Source of the DNA: Dysgonamonadaceae bacterium
Lineage (GTDB): Bacteria; Bacteroidota; Bacteroidia; Bacteroidales; Azobacteroidaceae
DNA: 53,270 bases
Assembly (NCBI GenBank): GCA_031289145.1
Contig: JAITQA010000070.1
Location: 1-53,270 of the forward strand
Direction of reading: 5' to 3'
Shown: positions 1 through 53,270 of the stretch, one piece after another
Position numbering within the stretch: position 1 is the first letter of the stretch
Layout: each line of letters starts with the position of its first letter
The notes under the pieces: generated by a model
Databases searched by the model: none
What the model was told of the DNA's origin: nothing
Seen by the model: only the letters and a program-made list of their open reading frames with translations
Position numbers and translations under genes: made by a program

Positions 1-48
1 TGAAAATTTCGCCTTTCACTTGACCTAAAAGTCCAGCAAATGGGGACA
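1..48. mobile_element. Possible right end of an insertion sequence (body lies left of the window)
   Basis: The first bases look like the tail of an open reading frame (residues ENFAFHLT, stop at 26-28), followed by a short end-like sequence finishing GGGGACA at 42-48. The other strand would then begin TGTCCCC, which fits the TG...CA ends of IS21-type elements. Only 48 bases are visible and no partner end or target duplication can be seen, so this is a guess. It would fit the accessory character of the adjoining locus. Confidence 0.22.
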
Positions 49-95
49 GTACTTTAAATAATACACAATAAATTTCATTTCTTCAATCTTTTTTG

Positions 96-103
96 TAATT
101 TTG
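96..103 (+). promoter_or_regulatory. -7 box (TAATTTTG) of the HTH regulator
   Basis: TAATTTTG matches the Bacteroidota -7 consensus TAnnTTTG. Transcription would start near 108, leaving an AT-rich leader of about 90 bases before the ATG at 199. The -33 element is weak (TTTC near 73-78). Confidence 0.5.
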
Positions 104-198
104 TCACGAAGTGTATTTATTGCGTTTTAATTTAAAAATATGATGTAAAAATAATAATAATAAAACCGTTTACTTGTTATTTAAAAAACTATAGACTT

Positions 199-513
199 AT
201 GAAAACAGTGCATATCGGCTCCATTATCAGGCAAAAGGTAAATGAGAGCGGAATATCCGTAAAGAATTTTGCAAAAATGTTACATTGCAGTGAGAGTAAT
301 GCCTACTCTATATTCAAGCGCAAGAGTATTGATTCGGAATTACTGGTGCTTATTTCCGAGATTTTAGGCTACGACTTCAAATCCGAATATGGAGAACCGT
401 GCAATACAGGCCAAGATTGCATTGTCCTTATTAGAACCAATAAAGCCAAGTTGAATGAATTACGGGAAGACAAGTCAATAGATTTCATCAGTTTCGAAAA
501 TTATTCCAAATAA
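199..513 (+). CDS. Small helix-turn-helix regulator of the RiPP locus
   Basis: This 104-residue protein has an N-terminal XRE/Cro-like helix-turn-helix at about residues 5-45 (IGSIIRQKV ... VKNFAKMLHCSESNAYSIFKRKSID). A hydrophobic helix (LLVLISEILGYDF) follows, then a polar tail with Cys68 and Cys74. Small HTH proteins of this layout commonly sit beside Bacteroidota peptide-maturation genes. Its position directly upstream of the precursor promoter suggests that it controls that promoter and the duplicate at 5121; this is inference. The coding sequence is AT-rich. Its last 38 codons are repeated, nearly unchanged, at 4968-5081. No ligand domain is visible, so what it senses is unknown. Confidence 0.8.
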   Translation: MKTVHIGSIIRQKVNESGISVKNFAKMLHCSESNAYSIFKRKSIDSELLVLISEILGYDFKSEYGEPCNTGQDCIVLIRTNKAKLNELREDKSIDFISFENYSK

Positions 514-549
514 TTAGTAATTATTTTCAAAAATAGTGTAACAAAATGG

Positions 550-580
550 TTGTTTGTCACAAAAACATCTCCTATCTTTG
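550..580 (+). promoter_or_regulatory. Promoter of the RiPP precursor operon
   Basis: A TTTG at 553-556 (with TTG at 550-552) precedes a perfect -7 box TATCTTTG at 573-580. Transcription should start near 585, giving a leader of about 255 bases before the precursor ATG at 843. The whole promoter is repeated with two substitutions at 5118-5148 in front of the maturase gene. Confidence 0.75.
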
Positions 581-842
581 TCACATAAACAATATTGACT
601 GATTTTTATACCAGACAAGGCTCGCCACCTTGTCAATATAAAAAAGCCTTCCCGGAAGGTTCAGACCCAATACGCATTATGAGAGTATAAACGAATATCA
701 CAGAAAGGCGCCGTAAAGGTAGGAATTAAGACTGAATCTCCAAAATTCTCTGCAAGGTCAGGCAGTTGGACGTGTCCGGTTTGCAAAATGCAGACTGGTT
801 GCGGGAAAAAAAGAAATGAACAAATAAAAAAATAACAATATT
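581..842 (+). ncRNA. Long structured 5' leader of the precursor mRNA (candidate regulatory RNA)
   Basis: This 262-base non-coding stretch lies between the promoter and the precursor. It contains a 7-bp hairpin GACAAGG/CCTTGTC (614-620 with 628-634), a 5-bp hairpin CCTTC/GAAGG (647-651 with 655-659), and a purine-rich conserved segment around 706-760. Only very short reading frames occur in it. The stretch is repeated at 5149-5365, including both hairpins. I do not recognise a known riboswitch. It could be a regulatory leader, a small RNA or simply a long untranslated region. Confidence 0.4.
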
Positions 843-904
843 ATGAATGGTTTGAAATTAAATGCTTTAGCAAATCAAACATTATCCGGAAAAGAAATGA
901 ACAA
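809..904 (+). repeat. 15-bp direct repeat bracketing the precursor start
   Basis: AAAAGAAATGAACAA occurs at 809-823 and again at 890-904, spaced by 81 bases. The first copy lies just upstream of the precursor ATG; the second lies inside the gene and encodes KEMN of the leader. Recombination between them would remove the start codon and the first part of the leader. That is exactly the state of the duplicate at 5362-5376. Confidence 0.85.
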
Positions 905-1055
905 CCTTTATGGAGCAGCAGGAAATTGTTGCTGTGGGTGTAGTTCTGAAGGATCCGGTGGGTCAAGTACAGGTGATAACTTTAAGGCTAATGATAAAAA
1001 AGACTTAAAGAGTCCCAATTGTAATCCTCTCCCTGAAGTAGTCATTGATCCATAA
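843..1055 (+). CDS. RiPP precursor peptide, GG-Bacteroidales type
   Basis: This 70-residue peptide has a leader and a Cys-rich core. The leader (residues 1-25) has the double-glycine pattern LSGKEMNNLYGA at 14-25, where Gly24-Ala25 replaces Gly-Gly, so a C39 peptidase would cut after Ala25. The 45-residue core begins AGNCCCGC (Cys29, 30, 31, 33), continues with a Gly/Ser-rich stretch (EGSGGSSTGDN) and ends SPNC(60)NPLPEVVIDP. The pattern matches the natural-product precursor family known from Bacteroidales radical SAM loci. The partner maturase and pseudo-rSAM genes lie at 5538 and 6803. No signal peptide is present, so export would need a dedicated transporter, and the one in this locus is broken. 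The final structure and activity are unknown. The only usable start is the ATG at 843. Confidence 0.85.
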   Translation: MNGLKLNALANQTLSGKEMNNLYGAAGNCCCGCSSEGSGGSSTGDNFKANDKKDLKSPNCNPLPEVVIDP

Positions 1056-1126
1056 AAGAACAAATGGATATAAAATCCACCAAGAGAATTATTCTAAAGC
1101 TCTGCTTTATGAGTAAATCAAGAAAA

Positions 1127-1175
1127 GGGGGTGTCATAAAAACATTCAAAGTATAATTTGACACATCCCTTTTTT
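1127..1175 (+). terminator. Terminator/attenuator between precursor and GLPGLI gene
   Basis: An inverted repeat GGGGGTGTCA (1127-1136) and TGACACATCCC (1159-1169) is followed by six T's (1170-1175). It lies 72 bases after the precursor stop and 30 before the next ATG. It probably reduces read-through, so that the precursor is made in excess of the downstream proteins. A diverged but still pairing version occurs at 5409-5454. Confidence 0.75.
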
Positions 1176-1205
1176 GTTAAGTATTAAATTATAAATAAAT
1201 ATATT

Positions 1206-2168
1206 ATGGGAAGAAATATTCTTTTTTTTATGTTACTCCTTTTAATGGAAATTGTTTATATTCGCGCTGTAGAAGCGCAATCCTCGTACCCTTCTCAATA
1301 TTCCTATTTAAGTAATTATATCGGGAAAGATCACATAAGAACATTAGATTCCGCCCGTCTGAAGATTACGTATTCCCTGAACTATTTGCCGGATAGTATG
1401 AATACTCAAAACATAATCAAAGACCGAAAAACATTATTAATAGGAGATTCTATAAAACATTTTTTCAGTGCATACGTTCGGCAAGCAGATTCCGTGCTTA
1501 CTAAGGATCATGATAAAGGGAAAAGTTCCGCTCCTATCAAGCGGGCGCCGGATATTCTGGGCGAGGGTTACAATATTTATACGGATTATCCGAATGTGGG
1601 CAAAAGAAGAGTTTTGGAATATATTACCGAATTATCTGCTTATGAATATGAAGAAGATAGGGAATTTCCAGAATGGATATTTGAAGATGAAACCTGTACG
1701 ATACTGGAATACTCCTGTCAAAAAGCAAGCGCCCATTACAGAGGGAGGGACTGGACTGTTTGGTTTTCCACTTCTGTGCCGCTGAATGTCGGACCTTGGA
1801 AGTTAGGTGGATTGCCCGGCTTGATTATGAAAGCATACGATAGCCGGAAACATTACCTGTTTGAATGTATCGGCATAGAACAGCTTAAGAAAAAAGAACC
1901 AATTATCAGGAAAATCAGATTCCATGATTATTCCAAATGTACAAGAGAAGAATATAGGAAAACCCAAGCACAATATTATAATGATTTTATTAATTTTGAA
2001 TTATCGTTGGGTTTTAACGTTAATATCGTAGATGATAACGGCAATGTTGTCGAGCATTTGGAAACACCCAATAAAAGATATGAAGAAATACATGTCATGT
2101 GGGGTACAAAAGTTAATATTGCGGACAGATACAGAAAAATACCGTATAATCCGATTGAATTAGAATAA
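1206..2168 (+). CDS. GLPGLI family secreted protein
   Basis: This 320-residue protein starts with a signal peptide (hydrophobic stretch about 4-22, likely cleavage near VEA-Q). It contains the family signature: a central block with CQKA (171-174), the YRGRDWTVWF region, GPWKLG and the name motif GLPGLI at 202-207. GLPGLI proteins are widespread, uncharacterised Bacteroidota envelope proteins, often encoded beside TonB-dependent receptors. Here the gene is followed after 6 bases by such a receptor (2175), and it lies between the RiPP precursor and its maturase. A role in handling, exporting or resisting the peptide is inference. Its last ten codons, including the stop, survive as a scar at 5502-5531, showing that this gene was part of the duplicated block. 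Confidence 0.85.
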   Translation: MGRNILFFMLLLLMEIVYIRAVEAQSSYPSQYSYLSNYIGKDHIRTLDSARLKITYSLNYLPDSMNTQNIIKDRKTLLIGDSIKHFFSAYVRQADSVLTKDHDKGKSSAPIKRAPDILGEGYNIYTDYPNVGKRRVLEYITELSAYEYEEDREFPEWIFEDETCTILEYSCQKASAHYRGRDWTVWFSTSVPLNVGPWKLGGLPGLIMKAYDSRKHYLFECIGIEQLKKKEPIIRKIRFHDYSKCTREEYRKTQAQYYNDFINFELSLGFNVNIVDDNGNVVEHLETPNKRYEEIHVMWGTKVNIADRYRKIPYNPIELE

Positions 2169-2174
2169 TACATT

Positions 2175-4835
2175 ATGTATCTATACTACAAATATATAGT
2201 TATGATTTTTGTATTTCTGGCGCCATTTTTAGGTAACGCTCAGGAACAAATCCTTATTCAAGGAACTATTATCGATAAGTCCGGCAAACCGATAGACGGC
2301 GTATTTGTAGTGTTAAGCCCTCAGAACAAAACAACAGTGTTAAGTTATTATTTATCAGATGCAAAAGGTCACTATCAGTTAAAATATTCCGGGAATGTTG
2401 ATACTTTACAACTTGTATTAACAAGTTTCGATTATGAGAAAGCCATCCGAATTATCTCAAAAACTTCACAAACAATCGATTTTAGTCTGGAATCTCAGCC
2501 TATTTCATTAAAAGAAGTCGTAATAAAAGCCGATCCGATTTCACAAAAGGGAGATACGATAAAATATCTGGTTTCGTCGTATGCCAATGAAAACGACCGG
2601 GTAATCGGAGATGTATTGAAAAAATTACCGGGCATCGAAGTTTTGTCCGATGGCTCTATTCAGTATAATGGAAAAGACATCAATAAATTTTATGTGGAAA
2701 ATTTAGATCTTTTGCAAGGTCGTTATGGTATAGCCACCAATAATATTTCCGTAAAAGATGTTGCAGCTGTTGAGGTATATGAAAATCACCAACCGGTAAA
2801 AGTCTTGACGGAAACAAATCCGACGGATAAAGCCGCAATTAACTTGAAATTAAAGGATAGCGCCAAAGGCGCTTTGGGAGCTATGGCTCAATTAGGCATC
2901 GGTGGAAAGCCCTTTATTTGGGATAATGAATTAGTGTCGCTCTATTTTGCTAAAAAAAAGCAAAATATCAATACCTACAAAGGAAATAACAGCGGAAATA
3001 ATGTGGAGAAAGAACTCACGGCATTTTATTCCGACGGTACAAACTCATCATATAACACGGGGCAGTTTTTATCCGTTCTTTCTCCTACTCTTCCCCCAAT
3101 CAACGATCAACGCTATTTGTTTAATGATGTGCATACTGCATCAAGTAATTTTTTATTCCTTTTACCGGATGATTATGAATTGACAACAAATATAGCTTAT
3201 CAGAATGATCGCCGTACTAAAAACAGTTATTCCAATTCCACTTATTTCCTTCCGGACAAAGAACCGCTCGTTCTTGAGGAAATAACAGGAATTTCGCAAA
3301 GAATCAATAAATTGGATGCCGCTATAAAAGCCTCATCCAATAAAGAGGATTTCTATTTTGTCAATTCGCTGAATACAAATGCTCTATGGAATACAAATAA
3401 AGGCAATACTTTTACGGGAGACTCAATTGCTCAAAACCTGAAAACGGATTACTATAACCTGTCCAACACATTCAATTTGATTAAAACCTTTATGGATGAG
3501 AAGAAGTTTCAAATGCGTTCTTATAACGGATATATACAAACGCCACAAGAACTTAATATTTTCCCCGGTATGTATGAGGAAGTTATGACAAATAATAAAC
3601 CGTACGACAAATTAATACAATACACAAAATACAGTAATTTTACATCCAACTCCTCCGCATCTCTTTATTTTACAAAAAACAGGTTTTCACAAAGATATTC
3701 GCTTGGGCTGGATGTAGATATCCAGAATTTGAATTCATCATTAAAACCTTTTTCCGACAATACTATTATCAATACGCCTGATTCGTTGAAGAATGATTTA
3801 TTCTGGCAAAAGTACAAAATATTCTTTACGGCGTATTATCGTTATCAATGGCATGCTTTTGATATAATAACGGAACTCCCGTTGAGCTATAATTTTTTGC
3901 ATATCGATGACCGGTTCCCTCAAAAAAAACGAACAGACAATGAGATTCTGTTTAATCCTTTCATATCGGTTCTTTACAAATTGAATGGATATTTATCTAT
4001 TAAATTCAGCAATATTTTTAATCATGATATTGGGAGTCTTCAAAATACTTATACCGGATATATCCTGAACAATTACCGAAATTTCAACAGGAACGACGGA
4101 CAATTGTACGGATATAAAAGCAATTACTCAACTCTGACGAGTAATTATCGCAATGTGCGCAAAGCATTGTTTGCCCAAATGGCTTTGGTTTATGAAATAT
4201 TTACGTCCGACATGATTCGTGAACAATATTTTATCGGTGACTTACAGATACAGAGCCTTATTAACAAACCAAGTATTACAAAAACATACAGCATAAACGG
4301 AAGCGTTAGCAAAAATATCTATGCCTTGCGTAGTACCGTTTCCTTGTCGGCAAACTACAACGATATATTTTCATCTCAAATAAATCAGGGAGAATTGGTC
4401 GATTACAGATATTCGATATATGCAATTAAACCTAAAATAGAATCTAATCTTGCCTCTTGGGGTAGCTTGAGTTACGCTTCCGTATGGAGTAAAAGTAAAA
4501 CCCGTATGGAAAACCAAGATTTTCATTATCCGGCTATTTCTTCCATATATAACCGGTTAAGTTTCTATTTATTTCCGATAAAAAAAGTCGGTATCGGGAT
4601 TAATTATGAGCATTATTATGACAGCGCTTTATCCGGAGAAGAAAAAAACATGTCATTTACCGACCTGAATTTGAAATACAAATTTAAAAGAATTGATTTC
4701 CTGCTTAGTTGGACGAATATCTTAAATACCAAGCAATACACTCGTTCGTCGTTCGCCGATACCGGCAGGTTTGTTTATATCTACGAAATACGCCCTTCCC
4801 AAATCTTATTGACGGCAAGATTCAAATTGTTTTAA
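2175..4835 (+). CDS. TonB-dependent-receptor-like outer-membrane protein with carboxypeptidase-regulatory domain
   Basis: This 886-residue protein has a signal peptide (about 1-22, ending GNA-Q). A carboxypeptidase D regulatory-like domain follows at about 27-105 (GTIIDKSGKPIDGVFVVLSP...), then the linker SLKEVVIKADP, a plug-like region at about 120-235 (VIGDVLKKLPGIEVLSDGSIQYNGKDINKFYV) and a long beta-barrel of alternating aromatic strands ending in ...LLTARFKLF. The layout is that of receptors paired with GLPGLI proteins. It is probably co-transcribed with the GLPGLI gene (6-base gap) from the precursor promoter, past the attenuator at 1127. It may carry the peptide or a target molecule across the outer membrane; the substrate is unknown. 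The gene is AT-rich like the rest of the island and appears intact. Confidence 0.8.
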   Translation: MYLYYKYIVMIFVFLAPFLGNAQEQILIQGTIIDKSGKPIDGVFVVLSPQNKTTVLSYYLSDAKGHYQLKYSGNVDTLQLVLTSFDYEKAIRIISKTSQTIDFSLESQPISLKEVVIKADPISQKGDTIKYLVSSYANENDRVIGDVLKKLPGIEVLSDGSIQYNGKDINKFYVENLDLLQGRYGIATNNISVKDVAAVEVYENHQPVKVLTETNPTDKAAINLKLKDSAKGALGAMAQLGIGGKPFIWDNELVSLYFAKKKQNINTYKGNNSGNNVEKELTAFYSDGTNSSYNTGQFLSVLSPTLPPINDQRYLFNDVHTASSNFLFLLPDDYELTTNIAYQNDRRTKNSYSNSTYFLPDKEPLVLEEITGISQRINKLDAAIKASSNKEDFYFVNSLNTNALWNTNKGNTFTGDSIAQNLKTDYYNLSNTFNLIKTFMDEKKFQMRSYNGYIQTPQELNIFPGMYEEVMTNNKPYDKLIQYTKYSNFTSNSSASLYFTKNRFSQRYSLGLDVDIQNLNSSLKPFSDNTIINTPDSLKNDLFWQKYKIFFTAYYRYQWHAFDIITELPLSYNFLHIDDRFPQKKRTDNEILFNPFISVLYKLNGYLSIKFSNIFNHDIGSLQNTYTGYILNNYRNFNRNDGQLYGYKSNYSTLTSNYRNVRKALFAQMALVYEIFTSDMIREQYFIGDLQIQSLINKPSITKTYSINGSVSKNIYALRSTVSLSANYNDIFSSQINQGELVDYRYSIYAIKPKIESNLASWGSLSYASVWSKSKTRMENQDFHYPAISSIYNRLSFYLFPIKKVGIGINYEHYYDSALSGEEKNMSFTDLNLKYKFKRIDFLLSWTNILNTKQYTRSSFADTGRFVYIYEIRPSQILLTARFKLF

Positions 4836-4919
4836 TTGTCGTTTTAGATAAAAAATTCTCAACAAATCATTTGCTTTTGACGAAAATTTATACTTTGTCG
4901 ACTATGTGATATTTTATTT

Positions 4920-5081
4920 ATGAATACTTGTGGTTTTTCTTTTTTATTTGGTGATAATCGGAAACCTTGCAATACAGGCCAAGATTGCATTGTCCTTATT
5001 AGAATCAATAAAGACAAGTTGAATGAATTACGGGAAGACAAGTCAATAGATATACTCAGTTTCGAAAATTATTCCAAATAA
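4920..5081 (+). pseudogene. Truncated duplicate of the HTH regulator (C-terminal tail only)
   Basis: From 4968 the sequence copies codons 68-104 of the regulator at 199-513, up to the same TAA at 5079-5081, with a handful of changes (for example RTNKAKL to RINKDKL and DFISF to DILSF). The HTH half is absent. An ATG at 4920 happens to be in frame, giving a 53-residue ORF with 16 unrelated N-terminal residues. Its reading frame is intact, so a short tail-only protein is possible. A duplication scar is more likely. Confidence 0.75.
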
Positions 5082-5117
5082 TTAGTAATTATTTTCAAAA
5101 ATAGTGTAACAAAATAG

Positions 5118-5148
5118 TTGTTTGTCACAAAAACATCCCCTATCTTTG
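5118..5148 (+). promoter_or_regulatory. Duplicated promoter now serving the maturase genes
   Basis: TTTG (5121-5124) and TATCTTTG (5141-5148) repeat the precursor promoter with the same spacing. Transcription should start near 5153, giving a leader of about 385 bases before the maturase ATG at 5538. Confidence 0.7.
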
Positions 5149-5341
5149 TCACATAAACAATATTGACTGATTTTTATACTAAACAAGGCTCGCCACCTTG
5201 TCAATATAAAAAAGCCTTCCCGGAAGGTTTAGACCCAATACGCATTATTAGAGTATAAACGAATATCACAGAAAGGCGCCGTAAAGGTAGGAATTAAGAC
5301 TGAATCTCCAAAATTCTCTGCAAGGTCAGCTGGTTTGCAAA

Positions 5342-5437
5342 ATGCAGACTGGTTGCGGAAGAAAAGAAATGAACAACCTTTATGGAGCAGTGAGTAAATC
5401 AAGAAAAGGAGATGCTATAAAAACATTCAAAGTATAA
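5342..5437 (+). pseudogene. Remnant of a second precursor gene
   Basis: The codons for KEMNNLYGA of the RiPP leader survive at 5363-5389, but everything before them (the start codon) and the whole Cys-rich core are deleted. The fused frame reads from an ATG at 5342 (or 5369) and ends ...SRKGDAIKTFKV at 5437, with no core-like residues. The left junction falls in the 15-bp direct repeat seen at 809/890. Confidence 0.8.
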
Positions 5438-5454
5438 TTTGATACATCTCTTTT
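5409..5454 (+). terminator. Duplicate attenuator upstream of the maturase
   Basis: GAGATG plus TAT (5409-5418, one bulged C) can pair with ATA-CATCTC (5442-5450), followed by four T's. Arm bases differ from the copy at 1127-1175 on both sides, yet pairing is kept, which suggests selection on the structure. Confidence 0.5.
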
Positions 5455-5501
5455 CTGTTTTCTGTTAAGTATTAAATTATAAATAAATATATTGAGAAAT
5501 A

Positions 5502-5531
5502 ATACCGTATAATCCGATTGAATTAGAATAA
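5502..5531 (+). pseudogene. C-terminal scar of a second GLPGLI gene
   Basis: The ten codons IPYNPIELE-stop are identical to the end of the GLPGLI gene at 2139-2168; the remaining roughly 930 bases are gone. The next ATG (5538) follows after 6 bases, as in the source copy. Confidence 0.85.
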
Positions 5532-5537
5532 TAGATT

Positions 5538-6788
5538 ATGAACGAAAAAAAATATCTGACAAAAGAAAATATTGAATTCTCTTTAGCCGACTTAAAGCAA
5601 CTCACATTTGAAATAACCGACGCCTGCAATTTGCGTTGTAAATATTGTGGATACGGAGAGTTTTACGACGATTACGACAAACGTGAAGATAAGATGATTA
5701 ATACCCAAGCGTCTCTTCGTTTGATAGACTATTTATCCTCTTATTGGAATTCAGAGAGAAATATTTCCTTGAATAAAAATGTGTATATCAGTTTTTATGG
5801 CGGAGAACCTTTAATCAATATGAAATTTATTAAAACCGTTATAGATTATATAAAGAATTTGAATTGCTCATGCCGGAATTTTACTTTTAGCATGACTACC
5901 AATGCGATTCTACTAAAAAAATACATGGACTATTTGGTTGAAAACCAGTTTAGTTTACTCATCAGTTTAGATGGCAATGAATATAATACTTCTTATCGGG
6001 TTGATAAAACAGGAAAGCCTGCATTTCATGAAATTATAGAAAATGTGGATGCTTTACAGAAAAAGTATCCCGACTATTTTAAAGAAAAAGTAAATTTCAA
6101 TGCTGTTTTGCACAATAGAAATTCGGTAGAAGAAATATTCCAATTCATAAAGGAAAAATATAATAAAGTTCCAAGTATAGGAGAACTGAATAGCACAGGT
6201 ATCCGACCGGATAAAAAAACTTTATATATGGAGACTTATCGTAATTCATACGAGAGTTTGCATCAGTCTGAAAATTATGAGCTTATAGAAAAAGAAATGT
6301 TCCTTCAAGCCCCCGACTATAATTTTCTCACAATTTTTATCCATCAATACAGTGGTTTCGTCTATAGAGATTATTCCGATTTGCTTTTCGACAAGTCGTC
6401 TGTAAAGAAAATCCCAACAGGCACTTGTCCTCCTTTTGGTAAGAAAATGTTTGTCACGGTGAATGGAAAAATCTTACCATGTGAAAAAATAGGTCATAAA
6501 TACGCATTAGGTGAAGTTACGGAAAAAGGCGTAAATATGGATTTACAAGCTATTGCAGATAAATACAATGCTTATTATGCAAAAATGAACAATCAATGCA
6601 GCAAATGTTACAGGGTAAAAAGTTGCACACAGTGCATTTTTAATATAGATGATTTGGACGAGAAAGCAATTTGTTACGGATATACAAATAAACAAGAATT
6701 TTCAGAATATTATGAAAGAAATATGGATTTTTTGCGGGAACATCCGGAAGATTATTATCGCATTATGGAAGAAGTTTTTTTTGAATAA
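5538..6788 (+). CDS. Radical SAM/SPASM peptide maturase, GG-Bacteroidales type
   Basis: This 416-residue enzyme has the radical SAM cluster motif CNLRCKYC (Cys30, 34, 37) and the SAM-binding GGEP at 88-91. A C-terminal SPASM domain has Cys297, Cys315 and the run C354-x2-C357-x5-C363-x2-C366-x12-C379, enough for auxiliary iron-sulfur clusters. Family members use SAM radical chemistry to install crosslinks or thioethers on Cys-rich or other peptide cores. The expected substrate is the precursor at 843-1055. The gene is AT-rich, lies 14 bases upstream of the pseudo-rSAM gene and probably forms an operon with it from the duplicated promoter at 5118. All key cysteines are present, so it looks functional. 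The exact bond it makes cannot be told from sequence. Confidence 0.85.
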   Translation: MNEKKYLTKENIEFSLADLKQLTFEITDACNLRCKYCGYGEFYDDYDKREDKMINTQASLRLIDYLSSYWNSERNISLNKNVYISFYGGEPLINMKFIKTVIDYIKNLNCSCRNFTFSMTTNAILLKKYMDYLVENQFSLLISLDGNEYNTSYRVDKTGKPAFHEIIENVDALQKKYPDYFKEKVNFNAVLHNRNSVEEIFQFIKEKYNKVPSIGELNSTGIRPDKKTLYMETYRNSYESLHQSENYELIEKEMFLQAPDYNFLTIFIHQYSGFVYRDYSDLLFDKSSVKKIPTGTCPPFGKKMFVTVNGKILPCEKIGHKYALGEVTEKGVNMDLQAIADKYNAYYAKMNNQCSKCYRVKSCTQCIFNIDDLDEKAICYGYTNKQEFSEYYERNMDFLREHPEDYYRIMEEVFFE

Positions 6789-6802
6789 ACATTTATGAAA
6801 AT

Positions 6803-8029
6803 ATGAAAGAATCGGATAAAAAATTCTGGTTGTATATCGAACCTGATGTATATTGCAATATAAAGGACAATAAATTATTTTTGTACAAAACAAAAAATAA
6901 TACTGTTATAGAGAACACGTCGAGTGAAATTATCTCATTGATTCAATCACTATATGAAAAACATAATCTTGGAGCTGTATATTTTGATGGGGAAAATCTA
7001 AAAAATACAATATTCAGCGATTTCATTGATGAATTTTGTAGAAAACAAATGGGAAATATCGTCGATACAAGATTTGTAACGAAAAAGCCGATACAACTCA
7101 TGCCTGTATTAAATCTACAACATGATATAGAAAAAAATAAAGACTCTGTAGGAGAAGGGATATTGAGTTATTTAACAGAAGTCAATTTATATATTAATCA
7201 AGTGTGTTTAGTCAATTGCCATTTCTGTAATGATTATTACCGGCAAAATTTGTGTTGTACTAAGAAAAATGAAAAAGATGAAATATCGTCCGTTAACACA
7301 CTAAAAAAGTTATTGGAACAAATTAAATACTCACCTGTCAGTAAATTAAATATTTTAGGCGGCAATATTCTACAACATCCCTATATTAAAAATTTTATAC
7401 CCGCGTTATCGGACTTTAAAGAATTTACTTATTTATGGATACACTACAAAAATATAGTTATTCATAAAGGAGATTTTTACGATTTTAAATATGTAATTCC
7501 TGTAACATTTCCTATTGATAAAACCTCTTTTACAAATTGTATTTCTTTAATGAAAGACAAACAAGTTTCTTATCATTTTTTTATTACAAATAAAAATGAA
7601 TATCATCAATTGGAACAACTTACCACAGAAAATGAAATCAAAGATTATAAAATAAGTCCATTTTACACAAAAAACAATCAAGCATTTTTCGAGGAGAACA
7701 TTTATTTGAACAAAGAGGATATTTTTGTTGAAAGAATCCCTTTCAGAAAAATTTTTGCTCATCAAAAGCTGAATACAATTTCTTTTGGTTCATTGACAAT
7801 TATGCCTGATGGTAACGTTTATGCCAACGTAAACAGTCCTGTTATCGGAAATATTAAAACTGACTCTATCTTATGTTTAATAGATAAAGAGATGCGTATT
7901 AATACCGCGTGGCGTAAAATTCGCAATAAAAAACCTTGCAACGACTGTTCATATCAATATCTTTGCCCTTCGCCTTCCAACTACGAATTAGCTATCGGGA
8001 AACCCAATCTTTGCCATGTAAAACCATGA
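6803..8029 (+). CDS. Pseudo-radical-SAM partner protein of the RiPP system
   Basis: This 408-residue protein has an N-terminal domain of about 100 residues (FWLYIEPDVYC ... NTVIENTSSEIISLIQSLYE) with the feel of a small strand/helix recognition domain. A divergent radical-SAM-like barrel follows, then a SPASM-like tail with Cys379, 382, 388 and 404. Relatives in GG-Bacteroidales loci are described as pseudo-rSAM partners. This copy nevertheless keeps a CX3CX2C motif, CLVNCHFC (Cys135, 139, 142), while the usual GGEP is only GGN (LGGNIL, 186-189). It probably helps bind the precursor for the maturase at 5538, or does a second step. The stop overlaps the start of the C39 fragment (ATGA at 8026-8029). 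GC content is very low, near 30 percent. Confidence 0.75.
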   Translation: MKESDKKFWLYIEPDVYCNIKDNKLFLYKTKNNTVIENTSSEIISLIQSLYEKHNLGAVYFDGENLKNTIFSDFIDEFCRKQMGNIVDTRFVTKKPIQLMPVLNLQHDIEKNKDSVGEGILSYLTEVNLYINQVCLVNCHFCNDYYRQNLCCTKKNEKDEISSVNTLKKLLEQIKYSPVSKLNILGGNILQHPYIKNFIPALSDFKEFTYLWIHYKNIVIHKGDFYDFKYVIPVTFPIDKTSFTNCISLMKDKQVSYHFFITNKNEYHQLEQLTTENEIKDYKISPFYTKNNQAFFEENIYLNKEDIFVERIPFRKIFAHQKLNTISFGSLTIMPDGNVYANVNSPVIGNIKTDSILCLIDKEMRINTAWRKIRNKKPCNDCSYQYLCPSPSNYELAIGKPNLCHVKP

Positions 8030-8160
8030 GCCGTTCTTTCCCCCACTACACCCAGCACGACACTGCCGATTGCAGCCTCACCTGCCTCCGCAAGATAGCC
8101 GCCCATTACGGTCACCCTTATTTGTTGGAAGAATTGAGGGAGCTGATTATTTATTGCTAA
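8026..8160 (+). pseudogene. N-terminal stub of a C39 peptidase/ABC exporter
   Basis: Only 44 codons remain. They match the start of peptidase-containing ABC transporters: QHDTADCSLTCLRKIAAHYG holds the oxyanion Gln and the catalytic Cys of the C39 motif (usually DCGxxCL; here DCS). The catalytic His/Asp, the membrane domain and the ATPase are missing; the frame ends LRELIIYC-stop at 8160 and the next gene is unrelated. The start overlaps the pseudo-rSAM stop, so it was the next gene of the operon. Such proteins cut the double-Gly leader and export the peptide. The stub is clearly GC-richer than the genes before it. A working exporter would have to be encoded elsewhere. Confidence 0.8.
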
Positions 8161-8196
8161 ATCAGCAATCTAAGTGAATATGATAAAAAAAAACAC

Positions 8197-8204
8197 TAAA
8201 TTTG
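8197..8204 (+). promoter_or_regulatory. -7 box (TAAATTTG) for the receptor at 8223
   Basis: TAAATTTG fits TAnnTTTG and puts the transcription start near 8210, 13 bases before the ATG at 8223. A longer frame starting at TTG 8202 would begin inside this box, so that start is rejected. No clear -33 element is seen. Confidence 0.55.
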
Positions 8205-8222
8205 CCATATAATACGTATGGA

Positions 8223-10568
8223 ATGGGAAAAGGTTTATTTATCAAGCAACAAATTTACACCTTAGCAATTTTCATCTTGCTCACCGGAAATAGCGCACTA
8301 CTCCAAGCGCAGCATATTTCCGGGAAAATTGTAAATACGAACCGGGTTCCGATTGCGTTTGCGAATATCATGCGCTTGCATCCTTCCGATTCCTCCTTCA
8401 TTGACGGAACAATCAGTTCGGAAGCGGGAACTTTCTTTTTTGAAAATATACCTGAAGGTCGGGAAATAGTAAAAATTTCCTGTTTGGGTTATTTGACGCG
8501 CTTTATTGCTGCCGAAACCAATCGGCAGCAAATCGACTGGGACGAAATTATACTGTTGGAAGATACTACACAATTGAGCGAAGTAGTTATTACGGCAGCC
8601 GTACCGCTATTTTCGCGGAATAGTTCCGGTCTGACGACCCATGTAAGCGGCACTTTATTGTCGTCGGCAGGGACGGCAATTGACGTAATCAAGCAAATTC
8701 CGGGTGTTTTGATAAAAGAAAATGAGATGGCGGTTTTTGGCAAAGGCGCTCCGGTGGTCTATATCAACAACCGTAAAATGTATGATAAAAGCGAATTGCA
8801 AAGAATTCAATCTTCCGATATCGCTACCATCGAACTGCTTACCAACCCCGGCGCGAAATACGATGCCGAGGGAAAAGCAGTGCTGATTATCCACGTCAAA
8901 CAAAATAAGGAAAACGGATGGGCGGTTCAAGTAAGCAATCGGCTGCAAAAAAGAAAGTATTTCGGCGATGAAGGAAGTGCAGGCATCAGTTATACGCAGG
9001 ATAATTTTTCATTCTTTTTGACTTGTAACCAATCGGTTGACAAAAATAGTTGGAATGCAAAGATTGATTACATCATTTATGCAGATACCGTCTGGAAACA
9101 ATTGATGGAACTGCCTCAGCTACATAAAATGCAAGACACGCATTTTACGGCAGGAATAGACTGGTCTATCGGTTCGAAGCACGCACTCGGATGGCAATAC
9201 CAAGGCTATACCGGCAGTGAGCAAATCAATTCGGACGGGTTGTATGCGGTATGGGCCGATACGGAAAGTTATGATAAAATAAGTACGAAAAATACGGCCA
9301 AAGAGCGTCCCGACCAAAATTTACTAAATATGTTTTACAAAGGAAATTACAGTGAAACATTCCATTTGCAACTGAATATGGACTACCTGAACAATCGCAA
9401 TAAAATCAATCAATTTACCCGGGAATTATCTACCGTTGAAGACCGGGATGTAAATATGAAAAGTCAATCCGATTTTCAGCTGTATGCCGGAAAACTTATC
9501 ATGGATTACCGTTTGGGAGAAAACGGCAATGTAACATTCGGCGGGGAATACAATCAAATAAAAGGCGCCGGATTTTTACTGAACCCTGAAAATTATGTAG
9601 AAAGCAGTTATTATCGGAATGAAGAAGAAAAAGCGGCGGGATTTTTGAGTTACAATACACAATTGGGTAAGTTACAAGTCCGGTTGGGAGGCCGTTACGA
9701 ATACGCTCGTATGAACGCAACGGAAGAAAACAGGCAAGAGAAAACAGACCGGACGCATCAAGGATTTTATCCGGATGTATCCTTTTATCAGACAGTCGGA
9801 AACACGCAAATGGGATTGGATTTTTCCAAGAAAATCCGACGCCCTTCTTTTGCTTTACTCAATAGCGGCAATTTCTATGCAAATCGCTTCCTGACAGAAA
9901 AAGGGAATCCTCTTCTCCAACAGGAAGGTATTTACCAAATAGATTATCAGTTGAAATATAAAATAGCGGATTTGAAGATAGGATATGTTTACATCAAGCA
10001 TCCGATCGCTTTTTCCATTGAAAGCATGGAAGACCATCCTACCCAAACCCTTATGCAATATATCAATTTCCCCAAATACCGGGAATTGAACGCGCTTCTT
10101 GCAAGCAATTTTACCTGTAAAATTTGGCAGAGCAGAATCAATATGGCTTTGAAAAGCCCCTTTTTTAAAGTCAATTACTTGAACGAAAAAACAAAACGCA
10201 ATCAGACTTCATTTTCATTCGATTTTTTCAATGATATTGTTTTACCAAAGGAGACTGTTTTTTCCCTTAATTTCAATTACCAGGGGAAATCGAATAATTA
10301 TGCGATTGCATACAATGAATATAAATGTATAGAAGCCGGTATCCGAAAATATTTTTTCAGCAAGAAATTGTTGGTCAACCTGCAATTCAGCGACCTGTTC
10401 GACTGGGTAAATACCCAAACCACAGTGGAAATCAATACGATTTCCTACAAAAAGAGAGTCAAATACGAATCTCGTTCTGTGCTACTCACGCTGAGTTACC
10501 GATTCAATGATTACAAAAAGAAATACAGGGGCGAAAATGCCGCCGCTGATGATATAAACAGGTTGTGA
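8223..10568 (+). CDS. TonB-dependent receptor / outer-membrane beta-barrel protein
   Basis: This is a 781-residue protein when started at the ATG at 8223. It has a signal peptide (IYTLAIFILLTGNSALLQA-Q), a carboxypeptidase-regulatory-like domain at about 28-105 (ISGKIVNTNRVPIAFANIMRL), the linker SEVVITAA, a plug domain at about 125-225 (IDVIKQIPGVLIKENEMAVFGKGAPVVYINNRKM) and a long barrel typical of the OMP_b-brl_3 family. The substrate is unknown. It lies just after the RiPP island, has higher GC and its own promoter, and is probably not part of that system. Its stop codon abuts the stop of the converging TPR gene with no base between them (10568/10569). Confidence 0.85.
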   Translation: MGKGLFIKQQIYTLAIFILLTGNSALLQAQHISGKIVNTNRVPIAFANIMRLHPSDSSFIDGTISSEAGTFFFENIPEGREIVKISCLGYLTRFIAAETNRQQIDWDEIILLEDTTQLSEVVITAAVPLFSRNSSGLTTHVSGTLLSSAGTAIDVIKQIPGVLIKENEMAVFGKGAPVVYINNRKMYDKSELQRIQSSDIATIELLTNPGAKYDAEGKAVLIIHVKQNKENGWAVQVSNRLQKRKYFGDEGSAGISYTQDNFSFFLTCNQSVDKNSWNAKIDYIIYADTVWKQLMELPQLHKMQDTHFTAGIDWSIGSKHALGWQYQGYTGSEQINSDGLYAVWADTESYDKISTKNTAKERPDQNLLNMFYKGNYSETFHLQLNMDYLNNRNKINQFTRELSTVEDRDVNMKSQSDFQLYAGKLIMDYRLGENGNVTFGGEYNQIKGAGFLLNPENYVESSYYRNEEEKAAGFLSYNTQLGKLQVRLGGRYEYARMNATEENRQEKTDRTHQGFYPDVSFYQTVGNTQMGLDFSKKIRRPSFALLNSGNFYANRFLTEKGNPLLQQEGIYQIDYQLKYKIADLKIGYVYIKHPIAFSIESMEDHPTQTLMQYINFPKYRELNALLASNFTCKIWQSRINMALKSPFFKVNYLNEKTKRNQTSFSFDFFNDIVLPKETVFSLNFNYQGKSNNYAIAYNEYKCIEAGIRKYFFSKKLLVNLQFSDLFDWVNTQTTVEINTISYKKRVKYESRSVLLTLSYRFNDYKKKYRGENAAADDINRL

Positions 10569-12767
10569 TTACAACTTGTACAAAAGACTATCCAAGATAA
10601 TCGGAATATCTGCCGCCTTCACACCGGCGTTCAACAAATCGGGAATATCTGCCGAAAAAGATTCGGTAAATTTTTCTATTGAGTCCCCTTGTTCATCCAT
10701 GGCCGATTTGTATAAATTGAGTGCATTCCGGTTGTTTCCCAGCGCCAGTTCTGTGTGACCGGCATTGAGGTAATCAATTGTATTCGGATTGTTTTCCAAT
10801 ATCTTACCATAATAATCTTTTGCTTCTATGTATTTCCCGGTCAAAAAGGAACACCAAGCAATCGGACGCCAAGCTTTTTCTTTATTCTTAGACAGATATT
10901 CTACCTTGAAATAACATTTCAGCGCTTCGGAATAATCCTTCAGTTCCAAATGACAATGCCCGATATTGAGTTGGATACTCAGGTTATCCGGATTTAGCTG
11001 TTCGGCTTTCCGGTAATATTCTAAAGCATCATTGGGTTGTTTCAGTACCCGGTAACAATGGGCTATCTTTTTGATTGTCCAGGAATTATTAGCATTGAAC
11101 AGTTCGGCTTTCCGGTAATATTCCAAGGCTTCCGCTAATTTTCCCTGCATCTGAAGACAATAACCTTTCTTTTCCAGGAGGACTGCATCATTGGGTTGAA
11201 CCTGCAACAGGTCGTCGAAAATACCGGCAGCCTCCTTGAAATAATTCCGGTTTAAATAATATTCTCCGATAATCATGCGATTTTCCGGCTCGGAAATAAA
11301 TTGAGCGATAGTCGGAACCGAATGAAAATCAGGTTTCATGCCAAAGATATCTTCAAAACCGGCACGTTTCGGATACAATTTGTAGAAACGGTATAAGTCC
11401 TGAATGTATTGACGGGCAACCGGATGTATTTTATTTTTATTATCCGGAAGTTCTTCTTTTATCATTTCCCGGACGGCTTCGGATTCGTCCGAAAACTGAC
11501 TGCTAATCATGTTTCGATACATTTCCGGCATATTTGAAATACTGAAATAAAAGGAATACTTGTCGGAATTGCACAACATGGACGATTCCATCAATAATTT
11601 AACGAACCCGCCTGCTTCCTCTTTCCCGCTATTTTCGCTGCGAGTAGTGAAAGGGACAAACCAGTTGCTTATCTCGTTGAAAAAAGAATAATTTTTCAGG
11701 TGGAGGAAAGAAGAATGCATGACATCCGCTCCTTCCATTTGTAATTCGGAGAACTCTTGCAGTTTGTCGGTAAGACCGGCATCTTCAATTAGTTGTTGCC
11801 AATCCGGGTTTTTGTCTTCGAAACCGGAATCGCTCATCAAATCATCTAACTTAATTTTTGAACCGATTTTCGGACTGATTTTTAACATTTCCGGCAGAAT
11901 TTCTTCTTGGATGATACGTGTAATCTTCTCTGTTTCACGGCTAAGGATAAATTGAAGGATAATATTCCGTATATCATTGATAAACTGCCGGTCTTCCGAC
12001 AACAACACCAAGCGGTTATGAATGTTCGGATAAAGAAAAAGCCTTTTGTCGTAGCGACGGATAAAAAGCATGATACCTGTCAGTGCGCGTTGACGGATTT
12101 CTTCGTTTTTATTGGCGGCGGCGTCCAGCAACAATACCGCCTTTTTTTCATCGAAAGTTTCCTCAAGACTGAGGGTGACAGCCGAAATAATCAGGCTAAG
12201 CAAAGTATTCGGATGCAAACGATTATTTAACACTTTCAGCCAAATTTCTTTTTCGGATGAATTCCATGTATCGCTCAGCCAGATTTTACGAAATATTTTA
12301 GCTTCTATTTTTTCCTTTTCTTGCGCTAAATTACGGAGTTTATGCGCTTTTTCCGCACCTTCTTCCAGCAAATCGACCAAAGTAATTTTACTGACAGTAT
12401 CATCCATTATTTCGACTAAGAAACCGGATGATTCGGGCAGTTGCATTTCGAACGTTCTCCGGTTGTCGTAGAAGCATGTCGGAGAGTGTATGGTATTGAG
12501 TTGCAGCATTGTCTGGTCTGCTACGGCGTAAATCGACCGGAGTAAATCGTTGTATATCTTTTCTTGCTGTGGGTCTTTCACGCCATCGGCCAAATACCGG
12601 AGCATCCGCTGATAATTGTCCGACAAATCTGTAAGCTGTTCGCTCAACCGCCAGTTTTGTATGTTCGACAGTAGAAAAGCCAGCAAGTCAAAAGCTTTTT
12701 TCAGCCTTTTATGTTCTAAAGCCTCCCTGATATTCAGGAAGCTGTCTTGAAGTTCTTGTTTTGTCAT
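10569..12767 (-). CDS. Tetratricopeptide-repeat protein
   Basis: This 732-residue cytoplasmic protein has no signal peptide. The N-terminal 490 residues are helical and without recognised motifs. About six TPR units follow at roughly residues 495-695 (for example [51 protein letters not shown]), a scaffold for protein contacts. The start is set at the ATG whose last bases overlap the tdk stop (ATGA, 12764-12767); an in-frame upstream ATG at 12800 lies inside tdk. It is the last gene of the operon with recA and tdk, and no specific function can be given. Confidence 0.8.
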
Positions 12768-13345
12768 GATAAAATATTTTTTTTGAAACAAGTACGACAC
12801 AATGGCTGATATTCTTCCTTTTCGCCTAAGAATACCAATTTTTCGTTGTTTACCAAGCGGTGGGAGTAGCCTGCCAATTTACCACATTCTACACAAACGG
12901 CGTGAACTTTGGTTACGTCATCGGCGATAGCGCAAAGCGCAGGCATCGGGCCAAACGGGTTTCCTTTGAAATCCATATCCAATCCGGCCACGATAACGCG
13001 AACGCCCTGGTTGGCCAATTGGTTGCATATCATGATAATTCCTTCGTCAAAAAATTGAGCTTCGTCAATACCAATCACATCAATTCCGCCCGAAAGAAGG
13101 AGTATGTTGCCGGAATGTTCCACCGGTGTACACGGAATCGCATTTTGGTCGTGCGACACAATGTTTTCTTCCGAAAACCGGGTATCCATGGCCGGCTTGA
13201 AAATTTCGACGCTTTGTTTGGCAAACTGGGCGCGTTTCATCCTGCGGATAAGTTCTTCCGTTTTACCGGAGAACATCGATCCGCAGATGACTTCTATTGA
13301 ACCGACTTTGCCGGTGTCAAAGAACCGGTTTTCAGAGAAACGCAT
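12764..13345 (-). CDS. tdk: Thymidine kinase (type II)
   Basis: This enzyme phosphorylates thymidine to dTMP in the salvage pathway. The 193-residue protein has the P-loop GSMFSGKT (about 22-29), the DEAQFF motif ([11 protein letters not shown]) that provides the magnesium-binding Asp and the general-base Glu, and zinc-binding CVEC and CRTC pairs near the C-terminus, as in the TK1-like family. The ATG at 13345 shares one base with the recA stop (TGATG). A GTG three bases further up is also in frame, but the overlap favours the ATG. It is translationally coupled to recA upstream and to the TPR gene downstream. Confidence 0.95.
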
Positions 13346-14385
13346 CACTTTTTCCGAAGTTCTTCCATTACTTTTGCTTCGATTTCATCGGCTAATTCAG
13401 GGTTGTCGCGCAGGCAATCTTTTGTGGCTTCCCTGCCTTGTGCGAGTTTTGTTTCGTTGTAGCTGTACCAGCTTCCGCTTTTCTTGACAACGCCCAATTC
13501 TGCTCCCAAATCGACCAATTCGCCGGTTTTGGAGATTCCTTCGCCGAACATGATGTCGAATTCCGCTTTCCGGAAAGGAGGCGCAACTTTGTTTTTCACG
13601 ACTTTCACCCGTGTTTGGTTTCCTTTCACTTCTTCACCGTCTTTAATTTGCGATATCCGGCGAATATCCAGGCGGACGGAAGCGTAAAATTTCAAGGCGT
13701 TACCTCCGGTTGTCGTTTCCGGATTGCCGAACATTATGCCGATTTTTTCACGAAGTTGGTTGATAAATACGCAGGTAGTGTTGGTTTTACTGATAGCGGC
13801 AGTCAGTTTCCGCAAAGCTTGCGACATCAGACGCGCCTGCAATCCCATTTTAGATTCACCCATTTCACCTTCCAGTTCAGCTTTGGGCGTCAGAGCGGCA
13901 ACCGAGTCTATCACGATAATGTCTATCGCAGAAGAACGAATCAATTGCTCGGTTATTTCCAATGCCTGTTCTCCGGAATCCGGTTGTGAAATCCAGAGAT
14001 TTTCGACGTCCACACCCAATTTCTCGGCATAAAACCGGTCGAAAGCGTGTTCCGCATCAATAAAAGCGGCGATACCACCTGCTTTTTGCGCTTCGGCGAT
14101 GGCATGGATAGCCAGCGTGGTCTTTCCCGACGATTCCGGACCGTAGATTTCGACGACCCTCCCGCGCGGATAGCCACCCACGCCTAAGGCTGCATTCAAG
14201 CCTACGGAGCCTGTCGGGATAACGGCTATTTCTTCTATGGCATTGTCGCCCATTTTCATAATGGAGCCTTTGCCGTAACTCTTCTCAATTTTTTCCATTG
14301 TCGCATGAAGCGCTTTCAGCTTTTCTGCATTTGGATTTGTCGTTGTTTGCTCTTTCATTTCCGATTTTTTTTCTTTTTTGTCCAT
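13345..14385 (-). CDS. recA: Recombinase RecA
   Basis: This 346-residue ATP-dependent strand-exchange protein serves homologous recombination and DNA-damage signalling. Walker A is GPESSGKTT (82-90). The core is unbroken: DAEHAFD, the DSVAALTP Walker B region, the QALRKLT L1 region and the [10 protein letters not shown]...[21 protein letters not shown]2 region are all visible. The N-terminal 20 residues form a charged, poorly conserved tail, and the C-terminus is Glu/Lys-rich. The gene follows the dehydrogenase gene after 37 bases and is coupled to tdk. No LexA-type box was recognised upstream. Confidence 0.98.
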
Positions 14386-14422
14386 AATTTTGTTTGTTAA
14401 AGGTTTTGAATAAATTATTTAT

Positions 14423-15631
14423 TTAAACTTCTAAATCTCCGTTAAAAATCTCGTGCCAGGGTAAACCTTGTTTGTTCAGTTCATCCAGGAACGGGTCGGG
14501 ATTAAATTCCTCAACATTGAAAACACCGGGTTTTCGCCAGTTGTTTTTTGCAAACATCAAAGCCCCAATGGTTGCCGGAACGCCGGTCGTATAACTGACT
14601 CCTTGCGTGCCCGTTTCCTTGTAGGCATCCTGATGCAGGCAATTGTTGTAAATATAATAGGCTATTTCCTTCCCTTCTTTGTCCAATCCTTTGATGCGGC
14701 AACCAATGCTTGTTTCGCCGGTATAGTTTTCGCCCAATTCACCGGGGTCGGGCAATACCGCTTTCAGAAACTGGATGGGTACGATTTCCACGCCGTTGTA
14801 AAGGATGGGGTCGATTCGGGCCATGCCGATGTTTTGGATTACCCGCAGGTGCGTCAGGTATTCCTGTCCGAATGTCATCCAGAAACGCGCCCGCTTGAGG
14901 CTGGGGAAATTCTTCACCAGCGATTCAAGTTCTTCGTGATAAATCACATACGATTCTTTCGGTCCGATACGTGGGTAAATCAACGGTTTGTGTATTTCGT
15001 GCGGTTCGGTGACGACCCATTGCCCGTTTTCCCAGTATTTGCCTTTTTGGGTAACTTCGCGGATATTGATTTCCGGATTGAAATTGGTGGCGAACGCTTT
15101 TCCATGATCGCCTGCATTACAATCCACAATATCGAGATATTCCATTTTACTGAAATAATGTTTGGCGGCATAAGCGGTGAAAATGCTTGTTACACCAGGG
15201 TCAAATCCACAACCCAGAATCGCTGTCAGTCCGGCTTTTTCAAATTTATCCTGATACGCCCATTGCCATTTATATTCGAATTTCGCTTCGTCTTTCGGCT
15301 CGTAATTAGCCGTGTCCAAATAATTGACTCCCGCTTCCAGACAGGCGTCCATGATGGTCAAATCCTGGTAAGGCAAGGCGACATTAATCACCAGTTCAGG
15401 CTTGAAATTTTTGAACAAAGAAACTAATTCCGCCACATTGTCCGCATCTACCTGTGCGGTTCGAATCGGTTGGTTGCCATATTTCGTACCTATAGCGTCG
15501 GCTATGGCGTCACACTTCGATTGCGTGCGGCTGGCCAAGAGGATATCCGTAAAAACGGCGTGATTCTGCGCTGCTTTGTGGGCGACAACCGTTCCTACGC
15601 CCCCTGCGCCAATAATGATTATTTTTGACAT
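14423..15631 (-). CDS. Saccharopine dehydrogenase-family enzyme, probably carboxy(nor)spermidine dehydrogenase
   Basis: This 402-residue NAD(P)-dependent enzyme begins with a Rossmann fold (IIIIGAGGVGTVVAHKAA, residues 4-21). Its full length and motifs (CGFDPGVTSIFTAYA; VDCNAGDHGKAFATNFNPEIN; GVSYTTGVPATIGALMF) match the LYS9/carboxynorspermidine dehydrogenase group. That group reduces the Schiff base of aspartate semialdehyde and a diamine on the alternative polyamine route used by Bacteroidota. No decarboxylase partner lies in this window, so the exact substrate is inferred from the family. It is the first gene of the minus operon leading into recA; its promoter is at 15656-15663. Confidence 0.8.
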   Translation of the reverse strand: MSKIIIIGAGGVGTVVAHKAAQNHAVFTDILLASRTQSKCDAIADAIGTKYGNQPIRTAQVDADNVAELVSLFKNFKPELVINVALPYQDLTIMDACLEAGVNYLDTANYEPKDEAKFEYKWQWAYQDKFEKAGLTAILGCGFDPGVTSIFTAYAAKHYFSKMEYLDIVDCNAGDHGKAFATNFNPEINIREVTQKGKYWENGQWVVTEPHEIHKPLIYPRIGPKESYVIYHEELESLVKNFPSLKRARFWMTFGQEYLTHLRVIQNIGMARIDPILYNGVEIVPIQFLKAVLPDPGELGENYTGETSIGCRIKGLDKEGKEIAYYIYNNCLHQDAYKETGTQGVSYTTGVPATIGALMFAKNNWRKPGVFNVEEFNPDPFLDELNKQGLPWHEIFNGDLEV

Positions 15632-15655
15632 ATTTTTTGTAGACTATTTAAACTA

Positions 15656-15663
15656 CAAATTTA
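15656..15663 (-). promoter_or_regulatory. -7 box of the dehydrogenase-recA operon
   Basis: Read on the minus strand this is TAAATTTG, matching TAnnTTTG, with a start point near 15651 and a leader of about 20 bases to the ATG at 15631. It is divergent from the promoter at 15728-15735. Confidence 0.55.
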
Positions 15664-15727
15664 CAAAAAAAAAATTTAACGCGAAAATTTATTTTTTTAT
15701 GCGCCCGGTACGTAGACAAAAAAATCT

Positions 15728-15735
15728 TATCTTTG
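15728..15735 (+). promoter_or_regulatory. -7 box (TATCTTTG) of the lipoprotein gene
   Basis: This is a perfect TAnnTTTG. Transcription would start near 15740, leaving a leader of about 98 bases that contains the hairpin at 15794-15834. Confidence 0.6.
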
Positions 15736-15793
15736 TGCTTTCAACTAAAATTTTTTATGAAGCAGATAAGTCTAATAAACACCCAAAAGCATC

Positions 15794-15834
15794 AAAATCT
15801 CACGCTCCCCACCCTTTGTGTGTGGAGATTTTTT
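15794..15834 (+). terminator. Terminator-like hairpin in the lipoprotein leader (possible attenuator)
   Basis: AAAATCTC (15794-15801) pairs perfectly with GAGATTTT (15825-15832), and the T-run continues to 15834, three bases before the lipoprotein ATG. An ATG at 15757 is in frame with the lipoprotein through this hairpin. The region may therefore act as an attenuator with an upstream coding stretch, or simply be an extended N-terminus. Confidence 0.4.
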
Positions 15835-15837
15835 CGC

Positions 15838-16602
15838 ATGAGAAAATTTGTACTATTTTTAATATTTATTATTCCGACAGTTCTTTTAACATCTTGTATG
15901 ACAAGTAAAAGCGTACAGAGCGAACTGCAAAAACTGCATTCGGAACTTTATTATGAACTCAGTACGCCCGTATATTCCGGAGAAATAAACAAAACCGTTT
16001 ATCTGAATCCGCTCAAGTATTCGAATATGGAAGTCAATACATCTGCAAAGAAAAAAGGATTATTGATTGTTCCTTTATTGCTGTTCAACCATACAAGTGA
16101 AAAATTCGATATCATTCTTGGAACACGTTCTTTGATACAGCCTTATCAAGAATTTCTTATGGATGCTTTATTGGTGGAATGTAACCGGAGCGCTTGTTTC
16201 AATCTGGAGGAAGCGGATATCAATACACTTCCGGATTCAACGCTGCTGTTGGATGTGGAAATTCTTAAGAACCACACAACATCACGGATAAATATGAGTC
16301 GTTCATGGATTATTATTCCGCTGAATAGCGCCACATTTAATTTTTATTTTTCCGGCTACAATGTAAAACCGGCCGACAGTGAATTGGAAATCAAAGTTCG
16401 ACTCCTGCAAAAAGATACTTGCCTGTGGGAAAAATCTTATTTCGCCGAATTGGAATTAGCCAACAACAACAAAGGAATTGATGACCTTTTCCATGCTTAC
16501 CACGTTTGTTTGACTGAAATGACGGAATGTTTATCGCTTACGACGAAAGAAATTGTAGAAAATATCAGTCGGGATTTACACTTTTTGTTGCAAAACAGAT
16601 AA
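15838..16602 (+). CDS. Putative lipoprotein of unknown function
   Basis: This 254-residue protein has a lipoprotein signal peptide, MRKFVLFLIFIIPTVLLTSC, with the lipidated Cys at residue 20. The rest is a soluble mixed fold with strands such as GLLIVPLLLF and STLLLDVEIL, and no motif I recognise. The layout resembles small periplasmic or outer-membrane-anchored accessory lipoproteins. The start is placed at the ATG at 15838 because it gives a standard signal peptide; a frame-extending ATG at 15757 would add 27 residues before it. It is a single gene between divergent and convergent neighbours. Confidence 0.65.
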   Translation: MRKFVLFLIFIIPTVLLTSCMTSKSVQSELQKLHSELYYELSTPVYSGEINKTVYLNPLKYSNMEVNTSAKKKGLLIVPLLLFNHTSEKFDIILGTRSLIQPYQEFLMDALLVECNRSACFNLEEADINTLPDSTLLLDVEILKNHTTSRINMSRSWIIIPLNSATFNFYFSGYNVKPADSELEIKVRLLQKDTCLWEKSYFAELELANNNKGIDDLFHAYHVCLTEMTECLSLTTKEIVENISRDLHFLLQNR

Positions 16603-16745
16603 AAAAGAGGTGTTGCAGGATATCCGTTCTTTTTTCAGCCATTTTTTTTCACAAAATCGGATAATGAATTATTCAACACAGCCGGTATTGCGTAAGACAG
16701 AGAATGATTGCGTTCCTATGGGTAAATTTTTCATGATGCTACAAA

Positions 16746-18533
16746 TTATAAATCACATGCGACACAAAGATACGATTTTTGTTCGTCTTCCGAAAGAAAC
16801 GGCGACAATTGTTCATACACTTTCCGGTGATAATCATTCAGCCATTCTTTCTCTTCGGCCGACAACAAGGCTTTATCTATCAATTTTGTATCAATCGGAC
16901 AAAGCGTCAGGGTTTCGAAAGCGTAGAAATCGCCCGATTCCGTCGTTTGAAAAGGAATTACGAGTATAAGGTTTTCGATACGGATGCCGTATTGTCCGGT
17001 GCGATACAATCCCGGTTCATTCGAAATAAGCATGCCGGGTTCGAGCGCTACGGGATTGTGATTCATCCTGATACTTTGCGGTCCTTCGTGCACGTTCAGG
17101 AAATGGCCTACGCCATGGCCGGTTCCGTGCAGGTAATTGGCGCCGTTTTGCCAAAGAAATTGCCGGGCAAGCGTGTCGAGTTGCATTCCGACGGTTCCTT
17201 TCGGGAAACGGGCGGAAGCCAAGGCGATATGACCTTTCAGGACAAGGGTGTAATCGCGTTTCATATCGTCTGTGACCGCTCCCGTTGAAATCGTGCGGGT
17301 AATATCGGTGGTGCCGTCGAAATACTGAGCGCCGGAATCGACCAGTAACACCCCTTCCGGCAGTATTTCCGCATCACTTTCTGCCGTTGCGGCATAATGG
17401 ACAATGGCTCCGTGCGGCCCGTATCCGGCAATGGTTTCGAAACTTTCACCGGCGTAAAATTCCTGTTGGCTCCGAAATTCCCGAAGTTTGGCGCTGATGT
17501 CCGTTTCGGTGATTTTCTCCTTATTATTGAATGCCTTTTCCAACCAAATCAGAAACCTGACCATCGCTACACCGTCTTTTTGCATAGCTTTCCGAATCCC
17601 TGCAATTTCAATCTCGTTTTTAATGCTCTTCAGGGATTCAACCGGATGGACGGCAACCTCCACAATTTTACAGGTTTTTGGAATTGCCGAATACAGGCAA
17701 TAATTGATTTTCGACGGAGAAAGCAGTATTTTCGTCCCGACCGGAATTTGCCGGATGTAATCCTTTATTTTTTCGTATTCGGCCAATACGACGCCTTCCC
17801 TGTTTAAATAGTCAATCACTTCCTGCGTCGTTTTTTCGGGACGGATAAACAATACCGTTTCTTTTTCCGAAACCACAGCGTAACTCAGGCAAACGGGATT
17901 GTAGTCCACATCATTTCCCCGGATATTGAACAGCCAGGCTATCGCATCCAAAGATGCGAGAATGGTCATATCGGCATTGTTTTTTTTCAGAGCTTCCTGC
18001 ATTTCTCCGATTTTTTTACGGCAGGATGTTCCGGAAAAATGTTCCGGAAGAATAAATGCCGGATGAGCAGGAAGGCTTGGCCTGTTGTGCCAAATGGAAT
18101 CGTAAGGAGCAAAATCAGTATTGATTTTCAGTCCTTTTGGGGTAAAGAAATCAAGCAGGGACAAAGTTTCCGAAGCGGCAAAAACTTCGCCTTCGATGCC
18201 AATACAGGCTCCGTCGGATAACTCGGAAGCTATCCACGCGGAAAAGTCCGGCGTTTCGGGCAATCCTGTCTTAAACAAGTCTATTCCGGAGTTTTTCAAT
18301 TGTGCCTCTGCTTGCAGAAAGTAGCGCGAATCCGTCCAGAGACCGGCTTTTGAATGTGTAACCACAACCGTACCGGCAGAACCGGTGAAGCCGGATACCC
18401 ATTCCCGTGTTTTCCACCGGTCAGGCGTGTACTCGCTGATATGCGAATCGGTGGACGGGATAATGCAAGCCTGCACATTGGCGGCAAGCATCGATTTCCT
18501 TAATGCTTGAATATTCGGATAAGCGATTTCCAT
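16746..18533 (-). CDS. pepP: Xaa-Pro aminopeptidase (M24B family)
   Basis: This enzyme removes N-terminal residues that precede proline. The 595-residue protein is of the long aminopeptidase P type: two creatinase-like N-terminal domains (about 1-305) and a pita-bread catalytic domain (about 310-530) with a full two-metal site: Asp399, Asp410, His473 (HGTGHGVGHFL), Glu506 (SNEPGLY) and Glu520 (GIRIENL). No signal peptide is present, so it is cytoplasmic. The start overlaps the end of the exosortase gene by 34 bases, indicating one transcript. Confidence 0.92.
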   Translation of the reverse strand: MEIAYPNIQALRKSMLAANVQACIIPSTDSHISEYTPDRWKTREWVSGFTGSAGTVVVTHSKAGLWTDSRYFLQAEAQLKNSGIDLFKTGLPETPDFSAWIASELSDGACIGIEGEVFAASETLSLLDFFTPKGLKINTDFAPYDSIWHNRPSLPAHPAFILPEHFSGTSCRKKIGEMQEALKKNNADMTILASLDAIAWLFNIRGNDVDYNPVCLSYAVVSEKETVLFIRPEKTTQEVIDYLNREGVVLAEYEKIKDYIRQIPVGTKILLSPSKINYCLYSAIPKTCKIVEVAVHPVESLKSIKNEIEIAGIRKAMQKDGVAMVRFLIWLEKAFNNKEKITETDISAKLREFRSQQEFYAGESFETIAGYGPHGAIVHYAATAESDAEILPEGVLLVDSGAQYFDGTTDITRTISTGAVTDDMKRDYTLVLKGHIALASARFPKGTVGMQLDTLARQFLWQNGANYLHGTGHGVGHFLNVHEGPQSIRMNHNPVALEPGMLISNEPGLYRTGQYGIRIENLILVIPFQTTESGDFYAFETLTLCPIDTKLIDKALLSAEEKEWLNDYHRKVYEQLSPFLSEDEQKSYLCVACDL

Positions 18534-19114
18534 GATAATTTATTTTTATTGACGATAATTTCTTCCCAAACTACCCAAAGAAGGAATATAATACCATAAT
18601 ATATATAGCGTAATATTCCGTCGTGCAGAAAATCAAATCTTTCGGCATGCCCCTTGGTCAAAATCACCGCCAAGGCAATCCGGATGATATTATAAATAGT
18701 CAGGATAGTCCATCCCGTGAAGATATACCCTATTTTTTTGCGAAAAGGCCCCCAATAAAACAGGATGATACCGGCAAAGATAGACATTTGTTTGATGCCT
18801 ATACACCCCCACACTATGTTTATTTTCCATCCGTTATTGACAGGAAAAAGCAGGTAGTTTATTCCTGTTACCAAGTCCCCGTTATTGGGAAAGAGGTGGA
18901 TAACCCAAGCCGAAGCTACTGTCAGCCAATGGCAGACAACGAGAAACCATCCCGGCGTTACATCTTTTCCAAGAAAATACATGGTATTCCCCTCCATATC
19001 CCCATCAATGGTTATTTTCCATGAAAAATGAAAGAAGAAAAGGAGAAATAAAAACAAAAGCACACCTTTATAAGGTTTTAAAATTTTAATGAATCGTTTT
19101 ATTTTATCTCTCAT
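18500..19114 (-). CDS. Exosortase family protein (XrtF-like)
   Basis: This 204-residue multi-pass membrane protease/transpeptidase has hydrophobic segments near 17-30, 55-73, 108-121, 131-152 and 169-183. The catalytic triad of the exosortase/archaeosortase fold is in place: Cys104 in WGCIGIKQM, Arg145 in NIIRIAL and His164 in DFLHDGILRYIYYG. Exosortases cut and re-attach C-terminal sorting tails of exported proteins. The short size fits the Bacteroidota XrtF type rather than the long EpsH form. No cargo with a sorting tail was seen in this window. It is the promoter-proximal gene of a pair with pepP. Confidence 0.8.
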   Translation of the reverse strand: MRDKIKRFIKILKPYKGVLLFLFLLFFFHFSWKITIDGDMEGNTMYFLGKDVTPGWFLVVCHWLTVASAWVIHLFPNNGDLVTGINYLLFPVNNGWKINIVWGCIGIKQMSIFAGIILFYWGPFRKKIGYIFTGWTILTIYNIIRIALAVILTKGHAERFDFLHDGILRYIYYGIIFLLWVVWEEIIVNKNKLSWKSLIRIFKH

Positions 19115-19150
19115 AATATATGATTAATAAATACAATAAAGTCTATTCTA

Positions 19151-19158
19151 CAAAGGTA
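19151..19158 (-). promoter_or_regulatory. -7 box of the exosortase-pepP operon
   Basis: On the minus strand it reads TACCTTTG (TAnnTTTG). The predicted start is near 19146, 32 bases before the ATG at 19114. Confidence 0.55.
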
Positions 19159-19241
19159 TTAAAAAAACTGTTCAAATCCAAATAAAAAGCAAAAATTAAG
19201 TTAATATAACACAGAACGAATGATAAGTAAAAATAATCTTC

Positions 19242-19249
19242 TATCTTTG
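19242..19249 (+). promoter_or_regulatory. -7 box (TATCTTTG) of the OMP-lptC operon
   Basis: This is a perfect TAnnTTTG, 51 bases before the ATG at 19300 and divergent from the exosortase promoter. A start near 19254 leaves a leader of about 45 bases. Confidence 0.6.
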
Positions 19250-19299
19250 CAGGCAGAAATTTAATTCTATAACAATCGACTGTAATTTGGTTTACAAAT

Positions 19300-20586
19300 A
19301 TGTGTAAAAATAAAATTATCTTTTTCGCAATTATCCTAACGATAATTCCCGGTTTTGTACAAGCGCAGAACAGCACAAATTCTCCTTATACACGATACGG
19401 ATATGGAAATTTGTCGGATAAAGCAACTGCGACTCAACGAGGTATGGGCGGAATAGGTTATGGGTTGAGGAATTCTCAGATAATCAACACAAGCAATTCT
19501 GCTTCTTTTTCCAATATTGATTCTATGACCTTTATGTTTGATATGGGTGTGATGGGTCAGATGGCCTGGTTCAAAGACGGTGTGAATAAAGAAAAGAAAA
19601 TGAACGGCAACTTAGAATACCTGTCTATGCAATTTCCTCTTTTGAAAGGCATGGGTGTCGGTGTGGGATTGGAACCGGTTTCTTTTGTCGGGTATAGTTA
19701 TATGGATACAACCAGATTACCCGGAGATAATGCTTTGGCTAACTATGTGTTCCAAGGTAACGGAGGAATGAGTCAGGTTTACGGCGCTTTCGCCTACGAT
19801 TTTTTAGGTAAACTTTCCTTGGGTGTGAAGTTTGCTTATTTATTCGGAGATATTGTCCATAATAATATTACGCCATTAAGTCAAACCCAGATTGGTAACG
19901 CCTACAATATGAACTATATCGACACGCTTAACACCAGAGGGTTGACGTATGAATTCGGCCTGCAATACCACCAGACAATAGGAAAATATAAAACGCTAAC
20001 TGTAGGCGGCATATTTTCGCCTAAAATTCGTTTGGGCGGAAGGGTTTCGGAGATGTTTGTCCGTACCGATGCATCCGGTGCGGCGATGGATGCACCGGAA
20101 TACCGCACGACCCGGGATTCTGTTTTTGAGCTGCCGATGACCATTGGTCTGGGCTTTTCGTATAACGACTTGAATAAAATAACGCTGGGTGCGGATGTTT
20201 TATTTCAGAACTGGGCTGACGCCAAATTTTACGACCAAACGAATGCTTTTTATAATCGTTTGAAAATTAATGCCGGCGGTGAATTAATCCCCAGTTTCAC
20301 CAGTAATAACTTTTTCAACAGGGTGAGATACCGGGCCGGTGCGTATTATACAAATTCATATCTGAAAGTGAATGATGTCGCAGGCAATGAAGCCGGATAC
20401 AAAGAATATGGTGTAAGTGTAGGATTGGGTTTGCCGATGACAAATAAGAAGTCTTATGTGAATATGGCTTTGGAATATTCATTGATTCGTCCGAATATCA
20501 GCACCCTTATCAATGAACAGTATTTCAAAATAACGCTCAGCTATACGTTTAATGAGACATGGTTCTTACGACGAAAAATTCAGTAA
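19300..20586 (+). CDS. Outer-membrane beta-barrel protein (FadL-like fold)
   Basis: This 428-residue protein has a signal peptide (MCKNKIIFFAIILTIIPGFVQA-Q). Its N-terminus, NSPYTRYGYGNLSDKATATQRGMGGIGYGLRN, is typical of Bacteroidota FadL/PorV-like outer-membrane proteins. Alternating strands follow, and the C-terminus ends in an aromatic strand. The function is unknown; a transport or envelope-structure role is likely. It overlaps the lptC start by 28 bases, so it is probably co-transcribed with envelope-assembly genes. Confidence 0.75.
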   Translation: MCKNKIIFFAIILTIIPGFVQAQNSTNSPYTRYGYGNLSDKATATQRGMGGIGYGLRNSQIINTSNSASFSNIDSMTFMFDMGVMGQMAWFKDGVNKEKKMNGNLEYLSMQFPLLKGMGVGVGLEPVSFVGYSYMDTTRLPGDNALANYVFQGNGGMSQVYGAFAYDFLGKLSLGVKFAYLFGDIVHNNITPLSQTQIGNAYNMNYIDTLNTRGLTYEFGLQYHQTIGKYKTLTVGGIFSPKIRLGGRVSEMFVRTDASGAAMDAPEYRTTRDSVFELPMTIGLGFSYNDLNKITLGADVLFQNWADAKFYDQTNAFYNRLKINAGGELIPSFTSNNFFNRVRYRAGAYYTNSYLKVNDVAGNEAGYKEYGVSVGLGLPMTNKKSYVNMALEYSLIRPNISTLINEQYFKITLSYTFNETWFLRRKIQ

Positions 20587-21170
20587 TTGGGTTCTTCATT
20601 TGTGCTACGCTATGTATCTCATGTGGTAAGGGGGGAAAAGACGCTTCAATCGTTTCGATTGATACAAAAAGCATACCGGCGGTACATACGGAGAATATTC
20701 GGACTTTGATATCCGATTCGGGCATAACACGGTATAACTTAAATGCAAAAGTATGGGATATTTTTTCCCATGTCGACACTCCTTACTGGTATTTTCCGGA
20801 AGGGGTTTATGCAGAAAGATTCGATTCCCTTTTTCAGGTGGAAGGAAATATAAAAGCGGATACGGCTTATTACTTTGTGAAAAAAGAGTTATGGAGACTG
20901 ATTGGAAATGTTTTTGTAAAAAATATGGAAGGACGGACTTTCGAAACAACTGAACTGTTTTGGAACCAGCGAGCATCCACGGAAGCGACGGATGCTTTTT
21001 CCACACGGGAGCCGGTTAAAATTACAGAACCGGACGGTACGGTTATCAATGGTAGGCAGGGGTTTAAATCAAACCAATCATTGTCTTATATTGTGCTCTA
21101 TTCATCCGGTGGAGAACTTTATTTTACAGAATCGGACAGTATAAAAAACGATAGTATTCAACAGCAATGA
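20559..21170 (+). CDS. lptC: LPS export protein LptC
   Basis: This 203-residue periplasmic bridge protein belongs to the Lpt pathway carrying lipopolysaccharide from the inner to the outer membrane. The N-terminus MVLTTKNSVIGFFICATLCISC looks like a lipoprotein signal (Cys22), as is usual in this phylum. The beta-jellyroll pattern of the family is clear (DSGITRYNLNAKVWDIF, ERFDSLFQVEGNIKADTAYYFVKKELWRLIGNVFVKN, ETTELFWN). It overlaps the preceding OMP gene by 28 bases and the next gene by four (ATGA at 21167-21170), a tightly coupled operon. Confidence 0.9.
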   Translation: MVLTTKNSVIGFFICATLCISCGKGGKDASIVSIDTKSIPAVHTENIRTLISDSGITRYNLNAKVWDIFSHVDTPYWYFPEGVYAERFDSLFQVEGNIKADTAYYFVKKELWRLIGNVFVKNMEGRTFETTELFWNQRASTEATDAFSTREPVKITEPDGTVINGRQGFKSNQSLSYIVLYSSGGELYFTESDSIKNDSIQQQ

Positions 21171-22426
21171 GCAATTTATTGATAGAAATATTGATAGCCC
21201 TATTGTTTTCCGCTTTTTTTTCAGCGGCGGAGATTGCTTTTGTCAGTTCCAACAAATTGCTGTTCGAACTCGAAAATAACAGTAAAAACCTTACTTCCAA
21301 GATTCTGAATAAGTTTTATACCCATTCCAACCAGTTTATTTCCTGTATGTTGGTGGGCAATAATATCGCTTTGGTTATCTATGGATTACTCATGGCAGAG
21401 GCGCTTACGCCTTATATGGAAAATTTCACTTCGAGTGATTTGCTGATTTTGCTTCTGCAATCAATCGTTGCAACTATCCTTATCATTTTTGCGGGAGAAT
21501 TTATTCCAAAAACGGTAGCACGCATCAATCCGAACTTCTACCTTACAATTTTTGCTATACCTTTGTATCTGATATATATTGTTTTATATCCCGTATCGAA
21601 GTTTGCTTCTTGGTTGGTGAGTCTGATATTGCGCATATTCGGCATTAAAATATCCGGAATAAATCCGAAAAGGTTCGGAAGGGAAGACCTGGATTATTTT
21701 CTTCAAAAAACGATAGAAGAAGCGCCCGAAAATGTGGAATTGGATACGGAAGTGCGTTATTTCCAGAATGCAATGGAATTTTCGCAAGTGAAAATCAGGG
21801 ATTGTACCGTCCCCCGGACAGAGATTGTGGCTGTTGACAAATCGGCGTCTTTGGAAGAACTTACCGCCCGATTTGTAGAAACAGGATTTTCTAAAATTAT
21901 TGTTTATGAAGAAGATATAGATAATATTATCGGGTATATCCATTCATCTGAGCTATTTAATAATTCGGACGACTGGACAAAATCTATCGTTTCTCTGTTG
22001 TTTGTTCCTGAAAACATGGCGGCAAACAAATTGATGAAAAATATGCTGGCGGAAAAGAAAAGCATGGTGGTGGTGGTGGATGAATTCGGCGGCACTTCCG
22101 GCATTGTTACACTCGAAGATTTGGTAGAGGAAATATTTGGTGAAATTGAAGACGAACACGATACGCAATTATTTGTGGCAAAAAAATTGCGTGACAACGA
22201 ATATATTCTTTCCGGAAGGATGGAAATCGACAGGGTGAATGAAATGTTCAATCTGGACATTCCCGAATCGGACGAATATATAACTATAGCAGGTTATATA
22301 TTAGACTATTATCAAAACTTCCCCAAGTTGAATGAAACCGTTGTTATCGACCGTTTTGAATTTAAAATAATTAAAGTAACACATACAAAAATTGAGTTGG
22401 TCAGACTGCTGGTACAAGAAAAATAA
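21167..22426 (+). CDS. CNNM/CBS-domain membrane protein (hemolysin/CorC family, GldE-like)
   Basis: This 419-residue protein has a CNNM transmembrane domain at about 1-185 (FSAFFSAAEIAFVSSNKL; LVGNNIALVIYG; GEFIPKTVAR). A paired CBS module follows at about 205-325 (TVPRTEIVAVDKSASLEEL; KKSMVVVVDEFGGTSGIVTLEDLVEEIFGEIEDEHD) and a CorC/HlyC C-terminal domain at about 345-419. Relatives are magnesium or cobalt efflux-type transporters; GldE in gliding Bacteroidota shares this architecture. Its position between lptC and ppiD suggests an envelope role. Confidence 0.85.
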   Translation: MSNLLIEILIALLFSAFFSAAEIAFVSSNKLLFELENNSKNLTSKILNKFYTHSNQFISCMLVGNNIALVIYGLLMAEALTPYMENFTSSDLLILLLQSIVATILIIFAGEFIPKTVARINPNFYLTIFAIPLYLIYIVLYPVSKFASWLVSLILRIFGIKISGINPKRFGREDLDYFLQKTIEEAPENVELDTEVRYFQNAMEFSQVKIRDCTVPRTEIVAVDKSASLEELTARFVETGFSKIIVYEEDIDNIIGYIHSSELFNNSDDWTKSIVSLLFVPENMAANKLMKNMLAEKKSMVVVVDEFGGTSGIVTLEDLVEEIFGEIEDEHDTQLFVAKKLRDNEYILSGRMEIDRVNEMFNLDIPESDEYITIAGYILDYYQNFPKLNETVVIDRFEFKIIKVTHTKIELVRLLVQEK

Positions 22427-22467
22427 AATTTCTTAGTGAAATTTATGGAAAATACAACATTTTTTTG

Positions 22468-22475
22468 TACCTTCG
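22468..22475 (+). promoter_or_regulatory. -7-like box (TACCTTCG) before ppiD
   Basis: TACCTTCG differs from TAnnTTTG at one base and is followed by a leader of about 40 bases to the ATG at 22519. It could allow ppiD-rlmN expression apart from the upstream operon. Confidence 0.4.
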
Positions 22476-22518
22476 TGCGCAATTTCGAAAAAATTAAACT
22501 AAATAATATACAAATTAA

Positions 22519-24657
22519 ATGGCAACGTTAGAGAAAATAAGGAATAAGGCTGGTTTACTGGTAACGGTAATCGGTATAGCCTTACTTGCATTTATCATTG
22601 GAGACTTTCTTAGAGGGGGTTCAACTTTCTTCCGTCAATCAAAAGAAAAAATCGCAACAATTGACGGGGATGCGATTAGTATTCAAGAATTTCAGCAGCG
22701 ATTAGAGGAAACTTCCAGTATGTACAGAGAACAAAATAACGGCATGACGCTAACCGACGAACAACAAAGTCAACTTCGTGAAAGCCTTTTTGAAGAAATG
22801 GTCGGTTCTATACTGTTGGAAAATGAAAGCAAAAAAGTAGGCTTTACTGTCGGGGGCGAAGAACTTGCCGATATGATTATGGGGAACAATATATCTCCAA
22901 TGATTCAGCAAATTTCTTATTTCCAAAATCCGCAGACCGGAGGATTTGACAAAAGCGCTTTGTTTCAGTTTCTTCAGTATGTTGAAATGGACGATGTGAG
23001 TTCTTATTCACGGGAAGACCAGCAACAAATCGAAAGTTTGAAAAACTGGTGGGACAATGTGCAGAAATCTGTTTCCAAGCAAAAACTGCTTACCAAATTC
23101 GCGACACTCCTTACAGCTTCCCTTGTGACTAATTCATTAGATGCAAAAGCCGCATTTGATGAAAATGCCGTGAATGTGGATTTCAACTATGTTTCCCAAG
23201 ATTACAATACGATTCCTGACCCGGATGTGGAAGTAACGGATTCCGAAATCGCAAAATTGTACAACCAACGTAAAAGCAGCTTCAAACAGGAAGGCGCAAA
23301 AGTAATTAATTATATTGCCGTCAATATTCTTCCCAGCGAAAAAGATTATACCGATGCTGCCAAACGGATGGAAGAAATAAGGGACGAATTATCCACATCC
23401 TTGGAAATAGTGGATGTCATCAATGAAAATTCAGACGTTCCCTTTGTTGATGCATACAGTTCCGCTTCCTTACTTACAACGGAAGAGGTCAAAAATTTTG
23501 TTGCGAACGCTTCTGTAAGTGCAATTGACGGACCGATTTTGACAGGAAATATTTACAATCTCTATAAATTGGTTGACGTTAAGCAAGGGGCTGATTCAAT
23601 TAAAGCGAATGTATTTATGTTACCTAATTTTGATGAGGAGGCGCGATTGACTGCTTTTACCGACAGTTTGATTAATGTGGTAAAATCAGGTAAGACTTTT
23701 GCCGAGATGTATGCCCAATTACCCGGAAGCCAAGGTGACGGAAATATAGGTTGGAATACCGAAACATCTCTGACACAAGCCGTAGATGTCAAATTCAAAA
23801 ATACGCTTTTCGATGCGAATCTGAATGAGGTCTTTGTTACGAAAACAACTATCGGCTCATTTTTGGTGCAGGTGGTTGAAAAAACAAAACCGGTTACAAA
23901 ATATAAAGTGGGCATCATTCGCTCGGAAGTAACTCCTTCTCCGGAAACCATCAATAAAATGTATAATGATTTGAATCAATATATTGTGAAAAATCATAAT
24001 CTTGAATCATTCAAGGCTTCTGCTGCCGAAGCCGGATATGTCTGTGTGACAGATGTTCCCATAACCGAAAATCAACCGAATATCGCACCTGTTGAAAATT
24101 CAAGACAAGTTATCAGATGGGCTTTTGAGAATAAAAGAGGCGCCGTATCGGATATTTTCGAATGTCAGGACTATTTTGTTGTCGCAGCTATGGAAGGAAC
24201 AGTGAAAAAAGGTATCCGCCCCTTAAAGGATGTTGCAGATATACTGAAAAGAGAACTTATCAATGAGAAGAAAGGAGCAAAAATTGTAGCGAACCTGCAA
24301 TCTCAAAATCTTAATTCTCTCGAAGCTTACGCCAACGCGATGAATGCTACCCCTCAGGAAGTTAAATACCTTACTTTTTCAACTGCAAGAATTTCCGGTA
24401 TTGGTTTTGAGCCGATTGTAAATGCAAAGGCAATTGCAGCTGAACCGGGTAAACTCACAGGTCCGTTTGCCGGTAAAAACGCTGTATATGTTTTGGCTGT
24501 TACAGATAAAAAAACATCGGAGCAACCGTATGTAGAAGAAGTTCAAAAGCAACAACTCAATATGCAGAACGGATACCGCCTGATGAACCTTATCCAAAGC
24601 AACCAGTTGCTGAAAGAAGGTGCAAAAATCCAGGATAATAGAATCAGTTTCTATTAA
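22519..24657 (+). CDS. ppiD: PpiD-like membrane-anchored peptidyl-prolyl isomerase/chaperone
   Basis: This 712-residue protein has one N-terminal transmembrane segment (about 12-31, GLLVTVIGIALLAFIIGDFL) and a large periplasmic part. A SurA-N-like chaperone domain (about 40-200, ATIDGDAISIQEFQQRLEE) comes first, then a parvulin-like rotamase segment at about 340-440 (KSGKTFAEMYAQLPGSQGDGNIGW), then further chaperone repeats. It helps fold proteins passing the periplasm and fits next to lptC and outer-membrane genes. The N-terminal MATLEKIRNKAG is the usual start of the Bacteroidota family. Confidence 0.9.
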   Translation: MATLEKIRNKAGLLVTVIGIALLAFIIGDFLRGGSTFFRQSKEKIATIDGDAISIQEFQQRLEETSSMYREQNNGMTLTDEQQSQLRESLFEEMVGSILLENESKKVGFTVGGEELADMIMGNNISPMIQQISYFQNPQTGGFDKSALFQFLQYVEMDDVSSYSREDQQQIESLKNWWDNVQKSVSKQKLLTKFATLLTASLVTNSLDAKAAFDENAVNVDFNYVSQDYNTIPDPDVEVTDSEIAKLYNQRKSSFKQEGAKVINYIAVNILPSEKDYTDAAKRMEEIRDELSTSLEIVDVINENSDVPFVDAYSSASLLTTEEVKNFVANASVSAIDGPILTGNIYNLYKLVDVKQGADSIKANVFMLPNFDEEARLTAFTDSLINVVKSGKTFAEMYAQLPGSQGDGNIGWNTETSLTQAVDVKFKNTLFDANLNEVFVTKTTIGSFLVQVVEKTKPVTKYKVGIIRSEVTPSPETINKMYNDLNQYIVKNHNLESFKASAAEAGYVCVTDVPITENQPNIAPVENSRQVIRWAFENKRGAVSDIFECQDYFVVAAMEGTVKKGIRPLKDVADILKRELINEKKGAKIVANLQSQNLNSLEAYANAMNATPQEVKYLTFSTARISGIGFEPIVNAKAIAAEPGKLTGPFAGKNAVYVLAVTDKKTSEQPYVEEVQKQQLNMQNGYRLMNLIQSNQLLKEGAKIQDNRISFY

Positions 24658-24662
24658 AATTT

Positions 24663-25724
24663 GTGTCAAACGCAACACTGATAGGGAAAACATTAGCAGA
24701 AGTCAAATCGTTGACCGGTGAATTGGGCATGCCTTCCTATACTGCTCGACAGATAGTGGAATGGCTGTATAAAAAGAGAATCCGGTCGATTGATGAGATG
24801 ACGAATCTTTCTTTGGTACATCGTGAAAAATTAAAAGAAAAGTTTACGACCGGGCATGTTGTCCCTATCCAAAAGCAACAATCGGTCGACGGAACTGCGA
24901 AGTACCTTTTCCCCGTATCGGGAAATAAATATGTAGAAGCCGTCTATATTCCGGATAAAGAGAGAGCTACTCTTTGTGTTTCGTCTCAGGTAGGTTGCAA
25001 AATGAATTGCAAGTTCTGTATGACGGGCAAGCAAAAATTTGCATGCCAATTATCTGCGGCAGAAATACTGAATCAGCTATTATCCGTTCCGGAAAGCGAC
25101 TTGCTGACAAATTTTGTATTCATGGGAATGGGCGAACCACTGGATAATGTGGACGAACTATTCAATGTTTTGGAAATCATGACTGCTGAATATGGATTTG
25201 CTTTAAGCCCCAAACGTATAACGGTTTCTACCATAGGCTTACAGCCCGGCTTAAAACGTTTTCTGGAAGAAAGCCAATGCCATTTAGCGATTAGTATTCA
25301 CTCGCCCTATCACGAAGAACGATTGTCTTTAATGCCCGTCGAAAAAACTTATCCTATTGCCGAAATAATCGAATTGATAAAGCAGTATGATTTTTCCCGG
25401 CAGAGAAGGGTTTCTTTCGAATACATACTGTTCGGAGGACTAAATGACGATTTGAAACATGCGCGTGATTTGGCCGGATTGCTTTCCGGAATACCTTGCA
25501 GAGTAAATCTAATCAAATATCACCGGATACCCGGTGTGGATTTACCGGCTACCGATACAGCTAAAATGGTTCCATTCAGAGACTGCCTTTCTTCACGCGG
25601 CATTATTTCGACTATTCGAATGTCGCGTGGAGAAGATATTTTAGCCGCTTGCGGGATGCTTTCTACTTTAGCAACAACGAAAAAAGGCCAAGATAGAGAA
25701 GATAATCGTAAATCAATGAAATAG
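24663..25724 (+). CDS. rlmN: 23S rRNA (adenine2503-C2)-methyltransferase RlmN
   Basis: This 353-residue radical SAM methyltransferase modifies A2503 of 23S rRNA and A37 of some tRNAs. The cluster motif is CKMNCKFC (Cys112, 116, 119). The methyl-carrying Cys is Cys330 in EDILAACGM, and MGMGEPLDN supplies the SAM-binding GEP. The start is GTG at 24663, 5 bases after the ppiD stop; there is no nearby in-frame ATG that keeps the N-terminal domain. It is co-transcribed with ppiD. Confidence 0.95.
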   Translation: MSNATLIGKTLAEVKSLTGELGMPSYTARQIVEWLYKKRIRSIDEMTNLSLVHREKLKEKFTTGHVVPIQKQQSVDGTAKYLFPVSGNKYVEAVYIPDKERATLCVSSQVGCKMNCKFCMTGKQKFACQLSAAEILNQLLSVPESDLLTNFVFMGMGEPLDNVDELFNVLEIMTAEYGFALSPKRITVSTIGLQPGLKRFLEESQCHLAISIHSPYHEERLSLMPVEKTYPIAEIIELIKQYDFSRQRRVSFEYILFGGLNDDLKHARDLAGLLSGIPCRVNLIKYHRIPGVDLPATDTAKMVPFRDCLSSRGIISTIRMSRGEDILAACGMLSTLATTKKGQDREDNRKSMK

Positions 25725-25757
25725 TTTATCGAATTTGCAATAAAATCGTTAAATTAT

Positions 25758-25788
25758 TTTGACAATGAAAAATTTTGCATTATCTTTG
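25758..25788 (+). promoter_or_regulatory. Promoter of rpsU
   Basis: TTTG (25758-25761) and TATCTTTG (25781-25788) are separated by 19 bases, a textbook Bacteroidota promoter. The leader to the ATG at 25843 is about 50 bases and has no Shine-Dalgarno sequence. Confidence 0.75.
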
Positions 25789-25842
25789 CAACCCGAAATG
25801 AAAATTATTAACAATTAAAAATTAATATCAAATATTTTATTT

Positions 25843-26034
25843 ATGATTATTGTTCCATTAAAGGAAGGCGAGAACATCGAAAGAGCCTTAAAAAAGTTCA
25901 AAAGAAAGTTTGAAAAGACAGGTGTGACAAAAGAGCTTAGAAAAAGACAAGCTTTTACCAAACCGTCTATAGAAAAAAGGAAACAGAAAATTCACGCCGT
26001 TTACGTACAAAAACTGCATCAAGCAGAAGAATAA
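25843..26034 (+). CDS. rpsU: Ribosomal protein bS21
   Basis: This 63-residue, highly basic small-subunit protein has the typical start MIIVPLKEGENIERALKKFKRKFEKTG and a C-terminal basic helix. In Bacteroidota bS21 helps hide the 3' end of 16S rRNA, which explains the general lack of Shine-Dalgarno use. It is followed by a strong terminator (26097-26150), so it is probably a one-gene transcript. Confidence 0.95.
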   Translation: MIIVPLKEGENIERALKKFKRKFEKTGVTKELRKRQAFTKPSIEKRKQKIHAVYVQKLHQAEE

Positions 26035-26096
26035 CATTCTTCCGGTAGAAGATTTCTTTTCAAGACGAATAAATTTTTGATATTTCGATACATTCA

Positions 26097-26150
26097 AAAT
26101 ATCATACAAAACGGACTTGCATGCGTGCAGGCTGTTTTGTGTGATATTTT
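26097..26150 (+). terminator. Terminator after rpsU
   Basis: A long hairpin: AATATCA-ACAAAAC pairs with GTTTTGT-TGATATT across a second inner stem TTGCA/TGCAG, followed by T's. It lies 62 bases after the rpsU stop. Confidence 0.7.
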
Positions 26151-26231
26151 ATTGTCTTATGTATAGGCAAAATAGACCACCCGTTAACAACAATTAACAC
26201 CTATAAATTTTCTTATTGCAAAAGATTTTAT

Positions 26232-26239
26232 TATCTTCG
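26232..26239 (+). promoter_or_regulatory. -7-like box (TATCTTCG) of the recombinase gene
   Basis: TATCTTCG is one base off the consensus and would start transcription near 26244, only a few bases before the ATG at 26248. The mRNA would be almost leaderless. Confidence 0.45.
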
Positions 26240-26247
26240 TTGCATAA

Positions 26248-27141
26248 ATGAAGAAAGATATGCTGATAGAGTCATTCTTACAATACCTGCAATACGAGAA
26301 AAACTATTCTTCCCACACAGTGGAATCGTATAAAAATGATTTAGCACAGTTTAAAGATTTTGTTTGCGGAGAAACGCTATTCGATCCGGAGCAGATTGAC
26401 GCTGTCTGGGTACGTCGCTGGATCGTTTCGTTGATGGAAGAGAATTATTCTCCACTATCGGTAAACAGGAAGCTCAGTTCTTTAAAATCTTTTTTCAAAT
26501 ACTTGTGTAAGAATAAATATTTAGCAAGTAATCCTGCCCAAAATGTCAAGGGGCCAAAGGTAAGCAAGCCTCTCCCGCACTTTGTGAAAGAGGCGGATAT
26601 GGAAAATCTGCTTTCCGAAAAGGACGAAACGGACACTTTCGAAACCATACGCGACAGAGCGATTCTGGATGTCTTTTACACGACAGGTATCCGATGTGCG
26701 GAATTGGTAGGCTTGAAAAATGAAGATGTGGATTTCCATTCAAAATTAATCAAGGTGACAGGTAAACGAAATAAGCAACGTTTGATACCTTTTTCCCACA
26801 AGCTGGAAGAGACATTACGTTCTTATATTGAGACAAGGAATGAAACAATAGCATCTTTGCATGCCAACGCCTTTTTTATCCGGAAAAGCGGACAAGCGCT
26901 CTCCAATTCGGTCGTATATGGCATTGTCACCAAAAGATTATCGGAAATTCCGAATCTATCAAAGAAAAGTCCTCATGTATTGAGGCATACATTTGCTACG
27001 AGTATGTTGAACAACGGTGCGGATTTAAATGCAGTCAAAGAATTTCTCGGACATGCAAGTCTATCCTCCACCGAAGTATATACCCATACAACTTTTGAAG
27101 AATTAAAAAAAGTGTATTACCAGGCTCATCCGAGAGCCTAA
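26248..27141 (+). CDS. xerC: Tyrosine recombinase, XerC/XerD type
   Basis: This 297-residue site-specific recombinase resolves chromosome dimers. It has an N-terminal SAM-like DNA-binding domain (about 5-92) and a catalytic domain with Arg149 (TGIRCAEL), Lys173 (TGKRNKQR), His243 and Arg246 (HVLRHTFA), His269 (LGHASL) and nucleophile Tyr278 (STEVYTH). All active residues are present. The placement between rpsU and hpf is a familiar Bacteroidales arrangement, so this is a housekeeping gene and not a mobile integrase. Whether it is the XerC or XerD partner cannot be decided here. Confidence 0.88.
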   Translation: MKKDMLIESFLQYLQYEKNYSSHTVESYKNDLAQFKDFVCGETLFDPEQIDAVWVRRWIVSLMEENYSPLSVNRKLSSLKSFFKYLCKNKYLASNPAQNVKGPKVSKPLPHFVKEADMENLLSEKDETDTFETIRDRAILDVFYTTGIRCAELVGLKNEDVDFHSKLIKVTGKRNKQRLIPFSHKLEETLRSYIETRNETIASLHANAFFIRKSGQALSNSVVYGIVTKRLSEIPNLSKKSPHVLRHTFATSMLNNGADLNAVKEFLGHASLSSTEVYTHTTFEELKKVYYQAHPRA

Positions 27142-27145
27142 AACA

Positions 27146-27153
27146 AAAGGAGG
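27146..27153 (+). promoter_or_regulatory. Perfect Shine-Dalgarno sequence of hpf
   Basis: AAAGGAGG lies 5 bases before the ATG at 27159. Other genes examined in this window lack such a site. It fixes the hpf start. Confidence 0.9.
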
Positions 27154-27158
27154 TTTTT

Positions 27159-27473
27159 ATGGAAATTACAATTCATTCAATTCATTTTGAAGCCAGTGAA
27201 AAACTGGAAACTTTTATCCAAAAAAAAGTAAGCCGTTTGGCAAAGTTTAATGACGACGTTTATTTGGCTGAGGTAAACCTGAAAGTAATAAAGCCGGAAA
27301 CGAATGCCAACAAAGACGCTTCAGTAAAATTACTTTCTAAAGGTCACGACTTTTTCGCACAGGAAACAGCGGATACTTTTGAAGCAGCTGTTGATAAGTG
27401 TGTGGAAAAACTGGAGCGACAAGTGGTGAAATTTAAAGAGAAACTGATTGCAAAAAATAGCATTAAAGGATAA
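27159..27473 (+). CDS. hpf: Ribosome hibernation-promoting factor (HPF/RaiA family, short form)
   Basis: This 104-residue protein binds idle ribosomes in the tRNA/mRNA channel. The single S30AE fold is visible: MEITIHSIHFEASEKLETFIQKKVSRLAKF, the strand DVYLAEVNLKVI, DASVKLLSKGHDFFAQE, and the helix FEAAVDKCVEKLERQVVKFKEKL. It has no long C-terminal dimerisation domain. It follows the recombinase gene after 17 bases with a perfect Shine-Dalgarno site and ends at a strong terminator. Confidence 0.9.
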   Translation: MEITIHSIHFEASEKLETFIQKKVSRLAKFNDDVYLAEVNLKVIKPETNANKDASVKLLSKGHDFFAQETADTFEAAVDKCVEKLERQVVKFKEKLIAKNSIKG

Positions 27474-27482
27474 TGCTTTCAA

Positions 27483-27515
27483 AAAAACCGCAAGAAATAG
27501 TTTCTTGCGGTTTTT
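27483..27515. terminator. Bidirectional terminator between hpf and the ATP synthase operon
   Basis: AAAAACCGCAAGAAA (27483-27497) is perfectly complementary to TTTCTTGCGGTTTTT (27501-27515) with a three-base loop TAG. It carries T-runs on both strands, so it serves hpf on the plus strand and atpG on the minus strand. Confidence 0.93.
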
Positions 27516-27517
27516 CT

Positions 27518-28393
27518 TTATTTCAAAGCTTCCGACCCACCGATAATATCCAGCAACTCGCTTGTGATAGCCTGTTGCCGTTGCTTGTTGTACTGGATTG
27601 TCAATTCATCCAAAATATCTGAAGCATTATCTGTCGCAATCTGCATGGCAACCGTACGGGCGGCTTGTTCCGCCGCAGCAGAATCCAATAAAATAGCATA
27701 TATCTTGCTCCGCAATGATTTGGGAATCAAAGTATTCAACAAGGTATCCCTGTCCGGCTCTACGATATAATCCGTCGGAATGGTCTTTTTACCGGTCGAG
27801 ACGGCTAAGTTGACCGGCAAGAACTGCTCCTGTGTAGGAATCTGAATGGCTGTCGTCTTGAAATGATTGTAAATCAGTTCGACATGGTCAATCTTTTTTT
27901 CAAGAAAATCGTTAATTAATTGGTCGGCAATTTCTTTCGCGCCCTCAAAACCGGGCTTATCCATCAACGAAATATAACTGCCTTTTATGGCAAGCGGAAC
28001 AGTCAACTTTTTGACGGCTTCCTCCACTTTTTTTCCAACCGGATACACGGCTACCTCGCAGCCGGAAGCCATGTATTTGCGGATTGCATCCGTTAATAGC
28101 CGGATAATATTGGAATTGAATGCGCCACACAAACTGGAATTGGATGAAAGCACAACAATAGACACACGTTTCAACTCTCTGACTTCCGCCAAAGGAGACG
28201 TAAAACCCTCTGTCCCTGCTGCAAGAAAAGCATTCAGCATTTCCGTCAAACGATTTTCGTATGGTAAAAACCGTTCAATCCGGTATTGGGCTTTACGCAA
28301 TTTGGCCGATGCCACCATTTTCATGGCTGAGGTTATCTTCTGCGTAGATTTAACCGAAGCAATGCGTCCTTTTATTTCTTTTAATGAAGCCAT
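27518..28393 (-). CDS. atpG: ATP synthase gamma subunit
   Basis: This 291-residue central-stalk subunit couples ring rotation to the catalytic head. The N-terminal helix [36 protein letters not shown] and the C-terminal helix (ILDELTIQYNKQRQQAITSELLDIIGG) are the two conserved coiled-coil parts. Its start shares one base with the atpA stop (28393). It is the last gene of the operon, and the shared terminator follows directly. Confidence 0.97.
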   Translation of the reverse strand: MASLKEIKGRIASVKSTQKITSAMKMVASAKLRKAQYRIERFLPYENRLTEMLNAFLAAGTEGFTSPLAEVRELKRVSIVVLSSNSSLCGAFNSNIIRLLTDAIRKYMASGCEVAVYPVGKKVEEAVKKLTVPLAIKGSYISLMDKPGFEGAKEIADQLINDFLEKKIDHVELIYNHFKTTAIQIPTQEQFLPVNLAVSTGKKTIPTDYIVEPDRDTLLNTLIPKSLRSKIYAILLDSAAAEQAARTVAMQIATDNASDILDELTIQYNKQRQQAITSELLDIIGGSEALK

Positions 28394-29973
28394 TATTTAA
28401 AATCTTTTACAAGTTCCGTCGCTATTTGCGTCAGCAGTTTTTCCACTGCCTCGTTCAGCACGCCGGTTTTGAGCACATCAAAAACTTCCTTCCGGTACTT
28501 CAATGCCAAAATTTCGAGAAATTCTTTTCGGAACGCATTGATTTTTTCTACCGGGACATCAAACAATAAACCTTTGGTACCGGCGTAAATAATAGCAATT
28601 TCCTGTTCGACGGGCAGAGGATGATATTGTGCTTGAATCAACAGGGCGGCATTTTTCTTACCCTTGTCCAAAGTCATTCTGGTAACGGTATCCATGTCGC
28701 CACCGAATTTAGTAAACGCTTCCAATTCACGATATTGTGCCTGGTCGGTCTTCAAAGTACCGGCAATTTTTTTCATGGCCTTGATTTGTGCGTTACCTCC
28801 TACACGCGATACCGATATACCCACATTGATAGCGGGACGGATACCGGCATTAAACAGACCGGTTTCAAGGAAAATCTGTCCGTCGGTGATGGATATTACG
28901 TTTGTCGGAATATAGGCGGAAACGTCACCGGCCTGTGTTTCGATAATCGGTAGCGCTGTAAGCGAACCGCCTCCTTTCACCAAAGGTTTCAGGTTTTCAG
29001 GTAAATCGTTCATCTGGGCAGCGACTTCATCGTTGTTGATTATCTTGGCTGCACGTTCCAGCAAACGAGAATGCAGGTAGAAAATATCGCCCGGATAAGC
29101 TTCCCGTCCGGAAGGACGGCGAAGAATCAAGGAAACTTCACGGTAAGAAACCGCCTGCTTGGACAAATCGTCGTAAATGACCAGGGCATGACGTCCCGTA
29201 TCGCGGAAAAATTCTCCAACGGCAGCGCCGGCAAAAGGCGCATAAAAGCGCAGAGCAGCCGGGTCGGATGCGGAAGCGCTGATGATAACAGTATACTCAA
29301 GGGCGCCTTTTTCACGCAGGGTATCTACGATATTGACCACTGTCGAACCTTTTTGTCCGATGGCAACATAGATACAATAAACCGGTTTCCCGGCTAAAAA
29401 ATTATCCCGCTGGTTGATGATGGTATCAATGCCGATAGCGGTTTTTCCCGTCTGGCGGTCTCCGATAATCAGCTCGCGTTGGCCGCGTCCGATAGGAATC
29501 ATGGCGTCAATAGCGATAATACCTGTCTGCAAAGGTTCATTCACCGGCTGGCGAAAAATGACCCCCGGCGCTTTCCGTTCCAAAGGCATCACCAATAATT
29601 CACCGCTGATGGGGCCTTTTCCGTCGATAGGCTGTCCCAAAGGGTTAACAACCCTGCCCAGAAGGCCTTCTCCGGTAGGAATGGATGCGATGCGTCCGGT
29701 GCGTTTCACTGTATCGCCTTCTCTGACAAAATCGGTATGGCCTAACAAAACCGCACCTACATTGTCTTCTTCCAGGTTCATCACTACAGCCATCTCACCG
29801 TTTTCAAATTGTAGAAGTTCTCCCGATTCGGCATTACTCAGGCCGAAAATACGGACTACTCCGTCACTGACCTGAAGCACGACTCCCACTTCTTCGAATT
29901 TCACGCGGGTATCTATACCTTCGAGTTGCATTTTCAGAACTTCTGAAACTTCACTTGCTTTTATATCTGGCAT
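28393..29973 (-). CDS. atpA: ATP synthase alpha subunit
   Basis: This 526-residue non-catalytic nucleotide-binding subunit of F1 has Walker A GDRQTGKT at 171-178, a [11 protein letters not shown] segment, and the C-terminal domain with QYRELEAF and the arginine-finger region ([11 protein letters not shown]). It is full length, and its stop overlaps the atpG start by one base. Confidence 0.97.
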
Positions 29974-30035
29974 AATCTTTTGTTTTTACAATTTGTTTTC
30001 CGAAATCGGCAAATCCGTTTGCCGTTCATAAACTA

Positions 30036-30575
30036 TTAGTTTTTAATTAGTTCCAATTTCAATCGGTTCAATTGCCCTTTGACGCTGGCATCCAAACGGG
30101 AGTCTTCTACCGCAAGCATGAATCCGCCTAGGATAGTGGCATCCTCTCTGACTTCAAAATCCACTATTCCGGTTTTAATGCCGGCAATGAGGTTGATAAG
30201 CGCCTTTTTTGTTTTCTGACTGGCGGGTTCGACCGTTGTCAGTTTAACCATAATCATGTTTTTTTCTTTCCGGTAGACTTTTTCATACATCAGGGCTATG
30301 CTTTGCATGTATTGTCCCCGACCGTTTCCGATAACCATTCCGATTACATGGCGATAGGTATCACTCACATCTTTACCTGCTGCCGTAATCAAGGCTTTTA
30401 TCTTATCTGCGGGAGACACAGTAGGGTCGTCCAAGACTTTTTTCAGTAAAGGAACCGCTACAAACTGCTCCGAAAGCGCTTTCATTTCACTTCGCAGACG
30501 GGTTTCCGCCTCATGTTCGGAAGCATAAAGGAAAATCGCCTTGGCATACCGTTTCGAAATTATTCCTGCATTCAT
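30036..30575 (-). CDS. atpH: ATP synthase delta subunit
   Basis: This 179-residue peripheral-stalk subunit links F1 to the b dimer. The N-terminal helical domain (ISKRYAKAIFLYASEH) and the C-terminal signature (VDFEVREDATILGGFMLAVEDSRLDASVKGQLNRLK) are characteristic. It follows atpF after 5 bases; a 62-base spacer separates it from atpA. Confidence 0.95.
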   Translation of the reverse strand: MNAGIISKRYAKAIFLYASEHEAETRLRSEMKALSEQFVAVPLLKKVLDDPTVSPADKIKALITAAGKDVSDTYRHVIGMVIGNGRGQYMQSIALMYEKVYRKEKNMIMVKLTTVEPASQKTKKALINLIAGIKTGIVDFEVREDATILGGFMLAVEDSRLDASVKGQLNRLKLELIKN

Positions 30576-30580
30576 CCTTA

Positions 30581-31075
30581 TCAGTTTTTCTGTGCTTCTT
30601 CGATTAGTTTTTCAACCAATTCCCGTTGCGCAGGTTGATTATCCAAATTCCTGCGAAGGACTTTCTCGGCAATATCAATAGATAGCGTCGCAATCCGGTT
30701 GTGAATGTCATGAATAGCTATCTCCTTTTCTTTTTGGATGGCTAATTTGGCTTCCGCAACCAATTTACCGGCTTCAACCGAAGCTTGCTCTTTGGCTTCA
30801 GCAATAATCTTGAGACGCAAGTCATTCGCCTCTTTCAGCATCCGTATTTCTTCCTCGCGGGTTTTATTCAAAATCCGGTTTCCTTCTTCTTTAATGCCTG
30901 CAAGACGTTCGTTGGCAGCTTTTGCAGACTCCAAAGACTTGTCGATAAAGGCTTTCCGCTCATCTACCATTTTTACGATGATAGGGAAACCGAATTTGGC
31001 CAGTACGAAGAAAACAATCCCGAAGGACAAAAGCATCCAAAACAGAAGACCGGGTTCCGGTGTTAATAACGACAT
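30581..31075 (-). CDS. atpF: ATP synthase b subunit
   Basis: This 164-residue stator subunit has one N-terminal transmembrane helix (about 8-30, GLLFWMLLSFGIVFFVLAKFG) and a long charged coiled coil (about 35-164). That is the normal b-subunit layout. It lies 10 bases from atpE and 5 from atpH. Confidence 0.95.
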   Translation of the reverse strand: MSLLTPEPGLLFWMLLSFGIVFFVLAKFGFPIIVKMVDERKAFIDKSLESAKAANERLAGIKEEGNRILNKTREEEIRMLKEANDLRLKIIAEAKEQASVEAGKLVAEAKLAIQKEKEIAIHDIHNRIATLSIDIAEKVLRRNLDNQPAQRELVEKLIEEAQKN

Positions 31076-31085
31076 AATTTATTGA

Positions 31086-31346
<261 letters not shown>

Positions 31347-31380
31347 TTAAGTTTATATAATGTATTTTAATTTTCAATTC

Positions 31381-32475
31381 TCAATTCTTCACATGGTGAG
31401 GTTCTACCTGCGATAAGCCGATGAACACGGCTGAAAGCATGGTAAATACATACGCCTGAATATAAGCGACCAGTAACTCCACACAATCAATAAAGATAGT
31501 CATGACTACCGAGAGAAGGGTCATTCCCGCGTTCATTGCAATGCCCAATTCCACGGTCAGGAAAATGATGCATGATAAACCCAACACGATTGCGTGTCCT
31601 GCCAGAATATTCGCAAACAAACGAATCATCAGGGCGAAAGGTTTCGTAAACAATCCGACCAATTCGATGGCCGGCATCAACGGAACCGGCACTTTTAACC
31701 ACCAAGGTACATCCGGCCAGAATACTTCCTTCCAATATTCTTTCGTTCCGAAAACATTGACGATGATAAATGTAAAAACGGCCAATACGCTCGTTATGGC
31801 AATATTTCCGGTTACATTTGCGCCTCCGGGAAAGACAGGTATCAATCCCAGCAAGTTATTGATGATAACGAAAAAAAATACGGTCAGTAAATAAGGTGTA
31901 TAGCGTCTGTAATTTTTCCCGATACAAGGTTTTATCACATCGTCCACAATACTCATGATGATAAGTTCCACAAAGGCGATAAAACCTTTTGGGGAAGCAT
32001 TTTCCGGCTTTCCCTCCCGTTTTTTGTACCATTTGGCACAGAACAGAATCAGTATAATCAGCAAGATACTGCTCATAATCAGGGTGACGGCATTTTTAGT
32101 CAAGGAAAAATCCCAAGGTCGAAGTTCTTCTCCGGATGCCGATAGCTCCACAATCTTGCCTTTGTAAGGACCTTCTTGCGCGATTGAAAACCCATTGTAA
32201 GCCTCATGTCCGTGGTGGAATTTCGCCGAAGAAAAAACATGCCAGCCGCTCTCCGCTCCTTTCACGATAACGGGCAGCGGAATCGAAACATGCGTATGCC
32301 CGAACGAGGTAATGTGCCAATCATAGGCGTCTCCCACGTGGTCGAGTATCAATTCACGAACATTTAAATCCGTTTTATCCGCTTCGGAATGTTCCGCGCC
32401 AACCGTTTCTTCGGAATAGACGCCAATTCCAGCAAAAAAGAATAAAACTGTTAAAATCAATATTTTTTTCATCAT
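31381..32475 (-). CDS. atpB: ATP synthase a subunit with periplasmic N-terminal extension
   Basis: This 364-residue membrane subunit forms the ion half-channels. The conserved ARG helix is present (PFALMIRLFANILAGHAIVLG). It is much longer than the roughly 270-residue enterobacterial form. It starts with a signal peptide (MMKKILILTVLFFFAGIGVYS) and a periplasmic domain of about 110 residues rich in His (HITSFGHTHVSIPLP; SAKFHHGHEAYNGF) before the first membrane helix near residue 130. Such extensions occur in Bacteroidota a subunits; their role is not known to me. Confidence 0.95.
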   Translation of the reverse strand: MMKKILILTVLFFFAGIGVYSEETVGAEHSEADKTDLNVRELILDHVGDAYDWHITSFGHTHVSIPLPVIVKGAESGWHVFSSAKFHHGHEAYNGFSIAQEGPYKGKIVELSASGEELRPWDFSLTKNAVTLIMSSILLIILILFCAKWYKKREGKPENASPKGFIAFVELIIMSIVDDVIKPCIGKNYRRYTPYLLTVFFFVIINNLLGLIPVFPGGANVTGNIAITSVLAVFTFIIVNVFGTKEYWKEVFWPDVPWWLKVPVPLMPAIELVGLFTKPFALMIRLFANILAGHAIVLGLSCIIFLTVELGIAMNAGMTLLSVVMTIFIDCVELLVAYIQAYVFTMLSAVFIGLSQVEPHHVKN

Positions 32476-32544
32476 CTATCTCTGTGTCTCTGCGCCTCTC
32501 CGTATCTCCGTTATGCAATAAAGTTCACAGACGAGGCTGGGAGG

Positions 32545-32943
32545 TTATTTTTTTTTAATCTTTTCGTTTTTCGTCAGATAAATCGTATCAAACAATAAAT
32601 ATATAAAATAAAGCGCCACAAAAACCAAAACAAAACTTCGCAATTCAATTTTTATGGCTAATGCATAAACTGTGATGAACAAAAGCGAAAGTAAAATTTT
32701 CCCGACTTTCAGTCCCAAAAAGAGATTGATTGATTTTCTGGGGGAAATTGTGTCACTTTTCTTCCCTGTAATGAGAATCAGCATCAGTTCATATAAAAAT
32801 AAAAATACGATTGCAATGCCCGACCAAACAAACGGTCTTACATCCGAAAAAATAAACGTCCGGCACAGCAACAATCCCAAAACCAATAAAGCATTCAGGA
32901 TAACCAGACCGGCAATGTATTTATTTTTCAAAGATTCCATCAT
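32545..32943 (-). CDS. Small membrane protein of the ATP synthase operon (AtpI-like position)
   Basis: This 132-residue protein has four likely transmembrane segments (IAGLVILNALLVLGLLLC; FVWSGIAIVFLFLYELMLIL; KVGKILLSLLFITVYALAI; FVLVFVALYFIYLLFDTIYL) and a basic tail. It occupies the slot between atpC and atpB where Bacteroidota keep an uncharacterised AtpI-like gene; AtpI assists c-ring assembly in other bacteria. A longer frame reaches back into atpC to 33018, but the ATG at 32943, one base after the atpC stop, is the better start. Confidence 0.75.
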   Translation of the reverse strand: MMESLKNKYIAGLVILNALLVLGLLLCRTFIFSDVRPFVWSGIAIVFLFLYELMLILITGKKSDTISPRKSINLFLGLKVGKILLSLLFITVYALAIKIELRSFVLVFVALYFIYLLFDTIYLTKNEKIKKK

Positions 32944-32944
32944 T

Positions 32945-33178
32945 TCAATCCACGCAAACCGAAACCACATTTTTCTTTGCCTCTGCAAATCCACCTTCGA
33001 CGGCAATTTCGGTCTCACTTCCCTGAACGCGGTAGGTCACTTTTCCTTTTCCCAAAGCGGAAATAATCGGAGCGTGACGGTCCAGGATTGTGAATAAACC
33101 GAGCAAACCCGGCAAAGTAACCGATTCCGCCGTACCGCTATAGATGATTTTCTCGGGAGAAACAATTTCTAATTGCAT
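32945..33178 (-). CDS. atpC: ATP synthase epsilon subunit (short form)
   Basis: This 77-residue subunit consists of the N-terminal beta-sandwich only (MQLEIVSPEKIIYSGTAESVTLPGLLGLFTILDRHAPIISALGKGKVTY). The C-terminal helical inhibitory domain of the E. coli protein (about 50 residues) is missing, which is common in this phylum. It follows atpD after 32 bases. Confidence 0.93.
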   Translation of the reverse strand: MQLEIVSPEKIIYSGTAESVTLPGLLGLFTILDRHAPIISALGKGKVTYRVQGSETEIAVEGGFAEAKKNVVSVCVD

Positions 33179-33210
33179 CTTTTATCTGTTATTTATTGTC
33201 TGTTATTAAT

Positions 33211-34773
<1,563 letters not shown>

Positions 34774-34789
34774 TCAATAAAAGGGTGCA

Positions 34790-34797
34790 CAAAATTA
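34790..34797 (-). promoter_or_regulatory. -7 box of the ATP synthase operon
   Basis: On the minus strand this is TAATTTTG (TAnnTTTG). Start near 34785, giving a leader of about 75 bases, AT-rich and without a Shine-Dalgarno site. It is the only good match between atpD and the gene at 34942. Confidence 0.55.
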
Positions 34798-34941
34798 ATA
34801 TATCCTAACGCAAAAAGCAAATAAAATACATCTTTTTTTTGAAAAAAATATTTATAATGATATAATAACTTGAAAAGTAGAATTTTAAAATTCTTGAAAT
34901 TGAGTCAGCATATCGTTAAAGCAACCAACAACCACCATCAA

Positions 34942-35928
34942 TCACCGTTTCTTACTGATTAAATTTTTCAGCCTTTTCAGCAGGATTTTAGACGGTTTTT
35001 CACTTAAAAACGATTCTATATGCCGTTTCTTTTTGTCTTCGAAAATATCGAAAATATCAATCAGGATACCGGTTTCTTCCACTGCCCCAAACTCTTCATT
35101 GACAGCCGTTCCGAAAACGCGCATGCTGGGTGAAAGATTCATATAGGCGCTCACCAAAGGCGGAATGTTGATATTGTATTTGCGCACTTCCGTGTTCAGA
35201 ATCTTATAGTCTTCCTTGTATGTTTTGTGACAAAACAACTGATTCATTTTATCATAATCAAAATCAACACCTAAGTGATGAATAGGGTATATCAAATTGT
35301 CTTTATCCCTGAAATACTTATCTAAGAAATATAAAATCAGGTTGCGTGCCTCCATATTATATGTATTGTACATGGTCACTTTCCCGAAGAAAAACCGGAT
35401 ATTCGAATCCAACACGGACAAAGCGCCCAAACCGTCCCATAGATTATCCAAGGCGAATAAACCTTTAGAACCGAATTTAGTTGTCTGGTAATCCAAAGAA
35501 ACAAAAGAACGTCCTAATTCTACCATTTTCGGCAGGTAATTACGAATAAATTCAGGTGAGAAATGAAACAATTCGGCTGTAGCAATATTATCCGGTTGCC
35601 CTTTTGCATCGAAAGTGATTTCATTTCCCCAACGGAAACGATAACCACCTAAGATTTCCTCCTCCAACGGGTCCCATACAATCAACTGCTTATAAGGCGT
35701 TTCCATTGTATCAAATGCATCCAGATCCAATGACTTCCCGGTGCCACCTCCGTAAAAACGAAAAGCAATTTCCCGAAGTCGACCGACTTCAAGCAACAAA
35801 TTAGGAGCGCTTTGCGCAGTGAACAAATAAATCTCATTACCCGACTTATTCGTTTTCCTGAAAAGTTTCTCAATCGTTAACTCCGACTTGAGAAGTTTTC
35901 TGTCAATTTTTGGAATAATATCCTCCAT
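34942..35928 (-). CDS. glsB: N-acyltransferase of amino-acid lipid synthesis (GNAT fold, GlsB/OlsB-like)
   Basis: This 328-residue protein has an acyl-ACP-dependent GNAT-type core at about 30-210 (LREIAFRFYGGGTGKSLDLDAFD; ILGGYRFRW; MVELGRSFVSLDYQ; FFFGKVTMYNTYN), as in OlsB and hemolysin-like acyltransferases. In Bacteroides the equivalent gene attaches a 3-hydroxy fatty acid to glycine, the first step of glycine-lipid synthesis. It lies 11 bases downstream of the O-acyltransferase gene, the expected partner. The symbol rests on family and context; the amino acid used (glycine or ornithine) cannot be read from sequence. Confidence 0.72.
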   Translation of the reverse strand: MEDIIPKIDRKLLKSELTIEKLFRKTNKSGNEIYLFTAQSAPNLLLEVGRLREIAFRFYGGGTGKSLDLDAFDTMETPYKQLIVWDPLEEEILGGYRFRWGNEITFDAKGQPDNIATAELFHFSPEFIRNYLPKMVELGRSFVSLDYQTTKFGSKGLFALDNLWDGLGALSVLDSNIRFFFGKVTMYNTYNMEARNLILYFLDKYFRDKDNLIYPIHHLGVDFDYDKMNQLFCHKTYKEDYKILNTEVRKYNINIPPLVSAYMNLSPSMRVFGTAVNEEFGAVEETGILIDIFDIFEDKKKRHIESFLSEKPSKILLKRLKNLISKKR

Positions 35929-35939
35929 ACCAAACTTTA

Positions 35940-36761
35940 TTATCTTAATGTATTATATACAATATGTCTTACCCAATCCGCCCATTCTTGCGGGCTTTTC
36001 GACGAGTCAAAAGTCTGCCACGGAATGGGTTTTCCAAAATAGACCGTAAAAACAGACCCGCCAGCCTTGAATAATTCACGTGGTAAAAACAACATTTCTA
36101 TATTAAATTTTATACCGACTTTTTTTCGCATATTGGCAATCCTGTAAAAGAAGGCCGAATTTTTCGCATCGAAAAAAACCGGTATTATATCTCTTTTATA
36201 CTCAACCGATTTCACAATCATCATTTTCTTCCACTCCAGGTCGTAAATCATGCCTTTCGTTTTCCGGGAACACAATCCGGCCGGGAAAGTAATGATTTGG
36301 TTGTCGGAAGCAAATGCCTCATTAAGTATCCTGGCCGCTTCGCGTCCTTGAGCGCCATGTTTGTTTATCGGAACAAAAATATTCCGCAAAGGCGTTATCG
36401 CATACAGAATATCATTGACCAAATACTTGATTTTAGTATTGTAATGATTTCCCAGATAGGCCGACAAGCAAATGCCGTCCATTCCTCCCAAGGGATGATT
36501 GGAGGCAAAAATACACTGTTTACCCGCGTCCGGCAGGTTCTCTTCACCCACAGACCGGAGGCTGACATTAAAATACTGCATGGCGTTGTTCATAAAATCA
36601 ACGCCTTTCCCACTGCCGTTAAACGCCAAAAACCGATTAAGCCCGTCTTGCTTTATGAGCTTAGCCAATGCTTTCACAACAAAGCCCGGAATTTTTTTTG
36701 AGGCTTGCGGCGCTTTCGTATGTATTATCTCCTGAACGTTAATACGGAATTCTTTTGCCAT
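35940..36761 (-). CDS. glsA: O-acyltransferase of amino-acid lipid synthesis (PlsC fold, GlsA/OlsA-like)
   Basis: This 273-residue lysophospholipid-acyltransferase-family protein carries the catalytic NHPLGGMD motif (NHx4D type) and the substrate-binding ITFPAGLCSRK segment. It would add the second fatty acid to the 3-hydroxyacyl amino acid made by the neighbouring GNAT enzyme. It is the first gene of the two-gene minus operon, with a promoter at 36782-36789. A general 1-acylglycerol-3-phosphate acyltransferase is the alternative, but the pairing favours amino-acid lipids. Confidence 0.72.
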   Translation of the reverse strand: MAKEFRINVQEIIHTKAPQASKKIPGFVVKALAKLIKQDGLNRFLAFNGSGKGVDFMNNAMQYFNVSLRSVGEENLPDAGKQCIFASNHPLGGMDGICLSAYLGNHYNTKIKYLVNDILYAITPLRNIFVPINKHGAQGREAARILNEAFASDNQIITFPAGLCSRKTKGMIYDLEWKKMMIVKSVEYKRDIIPVFFDAKNSAFFYRIANMRKKVGIKFNIEMLFLPRELFKAGGSVFTVYFGKPIPWQTFDSSKSPQEWADWVRHIVYNTLR

Positions 36762-36781
36762 GTTAAATTAAAAAAACCAAG

Positions 36782-36789
36782 CAAAAGTA
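36782..36789 (-). promoter_or_regulatory. -7 box of the acyltransferase operon
   Basis: On the minus strand this is TACTTTTG (TAnnTTTG), with a start near 36777 and a leader of about 15 bases to the ATG at 36761. Confidence 0.5.
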
Positions 36790-36831
36790 CAATATTTATC
36801 TGATAAATTTTGCAAACGAGATAAAAATTCC

Positions 36832-36839
36832 TATTTTTG
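36832..36839 (+). promoter_or_regulatory. -7 box (TATTTTTG) of the NigD-like gene
   Basis: Matches TAnnTTTG; the leader to the ATG at 36975 would be about 130 bases. It is divergent from the acyltransferase promoter. Confidence 0.5.
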
Positions 36840-36974
36840 TACAAAATTTGCATTTGTTTTTCGTTCATACAAAACGTTTTCAAAAAAAAATGTTTCTTTT
36901 TCATGAAAAGTTATGCAACGTTTTTGCTCTTTTTTCCGTCTTATAATAGATTGTAAATTTTAAAATAAATTGTT

Positions 36975-37718
36975 ATGATACAAAAAAAAATCTTTTCATT
37001 TGTGCTGTTCGCCGGTCTCTTTATGGGTTTTACCGGCTGTAATGATTTGGATAGTGATGGTGTATATGTATACACCGGTTTAATTGGCGTTGTAAGCTAC
37101 AATTGGGAAATCAATAAATGCGTGATAGGCTTAGGAGATGGTGAATATGTTGTGGATGATCCGGCTTTACTGTTAGCCGAAGGCGAATGTATTTATATTA
37201 TCCAAATGACGATTGACAGCAAAAATCAAGCCAGTGACAAATATGTTACGGCGACAGGCGTTCAATATCAGATATTAGCAAGATCTTACCCTGTGGCAGG
37301 AGCTATTCCGCCTCCTTTAGGCGATTACAACCTCTTATTGTCGGATCCCGGAGCTTATATAAGTCCTTATTTCAAAGGTAATTTATTTTTAAGCGCTGCT
37401 TTTACTAAATTTGAAAAGCAAAGCGCTCAGTTCTCTCTGACATACGATCCTGACGAGGCGCCTCTAAATGGTACAAGAACACTATATCTTCAAGCAAAGT
37501 TGTCGGGTGAAGAAACCGGAAATAAAGCACAAACAAATGATATTCAGACAGTTGAAATGAACGGCCTGATCAATTATCTGGGGCGGGATACCATTATCAG
37601 TGCGATTTCTTTCAGATATCTTAAATTCAATTTGAAATATCTTTCCGACATCAGAGACAATGAACCTGTTTATTCTTCCGTAACAGACACTCCGATAGAA
37701 TTGGCTGTTTTTAATTAG
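36975..37718 (+). CDS. NigD-like lipoprotein
   Basis: This 247-residue surface or periplasmic lipoprotein has the signal MIQKKIFSFVLFAGLFMGFTGC (lipidated Cys22). The rest is a two-domain beta fold resembling the NigD family, named for a Bacteroides bacteriocin-immunity-associated gene: an N-terminal barrel (VYVYTGLIGVVSY...VIGLGDGEYVV) and a C-terminal immunoglobulin-like part (AQFSLTYDPDEAPLNGTRTLYLQAKL). The function in the family is not settled. The next gene follows after 6 bases. Confidence 0.75.
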   Translation: MIQKKIFSFVLFAGLFMGFTGCNDLDSDGVYVYTGLIGVVSYNWEINKCVIGLGDGEYVVDDPALLLAEGECIYIIQMTIDSKNQASDKYVTATGVQYQILARSYPVAGAIPPPLGDYNLLLSDPGAYISPYFKGNLFLSAAFTKFEKQSAQFSLTYDPDEAPLNGTRTLYLQAKLSGEETGNKAQTNDIQTVEMNGLINYLGRDTIISAISFRYLKFNLKYLSDIRDNEPVYSSVTDTPIELAVFN

Positions 37719-37724
37719 TATTCA

Positions 37725-38309
37725 ATGTACAAACGGTTATTTATCCTGTTCTTCAACCTTATTTCCCATCCGGTACAAAGCTGGAAAGAAAAAGCTGAAG
37801 AGCAGGATACAAATAATGAAAATTTTTACAGGAGCTATTTGTACCCGGTAGTAGGTACAATAGCGTTGCTGTCTTTTATAGGAATTTTTTTTGCCGGAAG
37901 GGCGCCGAATATAGAAGTAAAAACCATTATCGAACAGGCGCTGAAAGCCGTACTCAGAGAAGCCCTTGCTTATTTTGCCGGTTTTTACGTGGCCTCCTGC
38001 CTGCTGTCCCTGATTTTATCAAAATATTTTGCGTGTGAACCCGGCAAATATGTCTGCGAACGTTTCACAGGATACGCCTCTGCAGTAGTCTATGCAGTCG
38101 CTATGGTATCCGCCTTGTTTCCTTTTCTGGTATTTATCCGGTACTTGTTTATGCTCTTTGCTGCCTATACCGTTTGGCAGGGCGCTATACATTATCTTCG
38201 AATAAAAGCGGAATATTTAACCAAATTTACTATCTTTGCAAGCATTTTAATCGTACTTTCGCCCTTGTTGATTCAACGCTTGCTGCTGGTGATGATGCCG
38301 GGCTTGTAA
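37725..38309 (+). CDS. Yip1-family integral membrane protein
   Basis: This 194-residue protein has a short cytoplasmic N-terminus ([15 protein letters not shown]) and about five membrane helices between residues 35 and 190. It matches the Yip1/DUF1282 layout often found beside smpB in Bacteroidales. The function is unknown. The smpB promoter lies within its 3' end. Confidence 0.7.
38231..38238 (+). promoter_or_regulatory. -7 box (TATCTTTG) of smpB, inside the upstream gene
   Basis: This perfect TAnnTTTG lies 80 bases before the smpB ATG and inside the last codons of the Yip1-type gene (encoding TIFAS). It would give smpB-metH its own start near 38243. Confidence 0.55.
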
Positions 38310-38317
38310 TTTATTGT

Positions 38318-38773
38318 ATGGCAAAACAAAATAACATCGTTATAAAAAACAAAAAGGCTTCTTTTGATTACGAATTCATAGAAACCTTTGTAGCCGGAAT
38401 TGTGTTGACCGGAACGGAAATCAAATCAATCCGTCTGGGGAAAGCAAGTCTGGTGGATACCTATTGTACCTTTGTTTCCCAAGAATTGTGGGTGAAAAAT
38501 ATGAATATTTCCGAATATTTCTATGGAACCTATAACAATCACGTGGCGCGGCGAGACAGAAAACTGCTGTTGAACCGAAAGGAGTTGAACAAAATAGACC
38601 GCTATTCCCGTGATACCGGCTTTACAATTGTTCCAACCAAACTGTTTCTGAACGAAAAAGGCTTGGCAAAATTGGTTATTGCCGTAGCCAAAGGTAAAAA
38701 ATCTTACGATAAACGACAGACCCTGCGCGAACGGGACGATAAACGCGATATGGATAGGGCGTTTAAAAACTAA
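38318..38773 (+). CDS. smpB: SsrA-binding protein SmpB
   Basis: This 151-residue partner of tmRNA acts in trans-translation, freeing stalled ribosomes. The OB-fold core is clear ([59 protein letters not shown]) and the basic C-terminal tail ends [20 protein letters not shown]. The start is the ATG at 38318, just after the upstream stop; a longer frame from 38174 runs through the neighbour and is not credible. The tmRNA gene itself is not in this window. Confidence 0.96.
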
Positions 38774-38798
38774 AAATTAAGAACTAAGATTTATTGAT

Positions 38799-41700
38799 AT
38801 GTTTTTATTGGAGAAATTATTAAACGAACGCATTCTTATTCTTGACGGAGGAATGGGAAGCCTGATACAGCAATATAATCTTGTTGAGGAAGATTACCGC
38901 GGTTCGCAATTCGCTCACTTACCCGGCTCTCTGAAAGGAAACGGAGATATGTTGTGCATCACCCGGCCGGATGTTATTCAGGCTATTCATGCGGCGTATT
39001 TAGAAGCCGGCGCCGATATTATTGAGACCAATTCACTGAACATGACCTCCATATCTATGTCCGATTACGGCATGGAAACTTATATAAAAGAACTGAATCT
39101 GGCAGCTGCCCGCATCGCGAAGGAAGTTGCGGACAAGTATACCCGGCAAAACCCGGATAAACCACGATTCGTGGCCGGCTCCATAGGCCCGACCAACAAA
39201 ACGGCTTCCATCTCCCCCGATGTTGCCAACCCCGCTTATCGAAGCGTCACTTTCGATGAATTGTATGACGCATACAAAGAGCAGATACTGGCATTAATAG
39301 AAGGAGGCGTAGACGCCCTGCTGATTGAAACGGCTTTCGATACCTTAAATGTAAAAGCTGCCCTGATGGCGGCCGAACACAGTATACAGGAACTGAAAAA
39401 AGAGATTCCACTCATGGTTTCTTTCACCATTGCAGGAAAAAGCGGACGCATCCTCTCAGGTCAGACCCTGGAAGCGGCGCTGGCTTCTATTTCCCACGTC
39501 CCCTTGTTGAGCGTGGGTCTGAACTGCTCGTTTGGAGCCAGGGATATGAAACCTTTTATCAAGGAACTGGAGCGAATAGCGCCTTGCTATACCAGCGCCT
39601 ACCCGAATGCCGGACTCCCCAATAGTTTGGGACAATACGATGAGACGCCCGAATCCATGGCGCTCCAAATCAAAGAATATATTGATGAAGGGCTGGTGAA
39701 TATCGTGGGCGGCTGTTGCGGTACGACACCGGCGCATATCGCCCGATATGTTTCGCTCGTGAAAGATGTCAAACCACGCCGACCGGTTCTGTCCAAGTCT
39801 TCCGAACAAAGCTTGCGCCTGTCGGGATTGGATATTTTAAAAATCGACAAAGCGAATGAAACGGTTGATGCACAATTCATCATTGTCGGCGAACGCTGTA
39901 ATGTAGCAGGTTCTCGCCGTTTTCTCCGCCTGATTAAAGAAAAAAAATACGAAGAAGCCCTGAATATCGCCCGCAAACAGGTTGAAGACGGAGCGCAGAT
40001 ATTGGACATCAATGTAGACGATGGTTTGTTGGATGGCGTGGAAGAAATCACCGTTTTCCTGAACATGATTGCTTCCGAACCGGATATCGCTCGCGTTCCC
40101 ATCATGCTCGACAGTTCTAACTGGGATATTATCGTAGCCGGACTGAAATGCTTGCAAGGAAAATCTATCGTCAATTCTATCAGCTTGAAAGGCGGTGAAG
40201 CAGATTTTCTCCAAAAAGCGCGTACCGTTCATTCTTACGGAGCGGCTGTGATTGCCATGGCTTTCGATGAAAAAGGCCAGGCGGACACCTTCGAACGGAA
40301 AACAGAAATCGCCTCGCGCCAATACAAACTCCTGACGGAGCAAGCCGGATTCCTTCCCCGTGATATTATTTTCGACCCCAATGTGCTGGCCATTTCCACC
40401 GGCATAGAAGAACATGCCGGTTACGGTTTGGATTTCATCCGCACCGTCGAATGGATAAAAACCAACTTGCCCGGTGCCAAAGTGAGCGGCGGAATAAGCA
40501 ACCTCTCTTTTGCTTTTCGCGGCAACGATTACCTGCGCGAAGCCATGCACGCCGTTTTCCTCTACCACTGCGCTGGGAAAGGAATGGATATGGGAATTGT
40601 AAATCCTTCTGCTTCGGTGTTGTATGATGACATCGATGTGGATTTGCGGCAATTGATTGAAGATGTGATACTGAATCGCCGTCCGGATGCCGCCGAACAA
40701 TTACTGGAATATGCCCAAAACAACCGCACCGGCGTAGATGAAAAAGAGAAAAAACAGGAAGAATGGCGCTCACTTCCATTGCCGGAAAGATTGCAATACG
40801 CCCTGATAAAAGGTATTGGCGATTATTTGGAATCCGATTTGGCGGAAGCTTTATCGCACTATCCCCGTCCGATAGACATTGTCGACCAACCGCTGATGGA
40901 GGGAATGAATGTAGTCGGAAAACTATTCGGCGAAGGGAAAATGTTCCTGCCGCAAGTGGTAAAGACCGCACGCACCATGAAAAAAGCCGTAACTATTCTG
41001 CAACCGGCTATCGAAGCCGACAAGAAAACTACGGCGAAAAAAGCTGGTAAAATATTGTTGGCTACAGTGAAAGGCGATGTGCACGATATTGGGAAAAATA
41101 TCACAGGCGTAGTGCTTTCCTGCAATAATTATGAAATCATAGACATAGGTGTGATGGTTCCTCCGGAAGATATCATCCGAAAAGCAAAAGAACACAAGGT
41201 AGATATGGTCGGTTTGAGCGGGCTGATTACGCCGAGTTTACAGGAAATGGCTTTCGTGGCTTCCGAAATGGGAAAAGCCGGTTTCACTTTACCGCTCCTG
41301 ATTGGAGGGGCTGCTACTTCGAAACTGCATACCGCGCTGAAAATTGACCCCTTGTACCAAGGACCGGTTATTCATGTAACAGATGCATCCTTGGCGGCTC
41401 CGGCCGCCAACCAGTTGCTGAATCCGCTTACCAAAGAGGACTATGTCCACGGAATCAAAGATACTTACCAATCATTGCGCAACAAAACCGGACGCGCAGA
41501 ACTGGTTTCCTTAGAATATGCAAGAGAACACGCTTTCACTATTGACCGGACAAAGCATACGCCCGACACTCCTTCTTTTATAGGAACCCGGGTAATAGAG
41601 GCCATTCCTGTCAAAGAAATCATTCCTTATATCAATTGGTTGGCCTTTATGTCCGCATGGAAATTTCCCGTCCGTTACGGGAAATACATGAAACTGCAAA

Positions 41701-42506
41701 CCGAGGATGAAAAACGGCAATGGTTGGCGGTTTTCTCCGGAGATGAAAAGCAAAAAGCCATAGAAGCGATTCGTTTACTGAACGATGCACAAAGTGTCCT
41801 GACGGAATGGGCAAATAATGATACCGAATTTATTCGGGCGATTATCGGATTTTTTCCGGTAAAGAGAACAGGTGATACCCTGATTGTCGATGGCTCCCAA
41901 GGGATAACCGGCCAGGCCCGCTATGAGATTCCTTTCCTTCGTCAACAAGAAAAACGGGAAAGCGATGTCTATAAATCCTTAGCCGATTTTTTCCATCCGG
42001 ACGGAGACTATGCCGGATTTTTCACAGCAACAGCCGGAGCGAACAAATCGGCTGTGAATTGCCATTGTGGTCATCAACATGAACCCGACGCTTATACGGA
42101 TATGATTCAACAAATCCTCCGCGACCGTTTGGTGGAAGCGACTGCCGAATATCTGCACGAAAAAGTCCGCAAAGAACTCTGGGAATATGCTCCCGAAGAA
42201 TCGTACACTGTCGAAGAACTGATGAAAGAACCTTACCGGGGCATCCGTCCGGCATCCGGTTATCCTTCTCATCCCGATTTGTCCCTGAATTTTATCATCA
42301 ATGAATTGCTTGGTATGGAACGGATAGGCCTCAGCTTAACCCCCAACGGAGCAATTTATCCGAACGCTTCGGTTGCCGGACTGTACATCTCTCATCCCGA
42401 AGCGGATTATTTCCTGTTGGGGAAAATCAGCGATGAACAGATAAGGGATTATGCCGACCGCAAAGGAATAACGACAGAAGAGGCCAAACGATGGTTGGGA
42501 ATATAA
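38799..42506 (+). CDS. metH: Cobalamin-dependent methionine synthase
   Basis: This 1235-residue enzyme transfers a methyl group from methyltetrahydrofolate to homocysteine. All modules are present: the homocysteine domain (1-330) with zinc ligands Cys243, Cys306 and Cys307; the folate (pterin) domain (about 350-630); the cap and B12 domain (about 650-890) with the cobalt-binding His762 in GDVHDIGKN; and the reactivation domain (about 910-1235) with the SAM-binding RGIRPASGYPSHPD. It follows smpB after 25 bases. I saw no cobalamin riboswitch upstream. Confidence 0.97.
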   Translation: MFLLEKLLNERILILDGGMGSLIQQYNLVEEDYRGSQFAHLPGSLKGNGDMLCITRPDVIQAIHAAYLEAGADIIETNSLNMTSISMSDYGMETYIKELNLAAARIAKEVADKYTRQNPDKPRFVAGSIGPTNKTASISPDVANPAYRSVTFDELYDAYKEQILALIEGGVDALLIETAFDTLNVKAALMAAEHSIQELKKEIPLMVSFTIAGKSGRILSGQTLEAALASISHVPLLSVGLNCSFGARDMKPFIKELERIAPCYTSAYPNAGLPNSLGQYDETPESMALQIKEYIDEGLVNIVGGCCGTTPAHIARYVSLVKDVKPRRPVLSKSSEQSLRLSGLDILKIDKANETVDAQFIIVGERCNVAGSRRFLRLIKEKKYEEALNIARKQVEDGAQILDINVDDGLLDGVEEITVFLNMIASEPDIARVPIMLDSSNWDIIVAGLKCLQGKSIVNSISLKGGEADFLQKARTVHSYGAAVIAMAFDEKGQADTFERKTEIASRQYKLLTEQAGFLPRDIIFDPNVLAISTGIEEHAGYGLDFIRTVEWIKTNLPGAKVSGGISNLSFAFRGNDYLREAMHAVFLYHCAGKGMDMGIVNPSASVLYDDIDVDLRQLIEDVILNRRPDAAEQLLEYAQNNRTGVDEKEKKQEEWRSLPLPERLQYALIKGIGDYLESDLAEALSHYPRPIDIVDQPLMEGMNVVGKLFGEGKMFLPQVVKTARTMKKAVTILQPAIEADKKTTAKKAGKILLATVKGDVHDIGKNITGVVLSCNNYEIIDIGVMVPPEDIIRKAKEHKVDMVGLSGLITPSLQEMAFVASEMGKAGFTLPLLIGGAATSKLHTALKIDPLYQGPVIHVTDASLAAPAANQLLNPLTKEDYVHGIKDTYQSLRNKTGRAELVSLEYAREHAFTIDRTKHTPDTPSFIGTRVIEAIPVKEIIPYINWLAFMSAWKFPVRYGKYMKLQTEDEKRQWLAVFSGDEKQKAIEAIRLLNDAQSVLTEWANNDTEFIRAIIGFFPVKRTGDTLIVDGSQGITGQARYEIPFLRQQEKRESDVYKSLADFFHPDGDYAGFFTATAGANKSAVNCHCGHQHEPDAYTDMIQQILRDRLVEATAEYLHEKVRKELWEYAPEESYTVEELMKEPYRGIRPASGYPSHPDLSLNFIINELLGMERIGLSLTPNGAIYPNASVAGLYISHPEADYFLLGKISDEQIRDYADRKGITTEEAKRWLGI

Positions 42507-42541
42507 GCTGAATTGGGCTACCAAAATAATGTCGGCTTCAT

Positions 42542-42575
42542 TTTGCGCTTCGTCTCAAAAAAAAGTGTAACTTTG
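42542..42575 (+). promoter_or_regulatory. Promoter of metY
   Basis: TTTG at 42542-42545 and TAACTTTG at 42568-42575 are 22 bases apart. The start is near 42580, 19 bases before the ATG at 42599. Confidence 0.6.
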
Positions 42576-42598
42576 CATTTCTTAAAAATAAAAAATAG

Positions 42599-43840
42599 AT
42601 GAGCAATAAAGTAAATTTTTCACAGACGGAAATTATACGAAAACATTTTCCACAACGGGATGTCCACGGTTCTATATCCATGCCGGTATATTCTTCGGCT
42701 GCCTTTGAGTTTGATACGGCAGAGGAGATGGAAGATGCTTTTCTGGGAAAGAACGGAAAACATACCTATTCCCGCATTTCCAATCCAACTGTTGAGGCTT
42801 TCGAATCACGGGTTCAAGTTGCTTCCGGCGCCAAACATGTAATGGCCGTTGCATCAGGTATGGCAGCTATATCCGATGTGTTTATGACCATTGCCTACGC
42901 CGGTTCAAATATAGTGACGACTTCGCATCTTTTCGGAAATACATTTTCCTTGCTACAGTTTACCCTGAAAGAATTCGGTGTGGAGGTTCGTTTTTGTAAT
43001 CTATTGAATCCTAAGGAAGTAGAAAAGCAAATCGATGAAAATACTTGCTGTGTATTTACGGAAATTATTACCAATCCGCACATGGAAGTCGCCGATCTGG
43101 CAGCCTTGGCCGAAGTCGCTCACAAAAAAAATGTTCCATTGATTGTTGACACAACCATTGTTCCCTGGAACGTTTTCAAAGCGACTGATTTCGGAGTGGA
43201 TGTGGAAGTTGTATCCAGCACTAAATATATTTCCGGAGGAGCTACCAGTATCGGAGGATTGATTTTAGACCACCAGACCTTTGACTGGCGACATTCGAAG
43301 CGCCTGTATAAATTGGCTTTAGCCGTAAGGGAAAAGGCTTTTCAGGTAAAACTTCGCGGAGAAATCGGAAGAAATTTAGGCGCATCATTATCTCCACAGG
43401 TAGCCTATCTACAAAGTTTAGGCTTGGAAACCTTAGAATTGCGTTTCCGGCAGGCAGCGCAAACCTGTTTGGCCTTGGCACAATTCCTGCAAACGCTTCC
43501 GGCAGTAAAACAAGTCAATTATAACGGTTTACCGGATAATCCTTTTTATGAAATAAGCAAAAAACAATTCGGAGATTATCCGGGCGCTATGCTTACTTTC
43601 AGTTTAGCCGACAAAACCGATTGTTTTGCATTTATCAATCGCCTGAAAACCATTCGTAGAGCGACGAATTTGTTTGACAATAAATCGCTGATTATTCATC
43701 CGGCGTCTACTATTTACGGCACATTAGCGCCTGAATACAAAAAAATGGTGGAAGTTCCTGACGATATGTTACGCTTATCGCTGGGATTGGAAGATATAGA
43801 CGCCTTAAAAGCCGATATTTTGCAAGCTATAAATACTTAA
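42599..43840 (+). CDS. metY: O-acetylhomoserine sulfhydrylase (PLP-dependent, Cys/Met metabolism family)
   Basis: This 413-residue fold-type I PLP enzyme has the Schiff-base Lys209 in VVSSTKYISGGA, the PLP-contacting Asp184 (LIVDTT) and SRISNPTVEAFE near the N-terminus. The family also holds cystathionine gamma-synthase and methionine gamma-lyase. Neighbouring metH and a MetA with the acetyl-type residue argue for use of O-acetylhomoserine plus sulfide to give homocysteine, which metH then methylates. It has its own promoter and is 16 bases from the next gene. Confidence 0.82.
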   Translation: MSNKVNFSQTEIIRKHFPQRDVHGSISMPVYSSAAFEFDTAEEMEDAFLGKNGKHTYSRISNPTVEAFESRVQVASGAKHVMAVASGMAAISDVFMTIAYAGSNIVTTSHLFGNTFSLLQFTLKEFGVEVRFCNLLNPKEVEKQIDENTCCVFTEIITNPHMEVADLAALAEVAHKKNVPLIVDTTIVPWNVFKATDFGVDVEVVSSTKYISGGATSIGGLILDHQTFDWRHSKRLYKLALAVREKAFQVKLRGEIGRNLGASLSPQVAYLQSLGLETLELRFRQAAQTCLALAQFLQTLPAVKQVNYNGLPDNPFYEISKKQFGDYPGAMLTFSLADKTDCFAFINRLKTIRRATNLFDNKSLIIHPASTIYGTLAPEYKKMVEVPDDMLRLSLGLEDIDALKADILQAINT

Positions 43841-43856
43841 CATTTATAGAGACAAG

Positions 43857-45284
43857 ATGAAACAAATTGGATTTTTTATAGTTTTCTTGCTTTTTTGTTT
43901 TGCTTCTTTTTCCCAACAAAAAGAAATCGGAATAACCTGTCGCTCCGGATTTACTTTTGAGATAAGCCAACAGAAAAATTGGGGATATGCCAAACCGGTA
44001 GTATTATCTGTTTTACCCAATACACCGGCTGAAGCAACAGGTCTCCGGGTCCATGATATTATTGAATCTATCAATGGCGAACCAACGGAAGGAAAAGACT
44101 ATGCAACCATTTTTTCGTGGCTGCAACGTTCCGCCAACGAACGGATATTGATAAACATCAGCAACTTGAAAGGGCGAAATAAGGCGATACGGTTGACGCC
44201 CTATTGCAATCTTAGTAACGCTATTACAGAGAAAGACCTGGCCGAAGTTTATGCTTTTTACAGCTTGGAAGATGCACAAAGCCGGTCTTTTACCTGTCCT
44301 TTCAAAACAAAAGTGAGTGAAAATGTAAATCTGAGTAATTATAAAACATTCGGTTTTTCAAAACCGGATGCCAAAAACCGGCAATTGGAAAATATTATTC
44401 AAGTTTCTGTTCGAAAGTGTTTGGAACAAAAAGGATTGGTGTACGCAGCCAAAAAACCGGATTTATTACTGGAATCCTATTACACTTATCAGAAAAATCC
44501 GAATTACCGATCGACAGGTAGCCTGAAAAAATTGCCTGTAGAAAGCCGGTACAATATGAATACCAAGCGTATGGAAAATTTGCCTATCTATTATAATCCG
44601 TTAATACATACCAATCAAGCAGCTTATTTCCTGAAGTTGAACATCCTTTTGATAGATCCGAATAAACGTGATACGAACCGCTTAATCTGGGAATGTGAAG
44701 CAAATGAGCTTTTGCAATCCGATTATCCGATAGAAGATTATGCCGATTTCCATATTCCTTTGATGCTCACGCAATATCCTTATCTTAAATCGACAGACCA
44801 AGTGCAATTCTTTTATAGCCGTTATCGTTATAATTATACAGGTATCGGGTATAATATGGACAACCTGAAAGAGATTATCCGTGTAGACCACGCAACCCCG
44901 GCAGAAGAAGCAGGTATGCTGACAGGGGATGTGGTAGAGAAAATCAATGGTATCAAATTTAACAACAACGCCAAATCAGCCGATAGCAAATACAAGCAAT
45001 TCATTCTGAATACCATGCCTTTCCGCAACGAAAAAACACAGTTTACCAATGCGGAAGGATTTACCAAGTGTATGTATTGGAATCCAATGGATTACGTCAG
45101 GGTATCTGATGCAATAAAGAAAACGGAATTTTCGGCCGTTTTTTCTTATTTGTTTTATTTTGAACCGTATATTAATTTATCCGGGTCAAATATTGTCAGT
45201 TTCAATATTGTCAGAGGAAAACAAAAGTTAACAATAAAAGTAAAACCGGTTATTGTTGAAGAAGAACTGTTTGAGAATCGGTAA
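43857..45284 (+). CDS. Periplasmic protein with two PDZ domains around a DUF4136-like domain
   Basis: This 475-residue exported protein has a signal peptide (MKQIGFFIVFLLFCFASFS-Q). A first PDZ domain lies at about 40-110 (VVLSVLPNTPAEATGLRVHDIIESINGE), then a middle domain at about 140-310 resembling DUF4136 (NYKTFGF; VRKCLEQKGLVYAAKKPDLLLESYY), then a second PDZ domain at about 330-400 (IIRVDHATPAEEAGMLTGDVVEKINGIKF). No protease active site was found, so it is likely a scaffold or sensor in the periplasm. It ends at a strong terminator. Confidence 0.7.
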   Translation: MKQIGFFIVFLLFCFASFSQQKEIGITCRSGFTFEISQQKNWGYAKPVVLSVLPNTPAEATGLRVHDIIESINGEPTEGKDYATIFSWLQRSANERILINISNLKGRNKAIRLTPYCNLSNAITEKDLAEVYAFYSLEDAQSRSFTCPFKTKVSENVNLSNYKTFGFSKPDAKNRQLENIIQVSVRKCLEQKGLVYAAKKPDLLLESYYTYQKNPNYRSTGSLKKLPVESRYNMNTKRMENLPIYYNPLIHTNQAAYFLKLNILLIDPNKRDTNRLIWECEANELLQSDYPIEDYADFHIPLMLTQYPYLKSTDQVQFFYSRYRYNYTGIGYNMDNLKEIIRVDHATPAEEAGMLTGDVVEKINGIKFNNNAKSADSKYKQFILNTMPFRNEKTQFTNAEGFTKCMYWNPMDYVRVSDAIKKTEFSAVFSYLFYFEPYINLSGSNIVSFNIVRGKQKLTIKVKPVIVEEELFENR

Positions 45285-45320
45285 ATGATGTATTCATATA
45301 GCAATACCTAAAATAAGTAT

Positions 45321-45353
45321 CCCGGATTTATTTCTTTCGTCAATAAATCCGGG
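45321..45353. terminator. Bidirectional terminator between converging genes
   Basis: CCCGGATTTATT (45321-45332) and AATAAATCCGGG (45342-45353) form a perfect 12-bp stem with a 9-base loop, lying between the PDZ gene (plus) and the OMP gene (minus). Flanking T-runs are weak. Confidence 0.7.
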
Positions 45354-45384
45354 AAGTATTTAGAATGAGAACCAGAAGAAGTAT

Positions 45385-46926
45385 TTAGAATTTATATCCT
45401 AATGTCAACAATCCCTTGTAGGTTTTGCTTTTAAAGGATGCCGGATAAGAATGTACAATTTGTTCATTTGTTTCAATATTTTTCACCGGCGTATAAAAAT
45501 ACAAATCACTATCCTGTTGCCGATAAATGAAAGCAAAATCTATGTAGAATTGCTGCGTAAAACGATAACCGATTCCGGCCGTGTAATACGTAGCATCTTC
45601 GTCAATCGTGTAATGCGGAACCGTTCCGGCTGTCATTACCTCTTTACCTCCTGATTTGAATGTAGCATCGTATGGATTTTGCATCAGTGCATATCCCAAA
45701 CGCCCGGAAAACTGCGGTGTAAAACGGTATTCTGCACCAATTCTTAAGGTAGAAGCGCTTTGAAAATCTTCACCGATGTATTGGTTATCGCTATACTCGC
45801 GGCCATTTCTGTCTTTCAGGTACATACTCGCATAATTTTTGGTTTCATAATCCAGACTGATTATGCCCTGGGTGCCGATAATTGCAGCAGCGCTGAAAGT
45901 CCATGTGTAAGGCGTTTGAAATTGATAATTCCAATTATCGGATGGCGTTGTTTGTCGCCCAACAAGGCTACCATCAATAAAAATATTATCCGGCGTTAAA
46001 TTAGCAAAGTAGTAATCGGTCAAGGAGTACCATATCGGTGAATGATAAGATACGCCCAAACGCAAAGCATCAATCGGTTTGACGATAAGGCCCGCTTTGA
46101 ACTGATATCCGGAAGCATTGGTTTCGAGGTAATTCTCCAAAGTAAAACCGCTACCGCCTGCGAAATCTTCACCATAATCGGACGACATGGAATAGTGTAT
46201 ATCCGTCAATGAGAAAGTGACGCCCCAGAAAAACTTGTCGGATATATTGGAACCCAGCGTAAAATCATACGCTTCAATATAACCTTTTTCCGTTACATTC
46301 ATTTTCGGACTTACGGTTTCACCCTCTGATAGCAGGCTTTCATACTCGTTACTTTTACCCGACTTTGGATTAATCAAACCGCCCTCCCATGCCAAAACGC
46401 TCAACCAAGGCGCATCACTATTGTAATTCAGGTATGCATCTTGGAAACCATTTGTTAAAGTCACCATATAATCAGTTAAAGAAGAAGACATATTGGAACC
46501 CGATGCGGAATATTTCCTGTCAAAATTTTTTACTCTGTTGTAGTTAAATCCGAAATTCAGGGCATATACGCCTGATTTTACCGATGGATAATAGCCAACA
46601 TAAGAGAGATTATCAAAATTGAACTTGGTTTTTCCCAAACTGTTAGGTGTTCCGTTCCAGCCGGCTTTGGCATCGGTTTCTACATTCACCGAAGCAACGC
46701 TCATATTGGCAACGATTTCCGAAGCGCGGTAAACACCTACACCTGCCGGATTAATCGCAACTCCAGTAACATCTCCGCCCAAAGCGCCGAATGCACCACC
46801 CATAGCCTGGCCGCGAGCTGTACCCGACAAATCATGGGTTGCGTAACGATGGGCGTCAATCTCTCCCTGACCAAATGCGTACGCACACACAAAGAGCGCT
46901 ATTACGAATAATAGATTTCGTTTCAT
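45385..46926 (-). CDS. Outer-membrane transport protein (OMPP1/FadL/TodX family)
   Basis: This 513-residue outer-membrane barrel has a signal peptide (MKRNLLFVIALFVCAYAFG-Q) and the family N-terminus DLSGTARGQAMGGAFGALGGDVTGVAINPAGVGVYRASEIVANMS. Late strands such as LRIGAEYRFTPQFSGRLGYALMQNPY and a final aromatic strand (LLTLGYKF) are typical. FadL-like channels take up hydrophobic compounds; the substrate here is unknown. It follows the disordered protein gene after 24 bases, so the two are probably co-transcribed. Confidence 0.82.
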   Translation of the reverse strand: MKRNLLFVIALFVCAYAFGQGEIDAHRYATHDLSGTARGQAMGGAFGALGGDVTGVAINPAGVGVYRASEIVANMSVASVNVETDAKAGWNGTPNSLGKTKFNFDNLSYVGYYPSVKSGVYALNFGFNYNRVKNFDRKYSASGSNMSSSLTDYMVTLTNGFQDAYLNYNSDAPWLSVLAWEGGLINPKSGKSNEYESLLSEGETVSPKMNVTEKGYIEAYDFTLGSNISDKFFWGVTFSLTDIHYSMSSDYGEDFAGGSGFTLENYLETNASGYQFKAGLIVKPIDALRLGVSYHSPIWYSLTDYYFANLTPDNIFIDGSLVGRQTTPSDNWNYQFQTPYTWTFSAAAIIGTQGIISLDYETKNYASMYLKDRNGREYSDNQYIGEDFQSASTLRIGAEYRFTPQFSGRLGYALMQNPYDATFKSGGKEVMTAGTVPHYTIDEDATYYTAGIGYRFTQQFYIDFAFIYRQQDSDLYFYTPVKNIETNEQIVHSYPASFKSKTYKGLLTLGYKF

Positions 46927-46950
46927 AACATTTACTATTTGAATAAAATT

Positions 46951-48117
46951 TTATCTTCTACCACTACTGCTGCCGGATGAACGGCCGCCACCGCTACTAC
47001 TTGTACTTCCGCTACTGCTGCTGCCGCTGCTACTGCTTACGGATGAAGACCGGGTAGAGCTTCCGCTGCTATAACTCGTTGAAGGACTTGAAGAACTCGA
47101 AGAGCGGGTTGTCGGTGTGGATGAACTCCTCGAAGGAGTGCTGCTACTCTGAGGGGACGCAGTAGTCGTCGTACGGGTACGAGTCGTTGCGTTCACGTTC
47201 TCGCGGCTACTGCTTTGACGTGTTGTGGTAGTCGTCGTACGGGCTCCCGATTCACGTGTTGTTGTTCCTGCTGAACGTGTCGTGACACTTCCTCTTCCGG
47301 AGGATGAGGAACGAATCGTAGCGCCGTCACTTGCTCGACTGGAACTTCTGGTGGAACCATAGCTTCCTGATCTTGTGGAATTTGAGCTTCTGGAACTGTA
47401 AGCGTTACTTCTTCGTCCGTTTTCATAATTGTTTCCGTTGTTATAATATCCGCCGCCGCCATAATAATGACCGCCGCCGTATCCGTAATAGCCGCCCCAT
47501 CCATAATGATAGCCCGGATAGTACCCATACCCACCGCCGTACCAAGGCGAATACCAACCGCCATAGTACCAGGGGTCATACCAGGATGAATACCGGCCAT
47601 ACCAGCCGTGGTAATGCCAAGGTGAGTACCATGAGTTGTAATACCATGGGTCATACCAACCGGAATAAGGGCTGGAATACATATTGATGGATATCCCGGC
47701 TTGAGTAGGCTCCTCGAAATCCAACTCGTAATTTTCGCCGTCGTAATATATATTTACATTATCTGCGCCGACAATGGTGATTTTGGACGGATCGTGAAAC
47801 TTTACAATCCGTTGCGTTAATTCACCATCGACATATTCGACAATCGTATCACTGTATTCAACCGGTTCATCTACATAATAATCGTCATTTATATAACGCC
47901 TGTTGTATTCATCTACATCTCTTTCGTCCGAAACTGTAGCTTTTACCACAACCGGAGATGCTTTTTCCTTAACGGCAACAACCTCTTTTTCCTGAGGCGC
48001 CGCTTTCTTGTTTTTGGAGGAATAATAGATATCATCTCCAAATGCATCGTTCTGAGCTATCGCGAAAAACGGGATGAGCGCCAGAACAAACAACGTATAC
48101 CATCTAATTGTTTTCAT
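46951..48117 (-). CDS. Exported low-complexity protein, Tyr/Trp/Gly-rich then Ser/Thr/Arg-rich
   Basis: This protein is 388 residues when started at the ATG at 48117, which gives a clean signal peptide (MKTIRWYTLFVLALIPFFAIA-Q); an upstream ATG at 48159 adds 14 residues and spoils it. Residues 60-140 look folded (VDEYNRRYINDDYYVDEP...). Residues 148-230 are a Tyr/Trp/Gly/Pro-rich stretch with a duplicated unit of about 25 residues built on WYDPWYY and WYSPW. Residues 235-388 are almost only Ser, Arg, Thr and Gly, with a basic end. I know no function; such sequences are disordered and may stick to surfaces or phase-separate. It is the first gene of a pair with the OMP gene. Confidence 0.75.
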   Translation of the reverse strand: MKTIRWYTLFVLALIPFFAIAQNDAFGDDIYYSSKNKKAAPQEKEVVAVKEKASPVVVKATVSDERDVDEYNRRYINDDYYVDEPVEYSDTIVEYVDGELTQRIVKFHDPSKITIVGADNVNIYYDGENYELDFEEPTQAGISINMYSSPYSGWYDPWYYNSWYSPWHYHGWYGRYSSWYDPWYYGGWYSPWYGGGYGYYPGYHYGWGGYYGYGGGHYYGGGGYYNNGNNYENGRRSNAYSSRSSNSTRSGSYGSTRSSSRASDGATIRSSSSGRGSVTTRSAGTTTRESGARTTTTTTRQSSSRENVNATTRTRTTTTASPQSSSTPSRSSSTPTTRSSSSSSPSTSYSSGSSTRSSSVSSSSGSSSSGSTSSSGGGRSSGSSSGRR

Positions 48118-48216
48118 AGCACAATTTTTTTTAATATTAATAATCTCGCTCTGTTTCATATTATTTAGACCGGAAAAATACCCATTAGTTTAAAAACAAG
48201 ACTATTTTTCTTGATA

Positions 48217-48224
48217 CAAAAATA
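48217..48224 (-). promoter_or_regulatory. -7 box of the low-complexity protein/OMP operon
   Basis: On the minus strand this is TATTTTTG (TAnnTTTG), about 95 bases before the ATG at 48117. Confidence 0.45.
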
Positions 48225-48288
48225 AGAATTGTTATCCGCATATACAAGTATTTTATATTATTTAACTAATAATTTGATTTTTTCGTAT

Positions 48289-48296
48289 TATCTTTG
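48289..48296 (+). promoter_or_regulatory. -7 box (TATCTTTG) immediately before ygiQ
   Basis: This perfect TAnnTTTG ends four bases before the ATG at 48301, so transcription would start at or next to the start codon and give a leaderless mRNA. Confidence 0.6.
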
Positions 48297-48300
48297 CAGC

Positions 48301-50121
48301 ATGATGCAGCATAAAAAATTGACGGATTGGTTACCTACCACGAAAAAAGAAGTGGAATTGCGGGGATGGGAAGATTTGGATGTTATCTTTTTCACGGGCG
48401 ACGCCTATGTCGACCATCCTTCTTTCGGAGCGGCCGTGATAGGCAGAACATTGGAAGCAATGGGCTTACGGATAGCAATTGTTCCCCAGCCCAATTGGCG
48501 GGATGACCTGCGGGATTTTAAGAAACTCGGAACTCCACGGCTGTTTTTTGCCGTTTCGGCGGGGGCGATGGATTCGATGGTCAACAAATACACGGCTAAC
48601 AAACGCTTGCGGTCGGAAGATGCCTACACGCCCGATGCCCGTACCGATATGCGCCCCGAATACCCCAGCATCGTCTATTCCGGTATGCTGAAAAATCTTT
48701 TTCCGGATGTTCCGGTCATCCTGGGCGGTATAGAAGCCTCCTTGCGGCGCCTGTCGCATTATGACTATTGGCAAGATAAACTTTTACCGGGCATACTGAC
48801 CTCCTCTCATGCAGATATCTTGGTGTACGGAAACGGGGAAAAAGCCATATCAGCCATTGCAACAGCCATGCGGAACGGAACGGAAATCAAGGATTTGACC
48901 ACAATCCCCCAAACGGTTTTTATCCAAAAGGAATATCTTGAAAATAAAGGTGATATCGTATTAAATTCTTTCGAGTCCTGCCTGAGCGACAAACGCAAAC
49001 AAGCGGCTAACTTCAGTTCTATCGAAGAAGAATCAAACCGGATGAAAGCCGGTCGGCTGATACAGAAAACCGGTACGGATTATATCTTGGTTAATCCGCC
49101 TTTTCCTCCGATGACTACCACGGAGATTGATGCCTGTTACGACTTGCCTTATACCCGCCTGCCGCATCCCAAGTACAAAGACAAAAGGATTCCCGCCTAC
49201 GAAATGATTAGACATTCGGTGAACATACACCGCGGCTGTTTCGGCGGATGCGCTTTTTGTACGATTTCGGCGCATCAGGGCAAGTTCATTGCTTCGCGTT
49301 CAAAAAAATCTATCCTGAAAGAAGTGAAAGTCATCACGGAAATGCCGGATTTCAAAGGATATATCAGCGACTTGGGAGGCCCTTCGGCCAATATGTACGG
49401 GATGAAAGGTAAAGACCTGAAAATCTGCGAAAACTGTAAAAAACCTTCCTGCATTTTCCCGCTCGTATGCAAAAATCTGCATGCCGACCATCGCCCCTTG
49501 TTGGAAATCTACCGGGCAGTGGACAGTATGCCGGGTATTAAAAAGTCGTTTATCGGGAGCGGTATTCGTTACGACCTGTTAGTCAATCTGTTTGAAGATG
49601 GAGAACTGAATAAGGCCGCCCGTGATTATACGGTGGAACTGATAAGCAAGCATGTTTCCGGAAGATTGAAAGTTGCGCCTGAGCATACCGCCAACGAAAC
49701 CCTCAACTGTATCCGCAAGCCTGATTTTTCCGTTTTCCACCGGTTCAGAAAAATTTTCGATAAAATCAACAGGGAAGAAGGATTAAACCAGCAATTGATT
49801 CCTTATTTTATCAGTTCGCATCCGGCCTGTACCGAAGTGGATATGGCAGAACTGGCTGTGATTACCAAGGATTTGGACTTTCACCCGGAACAGATACAGG
49901 ACTTTACTCCGACCCCGATGACTTTATCTACCGAAATTTTTTATACGGGACTGCATCCTTATACCCTGAAACCGGTGTTTACGGCAAAAACAAAGGAAGA
50001 AAAACTCAACCAGCGCAAATATTTTTTCTGGTATGACAAAACTTACCGGCAAAGCATTATCCAATCGTTAAACAAACTGAAGCGCCCCGACTTGATTAAG
50101 CAATTATTCGGGAGAGGATAA
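48301..50121 (+). CDS. ygiQ: YgiQ family radical SAM protein
   Basis: This 606-residue protein has the cluster motif CFGGCAFC (Cys313, 317, 320) in the family signature HRGCFGGCAFCTISAHQGKFIASRS; the N-terminal B12-binding-like region and YgiQ N-terminal domain (about 1-290) and the C-terminal DUF3362-type tail are present. The biochemical role is not established. The start is the ATG at 48301 (MMQHKKLTDWLPTTKKE); an in-frame ATG at 48229 lies before the promoter box. Its end overlaps the converging U32 gene by 18 bases. Confidence 0.88.
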   Translation: MMQHKKLTDWLPTTKKEVELRGWEDLDVIFFTGDAYVDHPSFGAAVIGRTLEAMGLRIAIVPQPNWRDDLRDFKKLGTPRLFFAVSAGAMDSMVNKYTANKRLRSEDAYTPDARTDMRPEYPSIVYSGMLKNLFPDVPVILGGIEASLRRLSHYDYWQDKLLPGILTSSHADILVYGNGEKAISAIATAMRNGTEIKDLTTIPQTVFIQKEYLENKGDIVLNSFESCLSDKRKQAANFSSIEEESNRMKAGRLIQKTGTDYILVNPPFPPMTTTEIDACYDLPYTRLPHPKYKDKRIPAYEMIRHSVNIHRGCFGGCAFCTISAHQGKFIASRSKKSILKEVKVITEMPDFKGYISDLGGPSANMYGMKGKDLKICENCKKPSCIFPLVCKNLHADHRPLLEIYRAVDSMPGIKKSFIGSGIRYDLLVNLFEDGELNKAARDYTVELISKHVSGRLKVAPEHTANETLNCIRKPDFSVFHRFRKIFDKINREEGLNQQLIPYFISSHPACTEVDMAELAVITKDLDFHPEQIQDFTPTPMTLSTEIFYTGLHPYTLKPVFTAKTKEEKLNQRKYFFWYDKTYRQSIIQSLNKLKRPDLIKQLFGRG

Positions 50122-51930
50122 TACTTGCATCTCACATTTGTTACAGTCGAATTGCAATACCAGTCGATTTTTACCGGAGAGCAGATAGAGCGGCTCCTTA
50201 TAATCCCGGAGTGCATGGACGTCTTTCTTACAACGTCCTGATTGGTAAAGGATACAATGTTTAGTGAACATCAACGGAACATTTTCTGCCGCTCGGATTT
50301 CAAAAGCGGGCATTATGTCCTTGGCGCCGCGGCTGACATAAAAAGTTGTTGCATGGGCATTGGCTACATTGGCCAGATAGCTCAAGGAGGTTGCAACAGA
50401 CTGTTGGGCTTGCAAAATACGGGCAGGAGATTTGCGGAAATAAGCAATTTTTCGTGCGGACAGCAAGCGTTCTACCGTCTGCCGTTTCAGTTCACTCAAG
50501 ATGGAGGACGGTATAAACCGGTTGCCCTGAAGCGAGAGATTCAGTTTTTCCAACTCAAAAGGAGTGTTGCCCAATTTGGATAGCTGATACAGGATATTTT
50601 CACCGGCATTTTTTTGCGCCTGTTCTTTCGGAAAAGCAGTTGTCACACTTGCCCGGCAATCGTCTTCATCGGTAGCGGTCAGGGTAAAACCGAAATTGTT
50701 TTCTTCCAGGTCGAAAACCAATCCGATTTTTCTTTCGGCCGATTTTTTCGACAAGGTTTTTTCAAATTCATGGTCATAATTGCGGGAAAGCGATATACCG
50801 GAACGCAAAACCGGCATTTCGGCCGGGAAAATACGATTCCCTTCAACACGGTTTACCCGGAAGCCTTGCAATTCTTTTCGCTCATTGATAAAGCACAAGC
50901 CATCGCCGTTGTGCAGGATTTTTTGTCCGGAAACCGTAAAATAATTTCGTCCCAAATCTTTTACGTTCCCAACCGCTTCTCCCTGTGATTTAGGCGTATA
51001 GGGAGAAGCTGAGTTTTTGTCTCTTCCATTGAGAAAATAGGCGGTAAATCCCCGATTGAAACTTTTCTGCGGGTCCGGCACAAAAAAAGGAACACTTCTG
51101 CCGGACGAAGCGCGGGTATATTCCGGTCTTTTTTCGAAAATGGCGTCTAATTTCTGCCGGTACCAGGCCGTAACATTTTTTACATACGCTGTTTCTTTCA
51201 GCCGACCTTCGATTTTCAGGGAGGAGACGCCTGCATCCAGCAGTTCTTCGAGATGCTCCGTGCGATTCAGGTCTTTCAGGGACAAAAGGTGTTTGCTTTG
51301 TACCAAAACCTTACCTGAAGCATCTATAAGGGTGTAAGGCAGGCGACAGAACTGGGCGCACTCGCCGCGATTAGCGCTTCTGCCCGTAAAATTTTGACTG
51401 ATATAACATTGCCCGCTATAGGATACACACAAGGCGCCATGTATAAAAACCTCCAGGTTCATTTTGGTCTCTCCGGCAATTTCCTTGATTTCGCGCAGAG
51501 AAAGTTCACGCGCCAGAATGGCTTGGGAGAAACCGGCATTTTCTAAAAACCGGATTTTTTCGATATTGCGATTGTCGCATTGCGTGCTGGCATGCAAGGG
51601 AATAGGAGGTAAATCAAGATTCAGGATACCCATATCCTGGATAATCAGGGCATCCACTCCCATGGCGTAAAATGCACCAATCATTTTTTCCACCTCTTGA
51701 AATTCGGAATCATATAGAATTGTGTTCAAAGCGACATAGACTTTGGCCCAATACGTATGGGCGTATTCCGTCAGTTTTCGTATATCGTCTAAAGAATTTC
51801 CTGCTGAAGCGCGTGCACTGAAACGTGGAGCGCCGATATAAACGGCATCGGCTCCATGGTTGACCGCTTCAATTCCGATTTCCATATTGCCTGCGGGAGA
51901 CAGCAGTTCGATTTTTCGCGCAAGTTTCAT
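50104..51930 (-). CDS. U32 family peptidase / tRNA or rRNA hydroxylation factor
   Basis: This 608-residue protein has the U32 signature EVFIHGALCVSYSGQCYIS with its cysteines, the N-terminal KIELLSPAGNMEIGIEAVNHGADAVYIGAPRFSARA barrel start, and further Cys pairs near the C-terminus (CILYQSGRCKKD; FDCNKCEM). Members include RlhA and TrhP, which hydroxylate RNA with prephenate-derived chemistry, as well as collagenase-like proteins, so the peptidase label is historical. The ATG directly abuts the metA stop (51930/51931), indicating one transcript. Confidence 0.85.
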   Translation of the reverse strand: MKLARKIELLSPAGNMEIGIEAVNHGADAVYIGAPRFSARASAGNSLDDIRKLTEYAHTYWAKVYVALNTILYDSEFQEVEKMIGAFYAMGVDALIIQDMGILNLDLPPIPLHASTQCDNRNIEKIRFLENAGFSQAILARELSLREIKEIAGETKMNLEVFIHGALCVSYSGQCYISQNFTGRSANRGECAQFCRLPYTLIDASGKVLVQSKHLLSLKDLNRTEHLEELLDAGVSSLKIEGRLKETAYVKNVTAWYRQKLDAIFEKRPEYTRASSGRSVPFFVPDPQKSFNRGFTAYFLNGRDKNSASPYTPKSQGEAVGNVKDLGRNYFTVSGQKILHNGDGLCFINERKELQGFRVNRVEGNRIFPAEMPVLRSGISLSRNYDHEFEKTLSKKSAERKIGLVFDLEENNFGFTLTATDEDDCRASVTTAFPKEQAQKNAGENILYQLSKLGNTPFELEKLNLSLQGNRFIPSSILSELKRQTVERLLSARKIAYFRKSPARILQAQQSVATSLSYLANVANAHATTFYVSRGAKDIMPAFEIRAAENVPLMFTKHCILYQSGRCKKDVHALRDYKEPLYLLSGKNRLVLQFDCNKCEMQVLSSPE

Positions 51931-52872
51931 TCAAGTATCAAGTTTTCCCAAAGATGCAATTTCATCCGTATTGAAAGGCGTTGCCTGGTACACGTAATAG
52001 TTTAGCCAGTTTTTGAACAGCAAGTGGGCATGGGCACGCCAATGCACCTTGATATTTTTTTCATCGGGAATATTGTTTTCGTAATAATTGCAGGGAATAG
52101 CAATAGGTAATCCTTTGTTCATATCACGGCAATATTCGTTATGCAGCGTAACAGAAGTATATTCCGAGTGGCCGGTAATGAAAATTTCGCGACCACCCCG
52201 TGACATGACAATATTGACACCCGATTCGGCCGATTCTGAGAGGAGATTCAGACCGGGTGCACGGAGAATATCTTCGCGGCGTATTTCGGTATGCCGACTG
52301 TGCGGCACATAGAATTCATCATCGAATCCGCGGAACAAGGCCTTATTCGGGTCGATCAGCGTATGTTTGAAAATGCCGAACATTTTCCGTTCGAGGGGAT
52401 ATTTCGGGATGCGGTGAAAGTGATACAAGCCTGCTTGCGCCGCCCAACAGATATATAAGGTGGAAGTGACATGTTTGGCTGCCCAATCGAATATTTCGGT
52501 CAACTCTTCCCAATAATTGACGGATTCATAATCAAACAGCTCTACCGGTGCACCGGTGATAATCATGCCGTCATAATTGTTTTTACGAATGTCTTCGAAG
52601 TTTTTATAAAACGTAGATAAATGTTCTTGGGGCGTATTCTTGCTATCATGCGTTTTCATTTTCAGAAAATCCACTTCCACCTGAAGCGGACTGTTGGACA
52701 GCAGACGCACAAAATCGGTTTCCGTAACAATCTTCACCGGCATAAGATTCAGCAAAGCGACTTTCAAAGGACGAATATCCTGCGTAGAAGCACGTAAATC
52801 GTCCATCACAAAAATATTTTCTTTCTTAAGTATCTCTACTGCCGGTAAATTATGGGGTATATTTAATGGCAT
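51931..52872 (-). CDS. metA: Homoserine O-acetyltransferase (MetA family)
   Basis: This 313-residue enzyme activates homoserine for methionine synthesis. The catalytic residues fall at the standard family numbers: Cys142 (YICWAAQAGLYH), His235 and Glu237 (TGHSEY). Residue 111 is Glu (GAPVELFDY), the residue associated with acetyl-CoA use, while succinyl-CoA enzymes have Gly there. The product would be O-acetylhomoserine, the substrate of the metY enzyme at 42599. It is the first gene of an operon with the U32 gene; the promoter is at 52897-52904. Confidence 0.93.
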   Translation of the reverse strand: MPLNIPHNLPAVEILKKENIFVMDDLRASTQDIRPLKVALLNLMPVKIVTETDFVRLLSNSPLQVEVDFLKMKTHDSKNTPQEHLSTFYKNFEDIRKNNYDGMIITGAPVELFDYESVNYWEELTEIFDWAAKHVTSTLYICWAAQAGLYHFHRIPKYPLERKMFGIFKHTLIDPNKALFRGFDDEFYVPHSRHTEIRREDILRAPGLNLLSESAESGVNIVMSRGGREIFITGHSEYTSVTLHNEYCRDMNKGLPIAIPCNYYENNIPDEKNIKVHWRAHAHLLFKNWLNYYVYQATPFNTDEIASLGKLDT

Positions 52873-52896
52873 ATTTCAATTAAATTTATCAGTCCG

Positions 52897-52904
52897 CAAA
52901 GGTA
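52897..52904 (-). promoter_or_regulatory. -7 box of metA
   Basis: On the minus strand this is TACCTTTG (TAnnTTTG), with a start near 52892 and a leader of only about 20 bases. That leaves no room for a SAM riboswitch. Confidence 0.6.
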
Positions 52905-53174
52905 GTATTTTTTTTGGAATTTTTAAATGCGTTTTGTCATGGCTAAAACTTTTTTTGAGGTGCTATTTTTTTGTGGAATAAATCGTTTACAGGGTAGTCT
53001 GCCCGAAAGGCAAGCGATCAGTCATGTTCGGAAGATTTTTCGGCATGTTAAGTGATTAACGATTAGCATGGGATGTCTCCACTCCGCTTCGCTCCGGTCG
53101 ACATGTCGACAACATATTTTGAGAGAGGGAAGAGTAGGATTGAAAGAAGTACTGTTAAGTAAATTATATTTTGC
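52905..53174. other. Non-coding stretch upstream of metA
   Basis: No credible gene. It contains a GTCGACATGTCGAC palindrome near 53096-53109, preceded by a GC-rich segment (about 53070-53100, CACTCCGCTTCGCTCCGG) of the kind seen in dispersed intergenic repeats. No tRNA or other RNA was recognised. Confidence 0.5.
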
Positions 53175-53259
53175 CGTCATTGCGAAGCCGAAGGCTGAAG
53201 CAATCTAATTACTACATCTCTTTCTCCGGATTGCTTCGGGCTTCGCCCTCGCAATGACG
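53175..53259. repeat. Inverted repeat with 31-base arms (dispersed palindromic element)
   Basis: CGTCATTGCGA...GAAGCAATC (53175-53205) and GATTGCTTCG...GCAATGACG (53229-53259) are imperfect reverse complements separated by 23 bases. Outer ends match perfectly (CGTCATTGCGA/TCGCAATGACG, the latter with one offset). Such elements recur in many genomes as small palindromic repeats or non-autonomous MITE-like units; only one copy is visible here. Confidence 0.7.
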
Positions 53260-53270
53260 ATACGACGTTT

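Follow-up and report, generated by a model that had tools for sequence, protein, structure and literature searches.

A probable cis-regulatory leader RNA in a GG-Bacteroidales-type RiPP cluster

Bacteroides fragilis 3_1_12 carries a sactipeptide-like cluster in which a TIGR04149-type structural gene accompanies a pair of radical SAM proteins (PMC4573289). It comprises four genes, with a lipoprotein gene after the structural gene, and the part of that paper covered here contains no mention of a leader RNA. Other Bacteroidales clusters, BGC3, BGC4 and BGC5, encode pseudo-rSAM partners, and BGC3 and BGC5 lack a C39-ABC transporter (PMC10352776). The locus described below shares the partner with all three and the missing C39-ABC with BGC3 and BGC5; in the main text of that paper, the words 'TonB' and 'untranslated' occur 0 times and no mention of GLPGLI was found. 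With respect to structured RNAs, HMP2_1881 is a 108 bp candidate from Bacteroidetes, found in human gut data and expressed in stool (PMC8040213), and Rfam DUF805b (RF02914) is a small hairpin classed as cis-regulatory.

We analyzed a window of 53,270 nt, meaning the whole stretch of DNA under study. By its sequence, the locus at its 5' end is a GG-Bacteroidales-type (TIGR04148/TIGR04149/TIGR04150) radical SAM RiPP cluster of a gut Bacteroidales. The best overall reading, to which we assign a probability of about 0.72, is that this cluster carries a leader RNA that regulates secreted-peptide operons in cis.

The peptide cluster and its missing exporter

The precursor, maturase, partner, GLPGLI protein and C39 stub named in an earlier, sequence-only reading were all recovered where that reading had placed them (Table 1). 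Its assignment to the GG-Bacteroidales systems is borne out by the maturase and partner, both far over their family cut-offs, and less so by the precursor, which scores just under its cut-off and is for that reason called only TIGR04149-like here. The precursor does share the leader-peptide and core layout of the described system: a leader peptide ending in LYGA (positions 22-25) and a core of the form CCCGC...GGSST...AN, matched in loci L052, L055 and L069. The window differs from that system in having LYGA instead of a GG site, an exporter reduced to a stub, and a maturase gene preceded by a separate leader RNA copy.

Table 1. Features of the cluster, with strand and supporting evidence
Feature	Position	Strand	Evidence
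XRE/Cro-type helix-turn-helix (HTH) protein, 104 aa	199..513	+	PF01381 19.7 bits, below its cut-off (23)
Bacteroidetes-type promoter, TTTG 553-556 and TAnnTTTG 573-580	553..580	+	sequence; 30 nt before leader
Leader RNA, copy A	611..803	+	covariation; model R1 168.8 bits (copy A is an R1 training sequence); no Rfam match
Helices of leader copy A	P1 615-620/628-633; P2 646-650/656-660; P3 711-712/718-719; P6 776-784/790-798	+	
Pseudoknot of leader copy A	623-626/707-710	+	
Precursor peptide, 70 aa, 5 Cys	843..1055	+	TIGR04149 22.8 bits, E 6.5e-5, below the curated cut-off (25)
Terminator-like hairpin with U-run, between precursor and GLPGLI genes	1121..1175	+	-18.6 kcal/mol, z -4.69, 0/200 shuffles as stable
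GLPGLI family protein, 320 aa	1206..2168	+	TIGR01200 177.4 bits, cut-off 50
TBR1, outer-membrane receptor-like protein with CarboxypepD_reg domain, 886 aa	2175..4835	+	PF13715 35.5 bits, cut-off 32.2
Copy B, duplicate of 395-2177	4963..5540	+	alignment blocks; repeats D1, D2, D4, D7
Leader RNA, copy B, before maturase	5179..5357	+	R1 140.8 bits; alignment
Precursor-gene relic in copy B, 30 nt	5361..5390	+	identical to 889-918
Terminator-like hairpin, copy B	5402..5456	+	-12.3 kcal/mol, z -3.24, 2/200 shuffles as stable
Radical SAM/SPASM peptide maturase, 416 aa	5538..6788	+	TIGR04148 572.7 bits, cut-off 300
TIGR04150 partner ('pseudo-rSAM')	6803..8029	+	416.9 bits, cut-off 250
Decayed remnant of C39 peptidase-ABC exporter gene, 44 codons	8026..8160	+	PF03412 26.4 bits, cut-off 22
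TBR2, CarboxypepD_reg / OMP_b-brl_3 outer-membrane protein, 788 aa	8202..10568	+	PF14905 151.4 bits

The profile search placed the maturase within the GG-Bacteroidales family, and it is the only TIGR04148 match over the cut-off in the genome. Maturases of Cys-rich peptides (clostridial CcpM, RumMC and PapB-type) are among its next-best families (192.2, 130.1 and 105.3 bits), and the Cys-rich core is a further likeness, but the window maturase lies far under their cut-offs. Because the CxxxCxxC motif (Cys30/34/37, 17/17 aligned sequences) and the SPASM cysteines (Cys297, 17/17; Cys315/354/357/363/366/379, 16/16 sequences with letters at those columns) are invariant, the earlier statement that all catalytic cysteines are intact holds for the maturase. 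By analogy with related SPASM maturases, the precursor peptide is probably modified, with thioether-type linkages.

The name pseudo-rSAM implies that the cysteines of the radical SAM cluster, and hence CxxxCxxC, are lost. The partner of this locus retains that motif in full (Cys135-xxx-Cys139-xx-Cys142; each of the three columns holds cysteine in 9 of the 16 sequences aligned), so the term is rejected in its strict sense and kept as a profile label only, while membership in TIGR04150 stands. TBR1, read earlier as a TonB-type receptor, does have a CarboxypepD_reg-like domain over the cut-off, but neither plug nor barrel profiles matched it at E up to 0.1. TBR1-type proteins co-occur with GLPGLI proteins in relatives as well, with and without a maturase, and the parts list is in this respect less unusual than had been claimed. 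TBR2 is probably a separate transcription unit; its homolog in L115 (50% identical) lies between the maturase and C39-ABC genes. The HTH protein is a likely local regulator, with homologs directly 5' of the leader RNA, on the same strand, in L111, L113 and L156.

That the exporter is broken was confirmed. What is left of the C39-ABC gene spans PF03412 profile positions 2-38 of 133, overlaps the end of the partner gene (ATGA), and across 39 residues is 66.7% identical to the N-terminus of the C39-ABC in L069, a relative in which the exporter gene follows the partner gene. Its active-site motif reads DCSLTC, compared to DCG in 18 C39 proteins that were chosen by a motif search biased toward DCG-type sequences. 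Ten C39 matches were found in the genome, 7 of them covering at least 120 of the 133 profile positions and 5 of these 7 lying in open frames of 713-739 aa. Intact exporters are among them; that on contig C152, for example, combines C39, ABC membrane and ATPase domains and lies next to an HlyD gene. The earlier proposal that leader removal and export depend on a transporter elsewhere is feasible on these data. Since the cluster's own exporter is a relic, the modified peptide would exit, if at all, by way of a different C39-ABC transporter encoded in the genome.

The genome search also yielded a second cognate precursor, at L055 (TIGR04149 32 bits, cut-off 25), where only an N-terminal piece of the local maturase is left. 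The two cognate precursors lie on separate contigs, and the genome has one TIGR04148 maturase.

Structure and conservation of the leader RNA

Part of the cluster is duplicated. Copy B, which lies in front of the maturase gene, retains the tail of the HTH gene, the promoter, the leader RNA, the hairpin and the tail of the GLPGLI gene; its deletions total 1216 bases, 1112 of them coding, and leave little of the sequence that encodes the precursor and GLPGLI protein. The leader in copy B is missing 14 nt between P4 and P6 and retains its helices. The sequence-only reading was silent on the duplication of 395-2177 into 4963-5540, on the leader RNA and on the second cognate precursor. In copy A, the hairpin downstream of the precursor gene may set the ratio of precursor to downstream product.

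The leader, ∼190 nt long, lies on the coding strand between the promoter (-7 box 573-580) and the precursor start codon (843), its 3' end 39 nt upstream of the latter. A pseudoknot arises from pairing between the P1 loop and a GGCG further downstream, and P2, P3, P4 and P6 complete the structure. Bacteroidetes promoters have the consensus TTTG / TAnnTTTG, and of 28 leader places, 16 have a TAnnTTTG -7 box in the preceding 60 nt, compared to 4.0% of 5000 random windows.

To quantify covariation, we used MAFFT alignments built without structure. In alignment A1, 13 of 26 pairs vary on both sides, and the score of 0.258 (shuffled, 0.162 ± 0.016) was reached by 0/500 shuffles; the scores for A3 and A4 were likewise reached by 0/500 shuffles each, with one pair placed on a gap column in one of the two tests. 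The helices were chosen by visual inspection of the very sequences later counted, which tilts these three results in their favour. The pseudoknot is absent from all covariance models, and its four pairs are intact in 12 of 13 R1 training rows. A cleaner test of pairing comes from the rows of alignment A6 outside R1, in which all four pairs are intact in 12 of 15. At the first pair we counted C-G 13 times, U-A 8, A-U 2, G-U 1 and U-G 1, with 3 broken. A6 omits six matches whose 5' half is missing or misaligned (L119, L156, L158, L161, L162:5051 (= L120:2052) and L152:1982), and in a separate alignment the set of four pseudoknot pairs is incomplete in L158 and L161.

The minimum-energy fold of 580-845 is mildly better than that of shuffled sequences (z -1.72). 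On inspection of the leader structure, no helix visibly covers the start codon. A terminator-like site was not found on the + strand inside the leader, which makes attenuation within it less likely. Searches against Rfam 15 gave no match in 1-10600 (E up to 1) or in 540-860 (E up to 10) beyond bxd_3, which we rejected as the identity of the leader (E 4.6; 18.4 bits, compared to a gathering score of 70). Judged from its sequence and pairing, the leader at 611-803 is a conserved pseudoknotted RNA outside the Rfam 15 families.

Occurrence of the leader in relatives

Model R1 found the leader of the second TIGR04149 precursor of the same genome, L055 (E 2.2e-10); none was found at the genome's other five TIGR04149 loci. 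Matches are present in 17 of the 117 relatives searched and 14 of 45 members of the family, most relatives having none. In another family of the order, genes for a double-glycine peptide and an FxsB/YhhB-like maturase follow an R1 match of 128.2 bits, and a third family has two leader copies, upstream of double-glycine peptides and of a C39-ABC exporter. Overall, a small double-glycine peptide lies directly 3' of the leader at 14 of 25 places, compared to 1.6% of 4000 random positions; the search pattern had been framed so as to include the window's LYGA, and the count without the window is 13/24. At 7 of the 25 places, no small frame directly follows. The 50-aa frame after the leader in L117 is probably due to chance, and neither L116 nor L117 has a marker gene downstream. 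The leader also precedes small Cys peptides with signal-peptide-like starts.

Of 22 leader places (E 2.1e-8 or better), 13 have a maturase encoded within the following 7 kb, and several maturase families are represented. Those that handle leader-linked double-glycine precursors include the TIGR04148 rSAM, Clo7bot-like rSAM, grasp-with-spasm and FxsB/YhhB-like rSAM kinds. The leader further serves as a search tag, as the covariance models reach precursor genes that TIGR04149 misses (L110, L112 at 10680, L155 and L212 at 3522) or scores under its cut-off of 25 (L115, 18.2 bits; L154, 19.5; L114, 16.8; L203, 17.4).

Competing explanations and the proposed switch

We propose that the precursor gene and, separately, the maturase genes each lie behind a promoter and the same structured 5' leader, which would be transcribed with the downstream gene and act in cis to set expression of secreted-peptide operons. 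Binding of a metabolite or protein would be the trigger, and the control step would most likely be translation initiation or mRNA stability. With both behind the same leader, precursor and maturase could be co-regulated even though the operon is split.

The similarity of leaders could instead reflect common descent of duplicated RiPP cassettes, with non-functional upstream DNA carried along. Paired copies on single contigs (the window, L112, L114, L120/L162 and L212) fit this idea, but we consider it very unlikely: base pairs are kept while bases change, which is not expected of non-functional DNA, the peptides behind the leader differ and their maturases come from different families, and copy B lost coding DNA but retained the leader. 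Equally improbable, in our estimation, is that the element acts as DNA or as an antisense transcript, either because P2 and an A-run form a minus-strand intrinsic terminator (such terminator-like sites occur in both copies, 659-647 and 5227-5215) or because it is a recombination site duplicating RiPP cassettes, as repeated duplication of leader-plus-peptide cassettes might suggest. Read on the + strand, G-U pairs exceed A-C cells 44 to 14, and the -7 box has the + orientation. Moreover, the pseudoknot segments flank P2, and so a minus-strand RNA ending there could not form the pseudoknot.

A further concern is that the cluster is dying, with its exporter gone, a cassette half deleted, receptor genes moved and nothing expressed. 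The exporter stub with its altered active-site motif, the copy B deletions and the lost maturase of the sister locus L055 all point this way. Yet open frames are intact for the precursor, GLPGLI protein, receptor-like protein, maturase and partner, the maturase has all its cysteines, and the deletions spared promoter, leader and hairpin; we regard this scenario as unlikely. Slightly less likely still is that the leader is not new but either HMP2_1881 or a longer form of DUF805b. HMP2_1881 was reported near radical SAM domains and was expressed 13 of the 13 times it was found (PMC8040213). Compared by partial description only, it resembles the leader in being a structured Bacteroidetes RNA in such a neighbourhood and differs in length (108 bp versus 193 nt); it could be an earlier sighting. 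In some relatives, an RF02914 hairpin lies 2-10 nt 3' of the leader's 3' module, before the peptide gene. However, the window leader has no RF02914 match, and that 35-nt hairpin falls outside the modelled 193 nt, which constitute extra pseudoknotted structure upstream.

Returning to a cis-acting leader, a broader claim is that it represents a new pseudoknotted class and that Bacteroidales use it as a shared genetic switch for the modified peptides they secrete, across at least four kinds of maturase. This is tentative, and we put it somewhat short of even odds. If true, a whole peptide arsenal would be turned on by one signal, and copying the cassette in front of a maturase would place that maturase under the same signal. 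RiPP operons have mostly been described with protein regulators. An RNA common to chemically different peptide systems would offer one handle on the timing of peptide production in the Bacteroidales.

The RiPP locus and its genes

The window is contig C151 (bases 1–53270) of a 3.94-Mb genome of 169 contigs. Elsewhere in the window, recA-, ATP synthase- and metH-like frames have a housekeeping look by eye, and no tRNA was found. Among named sequences, those closest to the maturase come from metagenome-assembled Bacteroidales/Prevotellaceae genomes (loci L050–L052), which, judging from the isolate names, may be termite-gut MAGs.

Features of the RiPP locus and of the duplicated cassette
Feature	Coordinates	Remarks
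HTH protein	199–513	
Leader RNA, copy A	611–803	before precursor
Precursor, 70 aa	start codon 843	profile score just under TIGR04149 cut-off
GLPGLI-family protein	1206–2168	
TBR1, receptor-like protein, 886 aa	2175–4835	
Leader RNA, copy B	5179–5357	before maturase
Maturase	5538–6788	TIGR04148, far above cut-off (profile search)
Partner	6803–8029	TIGR04150, far above cut-off (profile search)
C39 peptidase-ABC remnant	8026–8160	first 44 codons; ATGA overlap with partner gene
Cassette, copy A	395–2177	
Cassette, copy B	4963–5540	
Aligned blocks of the duplication	395–761, 776–806, 889–918, 1110–1205, 2135–2177	
Missing from copy B	762–775, 807–888, 919–1109, 1206–2134	

The sequence-only reading had assigned the precursor, maturase and partner to the GG-Bacteroidales peptide systems. 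Profile scores bear this out for the two enzymes. The precursor falls just below the TIGR04149 cut-off. By eye, precursors of related loci (L052, L055, L069 and others) have the same leader-peptide motif and a CxCxC..GGSS...N..AN core. The RiPP locus is a newly found member of an already known RiPP kind. The maturase cysteines show no variation across the aligned sequences, in agreement with the earlier statement that the catalytic cysteines are intact. GLPGLI is present in 3 and TBR1 in 5 of 20 annotated loci, and at five loci (L109, L118, L119, L153 and L055) the pair lies behind the leader RNA with no maturase in the next 7 kb.

Membership of TIGR04150 stands for the partner; its description as a pseudo-radical SAM protein fits less well, as the window partner retains CxxxCxxC, plus four C-terminal cysteines. 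Among 16 aligned partner sequences, nine have Cys at each of the three motif columns, and the triad is missing in seven. Because the motif is retained, the partner could itself be active as a second radical SAM enzyme. Two other observations concern the maturase family. At L077 (1068–6062), a 1664-aa open frame includes a TIGR04148-type maturase domain (355.9 bits), an unusual fusion. L053 and L054, from MAGs labelled Candidatus Aminicenantes (outside Bacteroidota), hold TIGR04148-like maturases and Cys-rich precursor-like frames.

Genome-wide, TIGR04149 has seven matches, six of them over the cut-off; a single maturase exceeds the TIGR04148 cut-off. The precursor of L055 (contig C112; 32 bits on TIGR04149) has the same core type as that of the window. 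There, the gene order (8896–13213) is leader RNA, TIGR04149 precursor, GLPGLI and a maturase-like remnant, ∼26 N-terminal codons by eye, fused in frame to TBR1. The maturase on the window's contig, C151, may serve both precursors.

That the exporter of the locus is broken was confirmed: only 44 codons are left, and the active-site motif reads DCSLTC in the stub versus DCG in 18 C39 relatives, which came from a motif search biased towards DCG. At L069, a C39-ABC gene starts directly after the partner gene and overlaps it; over 39 residues, this start shares 66.7% identity with the stub. An ordinary cluster has thus lost its exporter. Other C39 proteins remain in the genome; the one on contig C152 combines C39, ABC membrane and ABC ATPase domains and has an HlyD neighbour. 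Ten C39 matches were obtained in all, seven spanning at least 120 profile positions and five lying in frames of 713–739 aa; two (contigs C144 and C3) start at profile positions 41 and 43, as the remaining half of a broken exporter might. PMC10352776 describes Bacteroidales clusters, BGC3 and BGC5, in which no C39-ABC transporter is present either.

Structure of the leader RNA

DNA searches with 395–842 and 514–842 found related stretches in relatives, upstream of other peptide genes. Thirteen sequences were aligned without reference to structure (alignment A1), and helices P1, P2, P3 and P6 and a pseudoknot (623–626 with 707–710) were drawn by eye. In A1, 89.6% of cells are paired, compared to 33–46% in slid controls, and 13 of 26 pairs show two-sided change. 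Covariation is 0.258, versus 0.162 ± 0.016 for shuffled alignments, with 0 of 500 shuffles reaching the observed value; larger alignments, one per leader half, agree. Because P4 does not keep one register from sequence to sequence, it was excluded from the covariance models; the pseudoknot is in none of them. All four pseudoknot pairs are found in 12 of 13 training rows of model R1 and in 12 of 15 other rows of the 28-row alignment A6. Six hits whose 5′ half is absent or poorly aligned are not part of A6. For the first pseudoknot pair, A6 has 11 two-sided cells against 3.3 expected by shuffling (0/500). A compensating change from C-G to U-A occurs at L112, L120 and L155. In the alignment that contains them, two of the six excluded hits (L158 and L161) lack an intact pseudoknot. 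G-U cells exceed A-C cells by 44 to 14, which favours the plus strand.

Several other identities were considered. No credible Rfam 15 match to a riboswitch or other RNA was obtained in the window. Segment lengths differ between relatives by non-multiples of three, and hence the alignments give no sign of a conserved small ORF. No intrinsic terminator is listed within 611–803 on the plus strand; on the minus strand, P2 and its A-run read like one in both copies (647–659 and 5215–5227). Searches of open papers gave no recognisable description of this leader. As far as Rfam 15 and these searches show, the leader is a new motif; it may be identical or related to the published candidate RNA HMP2_1881 (PMC8040213).

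One part of it is already known in some relatives. DUF805b (RF02914), a 35-nt hairpin that the window leader lacks, follows the 3′ module at a distance of 2–10 nt. It scores above threshold at eight places in seven loci (L111, L114, L120 twice, L154, L156, L203 and L212), and below threshold at L110 and in the second L212 copy. None is listed at threshold in L055, L109, L112, L113, L115, L116, L118, L119, L152, L153 or L155. Since the hairpin is present in some relatives and absent from others, the full leader appears to be modular. In ten further loci, neither DUF805b above threshold nor the R1 leader was found. Behind the leader, DUF805b mostly stands right before the peptide gene; at L114 (8284–8317) it also occurs alone, before a second precursor.

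Distribution of the leader RNA and its neighbouring genes

Model R1 matched 17 of 117 relatives, at 28 places with E up to 0.01; within the family, R2 matched 14 of 45 genomes, and within the genus, R3 matched 12 of 38. Five of the 16 R3 places are weak matches, at E 6.7e-4 to 9.3e-3. Two R3 hits, L204 and L205, were dismissed (R1 gave 11.6 bits at the former place and nothing at the latter), and L155, missed under the default filter, was recovered with filters off. R1 matched 8 of 393 genomes in the order sample. In the phylum sample, R2 matched 1 of 395, the source genome alone; as this search scores few candidates per genome, weak relatives may still occur in the phylum. Outside the family, genome G579 has one copy (R1, 128.2 bits) and G739 two, all before double-glycine peptides.

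For the gene survey we used 25 places: 22 of the 28 R1 places, L203 and two in L212, with six R1 hits (L157–L162; E 2.8e-7 to 1.5e-3) entering neither the 22 nor the 25. At 14 of the 25, the start of a small peptide of double-glycine (or LYGA) type lies 40–69 nt behind the RNA, compared to 1.6% of 4000 random positions drawn from the same kind of loci. At L118, L119 and L120, a small Cys peptide has, by eye, a signal-peptide-like start. Maturases downstream include TIGR04148 enzymes, grasp-with-spasm (TIGR04192, TIGR04193) enzymes over the cut-off and, below cut-off, Clo7bot-like and mycofactocin-like radical SAM and FxsB/YhhB-like enzymes. Some survey rows match themselves, because their reference proteins come from the same loci; the families of these were named independently. 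Small HTH genes homologous to that of the window lie just upstream of the leader in the window, L111, L113 and L156. At L112, small HTH genes occur twice in divergent orientation, with self-matching references. By eye, a direct repeat, TTTGTCACAnAAACA, within 553–590 overlaps both promoter boxes, a possible operator for the HTH protein.

In three weaker hits from other families (L213–L215) the pseudoknot is preserved; two of these have an A-U pair absent from the other rows. They retain just the 5′ module with its pseudoknot, and the genes behind them are not recognised as RiPP genes. The 5′ module may predate, and be more widespread than, its link to RiPPs.

Duplication of the control elements and a probable mechanism

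The two cassette copies differ by 12 mismatches in their first 367 bases. Copy B retains 64 of 1176 coding bases (precursor and GLPGLI) versus 381 of 485 non-coding bases, and places promoter, leader RNA, terminator-like hairpin and an intergenic piece before the maturase. By this sequence comparison, copy B is a set of control elements stripped of genes.

This anatomy suggests how the locus probably works. Transcription would start just before P1, from the box at 573–580; the leader would fold and, in response to some signal, switch between states in which translation or decay of the peptide mRNA is permitted or blocked. Behind the precursor, the hairpin would let only part of the transcripts reach the genes that follow, and copy B would give the maturase that start and leader as well.
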